A stretch of 64,000 nt of DNA, taken from contig DXAA01000007.1 in assembly GCA_019117285.1 (NCBI GenBank), forward strand, positions 1 to 64,000. Reading direction: 5' to 3'. This document shows, one piece after another, positions 1 through 64,000 of the stretch. The stretch is from Candidatus Limosilactobacillus intestinigallinarum (GTDB lineage: Bacteria; Bacillota; Bacilli; Lactobacillales; Lactobacillaceae). The notes under the pieces are model-generated. The model ran no database searches. It worked only from the letters and a program-made list of their open reading frames with translations, and was not told the origin of the DNA. How positions within the stretch are numbered: position 1 is the stretch's first letter; each line of letters starts with the position of its first letter. The position numbers were made by a program, and so were the translations under genes.

Positions 1-333
1 ACAACCTTAGTTAAGCAGTACGACCTAATTATCATTGAAGATTTGAAAGCCAAGAATCTCCAGAAAAATCATTGCTTGGCTAAGGCGATTGCGAATGCCA
101 GCTGGTATCAGTTTCGGACCATGTTGGCATATAAGTGTGCCTGGTATGGTAAAAAATTAGTAGTTGTCAAACCGAATTATACTAGTCAGATTTGTAGCCA
201 CTGTGGTTACCATAGTGGACCAAAGCCGTTACAAATTCGTGAATGGACGTGCCCAAGTTGTGGTACCCATCACGACCGGGATATTAATGCGGCAGTTAAT
301 ATCCTGCAGCAAGGATTAAAAGCCGTGGGCTAG
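1..333 (+). CDS. tnpB: TnpB (IS200/IS605 OrfB) RNA-guided nuclease/transposase accessory protein, 3' part
   Basis: The reading frame is open from the first base, so the gene begins upstream of the window. The visible 110 residues start in the RuvC-II strand ([11 protein letters not shown], with the catalytic Glu). They continue through a four-cysteine zinc finger (CSHC...CPSC) and end with RuvC-III ([10 protein letters not shown], catalytic Asp). This order is typical of OrfB/TnpB proteins of IS200/IS605-family elements, which act as RNA-guided DNA nucleases that help the element persist. The second copy at 15596-16768 is nearly identical but carries an amber stop; here the matching codon is TGG (Trp). 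No tnpA transposase is visible in the window. The gene is followed directly by a conserved, folded right end. Confidence 0.93.
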
Positions 334-452
334 GGACTAGCCATGGTAAAAGAGTGGGGTTCCGTAAGTTAGGTGTCCTGAATACAGGTGTAACATCCTA
401 AATACTACCCCATGTTCCCAGAAGCTCGGTCATTGATGGCCGAGTAGTTCAC
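334..452 (+). ncRNA. TnpB right-end RNA (omega/reRNA) and element right end, copy 1
   Basis: These 119 nt after the tnpB stop match the tail of the second copy (16769-16887) with only six differences. They fold into nested stems: 355-360 with 407-412, 369-373 with 397-401, and 377-380 with 385-388. A separate 8-bp hairpin follows at 425-432/437-444. Two of the stems differ between copies by compensatory changes. Similarity stops exactly after TTCAC at 452, so the element end is placed there. By the known arrangement of TnpB systems, the next 16-20 nt (accaacggattagtaa...) would serve as guide. The RNA probably starts inside the tnpB 3' end; its 5' limit is not visible. Confidence 0.75.
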
Positions 453-480
453 ACCAACGGATTAGTAAGGATATGATAGG

Positions 481-765
481 ATGTTTAAGTTAACTGCTCG
501 TCGGGCCCTGGTGGTGTACATTACCGGCAACCGGGTGGTGCGGGCCCTCCGTCACTACGGGGTTGTGCGCTACGTTTCTCGACGAATGCATTACGTGATT
601 TTATATGTTGATCAAGACCAGATTGAAACGGTGAAGGACAAGGTTGAGCACCTGCGGGCAGTTCGCAAGGTGGCGGAATCGGTACGACCGGACCTGGATC
701 CGACCCTGACCGACCTGGAGATGACCGGACTGTACAAACTGCATGATGAGGATGATAAGCAATGA
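481..765 (+). CDS. ylbG: YlbG family protein (DUF2129/UPF0298)
   Basis: A 94-residue cytoplasmic protein of the YlbG family, with the family pattern of a basic N-terminus, VVRALRHYGVVRYVSRRMHYVILYVD and a conserved SVRPDLDP-like segment. The biochemical function of the family is not established. Position supports the call: ylbG-rsmD-coaD-ylbL is a conserved gene order in Bacilli. The start ATG follows an AAGG at 467-470. The TnpB element ends only 28 bp upstream, so the native promoter may lie beyond the element or have been displaced. The last codons overlap rsmD by 4 nt (ATGA), suggesting translational coupling. Confidence 0.85.
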   Translation: MFKLTARRALVVYITGNRVVRALRHYGVVRYVSRRMHYVILYVDQDQIETVKDKVEHLRAVRKVAESVRPDLDPTLTDLEMTGLYKLHDEDDKQ

Positions 766-1322
766 GAGTAGTATCTGGTGAGTTTCGTGGCCGTAAGCTG
801 AGTGCCGTCCCCGGCATGGCGACGCGGCCAACGACTGATAAGGTGAAGGAGGCCCTCTTCAACATCATCGGGCCATACTTCGATGGCGGGCAGAGTCTCG
901 ACCTGTTTGCCGGTAGCGGGGGCCTCAGTATTGAGGGTGTCTCCCGGGGAATTGACCATGCCGTCCTGATTGACCGCCAATACCAGGCGATTAAGACGAT
1001 TCGGCGCAATATTGAGGTGACCAAGCACCCCGAGCGGTTCACGGTTTACAAGATGGATGCCCGCAAGGCCCTGGGGATGCTCGGCAAGCACCAGGCCAAA
1101 TTTGACCTGGTCTACCTGGACCCACCCTATGCCAAACAGCAGATCTTAAAGGACCTTGACCAGATGGTCGCTGACGACCTGCTCAACGATGGGGCCGTAA
1201 TCGTTGCCGAGACCAATCAAGCGGCCAACTTGCCAGCCGAAGATCTAGCAAACTTTACGTTTATTCGGCGGCAGACATATGGTATAACAGTACTGACTAT
1301 TTACCGTTTTCGAAAGGAGTAG
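762..1322 (+). CDS. rsmD: 16S rRNA (guanine(966)-N(2))-methyltransferase
   Basis: A 186-residue SAM-dependent methyltransferase expected to modify G966 of 16S rRNA during 30S maturation. The SAM-binding motif I (LDLFAGSGGLSIEGVSRG) lies near residue 45. The catalytic motif IV is DPPY (LVYLDPPYAKQ) near residue 120, as usual for the RsmD family. The N-terminal MRVVSGEFRGRKL is also a family hallmark. The start overlaps the ylbG stop by 4 nt and coaD begins 6 nt after its stop, so the three genes form one tight operon. Confidence 0.95.
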   Translation: MRVVSGEFRGRKLSAVPGMATRPTTDKVKEALFNIIGPYFDGGQSLDLFAGSGGLSIEGVSRGIDHAVLIDRQYQAIKTIRRNIEVTKHPERFTVYKMDARKALGMLGKHQAKFDLVYLDPPYAKQQILKDLDQMVADDLLNDGAVIVAETNQAANLPAEDLANFTFIRRQTYGITVLTIYRFRKE

Positions 1323-1328
1323 TTTTTT

Positions 1329-1850
1329 ATGAAAGTTGCTGTATTTCCCGGGACCTTTGACCCGCTGACGCTGGGCCACTTGGACCTGATCAAGCGGGGG
1401 AGTGCCCTCTTTGACCAGTTGGCCGTCGCCGTGATGACCAACAGTAGCAAGCACCCACTGTTCACGGTGGAGGAACGGGTTGCCCAGATTAAGGAGGCCG
1501 TTGCCGGATTGGATAACGTCTCCGTGATTACGGCGTCCGGGTTGACCGTTGACCTGATGAACCGGATCGGGGCTGACTACCTGATGCGGGGACTGCGGAA
1601 CAACACCGATTTCCAGTATGAGCGGGATATCGCCGCCATGAATAACTTCCTGGATGACCAGTGCGAGACGATCTTTTTCCTGGCCAAGCCGGAATACCAG
1701 CACCTGTCGAGCAGCCTGCTGAAGGAGGTCACCTCCAACGGGGGCGACATCTCCGCCTACCTGCCGGCCAACATTAATGCGGCTCTGAAGAAGCGTCTGG
1801 AAGAACGTCAACTGATGCAGGTAAAGGAACAGAATGAAAAGACAAGATAA
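1329..1850 (+). CDS. coaD: Phosphopantetheine adenylyltransferase
   Basis: A 173-residue enzyme that converts 4'-phosphopantetheine and ATP to dephospho-CoA, the fourth step of coenzyme A synthesis. The nucleotidyltransferase motif GTFDPLTLGHLDLI near the N-terminus contains the (T/H)xGH signature. The C-terminal YQHLSSSLLKEV corresponds to the ISSTxVRE motif. Length is close to the family norm of about 160 residues, with a short charged tail. A strong ribosome-binding site (AAAGGAG) lies 5' of the ATG. The 3' end overlaps sepM by 17 nt. Confidence 0.97.
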   Translation: MKVAVFPGTFDPLTLGHLDLIKRGSALFDQLAVAVMTNSSKHPLFTVEERVAQIKEAVAGLDNVSVITASGLTVDLMNRIGADYLMRGLRNNTDFQYERDIAAMNNFLDDQCETIFFLAKPEYQHLSSSLLKEVTSNGGDISAYLPANINAALKKRLEERQLMQVKEQNEKTR

Positions 1851-2880
1851 ACAGGTTCTCCGCTGGATTGGGGTTGTCCTCGCCCTGATCCTTTTCTTGG
1901 GGTGGTTCCTGCTCTGGCCGCTAAACTCCTATGTTGAGGCGCCCGGGAGCGCCACCAACCTGCGTTCCTTTGTTCAGGTCAAGGGTCATCCGGATCCGGG
2001 CAAGGGGAGTTTCATGATCACCTCGGTGGCCCTGCAACGGGCTCACCCGGCCACCTACCTGGTTGCCAAAGCGGTGCCCTACCTCTCGATTGAGAAGGCT
2101 GATGACGTCACGGGTGGCCAGAGCGGGGCGACCTTCGACCGGGTTCAGCATTTCTATATGCAGAGCTCGATCAATGAGGCGATCGCGGTGGCCTTCCACG
2201 CGGCTCACCAGCCGGTTACTCGAAAGTACCTAGGGATCTACGTCCTTCAGGTGGAACCAAATTCTAAGTTCAAGGGGAAGATCAAGGTGGGGGACACCAT
2301 CACCAAGGTTGATGGTCGCCACTTCAACACCGCGCAGGGCTTCCAGAAATATATCGGTAAGCAGAGGGTCGGTTCACCCCTGACGGTAACCTATGAACGC
2401 GATGGTCGTCAGCACCAGGCCACCCGGCGCCTGGTCAGGTTGACAGCGCACCGGGCCGGTATCGGGATCCTGTTGACCAACAACATGAAGGTCAAGACCA
2501 GGATTCCGGTGAAGGTGGATCCTGGCCAGTTGGGCGGCCCGTCCGGCGGCTTGATGTTTACCCTGCAGATCTATGAGCAAATCAGCGGACACGACCTCCA
2601 ACGAGGCCGGAAGATTGCCGGCACCGGGACGATTGCCCCTGATGGTAGCGTTGGCGAGATTGGCGGGATTGACAAGAAAGTCATCGCCGCCCACCGCGCC
2701 GGGGCCACTATCTTCTTGGCCCCTTACATCAAACCAACGAAATTGGTCTTGAAGTATGAAGAGGGGCACCAGACTAACTACCAGTTAGCCAAGAAGACGG
2801 CGAAGCGATACGCGCCGGGGATGAAGGTTGTTCCGGTGACCTCGTTCAAGCAGGCGGTCCACTACCTGGAACAAAAATAA
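1834..2880 (+). CDS. sepM: SepM/YlbL-type membrane-anchored PDZ-Lon-like serine protease
   Basis: A 348-residue protein with one N-terminal membrane segment (about residues 9-28, VVLALILFLGWFLLW). It is followed by a PDZ domain (about 125-200) and a Lon-like protease domain. The expected catalytic dyad is visible as Ser237 (GGPSGGLMF) and Lys282 (DKKVIAAHRAG), spaced as in Lon. The active domain should face outside the cell. In streptococci SepM trims a competence peptide; the substrate here is unknown. The ATG lies inside the coaD end and is preceded by AAAGGA. An intrinsic terminator follows. Confidence 0.92.
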   Translation: MKRQDKQVLRWIGVVLALILFLGWFLLWPLNSYVEAPGSATNLRSFVQVKGHPDPGKGSFMITSVALQRAHPATYLVAKAVPYLSIEKADDVTGGQSGATFDRVQHFYMQSSINEAIAVAFHAAHQPVTRKYLGIYVLQVEPNSKFKGKIKVGDTITKVDGRHFNTAQGFQKYIGKQRVGSPLTVTYERDGRQHQATRRLVRLTAHRAGIGILLTNNMKVKTRIPVKVDPGQLGGPSGGLMFTLQIYEQISGHDLQRGRKIAGTGTIAPDGSVGEIGGIDKKVIAAHRAGATIFLAPYIKPTKLVLKYEEGHQTNYQLAKKTAKRYAPGMKVVPVTSFKQAVHYLEQK

Positions 2881-2895
2881 AGTTGAATAATTTAC

Positions 2896-2921
2896 GCAGC
2901 GATTTGATCGCTGCTTTTTTT
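2896..2921 (+). terminator. Intrinsic terminator of the ylbG-sepM operon
   Basis: A GCAGCGAT/ATCGCTGC hairpin with a short loop is followed at once by seven T residues, 16 nt after the sepM stop. Confidence 0.92.
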
Positions 2922-2956
2922 ATGGCATTGATGAACTTGTGAAAAGATTTCGAAAA

Positions 2957-2984
2957 TTGATTTACATTTTAATGAATCTATGAT
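2957..2984 (+). promoter_or_regulatory. Predicted promoter of the fructansucrase gene
   Basis: TTGATT (2957-2962) and TATGAT (2979-2984) are separated by 16 nt, in an AT-rich stretch between the sepM terminator and the fructansucrase. The -10 lies just upstream of the palindromic operator at 3000-3023. Confidence 0.65.
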
Positions 2985-2999
2985 ATTTTTAATTTGAAT

Positions 3000-3023
3000 A
3001 AATTGTTAAACGTTTAGCAATTT
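3000..3023. promoter_or_regulatory. 24-bp palindromic operator in the fructansucrase leader
   Basis: The two 12-bp halves are inverted repeats with a single mismatch, centred on CG inside TAAACGTTTA. This is the layout of LacI/GalR-family operators. It sits 15 nt after the -10 hexamer and just before the Shine-Dalgarno, where a bound repressor would block transcription. A sugar-responsive regulator is an inference; none is encoded in the window. Confidence 0.6.
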
Positions 3024-3043
3024 GCTAAGGAGGAGAAATTATC

Positions 3044-5611
3044 TTGGAGTACAAGGAACACAAAAAGATGTATAAAGCTGGTAAGAAGTGGGCAGTCGCT
3101 GCTTTAGTGTCAGTCAGTGCATTGACATGGGGTGCGGTTGCAAATGCGGACAGTTCGACCACCTCAGCGGATACTAATCTCAATAATTCAGGGGCTCTTA
3201 ATACGCAATACCAGGCCAATGGTACTGATGGCAAGACTACTGATGCTGCAAACACAACGGCACCAGCCACTGCCAACAGCAAGGTCATGGATATCAATTC
3301 GTCATCGGTAGTCCTGACGACTCCTGCTAAGGATGCCAGTGCAAAGACGGTCAAGGATGCCCCAACCACCCCTAATGATCAAAAAGCGGATGGGCAAAAG
3401 ACGGCGGTTGCTACCAACAAGCAAGGTACAACTGATACGACGCCTTCTGTCAAAGTAACGATTAACCAACCTGCTAGCCAGCACCAAGCCCAGCTTAACC
3501 CGGCTAGCGATACGGCTAAAACGACCAATCAGTCTGCCCACCTGACAGACCAAGCAGCAGCGGTTGTCAAGAATGCGGGGATCGATCCGGACAGCTTGAC
3601 TGCTCAACAGATCAAGGATTTAAATCAGATCAACTTCTCAAAGTCGGCTAAGTCTGGAACACAGATGACTTACAATGACTTTAAGAAGATTGCCGATACG
3701 TTGATTAAACAGGACGGTCGTTATGCCGTCCCATTCTTCAATGCTAAACAAATTCAAAACATGCCAGCCGCACACACCCGTGATGCCCAGACGGGTGAAG
3801 TGGCTGACATGGATATTTGGGATTCATGGCCGGTACAGGACATCAAGACGGGTTACGTCTCAAACTGGAATGGTTACCAACTGGTTATTGGGATGATGGG
3901 GATTCCAAACACTAATGACAACCACATCTACCTGTTATACAACAAGTATGGTGATAACAACCTGGCCGACTGGAAGAATGCCGGACCGATCTTCGGATTC
4001 AACGCCACCGCCGTCAGTCAGGAGTGGTCTGGTTCCGCAACCGTAAACCCTGACGGGAGCATTCAGTTATTCTACACACGGGTGGATACGAGCGATAATA
4101 ATACCAACCATCAAAAGCTGGCTAGTGCAACGATCTTCCTCAACCACAATGATCAGACGGGAACAGTTTCAATTAATCATGTTGCTAATGATCACATTAT
4201 TTTCGAAGGGGACGGCTACTACTACCAAACTTACAAGCAATGGCGGGCTACCAACAAGGGTGCCGATAACGTTGCAATGCGTGATGCCCACGTCATTGAA
4301 GATAACGACGGTAACCGTTATTTAATTTTCGAGGCCAGCACGGGGCTTGAGAATTATCAAGGATTAAACCAGATCTACAACTGGCAAAACTATGGGGGCA
4401 GTGATAAATTTAACGTCGACAACTTCTTCCACTTGCTTTCCAATGACGACATGCGGAGTCGGGCCAGCTGGGCCAACGCTGCCATCGGTATTTTGAAACT
4501 CAACGATGACATTGAGAATCCTCAGGTTAGTGAGCTTTATACGCCGCTGCTTACCGCACCGATGGTCAGTGATGAGATTGAACGGCCAGATGTTGTTAAG
4601 CTGGGCGACAAGTACTACCTCTTTGCAGCAACTCGTTTGAACCGTGGTAGTAACGATGACGCTTGGCATGCTGATGACAAGGCGGTTGGTGATAACGTGG
4701 TCATGGTTGGCTACGTTTCTGATAAGCTTACCGGGGGTTACAAGCCGCTGAACGATTCGGGAGTTGTCCTGACGGCTTCCGTTCCGGCAAACTGGCGGAC
4801 CGCTACCTACTCCTATTATGCGGTACCGGTAGAGGGTCATCCTAATCAGGTCCTGATCACCTCCTATATCACCAACCGGAACGAGGTCGCTGGTAAAGGG
4901 ATGAACTCAACCTGGGCGCCAAGTTTCTTGCTGCAGATTAACCCTGACAACACCACGATGGTTCTGGCACGGATGACCAACCAGGGTGATTGGATCTGGG
5001 ACAACACCAGTGAAAACGATCAGATGGCAGGTGTCCTGGATAAGAACGCCGCTAATAGTGCCGCCTTGCCTGGCGAATGGGGTAAGCCAATCGATTGGAA
5101 CCTGGTTGGGGGTTATGGTCTGGTCCCACATGAACCGGGCGAACCAACTACGCCAAGTACACCAAACGTTCCAAATACTCCGAACACGCCGAATACGCCA
5201 AACGTTCCGAATACTCCGAACACACCGAATACTCCGAACACACCGAATACACCAAACGTTCCGAATACTCCGAACACACCAAATACACCAAACGTTCCGA
5301 ATACTCCGAACACACCGAATACACCAAACGTTCCGAATACTCCGAACACGCCGAATACGCCAAACGTTCCGAATACTCCGAACACACCAAATACACCAAA
5401 CGTTCCGAATACTCCGAACACGCCGAATACACCAAACGTTCCGAATACTCCGAACACGCCAAATACGCCAAACGTTCCAAACACGCCGAATAAGCCTAAT
5501 ACTGAATTACCGCAGACTGGTAACCAAGACAGTCCGGCAGTAATGGGCCTGGGCTTCGTATCCCTGCTGGCAATGTTTGGCCTGGCAAGTGCCAACAAGC
5601 GACGTTACTAA
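3044..5611 (+). CDS. Cell-wall-anchored GH68 fructansucrase (levansucrase or inulosucrase)
   Basis: An 855-residue secreted enzyme that splits sucrose and polymerises the fructosyl units. The TTG start fits a strong AAGGAGGAG site; the next ATG is 24 nt downstream. The N-terminus carries a KxYKxGKxW signal peptide (KMYKAGKKW) with likely cleavage after ANA. GH68 landmarks are the nucleophile Asp260 (IWDSWP), the sucrose-box EWSG, stabiliser Asp414 (RDAH) and acid/base Glu513 (EIERPD). Their spacing resembles Lactobacillus reuteri inulosucrase. Residues about 706-817 are Pro-Asn-Thr/Val repeats that should span the cell wall. LPQTG (822-826), a hydrophobic segment and KRRY then form a sortase anchor. 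Whether the linkage made is beta-2,6 or beta-2,1 cannot be told by eye. The gene stands alone between two terminators. Confidence 0.95.
5158..5494 (+). repeat. 36-bp coding tandem repeats ([12 protein letters not shown])
   Basis: Nine PNV triplets punctuate PNT triplets, giving a 12-residue (36-bp) period with one expanded 18-residue unit near 5213-5260. Units differ mainly by silent third-base changes (aca/acg, cca/ccg), so they look recently duplicated and prone to length change. The repeat makes all other frames open locally, creating false reading frames on both strands. Confidence 0.95.
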
Positions 5612-5621
5612 TCTAATGGCT

Positions 5622-5656
5622 AAAAATACCCTTGCGATTCGCAGGGGTATTTTTTC
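5622..5656 (+). terminator. Intrinsic terminator of the fructansucrase gene
   Basis: AATACCCTTGCG and CGCAGGGGTATT pair around a short loop and are followed by a T tract, 11 nt after the stop codon. Confidence 0.92.
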
Positions 5657-5704
5657 GTACTAAAATTCCGGCTTCACGTATTTAATATATGGGAGGGGAG
5701 TTCA

Positions 5705-6334
5705 ATGGAACGCGTGAAGGAACTTTGGGAAAGCTATCGTTACCAGCTGTTGATCCTCGTGGCGGTCGTGGGGTTAGTAGGTGCCTGGCTGTTGAAACGG
5801 CCCGCAACCAGTCCCAACCAGCTGGATCAGACCCTGGCCATGAGTTCGACGGGGAGCATGATGAGTGCACCGTCGACCAATGGGGGGCAGGTCTGCGTGG
5901 ACGTGAAGGGGGCCGTCAAGCATCCGGGAATCTATAAGCTAAAGGGCGGGGCCCGGGTGAATGAGGCAGTGGCCGCGGCCGGGGGAACGATTGCTAACGC
6001 CGATATGAAACAGGTTAACCTGGCCAAACAGCTGGCCGACGCCGAGGTTGTCTACGTCCCGGTAAACGGGGAGACGATTCCCGGGACGAGTACTGCTGGG
6101 GCCGCCAGTGCTGGCCCGACCGCTGGCAGCAGCAGTCAGACGACTACGGTCAACCTCAATACGGCAACCAAGGAACAGCTCTGCCAGATCACCGGGATCG
6201 GTGATAAGAAGGCCGACCTGATCCTTCAGTACCGGGAGCAACACGGTCAATTTAAGTCGGTTGATGAGCTGAAACAGGTCAGCGGGTTCGGTGATAAGTC
6301 GGTCGAGAAGATCAGGGACCAATTAGCGGTCTAG
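5705..6334 (+). CDS. comEA: Competence DNA receptor ComEA
   Basis: A 209-residue membrane-anchored DNA-binding protein of the natural transformation machinery. One N-terminal membrane helix (about 14-31, LLILVAVVGLVGAWLL) is followed by an SLBB domain (about 60-120). A Ser/Thr/Ala linker leads to tandem helix-hairpin-helix motifs at the C-terminus (VNLNTATKEQL...ITGIGDKKA...VSGFGDKSVEKI). It would bind incoming double-stranded DNA outside the membrane and pass it to ComEC. The ATG has a GGGAGGGGAG site. It begins the comEA-comEB-comEC cluster. Confidence 0.95.
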   Translation: MERVKELWESYRYQLLILVAVVGLVGAWLLKRPATSPNQLDQTLAMSSTGSMMSAPSTNGGQVCVDVKGAVKHPGIYKLKGGARVNEAVAAAGGTIANADMKQVNLAKQLADAEVVYVPVNGETIPGTSTAGAASAGPTAGSSSQTTTVNLNTATKEQLCQITGIGDKKADLILQYREQHGQFKSVDELKQVSGFGDKSVEKIRDQLAV

Positions 6335-6390
6335 TTTTTGGTTTGGGTGGATTTTTTGCTATACTATATCAGATAAAGGAGTGATGAAAG

Positions 6391-6876
6391 ATGGTAAGAA
6401 AGCGAATTGATTGGGATCAGTACTTTATGATTCAGGCGGCCCTCTTGGCTTCCCGCAGTACCTGCAACCGGCTGTCGGTTGGTGCGGTACTGGTGCGGGA
6501 CAAGCGGATCATTGCCGGTGGTTATAACGGGTCGGTGTCCGGGGATGAACACTGTATCGATGCCGGCTGCTACCTCCGGGATGGTCACTGTGTGCGGACG
6601 ATTCACGCCGAGATGAACGCCATCCTCCAGTGTGCTAAGTTCGGCATCTCGATGGATGGGGCAAGTCTGTACGTCACTGACTTCCCGTGCCTGCAATGTA
6701 CGAAGAGCCTCCTCCAGGCTGGTATCAAGGAGATTAACTACATTCGCAATTACCATAATGACGATTACGCCATGAAGCTGATTAAGCTCAAAAACATCCA
6801 CCTTCACCAAATCAAACTCGACGATAACATTCTTGACGAGGTTCGCTTGGGCCAATACATCCAGCCTGAGCAATAG
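6391..6876 (+). CDS. comEB: ComEB, dCMP/cytidine deaminase family
   Basis: A 161-residue zinc-dependent deaminase of the dCMP deaminase family. The HAE motif (TIHAEMNAILQ) supplies the zinc ligand and proton-shuttle Glu. PCLQCTKSLLQAG supplies the two Cys ligands. Family members deaminate dCMP to dUMP, feeding dTTP synthesis. In competence operons its role in DNA uptake is unclear. The ATG is preceded by AAAGGAGTGATG. It lies between comEA and comEC, the usual order in Bacilli. Confidence 0.93.
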   Translation: MVRKRIDWDQYFMIQAALLASRSTCNRLSVGAVLVRDKRIIAGGYNGSVSGDEHCIDAGCYLRDGHCVRTIHAEMNAILQCAKFGISMDGASLYVTDFPCLQCTKSLLQAGIKEINYIRNYHNDDYAMKLIKLKNIHLHQIKLDDNILDEVRLGQYIQPEQ

Positions 6877-6914
6877 GATCGATTCATCACTATTGGATAT
6901 TTCCGGCCCTAATC

Positions 6915-9146
6915 GTGGGGGCAGTGACCGTGGCCATGCTGGGTCCCCAGCCAATATTCTGGCTGTTTGTCGCCTACCTCTTGCTCCGGGTCTGCTGTCT
7001 GCGTCAGCCGGTGGTCCTGGTAACCTGCTGCTTGAGCCTCCTGTTGGCGATCGGGGGCTGTCGAGCTGAACAAGGGCTGATTAGCCAGCGGACGGTCCCA
7101 GATCGACATCCAGTCACCCAGGTGGTGCGGGTTCGGCCCGATGACATTCGGGTTCAGGACGGCTTTGTCACGGCCACTGGAATCGATCTCCGGTCGCGAA
7201 CACGGGAGGCCCTTATCTTCAGTGTTCGTGATGCCGCAATGCTTGACCAGTACCGGCAGCTTGACCGGCCGGCTAACTGGCACGTGACAGGGATGATCCA
7301 GCCGGTAATGCCGGCCACCAACGAGAACGAATTTGCCCTTCGCCGCTACTACCAGCAGCGCCGGGTCTACAACCAGGTGAAGCTTGACCAGCCACCGCTG
7401 ATTACGCCGCTGACCAGCTGGGGCCTTGGTGACCAGTGCCACCGCTGGCGCTGGCAGCTGGGCAACTATTTTGCAGTGATGCCGGAACCACTAGCCGGTT
7501 ATTGCCAACAGCTGATTATCGGCCAGAGCGACCCCAGTAACGAATCCACGATGGCCAACGTCAAGCGACTAGGGATCATCCACCTCTTCTGTATCTCGGG
7601 GATGCATGTGGTCCTGCTGATTGCCATCCTGCGTTGGGTCGGGGTGTACCTGTGGTTGGATCGGGAAATGGTCGATGGCCTACTGATTTTAGCCTTACCA
7701 TTCTACCTGGTCATCGCCGGGGGTGCCCCCAGCCTGGTCCGGGCGGTGATCATGGCCGAAGTCGGCCTGCTTCGCCGGGTACTCGGCACTGATCGTCTTG
7801 ATGGCTGGGCGGTGAGCCTGCTCGTGGGGATTGCCTGGGAACCGGCCGTCCTCCTCAGCCTGGGTGGGCAGCTGAGCTACCTGCTGTCCTTCCTATTGCA
7901 GGTGATGGACCGGCAGGTGACGGCCCTGCGGCAGAGCATCCTGTTGAGCGTGGCCAGCCTGCCGGCAATTCTGAGTTATGTCTTTGAATTTCACTGGCTC
8001 AGCCTGGTGATCAGCTACCCGATGATTCCGTTCTTTTCCGTGGCCCTCTTTCCGCTAGTCCTGATTAGTGCGGGAACCTACTGGGCACTGCCGGTGATCG
8101 GGGAACTGACCAACCAGGTGCTCCTGGTCTTTCAACGGCTGGTGGCCCTGGCGGCAGACCTACCGGGTGAGGTCGTCTTTGGTAAACCGGCGTCCTGGAT
8201 GGGTATCGGCCTGTTCCTGATAACTCTCTGGGTGATCAGCGGTTACCGTCATGCCCGCCGGTGGGGCATCTTAAGCCTGGCCTACTTGTCCTGCTTCACG
8301 ATCATCCACTTGCCGCCTAACGGTGAGGTAACCTTTGTCGACATTGGTCAAGGGGACTGTATCATCATCCGGGCGCCGTTTAACCGCCGGGTAATGATGA
8401 TCGATACCGGGGGGAAACTCAACTTCGGGCACCAGCGCCCGGCAAGCGGTCGGGATGTGGCGACCCGGACCAGTATCAACTACCTGAAGAGCCGGGGAAT
8501 CGATCACATTGATACTATCTACCTCAGCCACCGGGACGCCGATCATATCGGCTACCTACCGACGGTCCTCCAGAACATGCGGGTCAGGCGGATCGCCGTG
8601 CCAGCGGGGATGGAGAAACAGCCGGTCCTTACCCGGAAGGTTGGGACCGTCAACCAGCCCCAGATTATCCCGGTGACGGACCAGCACCCCAGCATCGACC
8701 CAGAATTACGGATCCTACATCCCTTTGCCCCGGGGGAGGCCCAGAACGGGGATTCAATGGTGCTAACCGGGTGCTTTGGTGGCAAGCGGTTTATCTTTAC
8801 CGGTGACCTGGACCGAGCCGGTGAATGTGCGGTGCTGGATCACTACCCCCAATTGCACGCCGACGTGTTAAAGCTGGGCCACCACGGCAGCCGGACGGCG
8901 AGCGCGGACCGCTTCCTTGACCAATTGCACCCCCAGTGGGGGATCATCTCGGCGGGGCGGTTTAATCGTTACCACCATCCCAACGATGAGGTCGTGGCCA
9001 GCCTGCGCCAACGCCAGATTCAGATCCTGTCGACCCAACAGTATGGCATGATCAGGTACGTATACACCCCACATCATGGTCGTTTTCAGACCACTCTCAA
9101 AGGAGGAGAACTTAAGTGGACATTACCGAACTGTCTCAACAACTAA
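6915..9146 (+). CDS. comEC: Competence DNA channel ComEC/Rec2
   Basis: A polytopic membrane protein of at least 743 residues thought to form the channel for single-stranded DNA. Domains in order: N-terminal membrane helices with a soluble OB-like DUF4131 region; the Competence domain (from about residue 215, HLFCISGMHVVLL) with many helices; and a C-terminal metallo-beta-lactamase-like domain (VDIGQGDCIIIRAP, SHRDADHIGYL, LGHHGSR). The GTG start given here is uncertain. It has no clear Shine-Dalgarno, and the same frame continues upstream to 6870 through a hydrophobic stretch (YWIFPALIV) that reads as part of the first helix. The 3' end overlaps holA by 31 nt. Confidence 0.93.
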   Translation: MGAVTVAMLGPQPIFWLFVAYLLLRVCCLRQPVVLVTCCLSLLLAIGGCRAEQGLISQRTVPDRHPVTQVVRVRPDDIRVQDGFVTATGIDLRSRTREALIFSVRDAAMLDQYRQLDRPANWHVTGMIQPVMPATNENEFALRRYYQQRRVYNQVKLDQPPLITPLTSWGLGDQCHRWRWQLGNYFAVMPEPLAGYCQQLIIGQSDPSNESTMANVKRLGIIHLFCISGMHVVLLIAILRWVGVYLWLDREMVDGLLILALPFYLVIAGGAPSLVRAVIMAEVGLLRRVLGTDRLDGWAVSLLVGIAWEPAVLLSLGGQLSYLLSFLLQVMDRQVTALRQSILLSVASLPAILSYVFEFHWLSLVISYPMIPFFSVALFPLVLISAGTYWALPVIGELTNQVLLVFQRLVALAADLPGEVVFGKPASWMGIGLFLITLWVISGYRHARRWGILSLAYLSCFTIIHLPPNGEVTFVDIGQGDCIIIRAPFNRRVMMIDTGGKLNFGHQRPASGRDVATRTSINYLKSRGIDHIDTIYLSHRDADHIGYLPTVLQNMRVRRIAVPAGMEKQPVLTRKVGTVNQPQIIPVTDQHPSIDPELRILHPFAPGEAQNGDSMVLTGCFGGKRFIFTGDLDRAGECAVLDHYPQLHADVLKLGHHGSRTASADRFLDQLHPQWGIISAGRFNRYHHPNDEVVASLRQRQIQILSTQQYGMIRYVYTPHHGRFQTTLKGGELKWTLPNCLNN

Positions 9147-10150
9147 AGAAAGCCAGTCCAGCCCCAATTTACCTGGTGCTGGGCACCCAGCAGGCCCTGC
9201 AGCAACAGGCCCTCGACCAGTTCCTGACCCTGATCCCGGCGAGCGAGCGGGTGATGAATGTCGGCCGTTACGACATGGAGACGACCCCCGTGGCCACGGC
9301 CTTAGATGATGCAATGTCAGCACCCTTCTTTGGGGAGCGGCGGCTGGTGGTGATCAATAAGCCCTACTTTTTAACCGGGGAGAAGAAGCGGGGGAAGGTG
9401 GAGCACGACCTCGACTCCTTCAAGCGCTACCTGACCCAGCCCGAGTTGACCACCACCCTGGTCATCCTGGCTCCCTATGAGAAATTGGACGGCCGCAAGG
9501 GGATCGTCAAGGCCCTCAAGAAGGCGGCTGTTACCGTCAGTGCGGCGCCGCTAAACGAACAACAGGCCCGCCAGCAGGTGGTCGGTCGGCTGATGAATGC
9601 GGGTTTTCAGATTGACCAGGCGGCGGTCGACGAGCTGGTGCGGCGGACCAATGCCGACTATGGGCTGATGATTGCCAACCTGGCTAAGCTCAAGATCCTG
9701 GCTTACCAGGACAAGCACATTACCCAGGCGCAGGTGGCGGCCCTGGTGCCCCAGTCACTTGATGAGAATGTCTTTGACCTGGTAACGGCGGTCCTGCGCC
9801 ATGACCAGGTCAAAGCCCTCGACCTCTACCAGCAATTGCTGGCTGGTCAGCAGCAGCCCCTGCGGATCAACGCGGTCCTGGTGGGCCAGTTTCGGCTGTT
9901 GATCCAGCTGAAGGTCCTGAGTCGGCGGGGTCTCAGCCAGGGGAACCTGGCCAAACAGTTGAATGTGCACCCGTACCGGGTCAAATTAGGGTTGCGGACG
10001 GCCCGTAATTTCTCTCTACGGTCCCTGGAGAATGCCTATCTCGGTCTGATCCGAATTGAGCGGGCCCTCAAGACGACTCAACGCGATCCGGCCTTACTCT
10101 TCCAGCTATTCATGCTTCAGTATGCCCGTCAGGCCAAGGCGGCTAACTAA
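9116..10150 (+). CDS. holA: DNA polymerase III subunit delta
   Basis: A 344-residue HolA family protein. It opens the sliding clamp as part of the clamp loader. The Rossmann-like N-terminal region (IYLVLGTQQALQQQALDQF), the central basic segment and the helical C-terminal domain (LLIQLKVLSRRGLSQGNLAKQL...VHPYRVK) are recognisable. The GTG start is supported by AAAGGAGGAG and lies inside the end of comEC. The comEC-holA-rpsT neighbourhood is conserved in lactobacilli and bacilli. Confidence 0.94.
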   Translation: MDITELSQQLKKASPAPIYLVLGTQQALQQQALDQFLTLIPASERVMNVGRYDMETTPVATALDDAMSAPFFGERRLVVINKPYFLTGEKKRGKVEHDLDSFKRYLTQPELTTTLVILAPYEKLDGRKGIVKALKKAAVTVSAAPLNEQQARQQVVGRLMNAGFQIDQAAVDELVRRTNADYGLMIANLAKLKILAYQDKHITQAQVAALVPQSLDENVFDLVTAVLRHDQVKALDLYQQLLAGQQQPLRINAVLVGQFRLLIQLKVLSRRGLSQGNLAKQLNVHPYRVKLGLRTARNFSLRSLENAYLGLIRIERALKTTQRDPALLFQLFMLQYARQAKAAN

Positions 10151-10151
10151 A

Positions 10152-10196
10152 AAATCGGCGCTGCGATCCGATGTCGCAACGCCGATTTGCGGTTTT
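10152..10196 (+). terminator. Probable terminator after holA
   Basis: AAATCGGCG (10152-10160) pairs with CGCCGATTT (10180-10188), with an inner GCGA/TCGC stem. The T tract is displaced by a few bases, so it is weaker than others in the window. Confidence 0.6.
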
Positions 10197-10202
10197 AAAC
10201 TA

Positions 10203-10236
10203 AAAAAACAGGCGATCAGACGATCACCTGTTTTCG
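10203..10236 (-). terminator. Intrinsic terminator of rpsT
   Basis: On the - strand an ACAGGTGATC/GATCGCCTGT hairpin is followed by seven T residues, just after the rpsT stop. Confidence 0.88.
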
Positions 10237-10246
10237 TTATCGGTCA

Positions 10247-10501
10247 TTACTTGTTGTAACGAGCTGATAAACGTGACTTGTCACGTGCTGCCTTGTTGGC
10301 CTTGATGAGACCCTTGGAGTGAGCACGGTCAATTGCTGAGATAGCATCCTTGTATAACTTTTCAAGGTCATCTTCACCAGCAAGCTTTGCCTTGTCGAAC
10401 TTCTTGATAGCAGTCCGCATGTGGCTTAATTGTGAAGCGTTCTTGGCTTCGGCCTTAGCGCTAGTCTTAACACGCTTGATTGCTGACTTAATAATTGGCA
10501 T
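10247..10501 (-). CDS. rpsT: 30S ribosomal protein S20
   Basis: An 84-residue basic, helical protein that binds 16S r[20 protein letters not shown] and the [20 protein letters not shown] region are typical of S20. An open frame extends further upstream, but the ATG at 10501 has the GGAGGTGAAACTC ribosome-binding site and matches the family length. It is transcribed alone and divergently from rpsO. Confidence 0.97.
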
Positions 10502-10556
10502 GAGTTTCACCTCCGTTACCCGGTTATTCAGTTGACCAGAATTTTCAACGTTTTTC

Positions 10557-10585
10557 ATTATACAAAAGACTGCCGAGCAATGCAA
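10557..10585 (-). promoter_or_regulatory. rpsT promoter
   Basis: On the - strand TTGCAT and TATAAT are separated by exactly 17 nt, about 55 nt upstream of the rpsT start. Confidence 0.85.
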
Positions 10586-10623
10586 TAGTTTCACCGGCAT
10601 TCGCCCGGGTTTTTGCCGAACGC

Positions 10624-10652
10624 TTGCAAGTGAGAACATAATCGGTTATAGT
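10624..10652 (+). promoter_or_regulatory. rpsO promoter
   Basis: TTGCAA (10624-10629) and TATAGT (10647-10652) lie 17 nt apart. The roughly 100-nt leader up to rpsO is long enough for S15 autoregulation, but I could not define a specific fold. Confidence 0.75.
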
Positions 10653-10756
10653 GTTAAAGGTTAATCAACCAACTGCCTCTTCTCAGTTTAGCGATCCTCA
10701 CCGACGTTATACTTAGAACTAGGCGCATCAAAATATTTGAAAGGTGGGAAAATAGC

Positions 10757-11026
10757 ATGGCTATTTCAAAAGAACGTAAGGATCAAATCATCAAGCAATT
10801 CGCAACGCACGAAGGGGACACTGGTTCTACCCAAGTTCAAGTTGCTGTCTTAACTGCTGACATCAACGAACTGAACGAACACCTTCGTACTCACAAGCAT
10901 GACTACCACTCACAACGTGGTCTGATGAAGAAGATTGGTCACCGTCGTAACCTCTTGGCTTACCTCCGGCGGACTGACCTTCCTGCTTACCGTGAATTGA
11001 TCAAGGAATTGGGTCTTCGTCGTTAA
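10757..11026 (+). CDS. rpsO: 30S ribosomal protein S15
   Basis: An 89-residue S15 protein, a primary binder of the central 16S rRNA domain. The sequence shows the family pattern [27 protein letters not shown] and the C-terminal [12 protein letters not shown]. The ATG is preceded by AAAGGTGG. Codon use is strongly biased to GAA, CGT and GGT, as in other highly expressed genes here. It has its own promoter and terminator. Confidence 0.98.
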
Positions 11027-11041
11027 TACCATTGCCATTCT

Positions 11042-11078
11042 GCGTCTCGATACCATTGGGTGTTGGGACGCTTTTTTT
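11042..11078 (+). terminator. Intrinsic terminator of rpsO
   Basis: GCGTC...GACGC closes an extended hairpin (11042-11071) followed by seven T residues. Confidence 0.9.
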
Positions 11079-11208
11079 GTTGCGTTTGGTTCCAATGATA
11101 ACTTTGATTGTGGTAAGATATGAATAGCTAATCATGAACGAAATTAAAAATCCTGCCGTTTATCGCAGACGGTGGACAGTTCAAAACTAAATAAAAGGAG
11201 ATTACTTA

Positions 11209-13008
11209 ATGAGTAACAACATTAAGATTATTCCGTTTGGCGGAGTTCGCGAAAACGGAAAGAATATGTACGCAGTCGAAGTTGGTAAGCAGATCTTCAT
11301 CCTGGATTGTGGGTTGAAGTACCCAGAAAACGAGCTGATGGGGATCGATGTTGTGATTCCGGACTGGGAATACCTCCGTGAACACAAGGATCGGATCGTC
11401 GGGGTCTTCCTGACCCATGGTCACGCCGACTCAATCGGCGCCCTGCCATACTTCCTGATGGACTTCAACGTGCCGGTCTTTGGGAGTGAGATGACGATTG
11501 CCCTGGCCAAGCTGGCCGTGAAGGGGCACAAGGAGGTCAAGAAGTTCAATGACTTCCACGTGGTAGATGCCGCCACCGCCATTGACTTCAATGACGTCAC
11601 GGTATCGTTCTTCCAGACGACCCACACGATTCCGGAGACCCTCGGGGTCGTGATTGAGACCGGTGCCGGTAACATTGTCTACACCGGGGACTTCAAGTTC
11701 GACCAGACGGCTACCAAGGGCTACCAGACCGACCTGGCCCGTCTGGCGGAGATCGGCTCCCAAGGGGTGTTGGCCCTGTTGAGTGACTCGGCGGGTGCTG
11801 GGATCACCGGCATTTCGGCCCGGGAGAAGGATATCGGTGAATACATCAAGGAAACCTTCAAGTACCAGGATGGTCGGATCATCGTGGCCAGTGTTGCCTC
11901 CAACATCATGCGGGTTCAGCAGATTATTAATGCCGCCGTGGCGGTCGACCGTAAGCTGGTCCTGTCTGGTAAGGATATCGAACAGATTATCAACACGGCG
12001 ATGAGCCTGGGAAAGTTAAAGCTGCCCAAGGGCCTGTTGATTAGCATGAAGGAGGCCGACAAGCTCGAACCGAACCAAGTTGTTATTCTCGAGACCGGTA
12101 AGATGGGTGAACCGATCAAGTCCCTCCAGCAGATCGCCGGTGGGGACAACCCGAAGCTGCACCTGACCGACACCGACCTGGTCTTTGTCACGACGACCCC
12201 ATCCTACGCTCAGGAGACGGAGGTTCAAAAGACCAAGGACATGATCTATCGGACTGGGGCTGAGGTTAAATTTATCTCTGATGACCTCAACCCGTCTGGC
12301 CATGCCAACCAGAATGATGAACAGCTGATGCTCAACTTCATGAAGCCACAGTACTTCATCCCGATCCAGGGTGAATATCGCCTGCTTGATCGGCATGCCC
12401 AACTGGCCGAGGAGGTTGGCATCCCAGCGGACCACATCTTCATTGCCAACAAGGGTGACGTGCTTACCTATAAGAACGGTGAATTCCATGTCGGCGAACA
12501 CATCGATGTCAGCAACACGATGATTGACGGCACCGGGATCGGGGACATCGGTAACATCGTTCTCCGTGACCGGCGGGTTCTGTCCGAGGACGGGATCTTC
12601 GTTGTGGTGGCCACCATCGACCGGAAGAAGAAGAAGATTGTGGCGCGGCCGCAGATCACTTCGCGGGGATTTGTCTTTGTTAAGACCAATCGGCAGCTGA
12701 TGAAGCAGAGTGCCGACCTGGTTGAGAAGGTGGTTCAGGACAACCTGGACCAAAAGGAGTTTGACTGGAGCCACCTCAAGCAGGATGTTCGCGAGAAGCT
12801 GAACCGCTTCCTCTTTGATCAGACCAAGCGCCACCCGGTTATTCTGCCGGTGATCATGGAGATCAACCAGCACGCCAAGCGGAAGAGCAAGGGTAATAAC
12901 GAGGCCAAAAAGAATAACAACCAAAAGGAAAAGAGCCAGGGCCACCATCACAGTGGCCGGGGCCGTGGTCGTAAGCACGAGAAGCAGGGTGCGAAGGCCA
13001 AAAAATAA
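11209..13008 (+). CDS. rnjB: Ribonuclease J2-type metallo-beta-lactamase RNase
   Basis: A 599-residue RNase J with an N-terminal metallo-beta-lactamase fold, beta-CASP insertion and C-terminal domain. RNase J proteins act in mRNA decay and rRNA maturation. The active-site motif reads HGHADS (His70, His72, Asp74, Ser75) instead of the catalytic HGHEDH. This degenerate form is characteristic of RNase J2, which usually pairs with an active J1; J1 is not in this window. The tail from about residue 560 is very basic and ends in a Gly/Arg/His/Lys-rich stretch, possibly RNA-binding. Location after rpsO is typical of lactobacilli. Confidence 0.92.
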   Translation: MSNNIKIIPFGGVRENGKNMYAVEVGKQIFILDCGLKYPENELMGIDVVIPDWEYLREHKDRIVGVFLTHGHADSIGALPYFLMDFNVPVFGSEMTIALAKLAVKGHKEVKKFNDFHVVDAATAIDFNDVTVSFFQTTHTIPETLGVVIETGAGNIVYTGDFKFDQTATKGYQTDLARLAEIGSQGVLALLSDSAGAGITGISAREKDIGEYIKETFKYQDGRIIVASVASNIMRVQQIINAAVAVDRKLVLSGKDIEQIINTAMSLGKLKLPKGLLISMKEADKLEPNQVVILETGKMGEPIKSLQQIAGGDNPKLHLTDTDLVFVTTTPSYAQETEVQKTKDMIYRTGAEVKFISDDLNPSGHANQNDEQLMLNFMKPQYFIPIQGEYRLLDRHAQLAEEVGIPADHIFIANKGDVLTYKNGEFHVGEHIDVSNTMIDGTGIGDIGNIVLRDRRVLSEDGIFVVVATIDRKKKKIVARPQITSRGFVFVKTNRQLMKQSADLVEKVVQDNLDQKEFDWSHLKQDVREKLNRFLFDQTKRHPVILPVIMEINQHAKRKSKGNNEAKKNNNQKEKSQGHHHSGRGRGRKHEKQGAKAKK

Positions 13009-13019
13009 GACAATCAAAG

Positions 13020-13046
13020 AAGTGCTCAGTTCAGGGGCACTTTTTT
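13020..13046 (+). terminator. Intrinsic terminator of rnjB
   Basis: AAGTGC and GCACTT pair around an 11-nt loop and run into a T tract, 11 nt after the stop. Confidence 0.8.
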
Positions 13047-13069
13047 ATTTATGCTATGAGGGGGCATAG

Positions 13070-13984
13070 ATGATGAACAAAGAACAAGCCCAACGCTTTC
13101 AACAGGCTAGGGAGCTGGTCAAGCAGGAGAAGTGGGGACCGGCCGGAGATATCTTGGATACCCTGGTCGAGAAGACGGCCGATCCGGCGGCCACTCGCTT
13201 GCTGGTGCGGGTACTCGATGCGGACCACCAGTACGTCCAGGCCCTGAGTAACGTTTTAGAGGACCCTACCCTGTTTTGGACCGATGAGGCAAGTGCTAAG
13301 CTGGCGGTCCGGCTGATGGTGCAGAACCAGCGCTTCATGTTGGCCCGGCTCTTCATCGCTGACGGGCCAACAAAATGGCGCCCGGCGCTGACCACGATTG
13401 CCGAAGACGGGGAGAAAGCAGCCCAGGCGAGTTACCAGCAGACCATCCAACAGCGGCTTAAGGACTTCTACCACCTGGGGGATGGCAACCTGATGGAGCA
13501 GCGCCACCGTCTCAGTGATGCCTATGACCTGCCACTGGCGAGCTTCCTTATGGGAACGCGCTTCGTCCTTCGTGACCCCTTCGTTCACTACTTGATCAAG
13601 GCCGACATTATTGAGAGCCTGCGCCGGGTCGGGGTTGATACCCAGTTGAGTTACCTCTGGATCGATAACCAGGAGTACGAGGTTAATCCTGCCAAGCTAG
13701 TGGATCAGGATGACGCCCCAGCAGTCAAGGCGGTCCGGCAGGCCATCGCAAAGCAACTGGGTGACACCGACGCGATCCGTTACCAGATGGCCAGCCAGCA
13801 GTTGGACCTGCAGCTAATGTTTCTGTATCCCCGGGCGGCGGCCGTGATCACCGATCCCCAGGAATGGGCAACTGTCCTGATGACAACGCTTGACGGCCAG
13901 GAGCTGGGGGATGCAAACGCGACCCAAAGGTGGCAGCGACGGCTGATGACATTGATCTCGACCCTGGCCCAGGGCGAGAAATAA
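13070..13984 (+). CDS. Helical, TPR-like protein of unknown function
   Basis: A 304-residue soluble protein. I see no catalytic motif, signal peptide or membrane segment. The first 120 residues look like helical TPR-type repeats (FQQARELVKQEKWGPAGDILDTL, then YVQALSNVLEDP, FMLARLFIADG). The rest is also alpha-helical and rich in Gln, Asp and Leu. The ATG follows GAGGGGG. It lies between the rnjB terminator and the tuf promoter, so it may be transcribed by read-through from rnjB. Base composition matches its neighbours, which argues for a resident gene. A scaffold or protein-interaction role is only a guess. Confidence 0.8.
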   Translation: MMNKEQAQRFQQARELVKQEKWGPAGDILDTLVEKTADPAATRLLVRVLDADHQYVQALSNVLEDPTLFWTDEASAKLAVRLMVQNQRFMLARLFIADGPTKWRPALTTIAEDGEKAAQASYQQTIQQRLKDFYHLGDGNLMEQRHRLSDAYDLPLASFLMGTRFVLRDPFVHYLIKADIIESLRRVGVDTQLSYLWIDNQEYEVNPAKLVDQDDAPAVKAVRQAIAKQLGDTDAIRYQMASQQLDLQLMFLYPRAAAVITDPQEWATVLMTTLDGQELGDANATQRWQRRLMTLISTLAQGEK

Positions 13985-14022
13985 AGTTTTTCTAATTTAG
14001 ACGAAAAACATCGACAAATTTA

Positions 14023-14051
14023 TTTACAAACGGGGGGATAGTTGATATTAT
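14023..14051 (+). promoter_or_regulatory. tuf promoter
   Basis: TTTACA (14023-14028) and TATTAT (14046-14051) are spaced by 17 nt in an AT-rich block. A second candidate (TTCAAT 14089-14094, TACAAT 14111-14116, 16-nt spacing) lies closer to the gene and may also be used. Confidence 0.7.
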
Positions 14052-14191
14052 ATTTAAGAATTCTTCTTCAAGCCTTTGATATAAAGCTTTCAATTGGCGA
14101 AAAGAAGTAGTACAATATTCCCAAGGGTGTGCCAGTTGTTTTTCTGAAATAACTGACATTATACTTGTAAATTAACAGGAGGTTTTCATTA

Positions 14192-15382
14192 ATGGCTGAA
14201 AAAGAACATTATGAACGTACAAAGCCCCATGTAAACATTGGTACTATTGGCCACGTTGACCATGGGAAGACTACTTTGACTGCTGCTATCACCAAGGTAC
14301 TGGCAGCTAAGGGTCTGGCAAAGGAAGAAGACTACGCTGATATCGATGCCGCTCCAGAAGAAAAGGAACGTGGTATCACTATCAACACTGCCCACGTTGA
14401 ATACGAAACTGAAAAGCGTCACTACGCACACATCGATGCGCCAGGTCACGCTGACTACGTTAAGAACATGATCACTGGTGCCGCACAAATGGATGGTGCT
14501 ATCCTGGTTGTTGCTGCTACCGATGGTCCTATGCCACAAACCCGTGAACACATTCTTCTTGCTCGTCAAGTTGGTGTTAAGTACATCGTTGTATTCCTTA
14601 ACAAGACCGACTTGGTTGACGATGATGAATTGGTTGACTTGGTTGAAATGGAAGTTCGTGACCTTCTGAACGAATACGATTTCCCTGGTGACGATGTTCC
14701 AGTTATCCGTGGTTCTGCTCTTAAGGCCCTTGAAGGTGACCCAGAACAAGAAAAGGTTATTCTTCACTTGATGGATGTTATCGATGACTACATTCCAACT
14801 CCAAAGCGTCCTACTGACAAGCCATTCATGATGCCTGTCGAAGACGTCTTCACTATTACTGGTCGTGGTACTGTTGCTTCTGGTCGTATCGACCGTGGTA
14901 CTGTTAAGATCGGTGACGAAGTTGAAATCGTTGGTTTGACTGAAGATGTTCTGAAGTCAACTGTTACTGGTCTGGAAATGTTCCACAAGACTCTTGACCT
15001 TGGTGAAGCCGGGGATAACGTTGGTATCTTGCTTCGTGGTATTTCACACGACCAAGTACAACGTGGTCAAGTTCTTGCAGAACCAGGTTCCATCCAAACT
15101 CACAAGAACTTCAAGGGTGAAGTTTATGTTATGACCAAGGAAGAAGGGGGCCGTCACACGCCATTCTTCTCCAACTACCGTCCACAATTCTACTTCCACA
15201 CTACTGATGTTACTGGTACGATTGAATTGCCAGATGGTGTAGAAATGGTTATGCCTGGTGATAACGTAACGTTCACTGTTAACCTGCAAAAGCCAGTTGC
15301 CCTTGAAAAGGGTCTGAAGTTCACCATCCGTGAAGGTGGACACACTGTTGGTGCCGGTGTGGTATCAGAAGTGCTGGACTAA
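14192..15382 (+). CDS. tuf: Elongation factor Tu
   Basis: A 396-residue GTPase that delivers aminoacyl-tRNA to the ribosome. The P-loop GHVDHGKT, the switch region [22 protein letters not shown] and NKTD guanine-specificity motifs are all intact. The three-domain length is standard. AGGAGG precedes the ATG. Codons are almost all the preferred set (GGT, GAA, CGT, GTT), clearly different from the GC-rich choices of genes around it, as expected for very high expression. It is monocistronic here. Confidence 0.99.
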
Positions 15383-15401
15383 TTTTCAATTAGGCTTTAG
15401 C

Positions 15402-15434
15402 AAAAGGAATTCGGCTTGCCGGATTCCTTTTTTT
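15402..15434 (+). terminator. Intrinsic terminator of tuf
   Basis: AAAGGAATTCGGC and GCCGGATTCCTTT pair with one wobble and a 2-nt loop core, followed by a T tract. Confidence 0.9.
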
Positions 15435-15484
15435 AATTGGGCAAGGAAACACGTTTTTTTAAGAACGTGATGAATTGCCCAATT
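15435..15484. repeat. Unexplained 50-bp imperfect palindrome after tuf
   Basis: Perfect 10-bp outer arms (AATTGGGCAA 15435-15444, TTGCCCAATT 15475-15484) enclose a second stem (CACGTT 15450-15455, AACGTG 15464-15469). It follows the tuf terminator directly and precedes the TnpB element. It could be a left-end structure of the element or a native hairpin. Confidence 0.75.
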
Positions 15485-15518
15485 TCTGAACTTTTAGTCG
15501 AACACATGTTTCACAATA

Positions 15519-15527
15519 TGATATAAT
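15519..15527 (+). promoter_or_regulatory. Extended -10 promoter for tnpB copy 2
   Basis: TGATATAAT fits the TGnTATAAT extended -10 pattern, 70 nt upstream of the start. No good -35 hexamer is seen, which is acceptable for extended -10 promoters. Confidence 0.55.
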
Positions 15528-15595
15528 ATGCTTAACAAAAGGATTAGTGTTGAGATATTAACTAACTTTGTTGACTAACCGATGATGAAGGAATA

Positions 15596-16768
15596 GTGGT
15601 GAAGATGGCACAAATTATAAAGGGTGTTAAACTCCGCTTATATCCCAACGCTCAGCAAAGGGAACAATTGTGGCAGATGTTTGGCAACGATCGCTTTGTT
15701 TGGAACCAGATGTTGGCGATGGCCAAAGAACGGTATCACAACAATCCCAGCAGTCATTTTGTCAATGGATACGGCATGAACTACCTACTAAAAAGACTCA
15801 AGCAGGAATATCCATTCCTTAAAGCTAGTGACGCAACTAGTTTTCTCGTGGTTAATCACAACCTCGCCCAAGCTTTTAAGATGTTATTCAGGCATCAGGG
15901 TGGTTACCCACGTTTTAAATTGCGTCGTGCTATTCGGCAGGCTTACACGGGGCGGTCAGTTTGTCGGGTACTTGCTAAGCGGCGGGTCAGATTGCCAAAG
16001 CTAGGGAGCATCCGGACCAGTAAGACGACCCGGTTAGCTAGTGGCAAAATTAAGTGCTATACAGTTAGCCTTGCGCCAACTGGACGCTACTATTTGTCAT
16101 TACAAATGGCAGTTGAGGCTCCTAAACACTTAAGCAAGACGGGAAAAGCGGTCGGCATTGATGTGGGGATTACCGATATAGCCATTAGTTCTGATGGTAT
16201 TAAGTACGGGAACTTTAATGCTAAATGGGCGGAGAAACAAGCAACAAAGTGGCAAAGTAAGTATGCCAAACGGAAACATCAAGCGATGGTTGTCGTTCGT
16301 CAATGGAACCATAACCATAAAACGGTGAAGAAAGAATTGAGCGACTATCGGAATTGGCAACGAGCGCGACAACAAAAGGCTCGCTACCAGGCCAAGATAG
16401 CGAACCAACGAAAAGATTATTTGCATAAATTAACGACGGCCTTAGTTAAGCAGTACGACCTAATCGTCATTGAAGATTTGAAAGCCAAAAATCTGCAGAA
16501 AAATCATTGCTTAGCTAAGTCGATCGCGAATGCCAGCTAGTATCAATTCCGGACCATGTTGGCATATAAGTGTGCCTGGTACGGTAAACGCTTAGTGGTA
16601 GTTAATTCAAACTATACTAGTCAGATTTGTAGTCACTGTGGGTACCATAGTGGGCCAAAGCCGTTACAAGTTCGTGAATGGACGTGTCCAAGTTGTGGTA
16701 CCCATCACGACCAGGATATTAATGCGGCAGTTAATATCCTGCATCAAGGATTAAAGACCATTGGCTAG
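15596..16768 (+). pseudogene. tnpB: tnpB (IS200/IS605 OrfB), interrupted by an amber stop
   Basis: The frame runs from a GTG (AAGGA site just upstream) for 314 codons. It is then cut by TAG at 16538-16540, where copy 1 has TGG (Trp). It continues in the same frame to 16768, so the full product would be 390 residues. Visible parts are an N-terminal helix-turn-helix region (VKLRLYPNAQQREQLW), RuvC-I (VGIDVGITDIAISSD), RuvC-II ([10 protein letters not shown]), the zinc finger (CSHC...CPSC) and RuvC-III ([10 protein letters not shown]). The catalytic Asp/Glu/Asp positions are kept, but all parts after RuvC-II lie beyond the stop. A truncated product would lack the zinc finger and RuvC-III and should not cut DNA. 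No tnpA is next to it. A restart at 16556 would give only the last 70 residues. Confidence 0.9.
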
Positions 16769-16887
16769 GGACTAGCCATGGTAAAAGAGTGGCGTTCTGT
16801 AAGTTGGGTATCCTGAATACAGGTGTAACATCCCAAATACTACGCCATGTTCCCAGAAGCTCGGTCATTGATGGCCGAGTAGTTCAC
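16769..16887 (+). ncRNA. TnpB right-end RNA (omega/reRNA) and element right end, copy 2
   Basis: The 119-nt tail matches copy 1 except at six bases. The stems 16790-16795/16842-16847 and 16804-16808/16832-16836 each carry a swapped base pair relative to copy 1 (G-C to C-G and A-T to G-C), keeping the fold. The terminal hairpin and the TTCAC end at 16887 are unchanged. The following bases (gctttaaaaacccgat) would form the guide. The RNA is intact although its tnpB is broken. Confidence 0.75.
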
Positions 16888-16910
16888 GCTTTAAAAACCC
16901 GATAAAAAGC

Positions 16911-16953
16911 CCGTGATGTCACGCAATTGGTTGCAATTGCGTGACAGCTACGG
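16911..16953. repeat. Perfect 13-bp inverted repeat upstream of tig
   Basis: TGTCACGCAATTG (16917-16929) and its exact complement (16934-16946) flank a 4-nt loop. CCGT/ACGG pairs extend the stem outward after a bulge. There is no T tract, so it is not a standard terminator on the + strand. It begins 24 bp after the TnpB element end. Role unknown. Confidence 0.85.
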
Positions 16954-17030
16954 TAAACTAATAAAGTATGTAAAGACCGACCTACGTAAGGTAGCGTTGG
17001 TCAAATTGATTTGTTATTGGAGGAAATAAA

Positions 17031-18344
17031 ATGTCAGCAAAATGGGAACGCGATAGCGATGCCAGCAAAGGTACATTGACATTTGGTATCGATGTAGACA
17101 CTATTAAGAAGGGAATCGACGAAGCCTTCGTTGAAACCCGGAAGAAGATTACGGTGCCCGGTTTCCGTAAGGGCCGTGTTCCACGCCAAATCTTCAACCA
17201 GATGTACGGTGAAGAATCTCTCTACCAAGACGCCCTGAACAAGGTTCTGCCAGACGCTTACAGCGCTGCAGTTAAGGAAACCAAGATCCAACCAGTTGCG
17301 CAACCACAAATCGAAATCAAGAGCATGGAAAAGGGTCAACCTTGGACCCTGACGGCAACGGTTGACGTTATGCCAGAAGTTAAGCTGGGTGACTACAAGG
17401 GTATGGAAGTTCCTGAACAAGACACCACGGTTTCTGACGCCGACGTTGACTCTGAATTGGAAAAGAAGCGTCAACAACAAGCTGAACTGGTTCTTAAGGA
17501 AGACAAGCCAGCTGAAAAGGGCGACACGGTTGTTATCGACTACGAAGGTAGCGTTGATGGCAAGAAGTTCGACGGCGGTTCCGCTGATAACTACTCCCTT
17601 GAACTGGGTTCCGGCTCATTCATTCCGGGCTTTGAAGACCAACTGATCGGCCACAACTCCGGTGACGATGTTGACGTTAAGGTTACCTTCCCAGAAGACT
17701 ACCACGCTAAGAACCTGGCTGGTAAGGATGCCGACTTCAAGGTTAAGATTCACGAAATCAAGGAAAAGCAACTGCCAGAACTGGACGACGACTTTGCCAA
17801 GGACGTTGACGAAGACGTTGACACCCTTGATGAACTGAAGGACAAGACCAAGAAGCAGCTGCAAGAAGACAAGGACAACCAAGCCAAGGCTGCCATTGAA
17901 GATGCTGCCATTGAAAAGGCCGTTGCCAACGCTGAAATCCAAGACATCCCACAAGCAATGCTGGATGATGACACTAACCGTCAGATGCAACAATACCTTG
18001 CCGGAATGCAACAACAGGGGATCAGCCCACAAATGTACTTCCAGATCACTGGTACCAAGGAAGACGATTTGAAGAAGCAATTCGCTAACGACGCTGAACA
18101 ACGGGTTAAGACCAACCTGGTTCTGGAAGCCATCGTTGACGATGCTAAGCTTGAAGCTAGCGACGACGAGATCAAGAAGGAAATCGCCGACCTGGCAAAG
18201 CAATACGGCATGAAGGAAGATGCCGTTGAAAAGGCACTGTCCAAGGACATGCTTTCTCATGACATCAAGATCAAGAAGGCCGTTGACTTAGTTGCTGATT
18301 CAGCAAAGCAGGTTAAGAAAGACGACAAGAAGTCTGACAAGTAA
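17031..18344 (+). CDS. tig: Trigger factor, ribosome-associated chaperone
   Basis: A 437-residue three-domain chaperone with peptidyl-prolyl isomerase activity. The N-terminal ribosome-binding region contains the [11 protein letters not shown] signature near residue 45. The FKBP-type domain (about 160-245) includes [21 protein letters not shown]. The C-terminal arm is helical and highly charged. The ATG follows TTGGAGG. Codon bias is strong, as for other abundant proteins here. In the leader a hairpin at 16976-17003 (GACC...GGTC) precedes the start. It is monocistronic and precedes clpX, the usual order. Confidence 0.98.
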
Positions 18345-18366
18345 TTCTTGACTTGTATCACGGCTG

Positions 18367-18400
18367 AAGTGTCCAATCATGATTGATTGGACACTTTTTG
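18367..18400 (+). terminator. Intrinsic terminator of tig
   Basis: AAGTGTCCAATC pairs perfectly with GATTGGACACTT, followed by Ts. Confidence 0.93.
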
Positions 18401-18479
18401 TTTAGTTGGGAACCACTTTGTTCGAAATCGCGGACTAATTTTGTTATGATTATTGCAGAACTTTAGAGGAGGTTTCTTA

Positions 18480-19733
18480 ATGTTTGAAGATACCAGTGGA
18501 ATGGACTCAATTCACTGCTCGTTTTGTGGCAAGTCTCAGAACGAGGTGAAGAAGATTGTTGCCGGTCCAGGCGTCTACATCTGCAACGAATGTGTCGACC
18601 TTTGCAAGCAGATCATTGACCAGGAACTGGCCGATGACCAGGCTGACAAAGATTTCCGGGTACCAACCCCAGAGGAGATTGTCAAGGATCTGGACGATTA
18701 CGTCATTGGGCAGAGTGATGCCAAGAAGACCCTGGCGGTTGCCGTTTACAACCACTACAAGCGGGTCAACGCCATGATGGATGGCGACAACAACGATACC
18801 GAGCTCCAGAAGAGTAACATCGCGGTGATCGGGCCAACCGGTTCGGGGAAGACCTACCTGGCCCAGTCACTGGCGCGGATCCTGAACGTGCCGTTTGCGA
18901 TTGCCGATGCGACGACCTTGACCGAGGCCGGTTACGTCGGTGAGGACGTGGAAAACATCATCCTGAAACTCTTGCAGGCCGCTAACTTTGATGTGGAACG
19001 GGCCGAGAAGGGGATCATCTACATCGATGAAATCGATAAGATTGCCAAGAAGTCCGAAAACGTCTCAATCACTCGGGACGTCTCCGGTGAAGGGGTCCAG
19101 CAGGCCTTGCTGAAGATCCTGGAAGGGACAATTGCCAACGTGCCACCGCAGGGCGGGCGGAAACACCCCCAACAGGAGTTTATCCAAGTGGATACCAAGA
19201 ACATCCTGTTCATCGTCGGTGGGGCCTTTGACGGGATTGAAACGATCGTCAAGGAACGCCTCGGCGAGAAGACGATCGGTTTCGGTACCGACTCCAATGA
19301 GGCCAACAACATCACCGAGAAGAACATTCTCCAACACGTCATTCCCGAGGACCTACTCAAGTTTGGGCTGATCCCCGAGTTCATCGGCCGGTTGCCAGTC
19401 ATGACCGCCCTGGAGAAGTTGGATGAGCACGACCTGGTCCGGATCCTGACCGAACCGAAGAACGCCCTGGTCAAGCAGTACCAGGAGTTGATCCGGTTGG
19501 ACGGCAGCAAGCTGACCTTCACCGATGGCGCACTGAAGGCGATGGCTCAGCAGGCAATTGCCCGGAACACCGGGGCCCGTGGCCTGCGGTCGATCATCGA
19601 AGGGGTCATGCGTGACGTCATGTTTGAGCTGCCAAGTCGCAAGGACGTGGCTGAGGTGGTCATCGACAAGCGCTGCGTCACCAATCATAAGGAACCGCGC
19701 TACGTCATGAAGTCAGCCAAGCAGGCAAAGTGA
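18480..19733 (+). CDS. clpX: ClpX, ATPase subunit of the ClpXP protease
   Basis: A 417-residue AAA+ unfoldase that recognises substrates and feeds them to ClpP. An N-terminal four-cysteine zinc-binding domain (CSFC...CNEC) is followed by Walker A (GPTGSGKT, about residue 119), Walker B ([10 protein letters not shown]) and sensor regions. An IGF-type loop for ClpP docking is visible (KTIGFG). The frame is open upstream to 18453, but the ATG at 18480 matches the family and has a strong GAGGAGG site. ysxC follows after 10 nt, in the same operon. Confidence 0.98.
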
Positions 19734-19743
19734 GGGATCACCG

Positions 19744-20334
19744 ATGGATGTACACAACGTTAACCTGACCATCAGTGCGGTGGCCGCAGACCAGTACCCC
19801 AAGACCGATTACCCGGAGGTTGCCCTCGTTGGCCGCTCCAACGTCGGCAAGTCATCATTGACCAACGTCCTGATTAACCGGCGTAACTTCGCCCACACCT
19901 CCAGCCAGCCCGGGAAGACCCAGACCCTTAACTTCTACGATGTCGAGGACCGCCTCTACTTCGTTGACGTGCCTGGCTACGGCTATGCTAAGGTCTCCAA
20001 GAAGGAACGGGAACGATTCGGCCAGATGATTGAACAATATCTGACCCAGCGGGAACAATTGCGGGGCGTTATCCAACTGGTTGATGCCCGGCACGTCCCG
20101 ACGGCCGACGATGTTTCCATGTATGAATGGTTGGACTTTTATCACATCCCAACCCTGGTAGTGGGCACCAAGTGTGATAAGGTCAAATCCAACGTCTGGA
20201 ACCGACAGGAGAGTCAGATTCGTAAGCGCCTAGGGATGGCCCCTGATGCGCCGCTGATTCTCTTTTCGGCAACCACCAAACATGGCAAGGATCAGGTATG
20301 GCAATGGATTGAAAAACAGACGGGGATGAATTAA
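19744..20334 (+). CDS. ysxC: Ribosome biogenesis GTPase YsxC/EngB
   Basis: A 196-residue GTPase required for assembly of the 50S subunit in Bacilli. G-motifs: GRSNVGKSSL (P-loop), DVPGYGYA (G3) and GTKCDKV (G4). Size equals the family standard. It is co-transcribed with clpX, and the next gene starts immediately at its stop codon, suggesting coupled translation. Confidence 0.96.
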   Translation: MDVHNVNLTISAVAADQYPKTDYPEVALVGRSNVGKSSLTNVLINRRNFAHTSSQPGKTQTLNFYDVEDRLYFVDVPGYGYAKVSKKERERFGQMIEQYLTQREQLRGVIQLVDARHVPTADDVSMYEWLDFYHIPTLVVGTKCDKVKSNVWNRQESQIRKRLGMAPDAPLILFSATTKHGKDQVWQWIEKQTGMN

Positions 20335-20634
20335 GTGGAGTTTAACGAATACCAAAAGGCAGCCAAGCGGACCCTCTACGGAAATGAACAGGTCCTGACC
20401 AACTGTGCCCTTGGCCTGGCCGGGGAGGCGGGCCAGGTGGTCGACCTGGTGAAGAACTACACCTTCCGGAGCAAGCAATTGGATCGGCAAGAACTGACCC
20501 ATGAGATGGGGGACGTGTTGTGGTACCTGTCACAGATCGCGGAATGGGCTGACATTCCTTTTGATGAGGTCGCAAAGGCCAACATTGACGAGCTGAATCG
20601 GCGTTATCCGACCGGCTTCAAGAAACAACAATAA
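20335..20634 (+). CDS. MazG-like nucleotide pyrophosphohydrolase family protein
   Basis: A 99-residue all-alpha protein matching the short MazG-like NTP pyrophosphatase group. Such enzymes hydrolyse non-canonical or excess nucleoside triphosphates. The metal-binding pattern is ExxE...ExxD. Here the second pair is intact (Glu57, Asp60 in HEMGDVLWYL), but the first reads Glu31-Ala-Gly-Gln34, with Gln in place of the second Glu. This may lower activity or be a clade feature. The GTG start directly abuts the ysxC stop. The substrate is unknown. Confidence 0.85.
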   Translation: MEFNEYQKAAKRTLYGNEQVLTNCALGLAGEAGQVVDLVKNYTFRSKQLDRQELTHEMGDVLWYLSQIAEWADIPFDEVAKANIDELNRRYPTGFKKQQ

Positions 20635-20685
20635 AAAGATGCGGAAACAGCCGCGCCACGGGCGCCGTTGTTTCCGCATCTTTTA
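20632..20685. terminator. Bidirectional terminator between the MazG-like gene and the small - strand gene
   Basis: AAAAGATGCGGAAACA and TGTTTCCGCATCTTTT form a perfect 16-bp stem with A and T tracts at both ends, so it can stop transcription from either side. Confidence 0.92.
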
Positions 20686-20838
20686 CTTGGTCTGGTTATC
20701 CTTATTCTTATCAGCAGCCTTTTCCTGGCTGTCCTTGGTATTGGCCGGCTTCTTCTTCAGCGGCTTGGTCCGGGGATCAACCGCGAACTGGTCGAAGAGC
20801 TTGTCGAGCTGCTGGCTGCGTCGTGTTACGAGTCCCAT
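20683..20838 (-). CDS. Small basic protein, 51 residues (possibly SPJ_0845 family)
   Basis: On the - strand an ATG at 20838 opens a 51-codon frame ending at 20683. It starts MGLVTRRSQQLDKLFDQFAV and ends in a Lys/Asp/Asn-rich tail. AAAGGAG lies 8 nt upstream of this ATG; another ATG two codons earlier is too close to the site. The frame fits exactly between its own ribosome-binding site and a bidirectional terminator, which argues for a real gene. The N-terminal pattern (basic, then DKLFDQFAVDP) resembles small conserved streptococcal and lactobacillar proteins I recall as the SPJ_0845 family. That match is from memory. Function unknown. Confidence 0.72.
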   Translation of the reverse strand: MGLVTRRSQQLDKLFDQFAVDPRTKPLKKKPANTKDSQEKAADKNKDNQTK

Positions 20839-20916
20839 CTTCATCGCTCCTTTGGTGTTTTACCAAAATGCTAGCATAAACCGGCCGGCTTGTCCAAGCA
20901 GACGCCAGCACTTTCG

Positions 20917-20951
20917 TTGCCTTTTGGACGAATTTTAATCTATAATATTAT
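20917..20951 (+). promoter_or_regulatory. uvrC promoter region
   Basis: Two overlapping options are visible: TTGGAC (20924-20929) with TATTAT (20946-20951), 16-nt spacing, or TTGCCT (20917-20922) with TATAAT (20941-20946), 18-nt spacing. Confidence 0.65.
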
Positions 20952-20978
20952 GATTAGTAAGTTGATCGGAGGGGTACG

Positions 20979-22790
20979 ATGGCAAGTGAACATCTTGAAC
21001 ATAAACTCGCGTTGCTGCCGGACAAGCCCGGCTGCTACCTGATGAAGAACATCAATGGCCAGATCATCTACGTTGGGAAGGCCAAGAACCTGAAGAACCG
21101 GGTGCGTTCTTATTTCAAGAGTAGTCACACCGGAAAGGTGGCCAAAATGGTCTCGGAGGTGGCTGATTTTGAGACGATCATCACCTCGACCAACAAGGAG
21201 TCCTTCCTGCTTGAAATCACGTTGATCCAGAAGCACCAGCCCTACTTCAACATTAAACTGAAGCGGGGGACTGGTTATCCCTACATCAAGATCACTAACG
21301 AGCGGGACCCGCAGACGATGATCACCGGCAAGATCAAGAAGGACGGCGCCTACTACTTTGGCCCCTACCCGAACGTCTACGCGGCCGAAGAGACCCTCCA
21401 CTTCATTCAGAAGGTCTACCCGCTGCGCCGTTGTCACGGTTACCAGGGCCGCCCCTGCCTCTACTATCACATGGGTCAGTGTCTGGGCGCCTGCTTCAAG
21501 AAGGTGCCAAAAGAGGAGTATGACCAGCAGATTCGGCGGATCAAGTCCTTCCTGAACGGGAACACGGCGGCAGTTAAACGACAGCTGACGGCTCGGATGC
21601 AGAAGGCGGCCGCCGCCCTGGAGTATGAACGGGCGGCCGAGATCCGGGACCAACTTCACTACATTGAGGTGACGGTCGAGAAGCAGAAGATCATCTCCAA
21701 CGACAAGACGCCACGGGACCTCTTCAACTTTTACATGGACAAGGGCTGGCTATCGATCCAGGTCTTCTTTATCCGTCAGGCCCGGTTGATGAAACGGGAG
21801 AAGCGGCTCTTCCCAATCGTCGATACCGCGGTCGAGGAGATGACCAGCTTCATCCTCCAATTCTATAATCGACGGAACAACATTCGGCCCCGGGAGATCC
21901 TCCTGCCTGCCGGTCTGCCCAACCAAGAGATCAGTGAGATCCTCGGTATCCCGGCCCGGACACCGGAGCGGGGGGAGAAACGTGACCTGCTGGAGATGGC
22001 CGCTGAGAACGCCCGCCTGACCCTCGATGAAAAGTTCCGTCTGCTGGAGATGGACCAAAGCAAGACCACCGGGGCGATGAAGGAGATCACCGATGCCCTG
22101 GGACTCCCGGCCGGGCACAAGATCGAGGCCTTTGACCACTCCCACATTCAGGGGGCCGACCCGGTCAGTGCGATGGTGGTCTTTATCGACGGTGAGCCGG
22201 CCAAAAAGCTCTACCGCAAGTACAAGCTGCAGACGGTGATCGATCACGCCGACGAGGCCGCTAGCACCCGGGAGGTTATCCGCCGGCGTTATTCGCGCCT
22301 GCTGAAGGAAAACAAGCCGATGCCGGACATGATCTTCATGGACGGGGGTGAGATCCAGATGAACGCCGTCAAGGACGTCTTGGAGAACGAACTCGGTCTG
22401 GACATCCCGGTGGTCGGAATGGTCAAGAACGACAAGCACAAGACCGCCGATCTCCTCTTTGGTGACCAAGACCAGCACGTTAATCTAGACCCGCGCAGTC
22501 AGGGTTTCTACCTGGTACAGCGGATCCAGGACGAGGTGCACCGCTTTGCGATCACCTTCCACCGGCGGGTCCACACCCGCCACTCCCTGAGTTCCCGCCT
22601 GGATGAGATCAAGGGCGTCGGGCCGCGGACCCGGACCAAGCTGCTCAAGCGCTACGGGTCAATCACCAAGATTGCTCAGGCCTCGGTGGATGACATTCAC
22701 GCCCTGGGGATCAACCGGCCGACCGCCCAACTAATTAAGGTTTCCCTGCAGAAGAACGCGGCGGTTGCCAAGGGAAGCAGTCACGATTGA
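20979..22790 (+). CDS. uvrC: Excinuclease ABC subunit C
   Basis: A 603-residue nuclease that makes both incisions during nucleotide excision repair. The N-terminal GIY-YIG domain ([24 protein letters not shown]) is followed by a Cys-rich stretch ([23 protein letters not shown]). Then come the UvrB-binding UVR motif (about 205-235), the RNase H-like endonuclease domain ([18 protein letters not shown]) and a C-terminal helix-hairpin-helix. RBS GGAGGGG. No SOS box was seen near its promoter. Confidence 0.98.
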
Positions 22791-22792
22791 TT

Positions 22793-22821
22793 TTGACGCC
22801 TCCCAGATTTTCCAATATACT
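22793..22821 (+). promoter_or_regulatory. obgE promoter
   Basis: TTGACG (22793-22798) and TATACT (22816-22821) with 17-nt spacing, starting 3 nt after the uvrC stop. Confidence 0.82.
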
Positions 22822-22855
22822 TATAAGGAATAATGATAGAACGGAGACAAATCGC

Positions 22856-24169
22856 ATGAACACGTTTGTAGATCAGATTAAAATCGAAGCACACGCCGGC
22901 AAGGGTGGCGACGGGATGGTTGCCTTCCGGCGTGAAAAATACGTTCCCAACGGAGGCCCCGCCGGCGGTGATGGCGGCCGGGGTGGTAGCATCATCCTGA
23001 AGGTCGACGAGGGCTTACGGACCCTGATGGATTTTCGTTATCACCGGATCTTCAAGGCGAAGAACGGGGGTAACGGGATGAACAAGCAGATGACCGGGCC
23101 CAGTGCTGCCGACACGGTGATCGCGGTGCCCCAGGGAACGACGGTCCGCGACCTGGATACCGGTAAGATCATTGGTGACCTGGTGAAGAATGGCCAGGAA
23201 CTGGTGGTGGCCCGTGGTGGCCGTGGTGGTCGTGGTAACATCCACTTTGCCAGCGCCAAGAACCCGGCTCCCGAGATTGCCGAAAACGGGGAACCGGGTG
23301 AGGATCGCTACCTGGAACTCGAACTGAAGATGCTGGCCGATGTCGGCCTGATCGGCTTCCCATCGGTTGGTAAGTCGACCCTCCTGTCCGTGGTGACGGG
23401 GGCTAAGCCGAAGATTGCGGCCTACGAGTTCACCACCCTGGTCCCGAATCTGGGGATGGTGATGCTACCCGATGGCCGAGACTTCGCGATGGCCGACATG
23501 CCCGGCCTGATTGAGGGGGCCGCCAAAGGAGTTGGCCTCGGCTTGAAGTTTCTCCGGCACATCGAACGGACCCGGGTTCTCTTGCACCTGGTCGACATGA
23601 GCAGTGAGGACCCCGAACAGGCCATTCAGCGCTACCGGCAGATCAACCACGAGCTGGCCAACTACGACCCTGAATTACTGAAGCGGCCCCAGATCGTGGT
23701 CGCCACCAAGATGGACATGCCAAATGCGGCAGATAACCTGGCCCACTTCAAGCAGGAACTGGCCACTGACACAACCCTGGACCAGACGCCCCGGGTCTTC
23801 CCAATCTCGGCGGTAACTCACCAGGGTGTCCAGCAGCTAATGCAGCTGACGGCTGACCTGCTGGATCAGACGCCGGCCTTTGATAGCGAAAGTCATGATG
23901 AGCAGTTGGTCGCTGAGTATCAGGCGGCGGCTCCGGATAAGGAGACGGCCGACTTCACCATCAGCAAGGACGAAGACGGGACCTGGGTCCTCGGTGGGGC
24001 CAAGCTGTTGCGGCTCTTTGACATGACTGACCTGACCCATGAGCAAAGTCAACTGCGCTTCGCCCGGCAACTGCGGACGATGGGGGTTGACGATGCCCTG
24101 CGGGCCAAGGGAATCAAGGATGGTGACCTGGTACGGATCAAGAAGTTCGTCTTCGAGTTCGTTCAATAA
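22856..24169 (+). CDS. obgE: Obg family GTPase
   Basis: A 437-residue essential GTPase linked to 50S assembly and the stringent response. The N-terminal Gly-rich Obg fold ([31 protein letters not shown]), the G domain ([25 protein letters not shown]) and the C-terminal OCT domain are all present. The frame is open from 22787, but the ATG at 22856 gives the family N-terminus and has an upstream GGAG. It has its own promoter. Confidence 0.97.
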
Positions 24170-24197
24170 AGCTTTTTAGAAGGTAGGAAATTAAACT

Positions 24198-25148
24198 ATG
24201 CAACTTGAATTTTTAGGAACGGGTGCTGGATCACCTAGTAAGCAGCGCAATGTCACCAGTGTGGCCCTCCGTCTGTTGGAGGAGCGTAACGCCATCTGGT
24301 TGTTCGATGTTGGGGAGGCCACCCAGCATCAGATTCTCTACACGACCATTCGGCCACGCAAAATTGAGAAGATCTTCATCACCCACCTCCATGGGGACCA
24401 CATCTTTGGTCTCCCCGGCCTGCTCAGCTCGCGGTCATTTCAGGGTGGGGATGAACCACTGACCATCTACGGTCCGGTGGGCATCAAGCGCTTTGTCCAG
24501 ACGGCCCTCCAGGTCAGTGAGTCCCGACTCAGCTATCCCCTGCACTTTGTGGAAATCAACCATGAAGGGGAGATCTTTCATGACCAGGGCTTCACGGTCT
24601 ACGCTAAGCGGCTTGACCACAAGATCACCTGCTTTGGCTATCGGGTGGTTGAACACGACCACCCCGGCGAGCTCCAGGTTGACAAGCTGCGGGCAATGAA
24701 TGTTCCATCTGGCCCCGTCTATGGCCAACTAAAGGCGGGGAAGACGGTCAAGCTCGCTGACGGCCGGGTCCTGAATGGGCAGGACTTCATCGGTCCTGCC
24801 CAGCCGGGACGGATTGTCGCTATCCTGGGTGATACCCGGCAGACCAAGAATGCGGTTTGGTTGGCCAGGAATGCCGACGCCCTGGTTCACGAAAGCACCT
24901 TCGGCAAGGATGAGGCTAAGCTGGCCCATAACTATTACCACTCGACCAGCAAGCAGGCGGCCGAAGTGGCTAAACAGGCGGGGGCCAAGCGGCTCTTCCT
25001 AACCCACATCTCGGCCCGGTATGCTGGTAAGGCGGCCTACCAGTTGGCCTATCAGGTGCGGGGCCTCTTCCCGGCAACCCGGGTGGTCAACGACCTAGAC
25101 GTTTTTGATATTCCATTTAACAAGCAAGGGGAAAGGAATGGTAAGTAA
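24198..25148 (+). CDS. rnz: Ribonuclease Z
   Basis: A 316-residue tRNA 3' processing endonuclease. The metallo-beta-lactamase motif [12 protein letters not shown] carries the zinc ligands. The downstream GDTRQT, HESTF and HISARY motifs belong to the same active site. It would remove 3' trailers from tRNA precursors lacking an encoded CCA, such as the tRNA-Ser at 29733. The stop overlaps the next start (TAATG). Confidence 0.96.
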
Positions 25149-25981
25149 TGTTAGGACGCGTTAAGGCATTACGATTCTTAAGAAACGAGGTTGTCCTGAT
25201 CACCGGTGGTTCCAGTGGGATCGGGAAGGCCCTGGCGTTTGAGGCGGCCCGGCGTGGGGCCATCGTCGTGGTGATTGCCCGTGACCAGGAAAAGCTGGCG
25301 GCAGTGGCCAAGAAGTGCCTGATCCTGTCTGGTCGGCCGGCCTTTGCTTACTCCCTGGATGTGACCTCACCGAACGAGATCGACCGGGTTCTGACGAAGG
25401 TTCAACACGAGGTCGGGGCGATCGATGTCCTGATCAACTCGGCGGGCTTGGGCGAATTTACCGCTGCGGCTCACGAGAAGTATTCCTCGATGGCCGAGAT
25501 GGTTCACGTCAACCTGCTGGCCCTGATGTACATCAGCCGGTGCGTGGCTAAGCAGATGATGGACCAGGGCTATGGGGCGATCATCAATATTGCCTCCCTG
25601 GCCGGCAAGATTCCAACGCCCAACAGCGCCGTTTACTCGGCAACCAAGGCTGGGGTCATCCAGTTTGACAATGTGCTGCGGATGGAGGTTGCCGACTATG
25701 GGGTTCAGGTTCTGACGGTTAATCCGGGACCAATCGCCACCCCGTTCTTCAAGAAGGCTGACCGGACGGGGGACTACCAGGCCCACCTGCCAAAATGGAT
25801 GTTTATCGAACCGGATGAGCTGGCGCAGCGGATCTGGGACAATGTCGGTCATAAGACGCGGGAGATCAACGTTCCTGCCTACGTGGCCTACCTGGGTTGG
25901 GCCTACCAGGTCTTCCCGGGTCTCGGTGACTGGGCGATCAAGAAATTCTTTGATTTCCAACAGGACAAGAAGAACCTGTAG
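25148..25981 (+). CDS. Short-chain dehydrogenase/reductase
   Basis: A 277-residue SDR-family oxidoreductase. The cofactor motif GGSSGIGKAL near residue 20, the NSAGLGE motif and the catalytic YSATKAG with upstream IASLAG Ser are intact. Absence of an acidic residue right after the second strand (IVVVIARDQEK) would fit NADP(H), but this is a weak inference. The last 40 residues are hydrophobic and may contact the membrane. It overlaps rnz by 1 nt, a common order in lactobacilli. Substrate unknown. Confidence 0.9.
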   Translation: MLGRVKALRFLRNEVVLITGGSSGIGKALAFEAARRGAIVVVIARDQEKLAAVAKKCLILSGRPAFAYSLDVTSPNEIDRVLTKVQHEVGAIDVLINSAGLGEFTAAAHEKYSSMAEMVHVNLLALMYISRCVAKQMMDQGYGAIINIASLAGKIPTPNSAVYSATKAGVIQFDNVLRMEVADYGVQVLTVNPGPIATPFFKKADRTGDYQAHLPKWMFIEPDELAQRIWDNVGHKTREINVPAYVAYLGWAYQVFPGLGDWAIKKFFDFQQDKKNL

Positions 25982-26003
25982 GATTTGACATCAATGTTGA
26001 AAT

Positions 26004-26041
26004 AAGGAGGGCTGTCATCGTAATTGGTACAGCCCTTCCTT
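26004..26041 (+). terminator. Hairpin between the SDR gene and recJ, weak terminator
   Basis: AAGGAGGGCTGT (26004-26015) pairs with ACAGCCCTTCCTT (26029-26041) with one bulged base. The T tract is poor, so it may attenuate rather than fully stop transcription into recJ. Confidence 0.55.
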
Positions 26042-26072
26042 GTTGCTTAATAAGAAGGTTAAGGGTGAAAAA

Positions 26073-28397
26073 ATGGTTAAGACACGGTTCAAATGGCAAT
26101 TAGCAGATGCCGCCGATCCGGCAGTGGTGAAGAAATTAACGGCAGACATTCAGGTTAGCTCGGTGGTGGCGGACCTGCTGGCCAAGCGGGGCTACAAGAC
26201 TGCTAAGGATGCCGCGGACTTTCTAAAGGCCGATCCACAGCTAATCCATGATCCCCACCAGTTGCACGACATGGACAAGGCGGTTGAGCGGATTCAGACC
26301 GCCATCGAGCGCGGCGAACAGATCACCATCTACGGGGACTATGATGCCGACGGGATCACCAGTACTGCTGTGATGTACGAGACCCTCCAGGCGGTCGGGG
26401 CCAAGGTCAACTACTATATCCCTAACCGCTTTAAGGACGGCTACGGCCCCAACGCCGCGGCCTACCAGCACCTGATTGACCAGGGGACCCAGCTATTTGT
26501 AACCGTTGATAACGGGGTCAGCGGCAAGGAGGTCATCGACTCGGTGATGGCCCAGGGGGTCGACGTGGTAATCACCGACCACCACGAGTTGCCGGATGAA
26601 CTCCCTAATGCGGTGGCGGTTGTTCACCCGCAATACCCGGGGAGCGACTACCCCTTTGCCGGCTTGTCTGGGGTCGGGGTGGCCTTCAAGGTGGCCTGGG
26701 CCCTGACCGATGAGTTCCCTAGCGAATTGCTTGATCTGGTGGCGATTGGCGAGATCGCCGATGTGGTCAGTGTGGCTGACGAGAACCGTGCCCTGATCAC
26801 AATGGGGATTCAGGAGCTCCGGCAAGGCTTGCGTCCGGGTTTGCACGCCCTGGTGGAGGCGGCGGGCCTGAATGAGCAGCACTTGACTGACCAGGACATT
26901 GCGTTCGGAATTGCCCCCCGGCTCAACGCCCTCGGGCGGGTCGCCGATGCGAGCCTCGGAGTCGAGCTGCTGACAACCCTCGATGACACCAAGGGTCAAC
27001 AGCTGGCCGCTCAGGTTGAGGCGGCCAATCAGCAGCGGCGTCAACTGGTTGACCAGGTGATGACGGCCGCTGTTGCCCAGGCTCAGGCGGCGGAGAACCA
27101 GGACCAGCCTGTCCTCGTTCTCCTGGGGCATGACTGGCACCAGGGGATCCTCGGGATTGTCGCCAGCCGGATTCGCGAACAGACTGGTAAGCCAACCATC
27201 GTGGCCAGCACCACGGGGGACAGTCAGGTGGCCAAGGCCTCGGGGAGAAGTGATGATCGCTTCAACCTCTTTACCGCCCTGGATACCCACCGTGATCTGA
27301 TGACGGCCTTTGGGGGGCACCCGGCCGCCTGTGGTCTGTCGTTTGAAGTGGCGAAACTGGCCGAGCTGCGGGCCGCCCTGCGTGCTGAGGCGACCAAGCA
27401 AGGTTTCGACTGGCACCAGCCGGCCCCGTTGCTGTTGGCTGGTCAGCTGCAGTCTCAGCAGGTTGATGCCCAGCTCTATGATGACCTGCAGAAGTTGGCC
27501 CCGTTTGGCCCGGACAATGAGGAGCCAGTCTTTGAGCTGCGTGATGTTCACCCGACGAACGTGAAAACCATGGGCAAGGATAACAGTCACCTGAAGTTTA
27601 TGCTGCCGGGGAAGCAGGCCGCCCTGGCGGTGGTAGCCTTTGGCTGGGGCGCGGCGAGTCAGCTCTTTCGGGCGCGGGGCGGCCAGCTTGATATTGCCGC
27701 CAAGGTCGCCATTAACGAGTGGCATGGGAAGCGCCAGGTTCAGCTGATGCTGGTTGATGCCCGGGTACGGGGAACCATGATCCTGGACGAGCGGACGGCC
27801 CACCTGCGGCCCGCTCATTTCCAGGCGGCCGGTGAGTATGTCGTCTATGATGACCGCCTACGAAACAATGTGGCCCCGCACGTTGGGGAGGCGCACGCCC
27901 TGACGCCCGCCGCGGCTAGCCAGATGGACCTGGCTGGTAAGACGGTGACCCTGGTAGACCTCCCAGACAGCTTGGCCAGCTGCAAACAGCTGTTTCAAAA
28001 TGACAGTGGGGCACCGGCCGTGGTCCGTCTCCTGCTGGCTAGCCGGCATAGTGCCTACCTGGCGGGGATGCCAAACCGGGCCGACTTTGCCTTGGCCTTC
28101 AAGTTCCTGAAACAGTACCCCCAGGTGCAGTGGCCCGGCCAGCGGCCGGCAATGAGTAAATACTTAAAAATGAATGAAGAACGATTAAATTTGGTAATTC
28201 AAGTGTTTTCTGAGGCGGGATTTGTTACAATGAAACATGGTGTTTTAAATCTGCAACCGACAAGTGGTAAGACAGATTTGAAACAAACGACACGGTATCA
28301 ACAACAGCTTGCCCGTTATCAAGCAGAGAAGACCTTATTATATGATGATGCGGCAACCGTTACCCAATGGATACTACAGTGCCTTAAGATGAATTAA
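26073..28397 (+). CDS. recJ: Single-stranded-DNA-specific exonuclease RecJ
   Basis: A 774-residue 5'-3' exonuclease acting in recombination and mismatch/base-excision repair. DHH-family motifs are clear: [13 protein letters not shown] (about residue 87), [11 protein letters not shown], and the DHHA1 motif [10 protein letters not shown]. The long C-terminal region (after about 560) is typical of Firmicutes RecJ. The frame continues upstream to a TTG at 26040; the ATG at 26073 is preferred because AAGGGTG precedes it. GC content drops in the last 250 bp, which is also the variable C-terminus. apt follows after 16 nt. Confidence 0.95.
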
Positions 28398-28413
28398 AGG
28401 AGACAATTTTTGT

Positions 28414-28932
28414 ATGACTTTAGACCTCTATAAATACGTTGCTAGTATTCCAGACTATCCCGAAAAGGGGATCATTTTCCGGGATATCTTACCGTTGATG
28501 GCCGACGGTGAGGCATACAAGCAGGCAACGGATGAATTATCTGACTATGCACGGGATAAGAAGGTTGACATGGTGGTTGGTCCCGAGGCCCGGGGCTTCA
28601 TCGTGGGCTGCCCAATCGCCCGTGAACTGGGGGTTGGCTTTGCCCCGGCCCGCAAGAAGGGGAAACTGCCGCGCAAGGCAATCAGTGCCAGCTATAACCT
28701 GGAGTACGGCACGGCCACTTTGCAGATGGAGGCGGACTCAATCAAGCCCGGTCAACGGGTTCTGGTAGTTGATGACCTGCTGGCCACCGGTGGTACCATC
28801 TCCGCCACGATTGAGATGGTCGAAAAGATGGGCGGCATCGTTGTCGGTTGTGCCTTCCTGATTGAACTGAAGGACCTGCACGGCCGTGAGAAGATCAAGG
28901 ATTACGACATGAAGGCCTTGATGGAGTTCTAA
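28414..28932 (+). CDS. apt: Adenine phosphoribosyltransferase
   Basis: A 172-residue purine salvage enzyme that makes AMP from adenine and PRPP. The PRPP-binding motif [16 protein letters not shown] and the GPEARGF loop are intact. RBS AAAGGAG. recJ-apt is a conserved pair, and a strong terminator closes the unit. Confidence 0.98.
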
Positions 28933-28937
28933 ACTGA

Positions 28938-28966
28938 AGAGACTGAGGGGATGCTCAGTCTCTTTG
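28938..28966 (+). terminator. Intrinsic terminator of recJ-apt
   Basis: AGAGACTGAG pairs perfectly with CTCAGTCTCT across a 6-nt loop, with Ts after it. Confidence 0.9.
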
Positions 28967-29002
28967 CTATATCTAGGCGTCAATCGGCGGAATGAATTAT
29001 CG

Positions 29003-29032
29003 AGTGACCAGACCACGACGGGGCTGGTCACT
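29003..29032 (+). other. Leader hairpin ahead of the 29054 gene
   Basis: AGTGACCAG (29003-29011) pairs perfectly with CTGGTCACT (29024-29032). It ends 5 nt before the AGAGGT ribosome-binding site and has no T tract. It may stabilise the mRNA or control translation. Confidence 0.6.
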
Positions 29033-29053
29033 TGAAAAGAGGTATCGATTTAT

Positions 29054-29665
29054 ATGATCTTTTTAGTTATTTTTGGTGCACTGATGTTGATCCTCGGGGG
29101 CTTTTACCTGGCCAACTCGTGGCAGCAGTATCGTGAATGGAAGGCCGGAACCATCATCGTGGTGCTGAGCCTGGCAGCAGTAATCTACGGGGCCATTAAC
29201 CTGCCTTACTTCCACCATAACCAGCATCAGGCCAGTCAACAGTCCTCCTCTTCCCGGGTGGTCCAGGGAAGCAGTTCGTTTTCCAACAAACTGGGAAGCA
29301 TGAATGAACAGAGCAATCAGGCTGATCAGGAGAGCCGGGAAATGGCCGTTTTGCGGCAGCTCCAGAAGGGATACACCAAGCTCGGGACGGTTTCCTTTGA
29401 TGAGGCAACCAAGACCTATAAGATCAAGCCGACGGATGATGACACCGTCCAGGCAATCCAGGCCCTGATTCAGGACCCGAGCCAGGCCGACCAGATGGGA
29501 TGGCCAAATCTGACCAAGTCGATCAAAGAAAACTCGAAGCAGGTCGATAAGGTCTTGAAGGGTGAATACGCAATCAGTATCGTCAACCCATCCAACACCA
29601 AGCAGGCCCTCTACACGGCGAAGAATGGTCAGACGACGTATGATATCGCTAACCAAGGCAACTAG
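29054..29665 (+). CDS. Membrane protein of unknown function (DUF4811-like)
   Basis: A 203-residue protein with two N-terminal membrane helices (about 2-19 and 34-53). A Gln/Ser/His-rich linker and a soluble, charged C-terminal domain of about 110 residues follow. No catalytic motif is visible. The topology suggests a membrane-anchored domain; which side it faces is uncertain. I associate it, from memory and with low certainty, with the DUF4811 family of lactobacilli. It is transcribed alone, with an 87-nt leader after the apt terminator containing a stable hairpin. Confidence 0.75.
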   Translation: MIFLVIFGALMLILGGFYLANSWQQYREWKAGTIIVVLSLAAVIYGAINLPYFHHNQHQASQQSSSSRVVQGSSSFSNKLGSMNEQSNQADQESREMAVLRQLQKGYTKLGTVSFDEATKTYKIKPTDDDTVQAIQALIQDPSQADQMGWPNLTKSIKENSKQVDKVLKGEYAISIVNPSNTKQALYTAKNGQTTYDIANQGN

Positions 29666-29687
29666 GTTAGCCTTTCAACTGTTGCAC

Positions 29688-29716
29688 TTTACGCAGGAAT
29701 GAAAACTTGCTATAAT
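29688..29716 (+). promoter_or_regulatory. tRNA-Ser promoter
   Basis: TTTACG (29688-29693) and TATAAT (29711-29716) with 17-nt spacing, ending 16 nt before the tRNA. Confidence 0.85.
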
Positions 29717-29732
29717 GTAATAGTTGAATTTT

Positions 29733-29821
29733 GGAGAGTTGGCAGAGTGGTAATGCACCGGACTCGAAATCCGGCGAACCCGTGTTGAGCGGGCGCGCAG
29801 GTTCAAATCCTGTACTCTCCT
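29733..29821 (+). tRNA. tRNA-Ser(CGA)
   Basis: The acceptor stem GGAGAGT/ACTCTCC, a D arm, the anticodon stem CCGGA/TCCGG with loop CTCGAAA (anticodon CGA at 29765-29767), a long variable arm and GGTTCAAATCC T arm give a class II tRNA reading UCG. CCA is not encoded, so the trailer must be cut (RNase Z) and CCA added. The base after the acceptor stem is T, whereas G is usual in serine tRNAs. Confidence 0.95.
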
Positions 29822-29835
29822 TTAAATATGATCGG

Positions 29836-29864
29836 GAGTCCTTAACTTATAAGGACTCTTTTTA
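29836..29864 (+). terminator. Intrinsic terminator of tRNA-Ser
   Basis: GAGTCCTTA pairs perfectly with TAAGGACTC over a 5-nt loop, followed by Ts. Confidence 0.92.
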
Positions 29865-29881
29865 TTTTGGAGGCATGACTA

Positions 29882-30589
29882 GTGGCACAGAAATTTTACG
29901 CAGTCAAAAGGGGCCGTCGACCGGGAATCTATACCTCCTGGCCAGATTGCCAGCGCCAGGTCAGTGGCTTTGCGGGTGCCGTCTATAAGAGCTTCCCTAG
30001 CCGGGCAGCGGCGACCGCCTGGCTAAGGGGGGTCGGGCGACCGGTGGCCCGGCCGCAGCAGCTGAGTCTTTCATTGGACTCAACGGAGCCAGCGGCGGCT
30101 ACCCCCACCATTCGCCTGTATACGGACGGTGGCTCGCGGAATCATGGCAACAAGCGTGGTCAACACGTCAAACAGAATGACAAGGCGGCTTGGGCCTACC
30201 TGATCGAGGATCACCAGCAGCGGATCACGGGAACAGGAGGCGAGTTTGGCGCTACCAACAACAAGATGGAGGTGACGGCCCTGATCAGGGCGCTGGAGTA
30301 CCTGCTTGACCACCGACTGAATGAGGAGTCAATCACGGCGACCCTGGACTCGCACTATGTTCTTGACCCGATCACCAAGGGCTGGCTCTATGGCTGGCGT
30401 CGCCGGGGCTGGGTCACGGCCGGTGGGAAGCCCGTTGCCAACCAGGAGCTGTGGGCACGGGTCCTGACCCTGCTGCCCCGTTTCCCGCATTTGCAGTTTG
30501 TCTGGACCAAGGGGCATGCCATCAACCAGGGTAATAATACGGTTGACGAGTTGTTAAACAAAACGATGGATCGAATGGAAAGGGACTGA
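29882..30589 (+). CDS. rnhA: Ribonuclease H with N-terminal viroplasmin domain
   Basis: A 235-residue type 1 RNase H that degrades RNA in RNA-DNA hybrids. The N-terminal 45-residue viroplasmin/RNase H1 hybrid-binding domain (KFYAVKRGRRPGIYTSWPDC) is joined to a catalytic domain starting near residue 77. The DEDD residues appear in LYTDGGS, NNKMEVTALI, TLDSHYVLD and NTVDELLNK. The GTG start is supported by GGAGG 8 nt upstream. It starts just after the tRNA terminator and runs into mvaS with a 4-nt gap. Confidence 0.93.
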   Translation: MAQKFYAVKRGRRPGIYTSWPDCQRQVSGFAGAVYKSFPSRAAATAWLRGVGRPVARPQQLSLSLDSTEPAAATPTIRLYTDGGSRNHGNKRGQHVKQNDKAAWAYLIEDHQQRITGTGGEFGATNNKMEVTALIRALEYLLDHRLNEESITATLDSHYVLDPITKGWLYGWRRRGWVTAGGKPVANQELWARVLTLLPRFPHLQFVWTKGHAINQGNNTVDELLNKTMDRMERD

Positions 30590-30593
30590 GAAG

Positions 30594-31751
30594 ATGAAGA
30601 TTGGAATTGACAAGATGGCCTTCGCCACCACAGACCAGTACATTGACCTGACGGAGCTGGCGGCCAAGCGGGGGGTCGATCCAAACAAGTACACGATTGG
30701 GATCGGTCAGGATCGGCAGGCCGTGGTTCCGCCCACCCAGGACATCGTGACCCTGGGTGCCCGGGCGGCCCAAAAACTGTTAACGCCCGACCTGGCGCGA
30801 CGTTTGTCAACGTTGATCGTGGCCACTGAGTCAGGGATCGACAACTCCAAGGCCAGTGCCATCTACATTAAGCACCTGCTGGGCCTCGATGACTACGTCC
30901 GGACGGTGGAACTCAAGGAGGCCTGCTACTCCGGCACGGCCGCCATTCAGTTTGCCCGCGGCTTGGTGGCCCTCAATCCCCAGGAGACGGTCCTGGTAAT
31001 CGCCGCTGACATTGCCCGCTATGGGCTCAACACCCCGGGCGAGGTGACCCAGGGGGCTGGGGCAGTCGCCATGCTGGTCAGTGCCAACCCGCGCGTCCTA
31101 GCGATTGAACCGACGAGTGTTTCCTACAGCCGGGATGTGATGGACTTTTGGCGGCCGCTGTATGCGACTGAGGCGCTCGTCGACGGCAAGTACTCTACAA
31201 ATGTTTACATCGACTTCTTCAAAAATACCCTGACCCGCTACCAGCAGCGGACCGGGCGGGAGTTAGCGGACTTTGCCGGGATTGCCTTCCACCTGCCATT
31301 CACTAAGATGGGAAAGAAGGCTCTGGAGGCGGTGCTCCAGGATCGGACCGACGCGGTGGCCAACCGACTCCGCGACCAGCTAGCGGCCAGCCAGGTTTAC
31401 TGCCGGCAGGTTGGTAACCTCTACACGGGGTCCCTCTATCTGGGTTTGATGTCGCTCCTGCAAAATGGTGCCGTAGCGGCCGGTGACCGGCTCGGCCTCT
31501 TCTCCTACGGCTCTGGTGCGGAGGGCGAATTCTACAGTGGGATTATTCAACCAGGCTTTGCCACGGCCCTCAGTGATATACCACATGACCTCGCCGGGCG
31601 GCACCAGGTTTCGGTGGCCAAGTATGAGCAGCTGTTTAACAGTCAGCTGGGGATGCGGGCGGAGGATGTCCAGTTCGACACCCAGGCCGACCAGGCACCG
31701 TTTGTCTTGGCTGGGCAGAAGAACCACCAGCGGATCTATCAACGCCGGTAA
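30594..31751 (+). CDS. mvaS: Hydroxymethylglutaryl-CoA synthase
   Basis: A 385-residue enzyme that condenses acetyl-CoA and acetoacetyl-CoA to HMG-CoA, entering the mevalonate route to isoprenoids used by most lactic acid bacteria. The catalytic Glu79 (ATESGIDNSKA) and Cys111 (EACYSGTAAI) match the bacterial family positions, with the His in IAFHLPFTKMG. It feeds isopentenyl diphosphate to UppS at 38445. Possible operon with rnhA. Confidence 0.97.
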   Translation: MKIGIDKMAFATTDQYIDLTELAAKRGVDPNKYTIGIGQDRQAVVPPTQDIVTLGARAAQKLLTPDLARRLSTLIVATESGIDNSKASAIYIKHLLGLDDYVRTVELKEACYSGTAAIQFARGLVALNPQETVLVIAADIARYGLNTPGEVTQGAGAVAMLVSANPRVLAIEPTSVSYSRDVMDFWRPLYATEALVDGKYSTNVYIDFFKNTLTRYQQRTGRELADFAGIAFHLPFTKMGKKALEAVLQDRTDAVANRLRDQLAASQVYCRQVGNLYTGSLYLGLMSLLQNGAVAAGDRLGLFSYGSGAEGEFYSGIIQPGFATALSDIPHDLAGRHQVSVAKYEQLFNSQLGMRAEDVQFDTQADQAPFVLAGQKNHQRIYQRR

Positions 31752-31755
31752 TATA

Positions 31756-31796
31756 AAAAATAACCACTCACGTTGCTTACCAACGTGGGTGGTTTT
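31756..31796. terminator. Bidirectional terminator between mvaS and lexA
   Basis: AACCACTCACGTTG pairs with CAACGTGGGTGGTT (one wobble) and is flanked by A-rich and T-rich tracts; the two convergent genes share it. Confidence 0.9.
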
Positions 31797-31801
31797 GTGC
31801 T

Positions 31802-32428
31802 TTAAAAGATGTGGTCACGGAACAGACCGATCACCTTACCGAGAATTTTAACATTTTGCAGAAAAATGGGGTCCATTGTGTCGTTTTCGGGTTGAAGGCG
31901 GAAACGGTCCTTCTCCTTGAAGAAGCGTTTGCAGGTCGCCTCATTATCATCATTCATCGCAATCACGATGTCACCGTTGCGGGCCGTTGACTGTTTACGG
32001 ACGATTACGTCATCGCCGTTAAGGATCCCGGCCTTGATCATACTGGTTCCCCGGATCTTCAGCATGAAGAGGTCATTGTTGTCCTGGATCGAAGGCGGCA
32101 CCGGGAAAAAGTCGGTTGCGTCCTGGACCGCCAGGATGGGCTGGCCGGCAGTGACCACGCCCAGCATCGGGATCTTGGTCTGAATGGGCTTGACCCCGAG
32201 GAGGTCGAGCCCCTTCGGCGTGATCTCCAAGGCCCGTGGTTTGGCGGAGTCCTTACGTAAAAACCCCTTTTCGATCAGGCGGTTGATGTGACCGTGGACG
32301 GTTGATGTTGATGACAGGCCGACCGCACTGCAGATTTCCCGGACCGTCGGTGGATAGCCGTGTTCGGTGACCTGTTTGTGAATGTAGGCGAGGACCGCCA
32401 TCTGTTTGTTCTTAGCGGATCGTGGCAT
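31802..32428 (-). CDS. lexA: LexA, SOS-response repressor
   Basis: A 208-residue repressor-protease. The N-terminal winged helix (about 1-65, [22 protein letters not shown]) binds SOS boxes. The cleavage site is Ala94-Gly95 (VTAGQP), with the Ser129 (GTSM) and Lys167 dyad for RecA-stimulated self-cleavage. The start has GAGGTG upstream. A perfect SOS box overlaps its own promoter, so it is autoregulated. The divergent neighbours ynzC and yneF are the same as in Bacillus, but yneA and yneB are missing between them. Confidence 0.98.
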
Positions 32429-32460
32429 AATAACACCTCATTATCATTCTTATTATGTTA

Positions 32461-32489
32461 AGGATAGCATAGTATCGACCATATTTCAA
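32461..32489 (-). promoter_or_regulatory. lexA promoter
   Basis: On the - strand TTGAAA (32484-32489) and TATCCT (32461-32466) are 17 nt apart. The -35 overlaps the SOS box. Confidence 0.7.
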
Positions 32490-32500
32490 ACGTACGTTCG
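32487..32500. promoter_or_regulatory. SOS (LexA/DinR) box
   Basis: Read on the - strand, CGAACGTACGTTTG matches the Gram-positive consensus CGAACRNRYGTTYG at every position. It overlaps the lexA -35 and lies about 110 bp upstream of ynzC. Confidence 0.93.
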
Positions 32501-32526
32501 CTGGAATTTTTCCGTTGACGGAAAAG

Positions 32527-32555
32527 TTGCAATCAGGCCCTAAATTCGGTAAAAT
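32527..32555 (+). promoter_or_regulatory. ynzC-yneF promoter
   Basis: TTGCAA (32527-32532) and TAAAAT (32550-32555) with 17-nt spacing. The SOS box ends 26 bp upstream of the -35, so LexA control of this side is possible but not obvious. Confidence 0.65.
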
Positions 32556-32598
32556 CGAGCCGTTGAAGGTGTCAAAATGATTGGAGGGGAAGACAGAC

Positions 32599-32850
32599 AT
32601 GGCTGAATCAGAAGAACAAGATAAGCTCTTGAAGCGGATCAACGAGTTGGCTCACAAGAACAAGAAGGAAGGGCTGACCGAGGCTGAGACCCGGGAGCGT
32701 GAACGCCTGCGCCGGGAATACATCAAGAACTTCCGGGAGGCAATGCGCAGTAACATTGAGATGATGCGGATTTTCGACAAGGACGGTAAAGAAGTCACCC
32801 CGGAAAAGGTTCGGGAGATCCAACGTAAAAAGGGCCTGCGTGACGACTAA
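32599..32850 (+). CDS. ynzC: YnzC family protein (DUF896)
   Basis: An 83-residue helical, charged protein of the DUF896 family; KLLKRINELAHKNKKEGLTEAE is the family signature. The function is not established. In Bacillus the gene sits in the SOS-controlled yneA-yneB-ynzC operon next to lexA. Here it keeps the position but is the first gene. ATG at 32599 has GGAGGGG upstream; an in-frame ATG 18 nt earlier lacks one. Confidence 0.9.
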   Translation: MAESEEQDKLLKRINELAHKNKKEGLTEAETRERERLRREYIKNFREAMRSNIEMMRIFDKDGKEVTPEKVREIQRKKGLRDD

Positions 32851-32925
32851 GCACTGATTTTCTCTTTTCAAGACCCTTTCTTTCGTGTAAGATGGAAAGG
32901 TAATTAACCAAAGGAGGAATTAGTC

Positions 32926-33153
32926 GTGGGTATGACGATTTTATGGGCCATCATCGCACTGTTGGTTGGCCTGGTTGCCGGTTTCTTCGGCGCCCGTAAG
33001 TACATGGAAAATTACCTTCGTAATAATCCACCAATTTCAGAAGAAATGCTGCGGACAATGATGCTCCAGATGGGGCAAAAGCCTTCTAGCCGTAAGCTTC
33101 ACCAGATGATGCAGACCATGAAGGCTCAAGCGCGGAAAGCAAACCGCAAGTAA
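32926..33153 (+). CDS. yneF: YneF family membrane protein (UPF0154)
   Basis: A 75-residue protein with one N-terminal membrane helix (ILWAIIALLVGLVAGFFGA) followed by a basic cytoplasmic tail containing ENYLRNNPPISEEMLRTMMLQMGQKPS, the UPF0154 hallmark. Function unknown. GTG start with AAAGGAGG; an ATG two codons on is an alternative. It lies 75 nt after ynzC and ends before a bidirectional terminator. Confidence 0.92.
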   Translation: MGMTILWAIIALLVGLVAGFFGARKYMENYLRNNPPISEEMLRTMMLQMGQKPSSRKLHQMMQTMKAQARKANRK

Positions 33154-33154
33154 T

Positions 33155-33187
33155 AAAAAAGGATGCGTTGCCGCATCCTTTTTTATT
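33155..33187. terminator. Bidirectional terminator between yneF and plsC
   Basis: AAAAAAGGATGCG and CGCATCCTTTTTT form a perfect stem with a TTGC loop, with T tracts on both strands. Confidence 0.94.
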
Positions 33188-33846
33188 TAGAAATCGTCAT
33201 CCGCTGGTTTTGGTGGCATGACATAGTGGAAACTCGGGTCGATCTGCTTATCGAGGGCATCGAAGGCCGTCTGCATTTCTTGCTCAATTTTGGCCTGATT
33301 CTCGTCGGTCAGCCGTTGCTTGCGATCGATATAGATCGGCTTCCCAAAGGCGATGTGCCGGTGTTTACGGGTAAAGAGCTGGCTAAACTTCAGCGGGCCC
33401 TGGTAGACGACCGGGACGAGGGGGACGTTGGCTAGCTTGGCAATCACAATTGCCCCACCCTTGAGTTTGGCAGAGTAGCGGGACCCGGACGGGAAGATGA
33501 TTGTTGACAGGTCGCTCTTGCGCAAAATGGTCACCGGCTTCTTAATCGCCGAGGGGCCGGGGTGCTTACGGTCGACCGGAAAGGCATTGAGCTTCTTGAG
33601 AAACCAACCGGCGATCGGGTTGGCGAAGAGCTCCTTCTTGGCCATGAAGCTGAACTTCTTTGGCCAGACCACCAGGGCGATCAGGACCGGGTCCATCCAG
33701 GTCCGGTGGGGGGCCACGATGATGTAGTTGCCATCGGGCAGGTTTTCACGATTGTAAACCCTGGTCCGACCGTTGATCAGGTTGAGCAGGGGGTTAATGA
33801 GGTGTACTAAAAAATTGTAAAGCATGATTGTTCTTCCAATCTTCAA
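33187..33846 (-). CDS. plsC: 1-acyl-sn-glycerol-3-phosphate acyltransferase
   Basis: A 219-residue membrane-associated acyltransferase that makes phosphatidic acid. The HX4D catalytic motif is His47-Asp52 (APHRTWMDP). The second motif reads FPSGSRYS rather than the more common FPEGTRS, a variation also seen in some Firmicutes. Product phosphatidate is the substrate of CdsA at 39223. It is transcribed alone, convergent with yneF. Confidence 0.94.
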   Translation of the reverse strand: MKIGRTIMLYNFLVHLINPLLNLINGRTRVYNRENLPDGNYIIVAPHRTWMDPVLIALVVWPKKFSFMAKKELFANPIAGWFLKKLNAFPVDRKHPGPSAIKKPVTILRKSDLSTIIFPSGSRYSAKLKGGAIVIAKLANVPLVPVVYQGPLKFSQLFTRKHRHIAFGKPIYIDRKQRLTDENQAKIEQEMQTAFDALDKQIDPSFHYVMPPKPADDDF

Positions 33847-33925
33847 ATTTTTGATCTCTAGCCTTTAAGTATGACGAAAAAAGCGCCCGGATGCAAGGGG
33901 CGAATCACGAAAGGAACGTGACAAA

Positions 33926-34684
33926 ATGGAACCAGCTTCCCTATTAAAAGACGACGAACGGATCGACCAGCTATACAGTCAGGATGTGCAGATCATCCAG
34001 AGCCCAATTTGCTTTGCCTTTTCACTCGACGCGGTCCTGCTGGCCGATTTCGTGCGGCCTAACCACCGCCACAAATTGCGCACGGTTGACCTCTGTGCCG
34101 GTAACGGGGCGATCGGCCTCTTCTTGCACAACAAGCTTGGCGGGACCTTTACCGAGGTGGAACTGCAGCCCCGGATTGCCGACATGGCTCGGCGCAGTGT
34201 GGAACTCAACCAGCTCACCGACCGTTACCGGGTCCTCAACATGGACATTGCCGATGTCTTTGAAGAGGTCCCCAAGGACTCGGCTGACGTCGTCCTTTGC
34301 AATCCTCCCTACTTCCCGGTGACCGCCAAGAGCCAGAAGAACCCCAACCGCTACCTGGCGATTGCCCGCCACGAGATCGCTACCAACCTGGTGACGGTCG
34401 CAACGCAGATGAGCGGCCTGCTGAAGATGAATGGTCACGGCTACCTGGTGCACCGGCCCGATCGGCTGACTGAGATCATGACAACGATGCAGGAGCACCG
34501 CCTGGTCCCCAAGCGCTTGCGGTTTATCCACCCCAAGCCGGGCCGGGATGCCAACATGCTCCTCCTGGAGGTGATCAAGGATGGTAAACCTGGTGGCCTG
34601 AAGGTGGTGCCGCCGCTGATCGTCAGTGGGGAGGATGGCCAGTACCTGCCAGCAGTTCGGGAGTTGCTCTATGGCCAAGCGTAA
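33926..34684 (+). CDS. tRNA1(Val) (adenine-N6)-methyltransferase-like protein (YabB/TrmN6)
   Basis: A 252-residue SAM-dependent methyltransferase. Motif I is VDLCAGNGAIGLFL and the N6-adenine motif NPPYFP is present. The closest named group is YabB/YfiC, with the E. coli member modifying A37 of tRNA1(Val); the exact substrate here is inferred. It overlaps the GIY-YIG gene by 14 nt, as yabB-yazA do in Bacillus. GAAAGGAACG precedes the ATG. Confidence 0.9.
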   Translation: MEPASLLKDDERIDQLYSQDVQIIQSPICFAFSLDAVLLADFVRPNHRHKLRTVDLCAGNGAIGLFLHNKLGGTFTEVELQPRIADMARRSVELNQLTDRYRVLNMDIADVFEEVPKDSADVVLCNPPYFPVTAKSQKNPNRYLAIARHEIATNLVTVATQMSGLLKMNGHGYLVHRPDRLTEIMTTMQEHRLVPKRLRFIHPKPGRDANMLLLEVIKDGKPGGLKVVPPLIVSGEDGQYLPAVRELLYGQA

Positions 34685-34982
34685 GTATTATATGTACGTT
34701 CTTTACTGTGCCGACGATACCCTCTACTGCGGCTTTACCACCGACGTCGCCCGGCGGTTTGCTACCCACCAGGCCGGGCGGGGGGCCAAGTATACCCGGG
34801 TGCATGCCCGCCACCCTCTGCGCTTGATCTACCAGGTCGCTTTTGATCAGAAACACGATGCCCTGAGTGCTGAATACCACTTCAAGCACCAACCCCGGGC
34901 CAGGAAGGTCGCCTACCTGGCCGCTCATGGTATCAGCGTTGCCCACTTTTACCGGTTGAACCACTACCATTCCCTAAATTAA
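34671..34982 (+). CDS. yazA: GIY-YIG domain protein (YazA/UPF0213)
   Basis: A 103-residue protein that is essentially one GIY-YIG domain (YYMYVLYCADDTLYCGFTTDVARRFATH), with conserved Arg and Glu (SAEYHFK). Members resemble the UvrC nuclease module, but their role is not known. The ATG lies inside the preceding methyltransferase gene, indicating coupling. A strong terminator follows. Confidence 0.93.
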   Translation: MAKRKYYMYVLYCADDTLYCGFTTDVARRFATHQAGRGAKYTRVHARHPLRLIYQVAFDQKHDALSAEYHFKHQPRARKVAYLAAHGISVAHFYRLNHYHSLN

Positions 34983-34988
34983 GGGGCC

Positions 34989-35017
34989 AAAAAGCTTGTC
35001 AATGGACAAGCTTTTTT
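34989..35017 (+). terminator. Intrinsic terminator of the yabB-like/yazA pair
   Basis: AAAAAGCTTGTC pairs with GACAAGCTTTTT over AATG, ending in Ts. The rpsB -35 hexamer lies inside its stem. Confidence 0.93.
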
Positions 35018-35024
35018 GTATACT
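34996..35024 (+). promoter_or_regulatory. rpsB promoter
   Basis: TTGTCA (34996-35001) and TATACT (35019-35024) with exact 17-nt spacing. The promoter is nested in the upstream terminator. Confidence 0.8.
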
Positions 35025-35064
35025 ATTAAACGGTGTTTAACAACATATAACACACCCGTGGTGA

Positions 35065-35114
35065 TAGCCAGAGACGTGCCCTTTGCGTGAGGGTTCTCGG
35101 GCTAGCGGAGCCGC
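35065..35114 (+). other. Structured 5' leader of rpsB
   Basis: A long hairpin forms from TAGCC/GGCTA, GAGA/TCTC and CCCT/AGGG (35065-35104), followed by a small GCG/CGC stem (35105-35114) and then the gene's ribosome-binding site. This may be the S2 autoregulatory leader; that role is inferred. Confidence 0.55.
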
Positions 35115-35145
35115 GGGGAGGAAAAAACATTTTTGGAGGTTTATT

Positions 35146-35940
35146 ATGTCTGTTGTTACTATGAAGCAATTGCTTGAAGCCGGTGTCCACTTCGGTCACC
35201 AAACTCGTCGTTGGAACCCAAAGATGGAAGAATACATCTTCACTGAACGTAACGGGATCTACATCATCGACCTGCAAAAGACGGTCAAGATGATCGACAC
35301 TGCTTACAACTACATGAAGGACGTTGCTGCTAACGGCGGCGTAGTTCTCTTCGTTGGTACTAAGAAGCAGGCTCAAGATTCTATCGAAGAAGAAGCTACC
35401 CGTGCCGGTCAATACTACGTTAACCACCGTTGGTTAGGTGGTACCCTGACCAACTGGAAGACCATCCAATCACGGATCGCTCGTCTGAAGGAACTCAAGA
35501 AGATGTCCGAAGACGGTACCTTTGACGTTCTGCCAAAGAAGGAAGTTGCCGTTCTGACGAAGCAACGTGAAAAGCTGGAACGGTTCCTTGGCGGTATCGA
35601 AGACATGCCACGGATCCCAGATGTTATGTACATCGTTGACCCACACAAGGAACAAATCGCGGTTAAGGAAGCACAAAAGCTGCACATTCCGATCGTTGCC
35701 ATGGTCGACACCAACACGGACCCAGACGACATCGACTACGTAATTCCATCAAACGATGACGCTATCCGTGCCGTCCGCCTGATCACTTCCAAGATGGCTG
35801 ATGCCGTTGTTGAAGGTAAGCAGGGTCAAGACGATGCACAACAAGCAGATGCCGCTGCTGACGACAACAACGCCGAAGACGAAACTGTTAGTGAAGATTC
35901 CCTGAAGAACCTCAAGAACAGCGTTGAAGGCAAAGACTAA
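35146..35940 (+). CDS. rpsB: 30S ribosomal protein S2
   Basis: A 264-residue ribosomal protein. Signature regions are [19 protein letters not shown] and the C-terminal [24 protein letters not shown]. The frame is open from 35083, but the ATG at 35146 matches the family and has TTGGAGG upstream. The tail after residue 225 is acidic and Asp/Asn/Gln-rich. Codon bias is strong. It pairs with tsf across a terminator hairpin that probably acts as partial attenuator. Confidence 0.98.
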
Positions 35941-35960
35941 CATTAAGTTATTAAATACTT

Positions 35961-36015
35961 GGGCTGTTTTGTGTTATGGACCATAGTGGCCCTAAGTACA
36001 AACAGCCCTTTTTTT
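35961..36015 (+). terminator. Terminator/attenuator between rpsB and tsf
   Basis: GGGCTGTTT (35961-35969) pairs with AAACAGCCC (36000-36008) around a 30-nt loop, followed by seven Ts. rpsB and tsf are usually co-transcribed, so partial read-through is likely. Confidence 0.88.
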
Positions 36016-36052
36016 GAAAATCCCATTGATTATTTAAAGGAGAGATCTAGTC

Positions 36053-36928
36053 ATGGCTGAAATTAAAGCTGCTCAAGTTATGGAATTACGGAAGAAGTCC
36101 GGTGCCGGGATCATGGATGCCAAGAAGGCATTGGTTGCCAGCGACGGTGACATGGACAAGGCAATGGACTACCTTCGTGAAAAGGGGATTGCCAAGGCTG
36201 CCAAGAAGAGCGACCGGGTGGCTGCCGAAGGTTTGGCTGACGTTGCCATTAATGGGAACACAGCAGCCATTGTTGAACTGAACTCCGAAACGGACTTCGT
36301 TGCTGCCAGTGACCCATTCAAGGCCCTGCTCAAGGAAGTTACGAAGCTGATCAGCGAAAACAAGCCAGCTAACGTTGACGAAGCCCTGGCCATCAAGACG
36401 GCTAACGGTACCCTGAAGGATGACATCATCAGCACTACGCAAAAGACTGGTGAAAAGGTTAGTCTTCGTCGGTTCAGCGTGGTTGAAAAGGATGATGGTG
36501 ACAGTTTCGGTGCCTACCTGCACCAGGGTGGCCAGATTGCAGCCTTAGTTGTTCTCGAAGGCGGCGATGAAACAACTGCCAAGGACGTGGCAATGCATGT
36601 TGCAGCTATCAACCCTGAATTTATGACGCGTGACGATGTTTCCAAGGACCGTCTCGACCACGAACGGGCCGTCTTCAAGGAAGAAACGCTGAACGAAGGC
36701 AAGCCTGCTAAGATCGTCGACAAGATCGTTGAAGGTCGTCTTAACAAGTTCTTATCCCAGATCTGCCTGGCTGACCAAGACTTTGTTAAGAACCCCGACC
36801 AAACGGTTGCCGAATACGTTTCCGCCAACAATGGTAAGCTGAAGTCCTTCATCCGTTACGAAGTCGGTGAAGGAATCGAAAAGAAGCAGGATGACTTTGC
36901 TCAAGAAGTTAAGGACCAAATGAACTAA
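36053..36928 (+). CDS. tsf: Elongation factor Ts
   Basis: A 291-residue guanine nucleotide exchange factor for EF-Tu. The N-terminal UBA-like region ([19 protein letters not shown]) and the TDFVA motif ([13 protein letters not shown]), which contacts EF-Tu, are intact. AAGGAGAG precedes the ATG. Codon bias is strong. A terminator hairpin follows, then pyrH. Confidence 0.98.
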
Positions 36929-37735
<807 letters not shown>

Positions 37736-37737
37736 TT

Positions 37738-38301
37738 ATGGCTAACAGTAAAGATATTTTAAACGGTGCCAAGGACAAGATGAAGAAGTCCGGCGAGGCC
37801 CTGCAGCGGACACTGGCCGACATTCGGGCCGGCCAGGCCAACGCCAGCCTGCTCAACTCCGTCAAGGTTGAATACTATGGGGCACCGACCCCGTTGAACC
37901 AGGTGGCCTCGATCACGATTCCGGAGGCTCGGCAATTGCTGATCACGCCATATGATGGCAGCATCCTGGAAGAAATCGAACGGGCCATCTACGCCTCTAA
38001 CCTGGGCCTGACGCCACAAAACGATGGTAGTGCCATTCGGTTGATCATTCCGCAACTGACGGAAGACCGGCGTAAGGAACTGGTTAAGGACGTCAAGGCC
38101 GAACTGGAGAAGGCCAAGGTGGCTGTTCGAAACGTCCGGCGGGAAGCCATGGACGACCTGAAGAAGGGTAACAAGAACGGTGACTTCAACGATGACGAGT
38201 TCCACGACCTGGAGAAGAAGGTTCAAGACGAGACCGATGCCGGGATCAAGAACCTGGAAGACATCGCCGGTGCCAAGGAAAAGGAATTGCTCGAAGGTTA
38301 A
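37738..38301 (+). CDS. frr: Ribosome recycling factor
   Basis: A 187-residue tRNA-mimic protein that, with EF-G, splits the post-termination ribosome. [27 protein letters not shown] and the helical C-terminal half are typical. It forms the classic rpsB-tsf-pyrH-frr cluster and ends at a strong terminator. Confidence 0.97.
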
Positions 38302-38320
38302 TTAAACCATGTTCACGATT

Positions 38321-38358
38321 GACGAGGATGGGCAGCCCCATCCTCGTCTTTTGCTTTT
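38321..38358 (+). terminator. Intrinsic terminator of pyrH-frr
   Basis: GACGAGGATGGG and CCCATCCTCGTC form a perfect 12-bp stem with a 4-nt loop, followed by Ts. Confidence 0.94.
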
Positions 38359-38444
38359 CCGGGCGTGGTGGCTTTTTGTCCTTAAGAGCCTTATAATTAA
38401 TGGGTGATTATTTGTCAAAAACCAACTAAACGGAGGCGAAGTCG

Positions 38445-39209
38445 GTGTTTTCTAGTAAAAAAGACACAAACACGGAACGAAAATTAGACATGGACCGGAT
38501 TCCGGCTCATATTGCAATTATCATGGACGGTAACGGCCGTTGGGCACAGGCCCGACACTTGCCACGGGTAGCCGGCCATAAGCAGGGAATGCAGACGGTC
38601 AAGAAGGTGGCCATCGCGGCCAGTGATCTCGGCGTGAAGGTCCTTTCCCTGTACGCATTCTCCACCGAGAACTGGAAGCGGCCCGCTACGGAGGTCAACT
38701 ACCTGATGCAGCTGCCGATCCGCTTCTTTGCGACCTTTGTCCCGGACCTGGTCAAGCACAACGTCGGGGTCATGGTGATGGGGGACATCACCCGGCTGCC
38801 AGGGGGAACGCAACAGGCCGTCAAGGACGCAATTAAGGATACGGCCGACTGCGACGGGATGATCCTGAACTTTGCCCTGAACTACGGCAGTCGGGATGAA
38901 ATCACCCGGGCGGTCCGGTCGATTGCCACGGAGGTCCAGAATGGCCAATTGGATTCCGCGGCCATCACGGAACAGACGATTAGTGACCACCTGATGTCAG
39001 CCCCGCTGGGCGACCTGGCCGATCCGGATCTATTGATTCGGACCAGTGGTGAGGAACGGATCAGTAACTTCATGCTCTGGCAAATCGGCTACAGTGAGCT
39101 TGAATTTATGCCAGAACACTGGCCGGACTTTGACGGTGAGACCCTGAAACGGGCCATCATCGACTTTCAGGGTCGGCACCGGCGCTTCGGTGGCCTAGTA
39201 AACAAGTAA
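38445..39209 (+). CDS. uppS: Undecaprenyl diphosphate synthase (isoprenyl transferase)
   Basis: A 254-residue cis-prenyltransferase making the C55 lipid carrier for peptidoglycan and wall polymers. The catalytic IMDGNGRWA with Asp, the SFxTFS-like FSTENWKRP and the C-terminal RTSGEERISNFMLWQ motifs are visible. GTG start supported by CGGAGGCG. It heads uppS-cdsA-rseP-proS-polC, a conserved order in Bacilli. Confidence 0.97.
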   Translation: MFSSKKDTNTERKLDMDRIPAHIAIIMDGNGRWAQARHLPRVAGHKQGMQTVKKVAIAASDLGVKVLSLYAFSTENWKRPATEVNYLMQLPIRFFATFVPDLVKHNVGVMVMGDITRLPGGTQQAVKDAIKDTADCDGMILNFALNYGSRDEITRAVRSIATEVQNGQLDSAAITEQTISDHLMSAPLGDLADPDLLIRTSGEERISNFMLWQIGYSELEFMPEHWPDFDGETLKRAIIDFQGRHRRFGGLVNK

Positions 39210-39222
39210 AGGAGTAAGAATA

Positions 39223-40008
39223 ATGAAAACACGGATAATTACCGCGGTGGTTGCCCTGGCAATCTTTATCCCGTTGATCATTTACGGCGGTTGGCCGCTG
39301 ACGATCGCGGCGGTTGCCCTGGGAATTATCGCTATGTCGGAGATCCTGGTCATGAAGAAGATGTTTGTGATCTCCTTTGAGGCAATCGTCAGTTACCTGG
39401 GGGTGGCCCTGCTGATTTTGCCAGACAGCTGGCTGGACTTCTTGCCCAGTGTGGCAACCCGGTGGTTTGGTTTCTATGTCCTGGTGGTCCTGCTCCTGCT
39501 GCACACAGTCTTACGCAAGCAGCGGTTCACCTTTGACGATGTCGGGGTATTGACCCTGGCGATGCTCTACATTGGAATGGGCTTCCACTACTTCGTGGTC
39601 GCCCGGTCGATCAACTTTATCACCCTCCTGTACGGGATGCTGATCGTATGGCTGACCGATAGTGGCGCTTACCTGATCGGACGTAAGATTGGTAAGAACA
39701 AACTGGCACCCAAGATCAGTCCCAACAAGACCTGGGAGGGCTCCATCGGTGGGACGGTGGCGGCCACGATCATCCTGGCGGTCTACCTGTACTTCCTGCC
39801 GGTTGGTGGCGCCTGGCTACCGATGATCCTGTTGACCATTGTCCTTTCGATCATGGGCCAGTTCGGTGACCTGATTGAGTCGTCACTGAAGCGCTACTAC
39901 GGGGTCAAGGACTCCGGAAAGATCCTGCCTGGTCATGGTGGTATCCTAGACCGGTTTGATAGCATGCTGATCGTGATGCCAATGTTGCACCTACTTGGAA
40001 TTATCTAA
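39223..40008 (+). CDS. cdsA: Phosphatidate cytidylyltransferase
   Basis: A 261-residue polytopic membrane enzyme that converts phosphatidic acid and CTP to CDP-diacylglycerol. At least seven hydrophobic segments are visible. The C-terminal signature SPNKTWEGSIGG...KDSGKILPGHGGILDRFDS is intact. AAAGGAG precedes the ATG. It follows uppS after 13 nt. Confidence 0.97.
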   Translation: MKTRIITAVVALAIFIPLIIYGGWPLTIAAVALGIIAMSEILVMKKMFVISFEAIVSYLGVALLILPDSWLDFLPSVATRWFGFYVLVVLLLLHTVLRKQRFTFDDVGVLTLAMLYIGMGFHYFVVARSINFITLLYGMLIVWLTDSGAYLIGRKIGKNKLAPKISPNKTWEGSIGGTVAATIILAVYLYFLPVGGAWLPMILLTIVLSIMGQFGDLIESSLKRYYGVKDSGKILPGHGGILDRFDSMLIVMPMLHLLGII

Positions 40009-40035
40009 TAACTACAGCATCAAAGAGGGGATCAT

Positions 40036-41310
40036 GTGATAGTAACAATTATTACCTTTATCCTGGTGTTTGGGATCCTGGTCCTGGTTCATGAATACGG
40101 CCACTACTTCTTTGCCAAACGAGCTGGTATCCTAGTCCGGGAGTTCTCAATCGGGATGGGGCCCAAACTCTGGTGGCGTCGTAAGAACGGTACTACCTAT
40201 ACCATCCGGCTCCTGCCGGTCGGGGGATACGTCCGCTTGGCCGGCAACGATGACGAAGACCTGGATGAGCTCCGACCGGGGACCCCGGTGACGGTCCAGC
40301 TCAACGACCAGGGCCAGGTGGTCACCATCAACGCTAGCAATAAAACGGCCCTCCTCCAGGGGATCCCGTTGCAGCTCGTTGACTGTGATCTCACCGATGG
40401 TCTCTGGATTAAGGGCTACGTCAACGGTGATGAGGACCAGCTAAAGAACTACGACGTCAACCACGATGCCGTGATCATCGAGCGTGACGGGACCCACGTC
40501 CAGATTGCGCCCCGGGATGTCCAGTTCCGGTCCGCCAGTCTGCCGGCGCGGATGATGACCAACTTCGCCGGGCCGATGAACAACTTCATCCTGTCCCTGG
40601 TCGTCTTCATCATCCTGGGGTTCACCCTCAGTGGGGTGCCCACCAACAGCAACCGCCTCGGCAAGGTTAACACCGGCTCGGTGGCGGCCAAGGCCGGGCT
40701 GGTCGCTGGTGACCGGATCACCAAGGTCGGCAACGCTACGGTCAGCAACTGGGGTGAACTGGCCACCAAGATTTCCAGTCAGCCAGGCAAACGGGTCCGC
40801 CTGACCTACGAACGTGGCTATCGGCAGCACCAGGTGACCGTCGTTCCCAAGACGGTTCACCAGGGCAAGGAAAGGGTCGGTCAGATCGGAATCATCGAGG
40901 AACAAAAGACCGGGATCAAGGCCCGGCTACTCTTCGGCTGGCAACAGTTTGTCCAGGCCGGAACCTTGATTTTTAGCGTGCTGGGGAGTATGTTTACACA
41001 TGGCTTTAGTCTCAACGACCTGGGTGGCCCCGTGGCGATCTATGCGGGGACGTCACAGGCAACCGCCCTGGGCTTCAATGGGGTGCTGAACTTCCTAGCC
41101 CTGCTATCGATTAACCTGGGGATTGTCAACCTGTTACCGATTCCGGCCCTGGACGGGGGCAAGTTGCTCCTGAACATCATTGAGGCCATCATCCGGCGAC
41201 CAATTCCCGAAAAGGCTGAGGGCGTGGTAACCATGATCGGGTTCATGCTCTTATTGCTGTTGATGATTCTTGTCACCTGGAACGACATTCAACGTTATTT
41301 CATTCATTAA
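40036..41310 (+). CDS. rseP: RseP/RasP site-2 protease
   Basis: A 424-residue intramembrane zinc metalloprotease. HExxH (VHEYGHYFFAKR) lies in the first helix and the third ligand region is NLLPIPALDGGK near the C-terminus. A PDZ domain (about 200-285) separates the membrane blocks. Homologues cut anti-sigma factors, signal peptides and pheromone precursors. GTG start, with AGAGGGG upstream; an overlapping ATG in another frame is not used. Confidence 0.95.
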   Translation: MIVTIITFILVFGILVLVHEYGHYFFAKRAGILVREFSIGMGPKLWWRRKNGTTYTIRLLPVGGYVRLAGNDDEDLDELRPGTPVTVQLNDQGQVVTINASNKTALLQGIPLQLVDCDLTDGLWIKGYVNGDEDQLKNYDVNHDAVIIERDGTHVQIAPRDVQFRSASLPARMMTNFAGPMNNFILSLVVFIILGFTLSGVPTNSNRLGKVNTGSVAAKAGLVAGDRITKVGNATVSNWGELATKISSQPGKRVRLTYERGYRQHQVTVVPKTVHQGKERVGQIGIIEEQKTGIKARLLFGWQQFVQAGTLIFSVLGSMFTHGFSLNDLGGPVAIYAGTSQATALGFNGVLNFLALLSINLGIVNLLPIPALDGGKLLLNIIEAIIRRPIPEKAEGVVTMIGFMLLLLLMILVTWNDIQRYFIH

Positions 41311-41338
41311 AATTGATTTTGGAGGAGTAGTATTTTTT

Positions 41339-43069
41339 ATGAGACAATCAAAGATTTTGATTCCAACCAAGAAAGAGGCACCGAGTGATGCCGAGGCCCT
41401 GAGTCACAAGATGATGATCCGGGCCGGTTACATCTACCAGGTTTCCGCCGGGGTTTGGTCATACCTGCCGCTGGCCTACCGGGTCATCCGGAAGGTGGAA
41501 AACATTATTCGTGACGAGATGGCCAAGGCCGATGCCGTCGAAATGATGATGCCCGCCCTCCTGCCGGCCGACCTCTGGAAGAAATCCGGTCGATACGAAA
41601 GCTACGGGGATAATCTCTTTAAGCTCAAGGACCGGCGCGACCGGGACTTCATCCTGGGTCCAACCCACGAGGAAACCTTCACCGAGGTCATCCGGGACAG
41701 CATTAAGTCCTACAAGAAGCTGCCTCTGGTGGTTTACCAACTCCAGGACAAGTTCCGTGATGAGGATCGGCCACGTTACGGGATCCTGCGGGGCAAGGAA
41801 TTTGAGATGCTGGACGGCTACTCCTTCTCTGCCGACCAAGCCGGCCTGGATGAGGCCTATGATAAGCAGGCCCAGGCTTACCGGAACATCTTTGACCGGG
41901 TGGGTCTGAATTACAAGGTTATCCTGGCCGACTCCGGAACGATGGGGGGAAAGAACTCTCAGGAATTCTCCGCACCCGCCAAGGTCGGTGAGGACGTGAT
42001 CGCCTACACCGATGGTGACTACGCTGCCAACCTCGAAAAGGCCACTAGTAAGTTTACCGGAGTTCAACAGACGGCGGAACCAGCCGAACTGACCAAGAAG
42101 GCGACTCCTGGTGCCCACTCCGTTGATGAGGCGGCCGAGAGCCTGGGTATTGATGCCGACCAGATCCTGAAGGCGATGTTCTTCATAGCCAAGATGGGTG
42201 AGGACGACTACCAACCAGTCATGGTTCTGATGCGGGGCAATGACGAGGTCAACGAGGCCAAGGTAACCGATGCCCTTGACTGTGAAGAATTGACCCTGGC
42301 CACCGAGGACCAGGCAGTTAAGTACCTGGGAGCCCACCCAGGTTCCCTGGGCCCAGTAGGGGTCGGTGAGGACGTCAAGATCCTGGCCGATAACTACGTC
42401 AAGGTACTGGTTAACATGGCCTGCGGGGCAAACGATGACGGTCACCACTACATTAACGCCAACATCGACCGGGACTTCCGGGTCGACCAATTCGGTGACT
42501 TCCGGAACGTCAAGGAAGGGGAAATTGCCCCTGACGGTCACCCGATCAAGTTTACTCCGGGAATTGAAATCGGGCACATCTTCAAGCTGGGAACCCACTA
42601 TTCCGATAAGTTCGGTGCCCAGGTTCTGAACAAGAACGGTCGCCTGGTTGACGTCATCATGGGTTGTTACGGGATCGGGGTGACCCGGCTCCTGTCCGCC
42701 GTGGCCGAACAAAACGCCGATGAAAATGGGTTAGTTTGGCCCGACAGCATTGCGCCGTTCGACGTTCACGTCATCCCGGTTAACGCCAAGAAGGATGACC
42801 AGATGGCGATGGCTAACGCGATTGACCAGCAGCTGACCGCTGCCGGCTACGAAGTCCTGGTTGACGACCGGAAGGAACGGGCCGGGGTCAAGTTTGCCGA
42901 CGCCGACCTGATTGGTTTGCCAATCCGGATCACCATCGGGAAGAAGGCCGCCGACGGGATCGTCGAGGTCAAGATCCGCAAGACCGGTGAGACTATCGAG
43001 GTCAAGCAGGAGGAAGTTGCCAACACGGTTGGCATCCTGCTGAAGCAATTAAACAGTCAGAAGAACTAG
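41339..43069 (+). CDS. proS: Prolyl-tRNA synthetase
   Basis: A 576-residue bacterial-type ProRS. Class II motifs are seen (motif 2 FRDEDRPRYGILRGKEFEM, motif 3 GCYGIGVTRLL). The YbaK-like editing domain that clears mischarged Ala-tRNA is inserted between motifs 2 and 3 (about residues 225-410). The anticodon-binding domain is C-terminal. The frame is open upstream into the rseP end, but the ATG at 41339 has GGAGGAG and the family N-terminus. Confidence 0.97.
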   Translation: MRQSKILIPTKKEAPSDAEALSHKMMIRAGYIYQVSAGVWSYLPLAYRVIRKVENIIRDEMAKADAVEMMMPALLPADLWKKSGRYESYGDNLFKLKDRRDRDFILGPTHEETFTEVIRDSIKSYKKLPLVVYQLQDKFRDEDRPRYGILRGKEFEMLDGYSFSADQAGLDEAYDKQAQAYRNIFDRVGLNYKVILADSGTMGGKNSQEFSAPAKVGEDVIAYTDGDYAANLEKATSKFTGVQQTAEPAELTKKATPGAHSVDEAAESLGIDADQILKAMFFIAKMGEDDYQPVMVLMRGNDEVNEAKVTDALDCEELTLATEDQAVKYLGAHPGSLGPVGVGEDVKILADNYVKVLVNMACGANDDGHHYINANIDRDFRVDQFGDFRNVKEGEIAPDGHPIKFTPGIEIGHIFKLGTHYSDKFGAQVLNKNGRLVDVIMGCYGIGVTRLLSAVAEQNADENGLVWPDSIAPFDVHVIPVNAKKDDQMAMANAIDQQLTAAGYEVLVDDRKERAGVKFADADLIGLPIRITIGKKAADGIVEVKIRKTGETIEVKQEEVANTVGILLKQLNSQKN

Positions 43070-43150
43070 TTAAATACTGAAACATTCAATGTGGTTGCAA
43101 AGCTGAATCAAATGGGTTTGCGCCACATTTTTAGATAGGAGGACATTAGT

Positions 43151-46100
43151 GTGGGATTGAATCGGCATGAACTGTTTGCCAAACTACTTGAGCAGATTCA
43201 CTTTCCAGAGAAGGGGGCCGCAGCCTTTCAAAACGCGGCCATCCAGTCGGTCGTCGTCCATAAGAATTCCCGGGTGTGGGAGTTCCACCTGATCTTTCGC
43301 CAGGCGCTGCCCTTTAACCTCTTCCGGGAATTCACCGCGGCCCTAGAGCGGGGGTTTAGCGATATCGCCGGGGTCAAGGTCAAGATCAGCAGCCCGATGA
43401 CCGAACTTGACCAGGAAAAGATCGCCGACTACTGGGAATACATCGTCAACACGACTGCCCACGATTCGGCAATGCTCCAGCAGGCCTGCCTACAGACCAG
43501 TCCGGAGGTCAAGGACGGCCGGGTGACCCTGGTGGTGGAAAACGAGATCGTCAAGAAGATGCTGGTCGAGAAGCTGCTCGACCGGATTGAACACCGCTAC
43601 CAGGAGCTCGGCTTTCCCCAGTTTCGGATCCACCCCTTCGTCGACCAGTCGGCCTCCCAGGAGAAGATTAAGGAGTTAAAGGCCAAGCACGAGGCCGATG
43701 ACGCGGCCCTGGCGGCCAAGGCGATGGCCCAGATTAAAAAGAATAACGCCCGGGCTAAGACCAAGCAGAAGCAGGCCGCGGCCCCGGCCGAGGGACCGGC
43801 CCAACTGGGGCGGGTGATCAATGACAAGGAGGACGTCACCCAGATGAAAGACATCCAGGGTGAGGAACGGTCCGTTGTGGTTGAGGGCTACGTCTTCAAC
43901 GCCGAGGTTCGGGAACTGCGCTCGGGACGGCAACTCTTGACCTTTGAGATCACCGACTACACCTCCTCATTTGCGGTCAAGAAGTTCTCCCGCAACACCG
44001 AGGACGAGGCCCAGTTTGCCAACATCAAGCCTGGAATCTGGTTAAAGGTTCGCGGTCCGGTCCAGGAGGATACCTGGATGCACGACCTGGTGATCAACGC
44101 CTATGATATCAACCAGGTCCAGCACGCCGCCCGCCAGGACCAGGCCCCGGCCGATGACAAGCGGATCGAGCTGCATGCCCATACCGAGATGAGTCAGATG
44201 GACGCCACCAACTCAATCACCGAGCTGGCCCAGCGCGCCCACCAGTGGGGGCAACCGGCGATCGCGGTCACCGATCACGGTAACGTCCAGGCCTTTCCGG
44301 AAGCCTTCAAGGCGGCCAACAAGTTTGGCATTAAGATGCTCTACGGGATGGAGGCCAACGTGGTCGACGACGGGGTCCCGCTGGTCTACAATGAAAACCA
44401 CGAGATCTTGCTCGATAACACCTACGTGATCTTTGATGTGGAAACCACTGGGCTGTCAGCCATCTACGACAAGGTGATTGAGCTCTCGGCAACCAAGATG
44501 AAGGATGGCAACGTCCTGGAGCGTTTCGATGAGTTCATCGATCCTGGCTTCCCCCTGTCGGAGCAGACGACCCAGCTGACCAGCATCACCGATGAGATGG
44601 TCCACGGCTCCAAGAGTGAGGAAGAGGTCTTCAAGATGTTCAAGGATTTCTGTGACGGCTGCATTATCGCCGGGCATAACGTCTCCTTTGATATGGGCTT
44701 CATGAACACCGGTTACCGGCGCCATGGGATGGAAGAGATCACCCAACCGGTCATCGATACCCTGCCCCTGGCTCGTTTCCTCTACCCGAACTTGCGGAGT
44801 TACCGGTTGAATACCCTGAGTAAGAAGTTCAAGGTGGCCTTAGAGCACCACCACCGGGCCAACTACGATGCCGAAGCCACCGGTCACCTGCTCTACAAGT
44901 TCCTGAAGGACGCCGAGAAGCGCTACGATATCCGCTACGTCGACGACCTCAACAAGCACATGGCTGAAAATGACGCCTACAAGCACGCGCGACCGTTCCA
45001 CGCCACCCTGCTGGCCCAGACCCAGGCCGGGTTAAAGAACCTCTTCAAGTTGGTCTCATTCTCCAACGTCAAGTACTTCCACCGGGTCCCGCGGATTCCG
45101 CGGACCCTGCTGACTAAGTACCGGGAGGGGATCCTGATCGGAACCGCTTGCTCGTCTGGTGAGGTCTTCACGGCAATGATGGAGAAGGGGTACGCGCCGG
45201 CCCTGAAGAAGGCCCGCTACTACGACTTTATTGAGGTTCAACCCAAGCCGAACTACGCCCCGCTCCTGGAGCAGCATGTGATCAGCGATGAGGCCCACCT
45301 CGAGGATATCCTGAAGAACATGGTCAAGCTGGGTGATGACCTGGACAAGCCGGTGGTAGCCACCGGGGACGTCCACTACCTCGATAAACACGACGGGGTC
45401 TACCGGAAGATCCTGATCAACTCTCAGGGAGGTGCCAACCCGCTGAACCGGACTCACCGACCGGACGTCCACTTCCGAACGACCGACGAGATGCTGAAGG
45501 AATTCAGCTTCCTGGGGGATGAAAAGGCCCACGAGATCGTGGTCGACAACACCCACCAAGTCGCCGACATGGTCGATGACGACATCCGGCCGGTCAAGGA
45601 CCGCCTGTACACCCCACACATGAAGGGGGCGGAGCAGGAAATCCAGGACCGGACCTGGCACACGGCCAAGGCCTGGTACGGTGACCCGTTACCGAAAATT
45701 GTCCGCGATCGGGTGCGTCTGGAGCTTAACAGTATCGTCAAGAACGGATTCTCGGTCATTTACCTGATTGCCCAGCGGTTGGTTGCCAAGTCCAATAAGG
45801 ACGGTTACCTGGTTGGATCTCGGGGATCGGTCGGTTCCAGTGTGGTGGCTACCCTGTCCGGGATCACCGAGGTTAACCCCTTGCCACCGCACTACCGCTG
45901 CCCGAAGTGTCAGTACACCCACTTCTACACCAAGGGGGAGTATAGCTCGGGCTTTGACCTCCCGGAGCGCCACTGCCCAAAGTGTGGGACCCTCCTGGTG
46001 AAGGACGGGCACGACATTCCCTTCCAGACCTTCCTTGGATTTAAGGGGAACAAGGTCCCAGATATCGATCTGAACTTCTCCGGGGACTACCAGCCGATTG

Positions 46101-47479
46101 CCCACAACTACATGAAGGTCCTCTTCGGTGAGAAGAACGTGTTCCGGGCCGGGACGATCGGGACCGTGGCCGACAAGACCGCTTACGGGTACGTTAAGGC
46201 CTACGAGCGGGACAACGACGTCCAGTTCCGTGGTGCCGAGGAAGACCGGCTCGCCAAGGGGGCCACGGGGGTCAAGCGGACGACCGGGCAACACCCGGCC
46301 GGCATCATCATCGTGCCCGACGACATGGACATCTACGACTTCACACCGGTTCAGTACCCGGCTGATGACCAGAACGCTGCCTGGGAGACCACCCACTTCG
46401 ACTTCCACTCGATCCACGATAACATCCTGAAGATGGATATCCTGGGTCACGATGACCCGACGATGATCCGTGCGCTCCAGGACCTGTCCGGGATCAACCC
46501 GCGGACCATCCCGATGAATGATCCCGGGGTGATGTCGCTCTTCTCCAGTCCCAAGCAGCTGGGGGTTACCGAGGAGCAGATCCAGAGTAAGACCGGGACC
46601 CTGGGCTTGCCCGAGTTCGGGACCCGGTTTGTCCGGGGGATGTTAAACGACACCCACCCGAAGAACTACTCCCAGCTTCTCCAGATCTCTGGCCTATCGC
46701 ACGGAACCGGGGTGTGGTTGGACAACGCCCAGGAGCTGATCAAGGAGGGGACGGCGACGATTGCCAACGTGATTGGTTGTCGTGATAACATCATGACCGA
46801 CCTGATCCACTACGGTCTGGACTCGGAAACCTCCTTCCAGGTGATGGAATCCGTCCGTCACGGGCGGGGGATCCCTGACGAGTGGCAGGCCAAGATGCGT
46901 AAGGCCAATGTGCCCCAGTGGTACATGGACTCCTGTCTGAAGATTAAGTACATGTTCCCACGGGCCCACGCGGCGGCCTACGTCCTGATGGCCCTGCGGA
47001 TTGCCTACTTCAAGGTCTACTTCCCACTGGTCTACTACTGTGCCTTCTTCTCCGTTCGGGCCGACGACTTTGACGTGGTCGCCATGGCCCACGGTAAGGA
47101 CGCGGTCAAGCACCGGATGGCCGAGATCAACGAGCAGGGGAATGATGCCAGTGCCAAGGACAAGAGCCTGCTGACGATCCTCGAGCTGGCCAACGAGATG
47201 CTAGAGCGGGGGTTCAAGTTCAAGATGGTTGACCTTAACCGTTCGGATGCCGCCAACTGGCTGATCGACGGTGACAGCCTGATTGCCCCGTTCCGGGCCG
47301 TGCCTGGCTTGGGCTTGAACGTGGCCAAGCAAATCGTGGCCGCCCGCGAGGAGAAGCCCTTCCTGTCCAAGGAGGACCTCGCTGAGCGGGGGAAGGTTTC
47401 CAAGACCTTGATTGACTTTCTGACGGAAAATCATGTTCTGGACGGGTTGCCGGACGAGAACCAGCTGAGTCTCTTTTAA
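43151..47479 (+). CDS. polC: DNA polymerase III PolC-type alpha subunit
   Basis: A 1442-residue replicative polymerase with built-in proofreading, the Gram-positive main replicase. Domains in order: N-terminal domain, OB fold (about 235-320), PHP domain ([12 protein letters not shown], about 340), an inserted DEDDh exonuclease (FDVETTGL about 427 to [15 protein letters not shown] about 575), and the rest of PHP. Then come the polymerase palm, with a four-Cys zinc site (CPKC...CPKC, about 917), and fingers. The GTG start has AGGAGG. A strong terminator follows. It acts with the clamp loader containing HolA. Confidence 0.98.
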
Positions 47480-47490
47480 CCGATTTGAAA

Positions 47491-47537
47491 CAAGCGCGTG
47501 ACGAATGCAAATTGCTTCGTTAACGCGCTTGTTTTCG
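47491..47537 (+). terminator. Intrinsic terminator of the uppS-polC operon
   Basis: CAAGCGCGT pairs with ACGCGCTTG, with inner ACGAA/TTCGT pairs, followed by a T-rich tract. Confidence 0.9.
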
Positions 47538-47538
47538 T

Positions 47539-47567
47539 TTGTCATCGGCGTCCTTTTATGCTAAACT
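47539..47567 (+). promoter_or_regulatory. rimP-nusA-infB operon promoter
   Basis: TTGTCA (47539-47544) and TAAACT (47562-47567) with 17-nt spacing, just after the polC terminator. Confidence 0.65.
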
Positions 47568-47590
47568 TAATTATGGTAAATAACTCGTGG

Positions 47591-47617
47591 GAGTGAGCAG
47601 CAATGCTCGCTCTTTTT
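47591..47617 (+). terminator. Leader hairpin with T tract (attenuator) before rimP
   Basis: GAGTGAGCA and TGCTCGCTC pair (one wobble) over GCAA and are followed by five Ts, between the promoter and the first gene. It has the form of a terminator and may attenuate the operon, plausibly through NusA. Confidence 0.75.
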
Positions 47618-47642
47618 ATTGCAAACGATGGAGGTGACACAT

Positions 47643-48116
47643 TTGAGTACTGTTGTTGAAACGGTAACGGCACTTGTTAAGCCAATTCTAGCTGAGCACA
47701 ACTTCTACCTGTACGATATGGAATTCGTCAAAGAGGGGAAGAGCTGGTACCTGCGCGTTTACATCGACAAGGACGGCGGGATTACCCTGAACGATTGTGC
47801 CGCGGTCAGTGATGAGCTGAGCGAGGCCCTGGATAATGTCGAGCCCGACCCGATTCCCCAGGCCTACTTCCTGGAGGTTTCATCACCGGGTGCGGAACGG
47901 CCACTGCGCAATGAAGAGGACTATCAGCGGGCGGTCAACGACTACATTCACGTCTCCCTGTACCAACAGATCAACGGTAAAAAGGTCTACGAGGGAACCC
48001 TGACAAAGTTGACGGATAAGGAACTGACCCTCGACTACCTGGATAAGACCCGGCACCGGCAGGTCGTTATCGACCGGAGCAAGGTTGCCCAGGCCCGGTT
48101 GGCAATCAAGTTTTAG
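47643..48116 (+). CDS. rimP: Ribosome maturation factor RimP
   Basis: A 157-residue factor for 30S subunit maturation. The family pattern [28 protein letters not shown] and [11 protein letters not shown] is clear. The frame is open from 47619, but the TTG at 47643 lies 6 nt after a strong GGAGGTGA, while upstream starts would include that site in coding sequence. First gene of the rimP-nusA-ylxR-ylxQ-infB-rbfA cluster. Confidence 0.94.
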
Positions 48117-48133
48117 TTAAAGGAGTGTCTCAA

Positions 48134-49408
48134 GTGAGCAAATCAAGAGTCAATGAGGAAATGATTGGCGCCCTTAATTACCTGGAAAAGGAAAAGGGGA
48201 TCAAGAAGGAAGTCGTGATCGAGGCCCTGGAACAGGCCCTGGAAACGGCTTACAAGCAGAACTACGGTGAGAAGAACGTGGAAGTTGAATTCAACTCACT
48301 TACCGGTAACATCAAGGTCTACGCTGTTAAGACGATCACCGACGATGAGGAAGCGGTTGAAAACGACAGTAACGAATTCATGAGCCTGGCGGATGCCCGC
48401 AAGCTCCCCCACGGCCAGGGTTACGACGTCGGTGATGAAATCCGTGAAGAGGTAACACCACGGAACTTCGGTCGGATCGCCGCCCAGACCGCCAAGCAGG
48501 TGGTCATGCAGCGGCTGCGTGAGGAAGAGCGTAAGATCATCTACGACAAGTACAAGACCTACGAAAACGAGATCATCACCGGTGAGGTTTCCCGTGAGGA
48601 TCGCCGGTTCACCTACGTGGACCTCGGCGATGGCGTTGAGGGGGCCATGGGCTTCCGTGACAAGATGCCAAACGAACACTACCACGTTCACGACCGGATC
48701 CAGGTCTACGTCTCCAAGGTCAATGATGACCGGCGTGGTCCCCAGATCTACGTCAGCCGGACCGCTCCGGAACTGCTAAAGCGGCTCTTCGAACGGGAAG
48801 TGCCAGAGATCAAGGATGGCACGGTCCTGATCGAGAACATCGCGCGGGAGGCCGGTGACCGGGCCAAGGTGGCGGTCTACTCCAACGACCCGAACGTTGA
48901 CCCCGTCGGCACCTGTGTCGGCCCTCGTGGTTCCCGGGTTCAGGCGATTGTCAATGAGCTGGACGGTGAGAACATGGACATCGTGGAATACGTCAAGGAC
49001 CCGGCCAAGTTTATCGCCAACGCCCTGAACCCGGCCGATGTCTTAGATGTCATCTTCAACGAGCCAGAACCACAGGACGAACCGGCCACGGATGTTACTG
49101 ACGAGGAAGCACCGGCCGCAGATGGTGACGAGGATACTGCCGCAACGACAGAGAACGAAGATAGCGTGACAACGCCAAAGGAAGCCGAACGCTCCTGCAC
49201 CGTCGTGGTTCCGGACAACCAGCTGTCCCTGGCCATCGGGAAGCGCGGTCAGAACGCCCGGCTGGCAGCCCGGTTGACCAAGTACAAGATCGACATCAAG
49301 TCCGAATCCGAGATGGAAGAACTCCAGAATCAGGAAGATGACGCCAGCGATGTTGAACCTGACACGACCGACGAGACCGACAGCCAATCATCAACGGACG
49401 CCGAATAA
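48134..49408 (+). CDS. nusA: Transcription termination/antitermination factor NusA
   Basis: A 424-residue RNA polymerase-associated factor: N-terminal domain, S1 domain (about 135-200), then two KH domains (VGPRGSRVQAIVNEL and LAIGKRGQNARLAARLT). An acidic stretch of about 40 residues (about 315-355) separates the KH domains, where most homologues have a very short linker. A second acidic tail (about 395-424) follows KH2. The GTG at 48134 is preferred over the GTG at 48125 because AAAGGAGTG would otherwise overlap the start. Confidence 0.95.
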   Translation: MSKSRVNEEMIGALNYLEKEKGIKKEVVIEALEQALETAYKQNYGEKNVEVEFNSLTGNIKVYAVKTITDDEEAVENDSNEFMSLADARKLPHGQGYDVGDEIREEVTPRNFGRIAAQTAKQVVMQRLREEERKIIYDKYKTYENEIITGEVSREDRRFTYVDLGDGVEGAMGFRDKMPNEHYHVHDRIQVYVSKVNDDRRGPQIYVSRTAPELLKRLFEREVPEIKDGTVLIENIAREAGDRAKVAVYSNDPNVDPVGTCVGPRGSRVQAIVNELDGENMDIVEYVKDPAKFIANALNPADVLDVIFNEPEPQDEPATDVTDEEAPAADGDEDTAATTENEDSVTTPKEAERSCTVVVPDNQLSLAIGKRGQNARLAARLTKYKIDIKSESEMEELQNQEDDASDVEPDTTDETDSQSSTDAE

Positions 49409-49435
49409 TCAAGCTTAAGCAGCGGGGTGAAAATA

Positions 49436-49741
49436 ATGAAAAAGAGAAAAGTACCGATGCGCAAGGATATTGTCACTGGTGAAATGATGCCCAAGCGGCA
49501 ACTGATCCGGGTGGTCAAGAACAAGGAAGGCGAGGTATCCCTCGATCCCACCGGCAAGAAGGCCGGCCGGGGCGCCTACATCGCGGTCGATGTTGAGATC
49601 GCCAAGCGGGCCAAGGCAGAAAAAACCTTTGAGAAGGCCTTTCATGTTACACTGGATGATGGATTCTATGATGAACTGATCCAGTACACGGACCACCTGC
49701 AGGCACGGCAGGAATTATTTGGAAAAGATGCCCAAAAGTAA
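49436..49741 (+). CDS. ylxR: YlxR/RnpM family RNA-binding protein
   Basis: A 101-residue protein with the YlxR fold (RKVPMRKDIVTGEMMPKRQLIRVV, GRGAYI). The Bacillus homologue has been reported to bind RNase P RNA. The ATG at 49436 is chosen because GGGGTG lies at proper spacing; a GTG 9 nt earlier overlaps that site. The 3' end overlaps ylxQ by about 14 nt. Confidence 0.92.
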   Translation: MKKRKVPMRKDIVTGEMMPKRQLIRVVKNKEGEVSLDPTGKKAGRGAYIAVDVEIAKRAKAEKTFEKAFHVTLDDGFYDELIQYTDHLQARQELFGKDAQK

Positions 49742-50042
49742 TCAACAAGCAGTCCTCAACCTACTGGGATTAGCCCGGCGTGCCGGTCAGCTGACCAGTG
49801 GGGAAGGAATCGTCTTAAAGAATATTCAAACTAACAAGGCAAAGTTTGTGTTTTTAGCAAGTGATGCTGGGGCGGCGAGTGCCAAGAAGTTTACCGATAA
49901 GTGCAGCTTCTACCACGTCCCGTACTGCCAGCAATTTACTAGAAAGCAGCTCAGTCAGGCAACGGGTCAGGCAAGAACCGTTTTTGGTGTAATGCAATCT
50001 GGATTTGCAAGAAAGTTTGAGGATTTAACAACAATGGAATAA
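49728..50042 (+). CDS. ylxQ: L7Ae-family ribosomal/RNA-binding protein YlxQ
   Basis: A 104-residue L7Ae/L30e/S12e/Gadd45-type protein ([34 protein letters not shown]) expected to bind kink-turn RNA. Two starts are plausible: ATG at 49728, or TTG at 49719 with AGGA 5-6 nt upstream, which would add three residues. Located between ylxR and infB as in other Bacilli. Confidence 0.92.
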
Positions 50043-50055
50043 GGAGCGTGAGCGT

Positions 50056-52356
50056 ATGGCCAAGGAACGAATTTACGAACTAGCAAAAGAGCTCAAGATG
50101 CCAAGTAAGGACTTGGTAACGGTAGCAAAGCAACAGGGAATGGCGATCAAGAGCCACATGTCCTCGGTGACCCCGGACCAGGCCAACCAGCTGCGTAATG
50201 CAGTCAAGGGGCAATCGGGAGCCAAGAAGGGCCAGGCAAACAGTGCGGCTAAGGCGACGAAGCACACTGCCAAGCACGAAAACAAGCCCGCTAAGCAGGC
50301 CGCTGACCACCAGGAGCACAAGAAGAACCATGGTGACAAGCACCAGGCCAACCAGCATGCGGATCGTCACAGCAACGACCAGCACCAGGGCAAGCAGGAA
50401 CATCAGGGCCACAAGAATGAACACAACAACCAACACCGCAACGGTGGCGGTCGGTTCGGTGGCAGCCTGAACACCAACGATAACCGGCGGGGTGGCCGCT
50501 TCAACAAGAAGAACAAGAAGCGCAACAAGCACAATAAGAACCGCCGAATGCGGGAGGTTGAACACAAGCAACCAACCCAGCGGAAGGACAAGCCGTTACC
50601 GGACATCCTGGAATACAGCGAAGGGATGAATGCTCAAGACCTGGGGAAGCTGTTGCACCGGTCCCCAGCCGAGATCATCAAGAAGCTCTTCATGCTTGGG
50701 GTCATGATCAACCAAAACCAATCCCTAGACAAGGATACAATCGAACTGTTGGCTGCTGACTACGGCATCGAGGCCAAGGAGAAGGTCGAGGTCGATGTTT
50801 CCGATATCGACAAGATCTTCGAGGAAGAGCAGAGCAACACCAACCACCTCGTTTCGCGGCCACCAGTTGTTACCGTCATGGGTCACGTTGACCACGGTAA
50901 GACGACCCTGCTGGATAAGCTGCGTCACTCCCACGTCACCGCTCATGAAGCCGGGGGGATCACCCAGGAAATCGGTGCCTACCAGGTCCACTACAATGAC
51001 CACCTGATCACCTTCCTGGATACCCCAGGACACGCGGCCTTCACCGAGATGCGGGCCCGTGGTGCCAACATCACCGACATCACTGTCCTGGTGGTTGCCG
51101 CTGATGATGGGGTCATGCCGCAAACTGTTGAGGCCATCCACCACGCCCAGGCTGCCAAGACGCCAATCATTGTGGCGGTCAACAAGATTGATAAGCCGGG
51201 TGCTAACCCCGACCGGGTTACCGAAGAGCTGGCCAAGTACAATCTGATCCCAGAAGACTGGGGTGGGGACACGATCTTCGTCAAGATTTCCGCTAAGTTC
51301 GGTAAGAACCTGGATGAACTGCTCGATATGATCCTTCTCCAGGCCGAAATGATGGAACTGAAGGCTAACCCAGACCAGAATGCTGCCGGTTCCGTTGTGG
51401 AAGCCCGGCTGGACCAAGGGAAGGGTTCCGTGGCCACCGTGCTGATCCAACAGGGGACCCTGCACGTCGGAGACCCAATCGTGGTTGGTAACACCTACGG
51501 CCGGGTCCGGACGATGACCAATGAAAACGGTCGGCGGATCAAGGCCGCAACCCCAGCTACGCCAGTTGAGATCACCGGTCTCAATGAAGTTCCCGAAGCC
51601 GGGGACCGGTTCGTCGTCTTTGATGATGAAAAGACGGCCCGGGCTGCCGGTGAAGCACGGGCAAAGCGGGCCCAGGATAAGGAACGGCAGAAGACCTCCC
51701 ACGTTACTCTGGACAACCTCTTTGCCACGATGAAGAAGGGGAAGATGAAGACCCTGCCGATCATCATCAAGGCCGATGTGCAGGGGTCCGTTGAGGCCCT
51801 GAGTCAGAGCCTGCAGAAGATCAAGGTTGACGGTGTCCGGGTCGACATTATCCACCAGGCCGTCGGGGCGATCAGTCAGAGTGACGTTACCTTAGCCGAG
51901 GCTTCCAACGCCGTCATCATTGGGTTCAACGTCCGGCCGACCCCGGTTGCCAAGTCCCTGGCTGATTCCAGCAACATCGATATCCGTCTCCACCGGGTCA
52001 TCTACAAGGCCATTGAAGAGGTTGAGGACGCCATGAAGGGGATGCTGGAGCCCGTCTACGAAGAAGAGACGATCGGTGAAGTGGAAGTTCGCCAGATCTA
52101 CAAGGCCTCCAAGGTCGGCACGATTGCCGGTGGGATGGTCACCTCTGGTAAGATTACCCGCGACTCCAAGGTTCGCCTGGTCCGTGACGGTGTGGTTGTC
52201 TACGAGGGTGAACTCGGCAGCCTAAAGCGGTTCAAGGACGACGTCAAGGAAGTCAAGGCCGGCTTCGAGTGTGGGTTGACGATCGCCAACTACAATGACA
52301 TCAAGGAAAAGGATGTCATCGAGGCCTACCGGATGAAGGAAGTTCCAGTTAAGTAA
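50056..52356 (+). CDS. infB: Translation initiation factor IF-2
   Basis: A 766-residue GTPase that brings initiator tRNA to the 30S subunit. A short IF2_N domain is followed by a low-complexity linker (about 55-180) very rich in His, Asn, Lys and Gln. A second IF2_N region, the GTPase domain ([10 protein letters not shown] about 276, [12 protein letters not shown]) and domains II-IV complete it. The linker composition is more His/Asn-rich than usual but lies in the variable region of IF-2. Confidence 0.98.
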
Positions 52357-52373
52357 AACTGAAGGAGAAGAAT

Positions 52374-52733
52374 ATGCCAAGTAAACAATTTCGGGTTGAC
52401 CGACTCGCCGGTGAGATCCAGCGCGAAGTTGATGACATCCTCTTGAAGCGGGTGCGCGATCCCCGGGTGAAGGGTATCACCATCACGGGTGTCGACGTTA
52501 CGGGTGACCTGCAGCAGGCAACCATCTACTACAGCCTGCTCTCGGACCTGGCGTCGGATGGTGAGAAGGCCCAGGCCGGCTTAGACAAGGCGACCGGTCT
52601 GATCCGCAGTGAGCTGGGGAGCCGGCTCAACATCTTCAAGACCCCGGCAATCAAGTTCGAACGGGACAAGTCGATTGCCTACGGGAGCCGGATTGATCAG
52701 TTGATCAACCAGCTGCATCAACAGGAGAAGTAA
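52374..52733 (+). CDS. rbfA: Ribosome-binding factor A
   Basis: A 119-residue KH-fold factor for late 30S maturation. [17 protein letters not shown] at the N-terminus and the [18 protein letters not shown] strand are typical. AAGGAGAAG precedes the ATG. It ends the infB operon before a terminator. Confidence 0.96.
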
Positions 52734-52739
52734 GTAATG

Positions 52740-52764
52740 GCGGGGATGTTTTCCCCGCTTTTAT
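52740..52764 (+). terminator. Terminator after rbfA
   Basis: GCGGGGA pairs with TCCCCGC over a 5-nt loop, followed by TTTTATT. Confidence 0.82.
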
Positions 52765-52780
52765 TGTGGAGGAATGAGTT

Positions 52781-53686
52781 ATGGATGGAATTATCCCATT
52801 GTACAAGGAGCGGGGGATGACCAGTTTTGACTGTGTCAGCCGCCTGCGCCGAATCCTGCATACCAAGAAGATCGGCCACTCCGGTACCCTGGACCCGTCC
52901 GTGGACGGGGTCCTGCCGATCTGCGTGGGCAGTGCGACTAAGGTGGTACCCTATTTGATGGCATCCGGCAAGAACTATCAGGGGGAGCTGCTGATCGGGG
53001 AGGCCACGACCACCGAGGATCTCGACGGCGAGATCATCGCCGCCCAGCCGGTCACCAGTGAGATTCCACCGGCCGCCATTCGTGAGCAGATGGCCACGCT
53101 GACCGGGGAGATCACCCAGATTCCCCCGATGTATTCCGCGGTCAAGGTCAAGGGGAAGCGCCTCTACGAGTATGCCCGGGCCGGCGAGACCGTGGAGCGC
53201 CCAGTCCGCCGGGTCACCATCGACAAGTTTGAACTGCTGGGCAGTAAGTATGACCCGACCGTCAAACAGCAGCGGGTCCGCTTCAACGTGGTTTGCAGCA
53301 AGGGAACCTACGTCCGGACCCTGGTGGTTGAGCTGGCCAAGCGCCTCGGTTATCCGGGGACAATGAGCTGGTTGACCCGGCTGGCCAGCGGAGGCTTCAC
53401 CCTCGACCAGACCCTCAGCCTGACCGATGTCCAGGACGCGGTCACGGCCGGGACGATTGACCACTATCTCTATCCCTTGGATTACGCCCTGCATGACTAT
53501 CCGGCGGTGGACCTGACCGAAGCCCAGTGGCACGCCGTCCAGAACGGGGGCTGGTTGAAGCCAACCGAGCTGGCCACTGATGCACAGGAACTGGTCCTGA
53601 AGTATAATAAACAGGTAAAGGCTTTGTACCACCTCGACCAACGGCAGGGGGCCTACAAGCCGACCAAGATGTTTTCAACGAAGTAG
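52781..53686 (+). CDS. truB: tRNA pseudouridine(55) synthase
   Basis: A 301-residue enzyme forming pseudouridine-55 in the tRNA T loop. The catalytic Asp is in the GHSGTLDPSVDGVLPICVG motif (about residue 40), and the KGTYVRTL motif lies further on. A C-terminal domain of about 60 residues follows. RBS GGAGG. truB-ribF follows rbfA in many Firmicutes. Confidence 0.97.
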   Translation: MDGIIPLYKERGMTSFDCVSRLRRILHTKKIGHSGTLDPSVDGVLPICVGSATKVVPYLMASGKNYQGELLIGEATTTEDLDGEIIAAQPVTSEIPPAAIREQMATLTGEITQIPPMYSAVKVKGKRLYEYARAGETVERPVRRVTIDKFELLGSKYDPTVKQQRVRFNVVCSKGTYVRTLVVELAKRLGYPGTMSWLTRLASGGFTLDQTLSLTDVQDAVTAGTIDHYLYPLDYALHDYPAVDLTEAQWHAVQNGGWLKPTELATDAQELVLKYNKQVKALYHLDQRQGAYKPTKMFSTK

Positions 53687-53698
53687 GAGGCAAACAAA

Positions 53699-54670
53699 TT
53701 GCAGGTTATCAGAGTTCATCACCCGATTGATCCGAAAATCATTCCGGCAGGGCCGGTGGTGCTCGCCATGGGTTTCTTCGATGGGGTGCACCGGGGTCAC
53801 CAGGCAGTCATCCGGCGGGCCAAGCAGCTGGCTGAGAAGCAGGGGTTACCGCTGGCCGTGCTAACCTACAGTCACGCGCCGGGAATTGCCTACCGTCAGT
53901 ATCCCGGTGGCTTCAAGTACCTGTCGACGACCGCCCGCAAGCTGGAATTGCTCGACCAGCTCGGGGTGGACCTGGTCTACCTGGTCAGCTTTACCTCCAG
54001 CTTCGCCAGCCTGGCGCCCCAGGACTTCGTTGATCAGTACCTGGTCGCCTTCCACAGCCGAGTTGTGGTGGCCGGTTATGACCACACCTATGGCCCGGCC
54101 GCCGTGGCCACCATGGACCGGCTGCCCGCCTATGCCGACGGGCGGTTTGCAGTGGTGACGGTCCCCAAGTTCACGGCTGGTGACTCTCCGGCCAAGGTCG
54201 GCTCGCGGACGATCCGTCAGCTGATCGATGGCGGGGACGTCCAGGCGGCCAACCAAGAGCTGGGTTACTACTACCAAACTACTGGTCTGATCGTTCACGG
54301 CCTGGCCCGGGGCCGGACCCTGGGCTTTCCGACCATCAACGTTGAGACGCCCACACCGGAGCGCCTGCCGGGGATCGGGGTCTACGCCGTCGCTGTCCAG
54401 ATCGGTGGGCGCTGGTACGGTGGCATGGCTAGCGTCGGCCACAATATCACCTTTGGCGACCACAACCAACTGACGGTCGAGATCTACCTCTTTGACTTCG
54501 ACCGGATGGTCTACGGTGAGGAGGTCAAGGTGCGGTGGTACCAGTACCTGCGCGGTGAGCAGAAGTTCGCCGGGGCCGGGGAGCTGGTGGCCCAGATGAA
54601 GCATGACGAGCAGGCGGCCCGGACGGTGGTCCAGAATCCGCCGACATTGGGTGACCAGCTGGTTCATTAG
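53699..54670 (+). CDS. ribF: Bifunctional riboflavin kinase/FAD synthetase
   Basis: A 323-residue two-domain enzyme that phosphorylates riboflavin to FMN and adenylates FMN to FAD. The N-terminal nucleotidyltransferase has GFFDGVHRGHQ. The C-terminal flavokinase has GRTLGFPTINV and the Glu in LTVEIYLFDFD. TTG start with GGAGG 7 nt upstream. No riboswitch is seen. Confidence 0.96.
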   Translation: MQVIRVHHPIDPKIIPAGPVVLAMGFFDGVHRGHQAVIRRAKQLAEKQGLPLAVLTYSHAPGIAYRQYPGGFKYLSTTARKLELLDQLGVDLVYLVSFTSSFASLAPQDFVDQYLVAFHSRVVVAGYDHTYGPAAVATMDRLPAYADGRFAVVTVPKFTAGDSPAKVGSRTIRQLIDGGDVQAANQELGYYYQTTGLIVHGLARGRTLGFPTINVETPTPERLPGIGVYAVAVQIGGRWYGGMASVGHNITFGDHNQLTVEIYLFDFDRMVYGEEVKVRWYQYLRGEQKFAGAGELVAQMKHDEQAARTVVQNPPTLGDQLVH

Positions 54671-54681
54671 TGAAATATAGT

Positions 54682-54723
54682 AAAAGCGTCGATCCGCAGA
54701 TTGAATTGCGGATCGGCGCTTTG
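54682..54723 (+). terminator. Probable terminator after ribF
   Basis: AAAGCGTCGATCCGCA pairs with TGCGGATCGGCGCTTT (one wobble) over an 8-nt loop. The T tract is interrupted (TTTGTTGT). Confidence 0.75.
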
Positions 54724-54746
54724 TTGTCTAATTAGGAATGGTTTGG

Positions 54747-54995
54747 CTAGCGTTGGGTTTCGGGAACCCCTGCGTAGAGGCGGTCGACGACGTCAGCAGC
54801 GGTTGCGATGCGGTGGATAAAGGACATCCCCAGCCCAAAGGAGGCATAGCCGTGGTCGAGGTCGCCGAGTAGCATCCCCTCACGCACGCCACCGTAACGC
54901 CCCGCCTGCTTCCAGACGGCGGGGTGCGTGGCCCCGGCGTAGCTGAGCTTTTCCAGGTGTACTGGTAGCCTGCCGGGAATGGACCGGTAACCACC
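54747..54995 (-). pseudogene. C-terminal remnant of a nitronate monooxygenase/FabK-like oxidoreductase
   Basis: About 80 codons on the - strand end at a TAG (54747). The visible residues WKQAGRYGGVREGMLLGDLDHGYASFGLGMSFIHRIATAADVVDRL resemble the C-terminus of FMN-dependent nitronate monooxygenases, where a small-residue motif and GD precede the last helices. The start of any frame here falls inside the terminator of the TetR operon (54996-55036). There is no ribosome-binding site and the catalytic N-terminal barrel is missing. This looks like what remains after a deletion. The family assignment is by eye. Confidence 0.55.
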
Positions 54996-55036
54996 AAAAA
55001 TAGGGTGCGGAGCATGAACGCTCCGCACCCTATTTG
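54996..55036 (-). terminator. Intrinsic terminator of the TetR-ABC operon
   Basis: AAATAGGGTGCGGAGC and its exact complement form a perfect 16-bp stem with a 6-nt loop, followed by Ts on the - strand. The regulator's TAG stop codon lies inside the stem. Confidence 0.95.
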
Positions 55037-55647
55037 CTTGTCAGGCTGGCAATGATCTGCCTTTGGATCAGGGCCAGGTCGGCCTTGTCACCCGGCACGT
55101 GGAAAAGCTGGGTCTGCAGGGAGTAGGTCAGGATCGGCCCGGTGAAGGCCCGAACAAGCTGGACTGGGGTCAGAGACTGGTTGATTTCGGGGAAAGCGTG
55201 TTGGATGGCCGTCAACTGGGGGAAAACCCCGTTCGGCCCGGTCACTATGTCGCCGTAAAGCTGACCGGTTAGTTGATCGGTCAGGGCTTCCTGGGCGATC
55301 AGGCGAATGAAGTCGAAGTTGGCGGTGATGAACTGAAGCCGGTCGGTCACGACGAAAGCTACCAGCGATTTGAGATCGGCAAAGTCGCCGAGCTGACCGA
55401 AGAAGTTGTGTTTGATCTCGGCCAGCACGGGGTGGAGGAGCTTAGCAAGCAGGTCCTCTTTGGAGGAGAAGTACTTGTAGATCGTGCCCTCACTGACTCC
55501 GGCCTCCCGGGCAATTTTGGCCGTAGTAGTGGCATGAAAACCATTGCTGGCGAAGAGCTTTAGGGCTGTCTTCAGGACCTTCTTCTTGCCGGCCGGCATC
55601 TGGGCCTGGGTAAGTTTTTCTGCGTAATTGGTTAATAGCTGTGACAT
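55030..55647 (-). CDS. TetR/AcrR family transcriptional regulator
   Basis: A 205-residue regulator with an N-terminal helix-turn-helix (about 22-66; ALKLFASNGFHATTTAKIAREAGVSEGTIYKYF) typical of TetR proteins, and a ligand-binding helical domain. The ATG at 55647 follows GAGGTGA; an upstream in-frame ATG at 55695 would overlap the permease gene and has poorer support. It is the last gene of the operon it probably controls, through the twin operators at 57525-57576. Ligand unknown. Confidence 0.92.
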   Translation of the reverse strand: MSQLLTNYAEKLTQAQMPAGKKKVLKTALKLFASNGFHATTTAKIAREAGVSEGTIYKYFSSKEDLLAKLLHPVLAEIKHNFFGQLGDFADLKSLVAFVVTDRLQFITANFDFIRLIAQEALTDQLTGQLYGDIVTGPNGVFPQLTAIQHAFPEINQSLTPVQLVRAFTGPILTYSLQTQLFHVPGDKADLALIQRQIIASLTSK

Positions 55648-55666
55648 TTGTTTCACCTCACCTTCA

Positions 55667-56785
55667 TTATACCTTCCGATAGCGTCTAAGCCCAATGATG
55701 TTGAGGACTAGGAGGACCACTAAGAAGATCAGGAGGGCCCGGAGATCGCCACCAAGATCAGTCAGTCCTTGGCCCTCCATGACGATCTTGGTCAAGGCGT
55801 CGCCGGTGTAGGTTAAAGGCAGAACCATCCCGATGTATCGGACCCAATGCGCCATCGAATCGAGGGGAATAATCCCGGAGAAGAAGACCTGCGGCACGAC
55901 CACCAGGGGGATAAACTGCATCATCTGGAATTCCGAGTTGGCTAGGGTCGACATCAGGATTCCGAAGGCCAGGGCCACCAGGGCGAAAAGGACGCAGACA
56001 ACGATGATATTGAAGATGCTGCCGACTACCTCGACCTTGAGGAGCCAGACGGTGGCGAGCACGATCACGGTGGACTGGATGATCGAGATGAGGCCGTAGC
56101 CTAGCATGTATCCGCCGACAATCTCACTGCGGCGAACCGGAGTGGCCAGCAGGCGATCGAGGGTCCCCGAGGTCCGTTCGTTTAACAGGGCCATCCCTGA
56201 GATCAGGAAGACAAAGAAAAAGACGAAGAAGCCCATCAGGATCGGGACAATTTTGGCGAAGAAGTTAGTGTCCGCGTCACCGTACTGGTAGTGATCGCTA
56301 GTTGTCGGGGCCTTTGTTGCATGAGTGGGTAAGGGGGCCGTCGGGTTGACGATCCTGACGATCGCCGCCAACTGTTGATTGGCTCCAGCCAGCTTGTCGA
56401 TGGTCTGCTTGGTGAGCGCCGCATGCAGGGCCTGTTTGATCAGAGTGGTCTTGCCGGCATCGGTGTTGGCGTAGGTGACCCGGTAGTGGTTGTTGGATGG
56501 CCGGTAGCTGATCACCGCGTCGACCCGGTGACTTACCAGTTGGTGGTCGGCCGCCTGCCGGCTAGGTTGGGGCCTGACGGTCACCCCGTCGACCCGATTC
56601 AGGTTCCGCTGAATAGTGGAACTGACGTTGACGGTGGCGACCGTGGCCGTGGTGGTCGAGTTGGCGGAGAACATCACGTTCATCAGCCACATGATCAGGA
56701 TCGGGACCAGAAACATCAGGGCCAGGGTCCGCTTATCCCGCCACAGCTCCCTGAGGACTCTTTGGGCAATTGTTAAGGTTCGCAT
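55667..56785 (-). CDS. ABC-2 type transporter permease
   Basis: A 372-residue permease. One N-terminal membrane helix (LALMFLVPILIMWLMNVMF) is followed by an extracytoplasmic region of about 130 residues and five or six C-terminal helices with the ABC-2 signature (LLNERTSGTLDRLLATPVRRSEIVGGY). This is the layout of drug, lipid or peptide exporters. It begins 2 nt after the ATPase gene. Substrate cannot be inferred. Confidence 0.93.
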   Translation of the reverse strand: MRTLTIAQRVLRELWRDKRTLALMFLVPILIMWLMNVMFSANSTTTATVATVNVSSTIQRNLNRVDGVTVRPQPSRQAADHQLVSHRVDAVISYRPSNNHYRVTYANTDAGKTTLIKQALHAALTKQTIDKLAGANQQLAAIVRIVNPTAPLPTHATKAPTTSDHYQYGDADTNFFAKIVPILMGFFVFFFVFLISGMALLNERTSGTLDRLLATPVRRSEIVGGYMLGYGLISIIQSTVIVLATVWLLKVEVVGSIFNIIVVCVLFALVALAFGILMSTLANSEFQMMQFIPLVVVPQVFFSGIIPLDSMAHWVRYIGMVLPLTYTGDALTKIVMEGQGLTDLGGDLRALLIFLVVLLVLNIIGLRRYRKV

Positions 56786-56787
56786 AA

Positions 56788-57507
56788 TTAATCCTCCCTT
56801 TCGGCTTTTAAGAAAACATCTTCAATCGTGGGCACCTGATACTGCTTCTCCAGGACCTGGGGTGGAGCCAGGGCAATGATGTCGCCATGGAGGAGGAGGG
56901 CCACCCGATCGGTGTGCTCGGCTTCGTCCATCACGTGGGTGGTAATCAGGACACTGTGTCCCCGGTCTCGCAGCTGGGCCAGCTCGTGCCAGATCTGGCG
57001 ACGCAGGGCGGGGTCAATTCCGACGGTTGGTTCGTCGAGGATCAACAGTTCAGGGTCGCCAAGGAGGGCGATCGCCAGGGAGAGCCGGCGCTTCATCCCA
57101 CCGGAGAAGCCGGTGGTTCGCTGGTCGAGGGCATCGGTCAGGCCAACTACTTGGCTGACGTGGGCAATTTCCTCTTTTAACGCTGCGCCACCGACCCCCT
57201 TCATCCGACCAAAGAAGGCCAGGTTCTCCCGGGCTGATAAGCGGTTGTAGAGGGCATCCGACTGAGCCATGTAGCCGATCTGGCTGAGCAGGGCCCGGTT
57301 AGGCATTGTTGTGTTGAGGACCCGGGTGGTTCCCGAATCGGCCTGTTCCATTCCAAGCATGGTCTTGATGACGGTGGTTTTGCCGGAACCGGACGGCCCA
57401 ATCAGGCCGACGATCTCGCCACGGCTAACGGTCAGGTTGACATCCCTGAGAACCGGGTGCTTACCAAAGCTTTTCCTAAGGTGCTGGAGTTGAATCAATT
57501 GCTCCAT
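56788..57507 (-). CDS. ABC transporter ATP-binding protein
   Basis: A 239-residue ATPase. Walker A is GPSGSGKTT, the signature is FSGGMKRRLS, Walker B is LLILDEPTVGID, and the H-loop His is in ITTHVMDEAEH. The GMKRRL-type signature is common in DrrA-like export ATPases. The ATG at 57507 follows AGGAGATG; an upstream frame start overlaps the operator. First gene of the operon with the permease and TetR regulator. Confidence 0.95.
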   Translation of the reverse strand: MEQLIQLQHLRKSFGKHPVLRDVNLTVSRGEIVGLIGPSGSGKTTVIKTMLGMEQADSGTTRVLNTTMPNRALLSQIGYMAQSDALYNRLSARENLAFFGRMKGVGGAALKEEIAHVSQVVGLTDALDQRTTGFSGGMKRRLSLAIALLGDPELLILDEPTVGIDPALRRQIWHELAQLRDRGHSVLITTHVMDEAEHTDRVALLLHGDIIALAPPQVLEKQYQVPTIEDVFLKAERED

Positions 57508-57524
57508 TTTGCCATCTCCTTTAG

Positions 57525-57540
57525 GTGAGTGTTCACTCAC
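57525..57540. promoter_or_regulatory. Proximal TetR-type operator
   Basis: GTGAGTGTTCACTCAC, a 16-bp near-perfect palindrome (7 of 8 pairs), lies downstream of the -10 element and just ahead of the ATPase ribosome-binding site. It shares its half-site with the distal operator. Confidence 0.82.
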
Positions 57541-57554
57541 TTGAATACGTTTTT

Positions 57555-57583
57555 ATTATAGTGAGTGCTTACTCACCTGTCAA
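57555..57583 (-). promoter_or_regulatory. Consensus promoter of the ABC-TetR operon
   Basis: On the - strand TTGACA (57578-57583) and TATAAT (57555-57560) are both perfect consensus hexamers, with 17-nt spacing. The distal operator fills the spacer. Confidence 0.95.
57561..57576. promoter_or_regulatory. Distal TetR-type operator within the promoter spacer
   Basis: GTGAGTGCTTACTCAC has the same GTGAGTG/ACTCAC half-sites as the proximal operator and occupies the spacer between -35 and -10. Bound repressor would directly exclude RNA polymerase. Confidence 0.85.
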
Positions 57584-57716
57584 GCGAGCTTGCCGGTGGG
57601 AGAAACCAGCGCGGCATCATTGTCGACCAGGCAATCGAGCGGCTGCGGCCCTGGCACGTCAATACTCACGGTTTCTGGATTAGGATCGTCTGGCCGGTTG
57701 GAAAGGGAACTAAACG

Positions 57717-57754
57717 AAAAATAGGAACCTGCCCGGCTGGGTGGTTCCTATTTT
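57717..57754 (-). terminator. Terminator of the 57762-58133 gene
   Basis: AAAATAGGAACC pairs with GGTTCCTATTTT, with further GC pairs inside. On the - strand it is followed by a T-rich tract just after that gene's stop. The hairpin is also T-rich on the + strand. Confidence 0.88.
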
Positions 57755-57761
57755 CTCTATA

Positions 57762-58133
57762 TTAATGCCGGCTGGCCCGGTGACCGCCACCCTGGTGGAT
57801 CTTGTGGACCCGCCGCTTGAACTTCGGCCCCTCATCGGTGACCAATTTGAAGTGACGCAGCTTGCCATGGAAGGGGTGGCCGGTCAGCTTGAGGTTGGTC
57901 CAGGACCGCATGACATCGGTCATCGCGTCGAGCTGGTCCACCAGTTCGGGGTTGCCCTCCTGCTGGGCGGCCTGCTTGATGTCGGACTGGAGGCGGTAGA
58001 TCAGGTTGTTATGGTAGGCGAGCAGCTCGTTGGTCAGCGGGGCGTTTCGGTACTTGTTAAACAGGCGCTGGATGAGTTCCATGGCCTCCCGGGCACTGTG
58101 CGGTTGAACGTAGCGATGGTCATCTGTACTCAT
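57762..58133 (-). CDS. Small helical protein of unknown function
   Basis: A 123-residue protein. The first 85 residues look like a bundle of amphipathic helices (SAREAMELIQRLFNKYRN, LLAYHNNLIYRLQSDIKQAA, LVDQLDAMTDVMRSW). The tail is very basic and His-rich. No membrane segment or catalytic motif. The helical part faintly recalls bacteriocin immunity (EntA_Immun-like) proteins, but no bacteriocin gene is near, so I leave the function open. GAGGAGA precedes the ATG. It is a single-gene unit divergent from hrcA. Confidence 0.78.
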   Translation of the reverse strand: MSTDDHRYVQPHSAREAMELIQRLFNKYRNAPLTNELLAYHNNLIYRLQSDIKQAAQQEGNPELVDQLDAMTDVMRSWTNLKLTGHPFHGKLRHFKLVTDEGPKFKRRVHKIHQGGGHRASRH

Positions 58134-58177
58134 TTTAAAATCTCCTCGGAAATTATTGATTAATTGTTTGACATTTC

Positions 58178-58206
58178 TTGACTTTTAGGACGGTGGTTGG
58201 TATATT
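58178..58206 (+). promoter_or_regulatory. hrcA-grpE-dnaK promoter
   Basis: TTGACT (58178-58183) and TATATT (58201-58206) with 17-nt spacing. A TTGACA lies 10 nt further upstream. The CIRCE element begins 12 nt after the -10. Confidence 0.8.
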
Positions 58207-58217
58207 ATACAGTGTGT

Positions 58218-58244
58218 TTAGCACTTAACCCTAAAGAGTGCTAA
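58218..58244. promoter_or_regulatory. CIRCE element (HrcA operator)
   Basis: TTAGCACTT, a 9-nt spacer and GAGTGCTAA match the consensus TTAGCACTC-N9-GAGTGCTAA with one mismatch in the left arm. Its position right after the promoter indicates repression by HrcA and induction by heat. Confidence 0.96.
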
Positions 58245-58261
58245 AAGGGGAAGTGATAACA

Positions 58262-59311
58262 ATGCTAACACAACGTCAAAACAAGATCCTGCAAGCGATT
58301 GTACGTCAATACACGTCGACTGGTCAACCGGTGGGGTCCAAGCACCTGGCCGAGGAGCTGCCGTTTAAGGTCAGTTCCGCGACCGTCCGTAATGAGATGG
58401 CCGTCCTGGAACGGGCCCACCTGATTGCCAAGGAGCACTCCTCATCGGGGCGGGTGCCATCCAAGGAGGGTTATCGTTACTACGTTGACCACCTCCTGGA
58501 CCCCCAGGCGGTGACAGATAATGACCTGGTCGTTATCCAAAACTCGCTGGGCACCAGCTTCCAGAAGATTGACGAGATCATCTCGCACTCGGCTGATATT
58601 TTGTCAAACCTTACTTCGTACACGGCGTTCACCCTCAAGCCAGAACAGGCGGACGTGCGGTTGAGCGGCTTCCGTTTGGTGCCGCTGGGCAACCACAAGG
58701 TCATCGCCATCCTGGTCACGGATAGTGGGGATGTTGAGAGTCAGGCATTTACTTTGCCGCGCAACCTCGACCTGGATGCCCTCCAAGCGGTCATTCGCAT
58801 GATCAATGACCAGCTGGTTGGCCTGCCACTGACGACGGTCATGAAGCGGTTGAACGATGACATCCCATTGCGGGTAATGCACTACATGCACAGCGCCGAT
58901 GGGTTCCTGGATCTGTTTGATAATGTCGTATCAAAGGCTGCCCGCGAGCAGTTCTTTATCGGCGGCCGATTAAACCTGTTGGACTTCTCGAACACCCGTG
59001 ATCCCCAGGCACTCCAGACCATGTACCGCCTGCTGGACCACAACGATGAGCTTTCGCACCTACTCGATGCCGGGACGACCGGCGAGGGGGTCAACGTCCG
59101 CATCGGTTCCGAGATCTCCAAGGACAAGGTGCTCGATAACTACAGTCTGATTACGGCGACCTATGACGTCGACCAGTATGGTAAGGGAATCATTGCCGTG
59201 CTAGGGCCGACTCGGATGCCGTACTCCCGGACGATCGGCCTGGTAAACGCCTTTCGTCAGGAACTGGCCAAGCGCCTGTTGGACTTTTACCGGCATTACT
59301 ATGATTCATAG
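58262..59311 (+). CDS. hrcA: Heat-inducible transcription repressor HrcA
   Basis: A 349-residue repressor of class I heat-shock genes. The N-terminal winged helix (LTQRQNKILQAIVRQYTSTGQPVGSKHLAEEL and SSATVRNEMAVLERAHL) binds CIRCE; the central GAF-like domain and dimerisation region follow. The ATG at 58262 is favoured by GGGGAAGTGA; an earlier in-frame start at 58238 overlaps the CIRCE site. Autoregulated. grpE begins 12 nt after its stop. Confidence 0.97.
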   Translation: MLTQRQNKILQAIVRQYTSTGQPVGSKHLAEELPFKVSSATVRNEMAVLERAHLIAKEHSSSGRVPSKEGYRYYVDHLLDPQAVTDNDLVVIQNSLGTSFQKIDEIISHSADILSNLTSYTAFTLKPEQADVRLSGFRLVPLGNHKVIAILVTDSGDVESQAFTLPRNLDLDALQAVIRMINDQLVGLPLTTVMKRLNDDIPLRVMHYMHSADGFLDLFDNVVSKAAREQFFIGGRLNLLDFSNTRDPQALQTMYRLLDHNDELSHLLDAGTTGEGVNVRIGSEISKDKVLDNYSLITATYDVDQYGKGIIAVLGPTRMPYSRTIGLVNAFRQELAKRLLDFYRHYYDS

Positions 59312-59323
59312 GAGGCGAGTTAA

Positions 59324-59905
59324 TTGGCAGAAAAGGATAATAAGCAGACGGCTAAGCAGCAAGCAAGTGAAGATAAGCAGACTGCTAAGCAAACGACTAA
59401 CGATCAGTCTAAAGATAAGAAAAAATCAGCAACCAGTCAGGTTGATGAATTAAAAGCAGAAATCAAAGACCTCAAGCAACAATTGGCTGACAAGGACGAC
59501 AAGTACCTACGGGCCGAGGCCGAGATCCAGAACATGACGACCCGGTTCAACAAGGAACGGGCCCAGATCCTCAAGTATGATGGTCAGGACCTCGCTAAGT
59601 CCGTCTTACCGGTCCTCGATAACCTCAAGCGGGCACTGACGATTGAGGTGACCGATGAGAACGGGAAACAGCTGAAGAAGGGTATTCAGATGGTCCATGA
59701 CCACCTGACCAGCGCCCTGACTGATCACGGGATCACCGAGATCGCCGCCGACGGGAAGCCGTTCGACCCGACCCTGCACCAGGCGGTTCAAACCGTCCCG
59801 GTTCAGGATGGGCAGAAGCCGGACACCGTCGTCCAAGTCCTCCAGGCTGGTTACCAGCTCAAGGACCGCGTCTTACGGCCAGCAATGGTTGTTGTGGCAC
59901 AATAA
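59324..59905 (+). CDS. grpE: GrpE, nucleotide exchange factor of DnaK
   Basis: A 193-residue cochaperone. A Lys/Gln/Thr-rich disordered N-terminus (1-45) is followed by a long coiled coil (VDELKAEIKDLKQQLADKDDKYLRAEAEIQN) and a C-terminal beta domain (DPTLHQAVQTV, LKDRVLRPAMVVVAQ). TTG start with GGAGGCG. The N-terminal part is more AT-rich than the rest of the gene. Confidence 0.97.
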   Translation: MAEKDNKQTAKQQASEDKQTAKQTTNDQSKDKKKSATSQVDELKAEIKDLKQQLADKDDKYLRAEAEIQNMTTRFNKERAQILKYDGQDLAKSVLPVLDNLKRALTIEVTDENGKQLKKGIQMVHDHLTSALTDHGITEIAADGKPFDPTLHQAVQTVPVQDGQKPDTVVQVLQAGYQLKDRVLRPAMVVVAQ

Positions 59906-59934
59906 AAATTTAAGCAAAAAGAGGGAATTTAACA

Positions 59935-61809
59935 ATGGCAAGTAACAAGATTATTGGTATTGACTTAGGTACTACTAACTCCGCCGTTGCCGTTATGGAA
60001 GGTAACGAACCAAAGATCATCACGAACCCAGAAGGTAGTCGGACGACGCCATCTGTCGTTTCATTCAAGAACGGTGAGACCCAGGTTGGTGAAGTTGCCA
60101 AGCGGCAAGCAATCACGAACCCGAACACGATTTCATCCATCAAGAGTCACATGGGTGAAGCCGGCTACACGGTTGAAGTCGATGGCAAGAAGTACACGCC
60201 GCAAGAAATTTCAGCCATGATCCTGCAATACCTGAAGAAGTACGCCGAAGACTACATCGGTGACACGGTTGACAAGGCCGTCATCACGGTGCCAGCCTAC
60301 TTCAATGACGCCCAACGTCAGGCTACCAAGGATGCCGGTAAGATCGCCGGCCTGGATGTCAAGCGGATCATCAACGAACCAACCGCTTCTTCCCTGGCTT
60401 ACGGCCTGGACAAGAAGGACAAGGATGAAAAGATCTTGGTTTACGACCTCGGTGGTGGGACCTTCGATGTTTCCATTCTGGAATTAGGTGACGGGGTCTT
60501 CCAAGTCCTCTCCACGAACGGTGATACCCACCTGGGTGGTGACGACTTCGACCAAAAGATCATGGACTGGTTGATCGACGGCTTTAAGGAAGAAAACGGT
60601 GTCGACCTGTCCAAGGACAAGATGGCTCTGCAACGGTTGAAGGACGCCGCTGAAAAGGCCAAGAAGGACCTTTCTGGTGTTCAGGAAGCCCAGATCAGCC
60701 TGCCATTCATCTCCGCTGGTGAAAACGGCCCACTGCACCTGGAAAAGACCCTGACCCGGGCTCAATTCAACCAACTGACCAACGACCTGGTTGAACGAAC
60801 CAAGCAACCAGTGCTGAACGCCTTGAAGGATGCCGACCTGTCATTCGATGACATCGACGAAGTGATCCTGAACGGTGGTTCAACCCGGATCCCAGCCGTT
60901 CAAGAAATGGTTAAGGAACTGACTGGTAAGGAACCTAACCACTCCATCAACCCTGATGAAGCCGTTGCCCTCGGTGCCGCTATCCAGGGTGGGGTCCTGA
61001 CCGGTGATGTCAAGGATGTTGTCCTGCTCGATGTTACGCCACTGTCCCTGGGGATTGAAACCATGGGTGGGGTCTTCACCAAGCTGATCGACCGGAACAC
61101 GACCATCCCAACCTCCAAGAGTCAGATCTTCTCAACCGCGGCTGATAACCAATCCGCCGTTGACATCCACGTCCTGCAGGGTGAACGGCCAATGGCAGCC
61201 GACAACAAGACCCTGGGGAACTTCCAACTGACGGACATTCCAGCTGCCCCACGTGGTGTTCCACAGATCAAGGTTACCTTCGACATCGACAAGAACGGGA
61301 TCGTTAACGTTTCTGCCAAGGATATGGGTACTGGTAAGGAACAAAAGATCGTCATCAAGTCCAACTCCGGCTTGTCCGATGCCGAAATTGAACGGATGAA
61401 GAAGGATGCCGAGGAACACGCCGAAGCCGACAAGAAGAAGAAGGAAGAGGTTGACCTGAAGAACGAAGTCGACCAAGAACTCTTCCAAGTCGACAAGACC
61501 CTGAAGGAAGTCAAGGGCAAGGTTCCAGAAGAAGACATCAAGAAGGCCGAAAGTGCCCGTGATGACCTGAAGAAGGCCAAGGAAAGCGGCAACCTCGATG
61601 ATATGAAGGCCAAGAAGGACGCCCTGAACAAGGTTGTCCAAGACCTCAGCGTCAAGCTCTACAAGCAGGCCCAGGGTGCCCAAGGCGGCGCTCAGGGTGG
61701 CGCAAACCCGAATAACGGTGGTGCCAACAACGGCAACAACCAAAATGGTAATGGCGGTGACACCGTTGACGGTGACTTCAAGGATGTCACGCCTGACGAC
61801 AAGAAGTAA
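59935..61809 (+). CDS. dnaK: Chaperone DnaK (Hsp70)
   Basis: A 624-residue Hsp70. The ATPase domain shows [17 protein letters not shown] and [19 protein letters not shown]. The substrate-binding domain, helical lid and a Gly/Asn/Gln-rich C-terminal tail ending in DVTPDDKK follow. AGGGAATTTAAC precedes the ATG. Strong codon bias. The terminator after it separates dnaJ, which has its own promoter candidate. Confidence 0.99.
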
Positions 61810-61838
61810 TCTCAACTGTTGACAAGAGTAATGTGTAG

Positions 61839-61875
61839 AAGCCAAAGGCCAGCGTTTACGGACTTTGGCTTTTAC
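61839..61875 (+). terminator. Intrinsic terminator of hrcA-grpE-dnaK
   Basis: AAGCCAAAG pairs with CTTTGGCTT, with extra inner pairs, and runs into Ts. Confidence 0.88.
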
Positions 61876-61929
61876 TTTCGTTTGCCAACTGTGGTATAAC
61901 TAAACCAAATCAACTTGTGAGGGATATAT

Positions 61930-63084
61930 ATGGCAGAAAAAGATTACTATGACATTTTAGGGGTCTCCAAGGACGCGTCCGAGGCGGATATCAAGCACGC
62001 TTACCGGCGCTTGGCCGCGAAGTACCACCCCGACGTCAACCACGCCCCCGGGGCCGAGGAGAAGTTCAAGCAGATCAACGAGGCCTACGATGTCCTGAGC
62101 GACCAACAGAAGCGGGCCCAGTATGACCAATACGGTTCGGCTGGCCCGCAGGCCGGGGCCGGTGGCTTCGGCGGCTTTGGTGGTGGCCAGGGCGGCTTCA
62201 GTCAAGGCTTCGGCGGCGGTGGCTTCGACGACATCTTCAGCCAGTTCTTCGGCGGTGGCCAACGGCGGCAGGACCCGACGGCACCACGTCCGGGTCGTGA
62301 CCTCCAGTACGCAATGACGCTGAAGTTCATGGATGCCGTCTTCGGCAAGACAACCACCATCAAGTACGACCGTGATGAGGAATGCAAGACCTGTCACGGG
62401 ACCGGTGCCAAGCCGGGTAAGTCGGCGACGACCTGTCAGCGCTGTGGCGGCCGGGGCTTCATTGTCTCCGTTCAGCGGACCCCCCTGGGTAACATGCAGT
62501 CCCAGACGACCTGTCCTGAATGTCACGGGACGGGGAAGGTCATCAAGCCGGAGGACCGGTGCACGACCTGCCACGGGACCGGCCACGTTCAAGAGAAGCA
62601 CGAGCTGGAGGTCAAGGTACCAGCCGGGGTTGACGATGGTCAACAGATGCGGCTCCAGGGCCAGGGTGACGCCGGGGCCAACGGTGGCCCGGCCGGTGAC
62701 CTCTACATCGTCTTCCGGGTAACGCCAAGTCGGGACTTCCGGCGGGATGGCTCGACGATCTACGTCGATCGTGACATCTCCTTCGCCCAGGCGGCCCTGG
62801 GGGACGAGGTCAAGGTCAAGACGGTTCACGGTGACGTTGACCTGAAAATCCCTGCCGGTACCCAGTCCGAGACCAACTTCCGCCTGCGCGGTAAGGGGGT
62901 TCCGCACCTCAACGGTAAGGGTAACGGTGATGAACACGTCACCGTCCACGTCCGGACCCCAAAGAGCCTGAACAAGCGGCAACGGGAGGCCATGATGGCC
63001 TTTGCCGCCGCCAGTGGTGAAGACGTCAAGGGAGTCAAAAAGTCCGTCCTGGACAAGCTCAGAGACGCCTTTGAGGATCGGTAA
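61930..63084 (+). CDS. dnaJ: Chaperone DnaJ (Hsp40)
   Basis: A 384-residue type I J-protein. The J domain has the HPD motif (KYHPDVNH). It is followed by a Gly/Phe-rich region, four CxxCxGxG zinc motifs ([32 protein letters not shown]) and C-terminal substrate-binding domains. It stimulates DnaK. A candidate promoter (TTTACT 61871-61876, TATAAC 61895-61900) overlaps the dnaK terminator, so read-through and local initiation may both supply it. Confidence 0.98.
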
Positions 63085-63094
63085 AACCTAAAAT

Positions 63095-63128
63095 AAGGAC
63101 GACTGCTGCGGGCGGTCGTCCTTTTGTG
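63095..63128 (+). terminator. Intrinsic terminator of dnaJ
   Basis: AAGGACGAC pairs with GTCGTCCTT around an 11-nt GC-rich loop, followed by TT-rich sequence. Confidence 0.82.
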
Positions 63129-63193
63129 TTTTCATCGTGCCGCAGATTTTGTTATACTAGAAATAGTATTTTCGTAGAAAGAGTGACAAGCAG

Positions 63194-64000
63194 ATGACAA
63201 TGAGTCTAGATGAGATGAAGGCGCGGCAGAAGCGCATTCGTAACTTTTCAATTGTGGCCCATATCGATCATGGGAAGTCGACTTTGGCCGACCGGATCCT
63301 GGAGATGACCGATTCGATCAGTAAGCGGGAGATGAAGAATCAGATCCTGGACGACATGCCCTTGGAACGGGAGCGGGGAATTACCATCAAGCTGAACGCC
63401 GTGGCCCTGACCTACCACGCTAAGGATGGCCAGGACTACATCTTCCACCTGATTGACACCCCCGGCCACGTTGACTTCTCCTATGAGGTCTCACGGTCCC
63501 TGGCGGCCTGCGAGGGAGCCATCCTGGTGGTCGACGCCACCCAGGGGGTCGAGGCCCAGACCCTGGCCAACGTTTACCTGGCCCTGGACAACGACCTGGA
63601 GATCCTGCCGGTCATCAACAAGATTGACCTGCCATCCGCCGACCCGGCGGGGACCAAGAAGCAGATCGAGGACGAGATCGGGCTGGACACCAGTGAAGCC
63701 GTTGACGTCAGTGCCAAGACCGGACTAGGGGTCGACAAGGTCCTGGAGAAGATCGTCAAGGACGTGCCGGCGCCAGCCGGTGACCTGACCGCCCCACTGA
63801 AGGCCCTGATCTTTGACTCCAAGTATGATGACTACCGTGGGGTGGTCCTCAGTGTGCGGGTCTTTGAGGGGACCGTCAAGAAGGGCGACCGGATCCGCCT
63901 GATGAACAGCGGGACCGAGTATGAGGTGGCCGAGGTCGGGATCAACTCACCGAAGCCCTTAGCTCGTGACGTCCTGATGGCCGGGGATGTCGGCTACATC
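63194..64000 (+). CDS. lepA: Elongation factor 4 (LepA), 5' part
   Basis: The frame is open for 269 codons to the window edge. G-domain motifs of the LepA family are visible: [38 protein letters not shown] and NKIDLP. LepA binds ribosomes and is linked to back-translocation or initiation under stress. The ATG at 63194 has AAAGAGTG upstream; a second ATG two codons later is possible. The rest lies outside the window. Confidence 0.96.

Follow-up and report, generated by a model that had tools for sequence, protein, structure and literature searches.

Genes and element boundaries in the window

The window (the whole 64,000-nt stretch of DNA analyzed here, from an incomplete assembly of 1.22 Mb and 66.87% completeness) carries two tnpB copies, each followed by a 119-nt tail (334–452 and 16769–16887) that ends at the right end of a mobile element (Table 1). 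Both are of the TnpB type by Pfam and NCBIfam. The first-pass annotation had listed them as two tnpB genes, a description that holds for their identity and less so for their state, as only the last 110 codons of copy 1 are present and copy 2, although complete in length, is interrupted by an in-frame TAG. Among the 12 copies in the same genome with enough upstream sequence, eight have an open tnpB frame of at least 390 codons, and all eight retain the RuvC motifs; the OrfB_IS605 and TNB domains, the RuvC D/E/D residues and the zinc motif were likewise found in 8/12. One full-length copy (L002) aligned with residues 10–391 of the 391 residues of ISDra2 TnpB (E = 4.5e-57). The left flank of L002 (G000:C14:38751-41869) resembles the copy 1 empty site described below (GGCGAACCATTTTT) and its right flank differs, which points to two copies having been joined during assembly or rearranged with one another; this representative TnpB may therefore be a composite. 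Identity among the 12 copies was 95.7% in the scaffold, 85.7% in tnpB and 71.8% at tnpB third codon positions.

Table 1. Positions of the element features within the window
Feature	Position	Strand	Evidence or remark
tnpB copy 1, last 110 codons	1..333	+	Cut by contig start; stop TAG 331-333; Cas12f1-like_TNB E 1.4e-30
Putative omega-RNA stem 1, GGCUAG/CUAGCC, loop GGA	328..342	+	57/66 pairs in 11 distinct rows
GGA loop of stem 1, candidate pseudoknot strand for TTC 448-450	334..336	+	Pairing possible in 19/19 rows; ISDra2 layout
Stem 2 5' strand TGG, pairs with 418-420 CCA	344..346	+	Invariant in 41 distinct A1 rows
Stem 3a 5' strand, pairs with 407-413, includes 358 (partner 409)	354..360	+	Tree-null double changes 0/500
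Stem 3 continuation GTA, pairs with 403-405 TAC	364..366	+	Invariant in A1
Stem 3 middle TTAGG, pairs with 397-401 CCTAA, includes 371 (partner 399)	369..373	+	Double changes 14/500
Inner hairpin CCTG, pairs with 385-388 CAGG, loop AATA	377..380	+	Double changes 1/500
Terminal hairpin (stem 4/right-end DNA hairpin for TnpA)	425..444	+	Near-same hairpin in a tnpA+tnpB element
Element right end TTCAC	448..452	+	TTCAC in 52/63, TTCAT in 9/63 copies
Predicted 16-nt guide of copy 1 (flanking DNA)	453..468	+	G010 empty site TTTTT followed by ACCAACAGATTAGTAAG
Intrinsic terminator; T-run is copy 2 insertion site (predicted TAM)	15402..15433	+	
tnpB-only IS200/IS605-type element, copy 2	15434..16887	+	
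Left-end hairpin CACGTT..AACGTG	15450..15469	+	
tnpB copy 2, pseudogene	15596..16768	+	In-frame TAG 16538-16540; HDRD changed to HDQD
Stem 1 of copy 2	16763..16777	+	
Putative omega-RNA scaffold of copy 2, two swapped base pairs	16769..16887	+	
Predicted 16-nt guide of copy 2	16888..16903	+	First 10 nt match G010 empty site GCTTTAAAAA

The element has the traits of the IS200/IS605 group: each end has a subterminal hairpin, insertions follow a fixed motif and the target is not duplicated. No tnpA-sized frame was found in the copy 2 element, which, like the copies of its length in the same genome, has space for tnpB only. A Y1 transposase gene is present elsewhere in this genome, accompanied by a different TnpB (456 aa). 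This locus (L150, G000:C12:66400-69400) thus holds tnpA and a TnpB of another type; its terminal hairpin is nearly the same as that of the window copies, and the sequence before the hairpin looks different by eye. In plasmid records of L. reuteri and L. fermentum, tnpA immediately precedes either the scaffold (L170) or tnpB (L171). Since copy 2 has no tnpA of its own and a Y1 transposase with a near-same terminal hairpin occurs elsewhere in the genome, copy 2 was likely mobilized by TnpA acting in trans.

Covariation of the right-end fold

A direct comparison of the two tails reproduced all six base differences that had been reported between them, given here as copy 1/copy 2: G/C at 358/16793, C/T at 363/16798, A/G at 371/16806, G/A at 375/16810, T/C at 399/16834 and C/G at 409/16844. 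Four of these do make up two swapped base pairs, 358 with 409 and 371 with 399; position 363 is unpaired in the minimum-energy folds of both copies, and position 375 falls in the variable segment that separates the middle stem from the inner one. The minimum free energy was −39.5 kcal/mol for copy 1 and −38.4 kcal/mol for copy 2, and 0/200 and 4/200 dinucleotide shuffles, respectively, folded as well. The tails fold much as the first-pass annotation had described, except that the structured unit begins near position 328, inside tnpB, rather than at 334, and that stem 1 and the pseudoknot (see below) were absent from the earlier description.

Copies of the element were collected by DNA and covariance-model searches. 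The 119-nt sequence has 17 DNA matches in its own genome (14 covering nearly all of it), DNA matches occurred in 17/56 genomes, and covariance model R1 matched 22/50 genomes of Limosilactobacillus. Alignment A1 comprises 44 copies from 13 genomes (14 from the same genome and 30 from 12 others), and alignment A2 comprises 55 rows, with L029, L039 and L055 of A1 not included. Tree tests were carried out on 50 distinct rows, after L162, L163 and three duplicates were dropped from A2, against 500 alignments simulated on a FastTree tree with the number of changes per column kept, a null weakened by the fact that this tree derives from the RNA alignment under test. Counts under the tree null include stem 1 and the pseudoknot; the terminal hairpin, whose A1 alignment is faulty between the TTCAC and TTCAT subfamilies (83.8% paired), was omitted from the helix tests.

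Under a structure that included the terminal hairpin and an outer stem, GGACTA/TAGTTC, 95.1% of cells in A1 were paired (33%–47% in slid controls), and 67 cells were changed on both sides compared with 21.1 ± 4.1 after shuffling, although the number of pairs in A1 showing any double change (eight) was not above that of the shuffles (170/500). The outer stem showed zero double changes in A1, and the combination of stem 1 and the pseudoknot, which also uses its GGA/TTC part, was preferred over it; minimum-energy folding partly favors the outer stem, with GGACU/AGUUC competing with stem 1.

With the tree null, overall pairing was 99.0% versus 91.6 ± 1.8% in the simulations (0/500), and 76 cells showed double changes versus 12.9 ± 6.8 (0/500). 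The signal was strongest in stem 3a (45 double-change cells versus 5.6 ± 5.4, 0/500) and the inner hairpin (29 versus 7.1 ± 4.5, 1/500), and smaller in the middle stem that includes 371/399 (2 versus 0.2, 14/500; pairing 42/500). The two swapped pairs thus carry different weight as evidence. The pair 358/409 is significant alone, being the only one with E ≤ 0.05 among all column pairs (G-test, 200 tree simulations; six of the top nine pairs lie within the structure), whereas 371/399 is weaker, with about one change per side on the tree and 46 A-U, 2 G-C and 2 G-U rows among the 50 (the G-U rows, L010 and L013, look like intermediates). That only one pair is significant alone, and that 371/399 reflects about one event, speaks for the swaps being chance or inherited subfamily differences that arose without selection on structure. 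The excess of double changes in stem 3a and the inner hairpin, seen even when the null retains the tree, makes this explanation hardly credible. Gathering copies across the genus, building a covariance model and testing for covariation, as had been proposed, therefore supports the fold and the claim of selection on RNA structure: the fold is maintained by covariation among related copies. It runs from the last bases of tnpB as far as the right boundary of the transposon, with one poorly fitting row (L162).

Compensation was lacking, an outcome named beforehand as one that would count against the proposal, only at single pairs and in a minority of copies. For example, 358/409 is mispaired in 4/50 rows (C-C in L004 and L013, T-T in L010 and G-G in L018), of which the first three are among the 14 rows from the same genome and L018 is from a relative; the three rows from the same genome come from copies with an open tnpB. 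Two rows outside the tree tests behaved differently from each other. L162, which has a short insertion and is possibly misaligned or degenerate, has broken pairs at 3/7 positions of stem 3a, 2/3 of stem 2 and 2/3 of 364–366/403–405, and L163 keeps 7/7 stem 3a pairs, adds a further double change at 366/403 (G-C in place of A-U) and disagrees with the fold only at stem 1. Stem 2 did not vary in 41 distinct A1 rows and is thus without covariation support, and 364–366/403–405 is invariant in A1. The same 20-nt inner hairpin is missing from scaffolds of two different genomes (L014:322-420 and L037:1501-1599), suggesting that it is dispensable.

Stem 1 and the tnpB stop codon

The scaffold begins inside tnpB, where GGCUAG, consisting of the last Gly codon and the stop codon, can pair with CUAGCC around a GGA loop. 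At the predicted register, 57/66 stem 1 pairs can form, compared with 18–37/66 when the strands are slid (11 distinct sequences from 19 matches). This is a fair test, as rows were placed by R1, which does not model stem 1, and, unlike those of a first count, were not chosen for pairing. Stem 1 variants include GGUUCG/CGAACC, GGCCUG/CGGGCC, AGGUUG/CAACCU and GGACUG/CAGUCC; L162 (4/6), L163 (2/6) and L167 (4/6) fit poorly. All 41 copies counted end tnpB with GGC or GGT followed by TAG, although GGA/GGG accounted for 163/417 Gly codons across 21 open frames (including L062, which is not tnpB). In 19/19 rows, all three loop bases could pair with the terminal TTC or the equivalent bases if G-U is allowed; these positions are mostly invariant. 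Since the pseudoknot and stem 2 are nearly invariant, covariation does not test either.

A second TnpB group (L103-L111, L121), mostly from Levilactobacillus, may show a compensated pseudoknot change. CAACC hairpin loops, potential partners of a right end that reads GGTTGAC, occur in 10/11 GTGGTTGAC-ended loci of this group (L117 being the exception), a result of a loose automatic loop search that took unrelated hairpins at several other loci.

The right end of such an element might also fold as single-stranded DNA for the Y1 transposase TnpA, the structure then not being one of RNA. TnpA-bound right-end hairpins are known for IS200/IS605 elements, the element of this genome with tnpA and the different 456-aa TnpB has almost the same terminal hairpin and TTCAC, and 15/18 short BLAST matches to the right end cover only position 413 onward. 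However, the terminal hairpin travels with sequence unlike the scaffold, indicating that TnpA needs no stem 3 in its present form (other element ends that share the terminal hairpin include some weak covariance-model matches). Moreover, + strand cells of the 50 distinct rows contained 140 G-U and 7 A-C combinations, or 52 and 5 when the pseudoknot (47 G-U) and 354/413 (41 G-U, 2 A-C) are left out, and this excess of G-U favors a structure in the + strand; a stem 1 that spans the tnpB stop codon also fits RNA. A purely DNA-level role for the whole structure is hence very unlikely. It is likely that the terminal hairpin has both RNA and transposition roles, and the G-U excess, together with short matches that mostly start at 413, indicates that the covarying stems serve the RNA.

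Predicted guide position and target sites

Most copies end in TTCAC or TTCAT (Table 1), and the 16 nt beyond the right end were distinct in all 62 copies that have them, which fits a guide. These flanking nucleotides occupy the position of a guide, the 16-nt length being borrowed from ISDra2. A structure placed directly behind the tnpB stop codon could alternatively be an mRNA 3' element, stabilizing or terminating the tnpB transcript without any guide function. This is highly improbable, as the window copies have no T-run after the terminal hairpin, the hairpin is followed by the element end and then by distinct flanks, and the layout matches that of ISDra2.

A relative (G010) has empty sites for both window copies. 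At that of copy 2, the T-run of a terminator, TTTTTT, is followed by GCTTTAAAAA, which equals the first 10 nt of the copy 2 right flank before the sequences diverge. The gene upstream of this terminator is presumably an elongation-factor gene. The left side of copy 1 is missing from the contig, and its empty site in G010 reads CCATTTTT directly followed by ACCAACAGATTAG; the TTTTT that precedes the copy 1 guide match in G010 is the motif predicted from copy 2. The copy 1 site is diverged in more distant relatives. Elsewhere the T-rich motif fits less exactly at L006 (TTTTTAT in the filled versus TTTTTCT in the empty site), the relatives of L003 are too diverged for the motif to be read, and the L012 empty site had no match in seven genomes. 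A T-run of at least four was present at or within 3 nt of the left junction at 19/20 left ends. By geometry only, then, the putative guide is flank-derived and the presumed TAM equals the left-flank motif, which predicts a T-rich TAM (TTTTT).

Terminator-like sequences were found at 11/20 left flanks, compared with 21/91 T-runs in the window (P = 0.006), which indicates only a modest general preference for terminators during insertion; the copy 1 empty site is not terminator-like by eye. If the insertion motif is a T-run, it might follow that many elements lie directly behind intrinsic terminators.

Comparison with known TnpB systems and putative function

In ISDra2 (PMC10097598), the scaffold is 116 nt long and comprises stems 1, 2 and 3 (stem 3b being disordered in the structure) and a pseudoknot of −5U to −3C with −103A to −105G, located between the strands of stem 1. 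The right-end RNA described here resembles that of ISDra2 (PMC10097598, PMC8612924) in its position behind tnpB, length (about 125 nt), a stem 1 loop that may pair with the terminal UUC, stem 2 near −35, stems 3 and 4, and a predicted guide from the flank. It differs in that the stem 1 loop has only 3 nt and the tnpB stop codon lies inside stem 1, in the TAM (TTGAT in ISDra2, probably T-rich here) and in gene content (tnpA and tnpB in ISDra2, tnpB only in copy 2). AmaTnpB also has a comparable scaffold (106 nt, processed by TnpB) and a 3' stem-loop no more than 10 nt from the guide, and only this 3' stem-loop was conserved in structure across 11 typical TnpBs in the same study (Nety et al. 2023, PMC10278001), whereas the inner stems are conserved with covariation here, within one related element group. 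IS607 TnpB with its RAGATH-18-derived reRNA (PMC11061315) is likewise RNA-guided with an RNA behind the gene, but belongs to another transposon family, and the scaffold here has no Rfam match above gathering. Rfam searches over the scaffold yielded nothing meaningful, at gathering thresholds or at E 5; the only match above gathering in the window was a tRNA at 29733–29821, and there was none in seven related loci. Among the matches listed from open-access titles and abstract openings, no description of a Limosilactobacillus scaffold RNA was found.

The proposal of a right-end guide scaffold is supported by covariation, the adjoining TnpB, an end at the element boundary and flank-derived sequence at the place of the guide. 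We estimate a probability of about 0.92 that the region is a TnpB guide RNA scaffold (omega-RNA or reRNA) of an IS200/IS605-type element in Limosilactobacillus, and its assignment to the ISDra2 type is well supported. By analogy with ISDra2, transcription, processing, TnpB binding, cleavage and a role in element retention can be predicted. Transcription of tnpB would continue past the right end of the element, and TnpB would bind the RNA stretch that reaches from the last tnpB codons (stem 1, including the stop codon) to TTCAC; the ~16 nt of flank that follow would serve as the guide. The stem 1 loop would pair with the terminal TTC to form the pseudoknot, and stems 2, 3 and 4 would complete the scaffold. 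The complex may then recognize a T-rich motif with a guide match directly after it, that is, the empty site left by excision, and cleavage of this site would lead to repair that restores the element.

The analysis yields a model, backed by covariation, for a probable TnpB guide RNA that occurs in 22 of the 50 Limosilactobacillus genomes searched. The inclusion of the tnpB stop codon in the scaffold, along with a predicted T-rich target motif, should be useful for interpreting IS200/IS605 elements, and such a model also helps in the selection of compact nucleases.

A more tentative idea is that copies with broken tnpB act as trans-acting guides for the TnpB of intact copies, forming one shared guide set. 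We consider this possible, though doubtful; if true, the shared set would be aimed at T-rich sites, often transcription terminators. In its favor, no mispair in the tested stems was present in 8/10 copies with a shortened tnpB frame, compared with 14/20 with an open frame, and copy 2, with its broken tnpB, retains both compensated pairs. Intact scaffolds beside broken tnpB genes could also mean that the gene losses are simply recent, and two of the ten shortened frames (L006 and L034) still have at least 350 codons.
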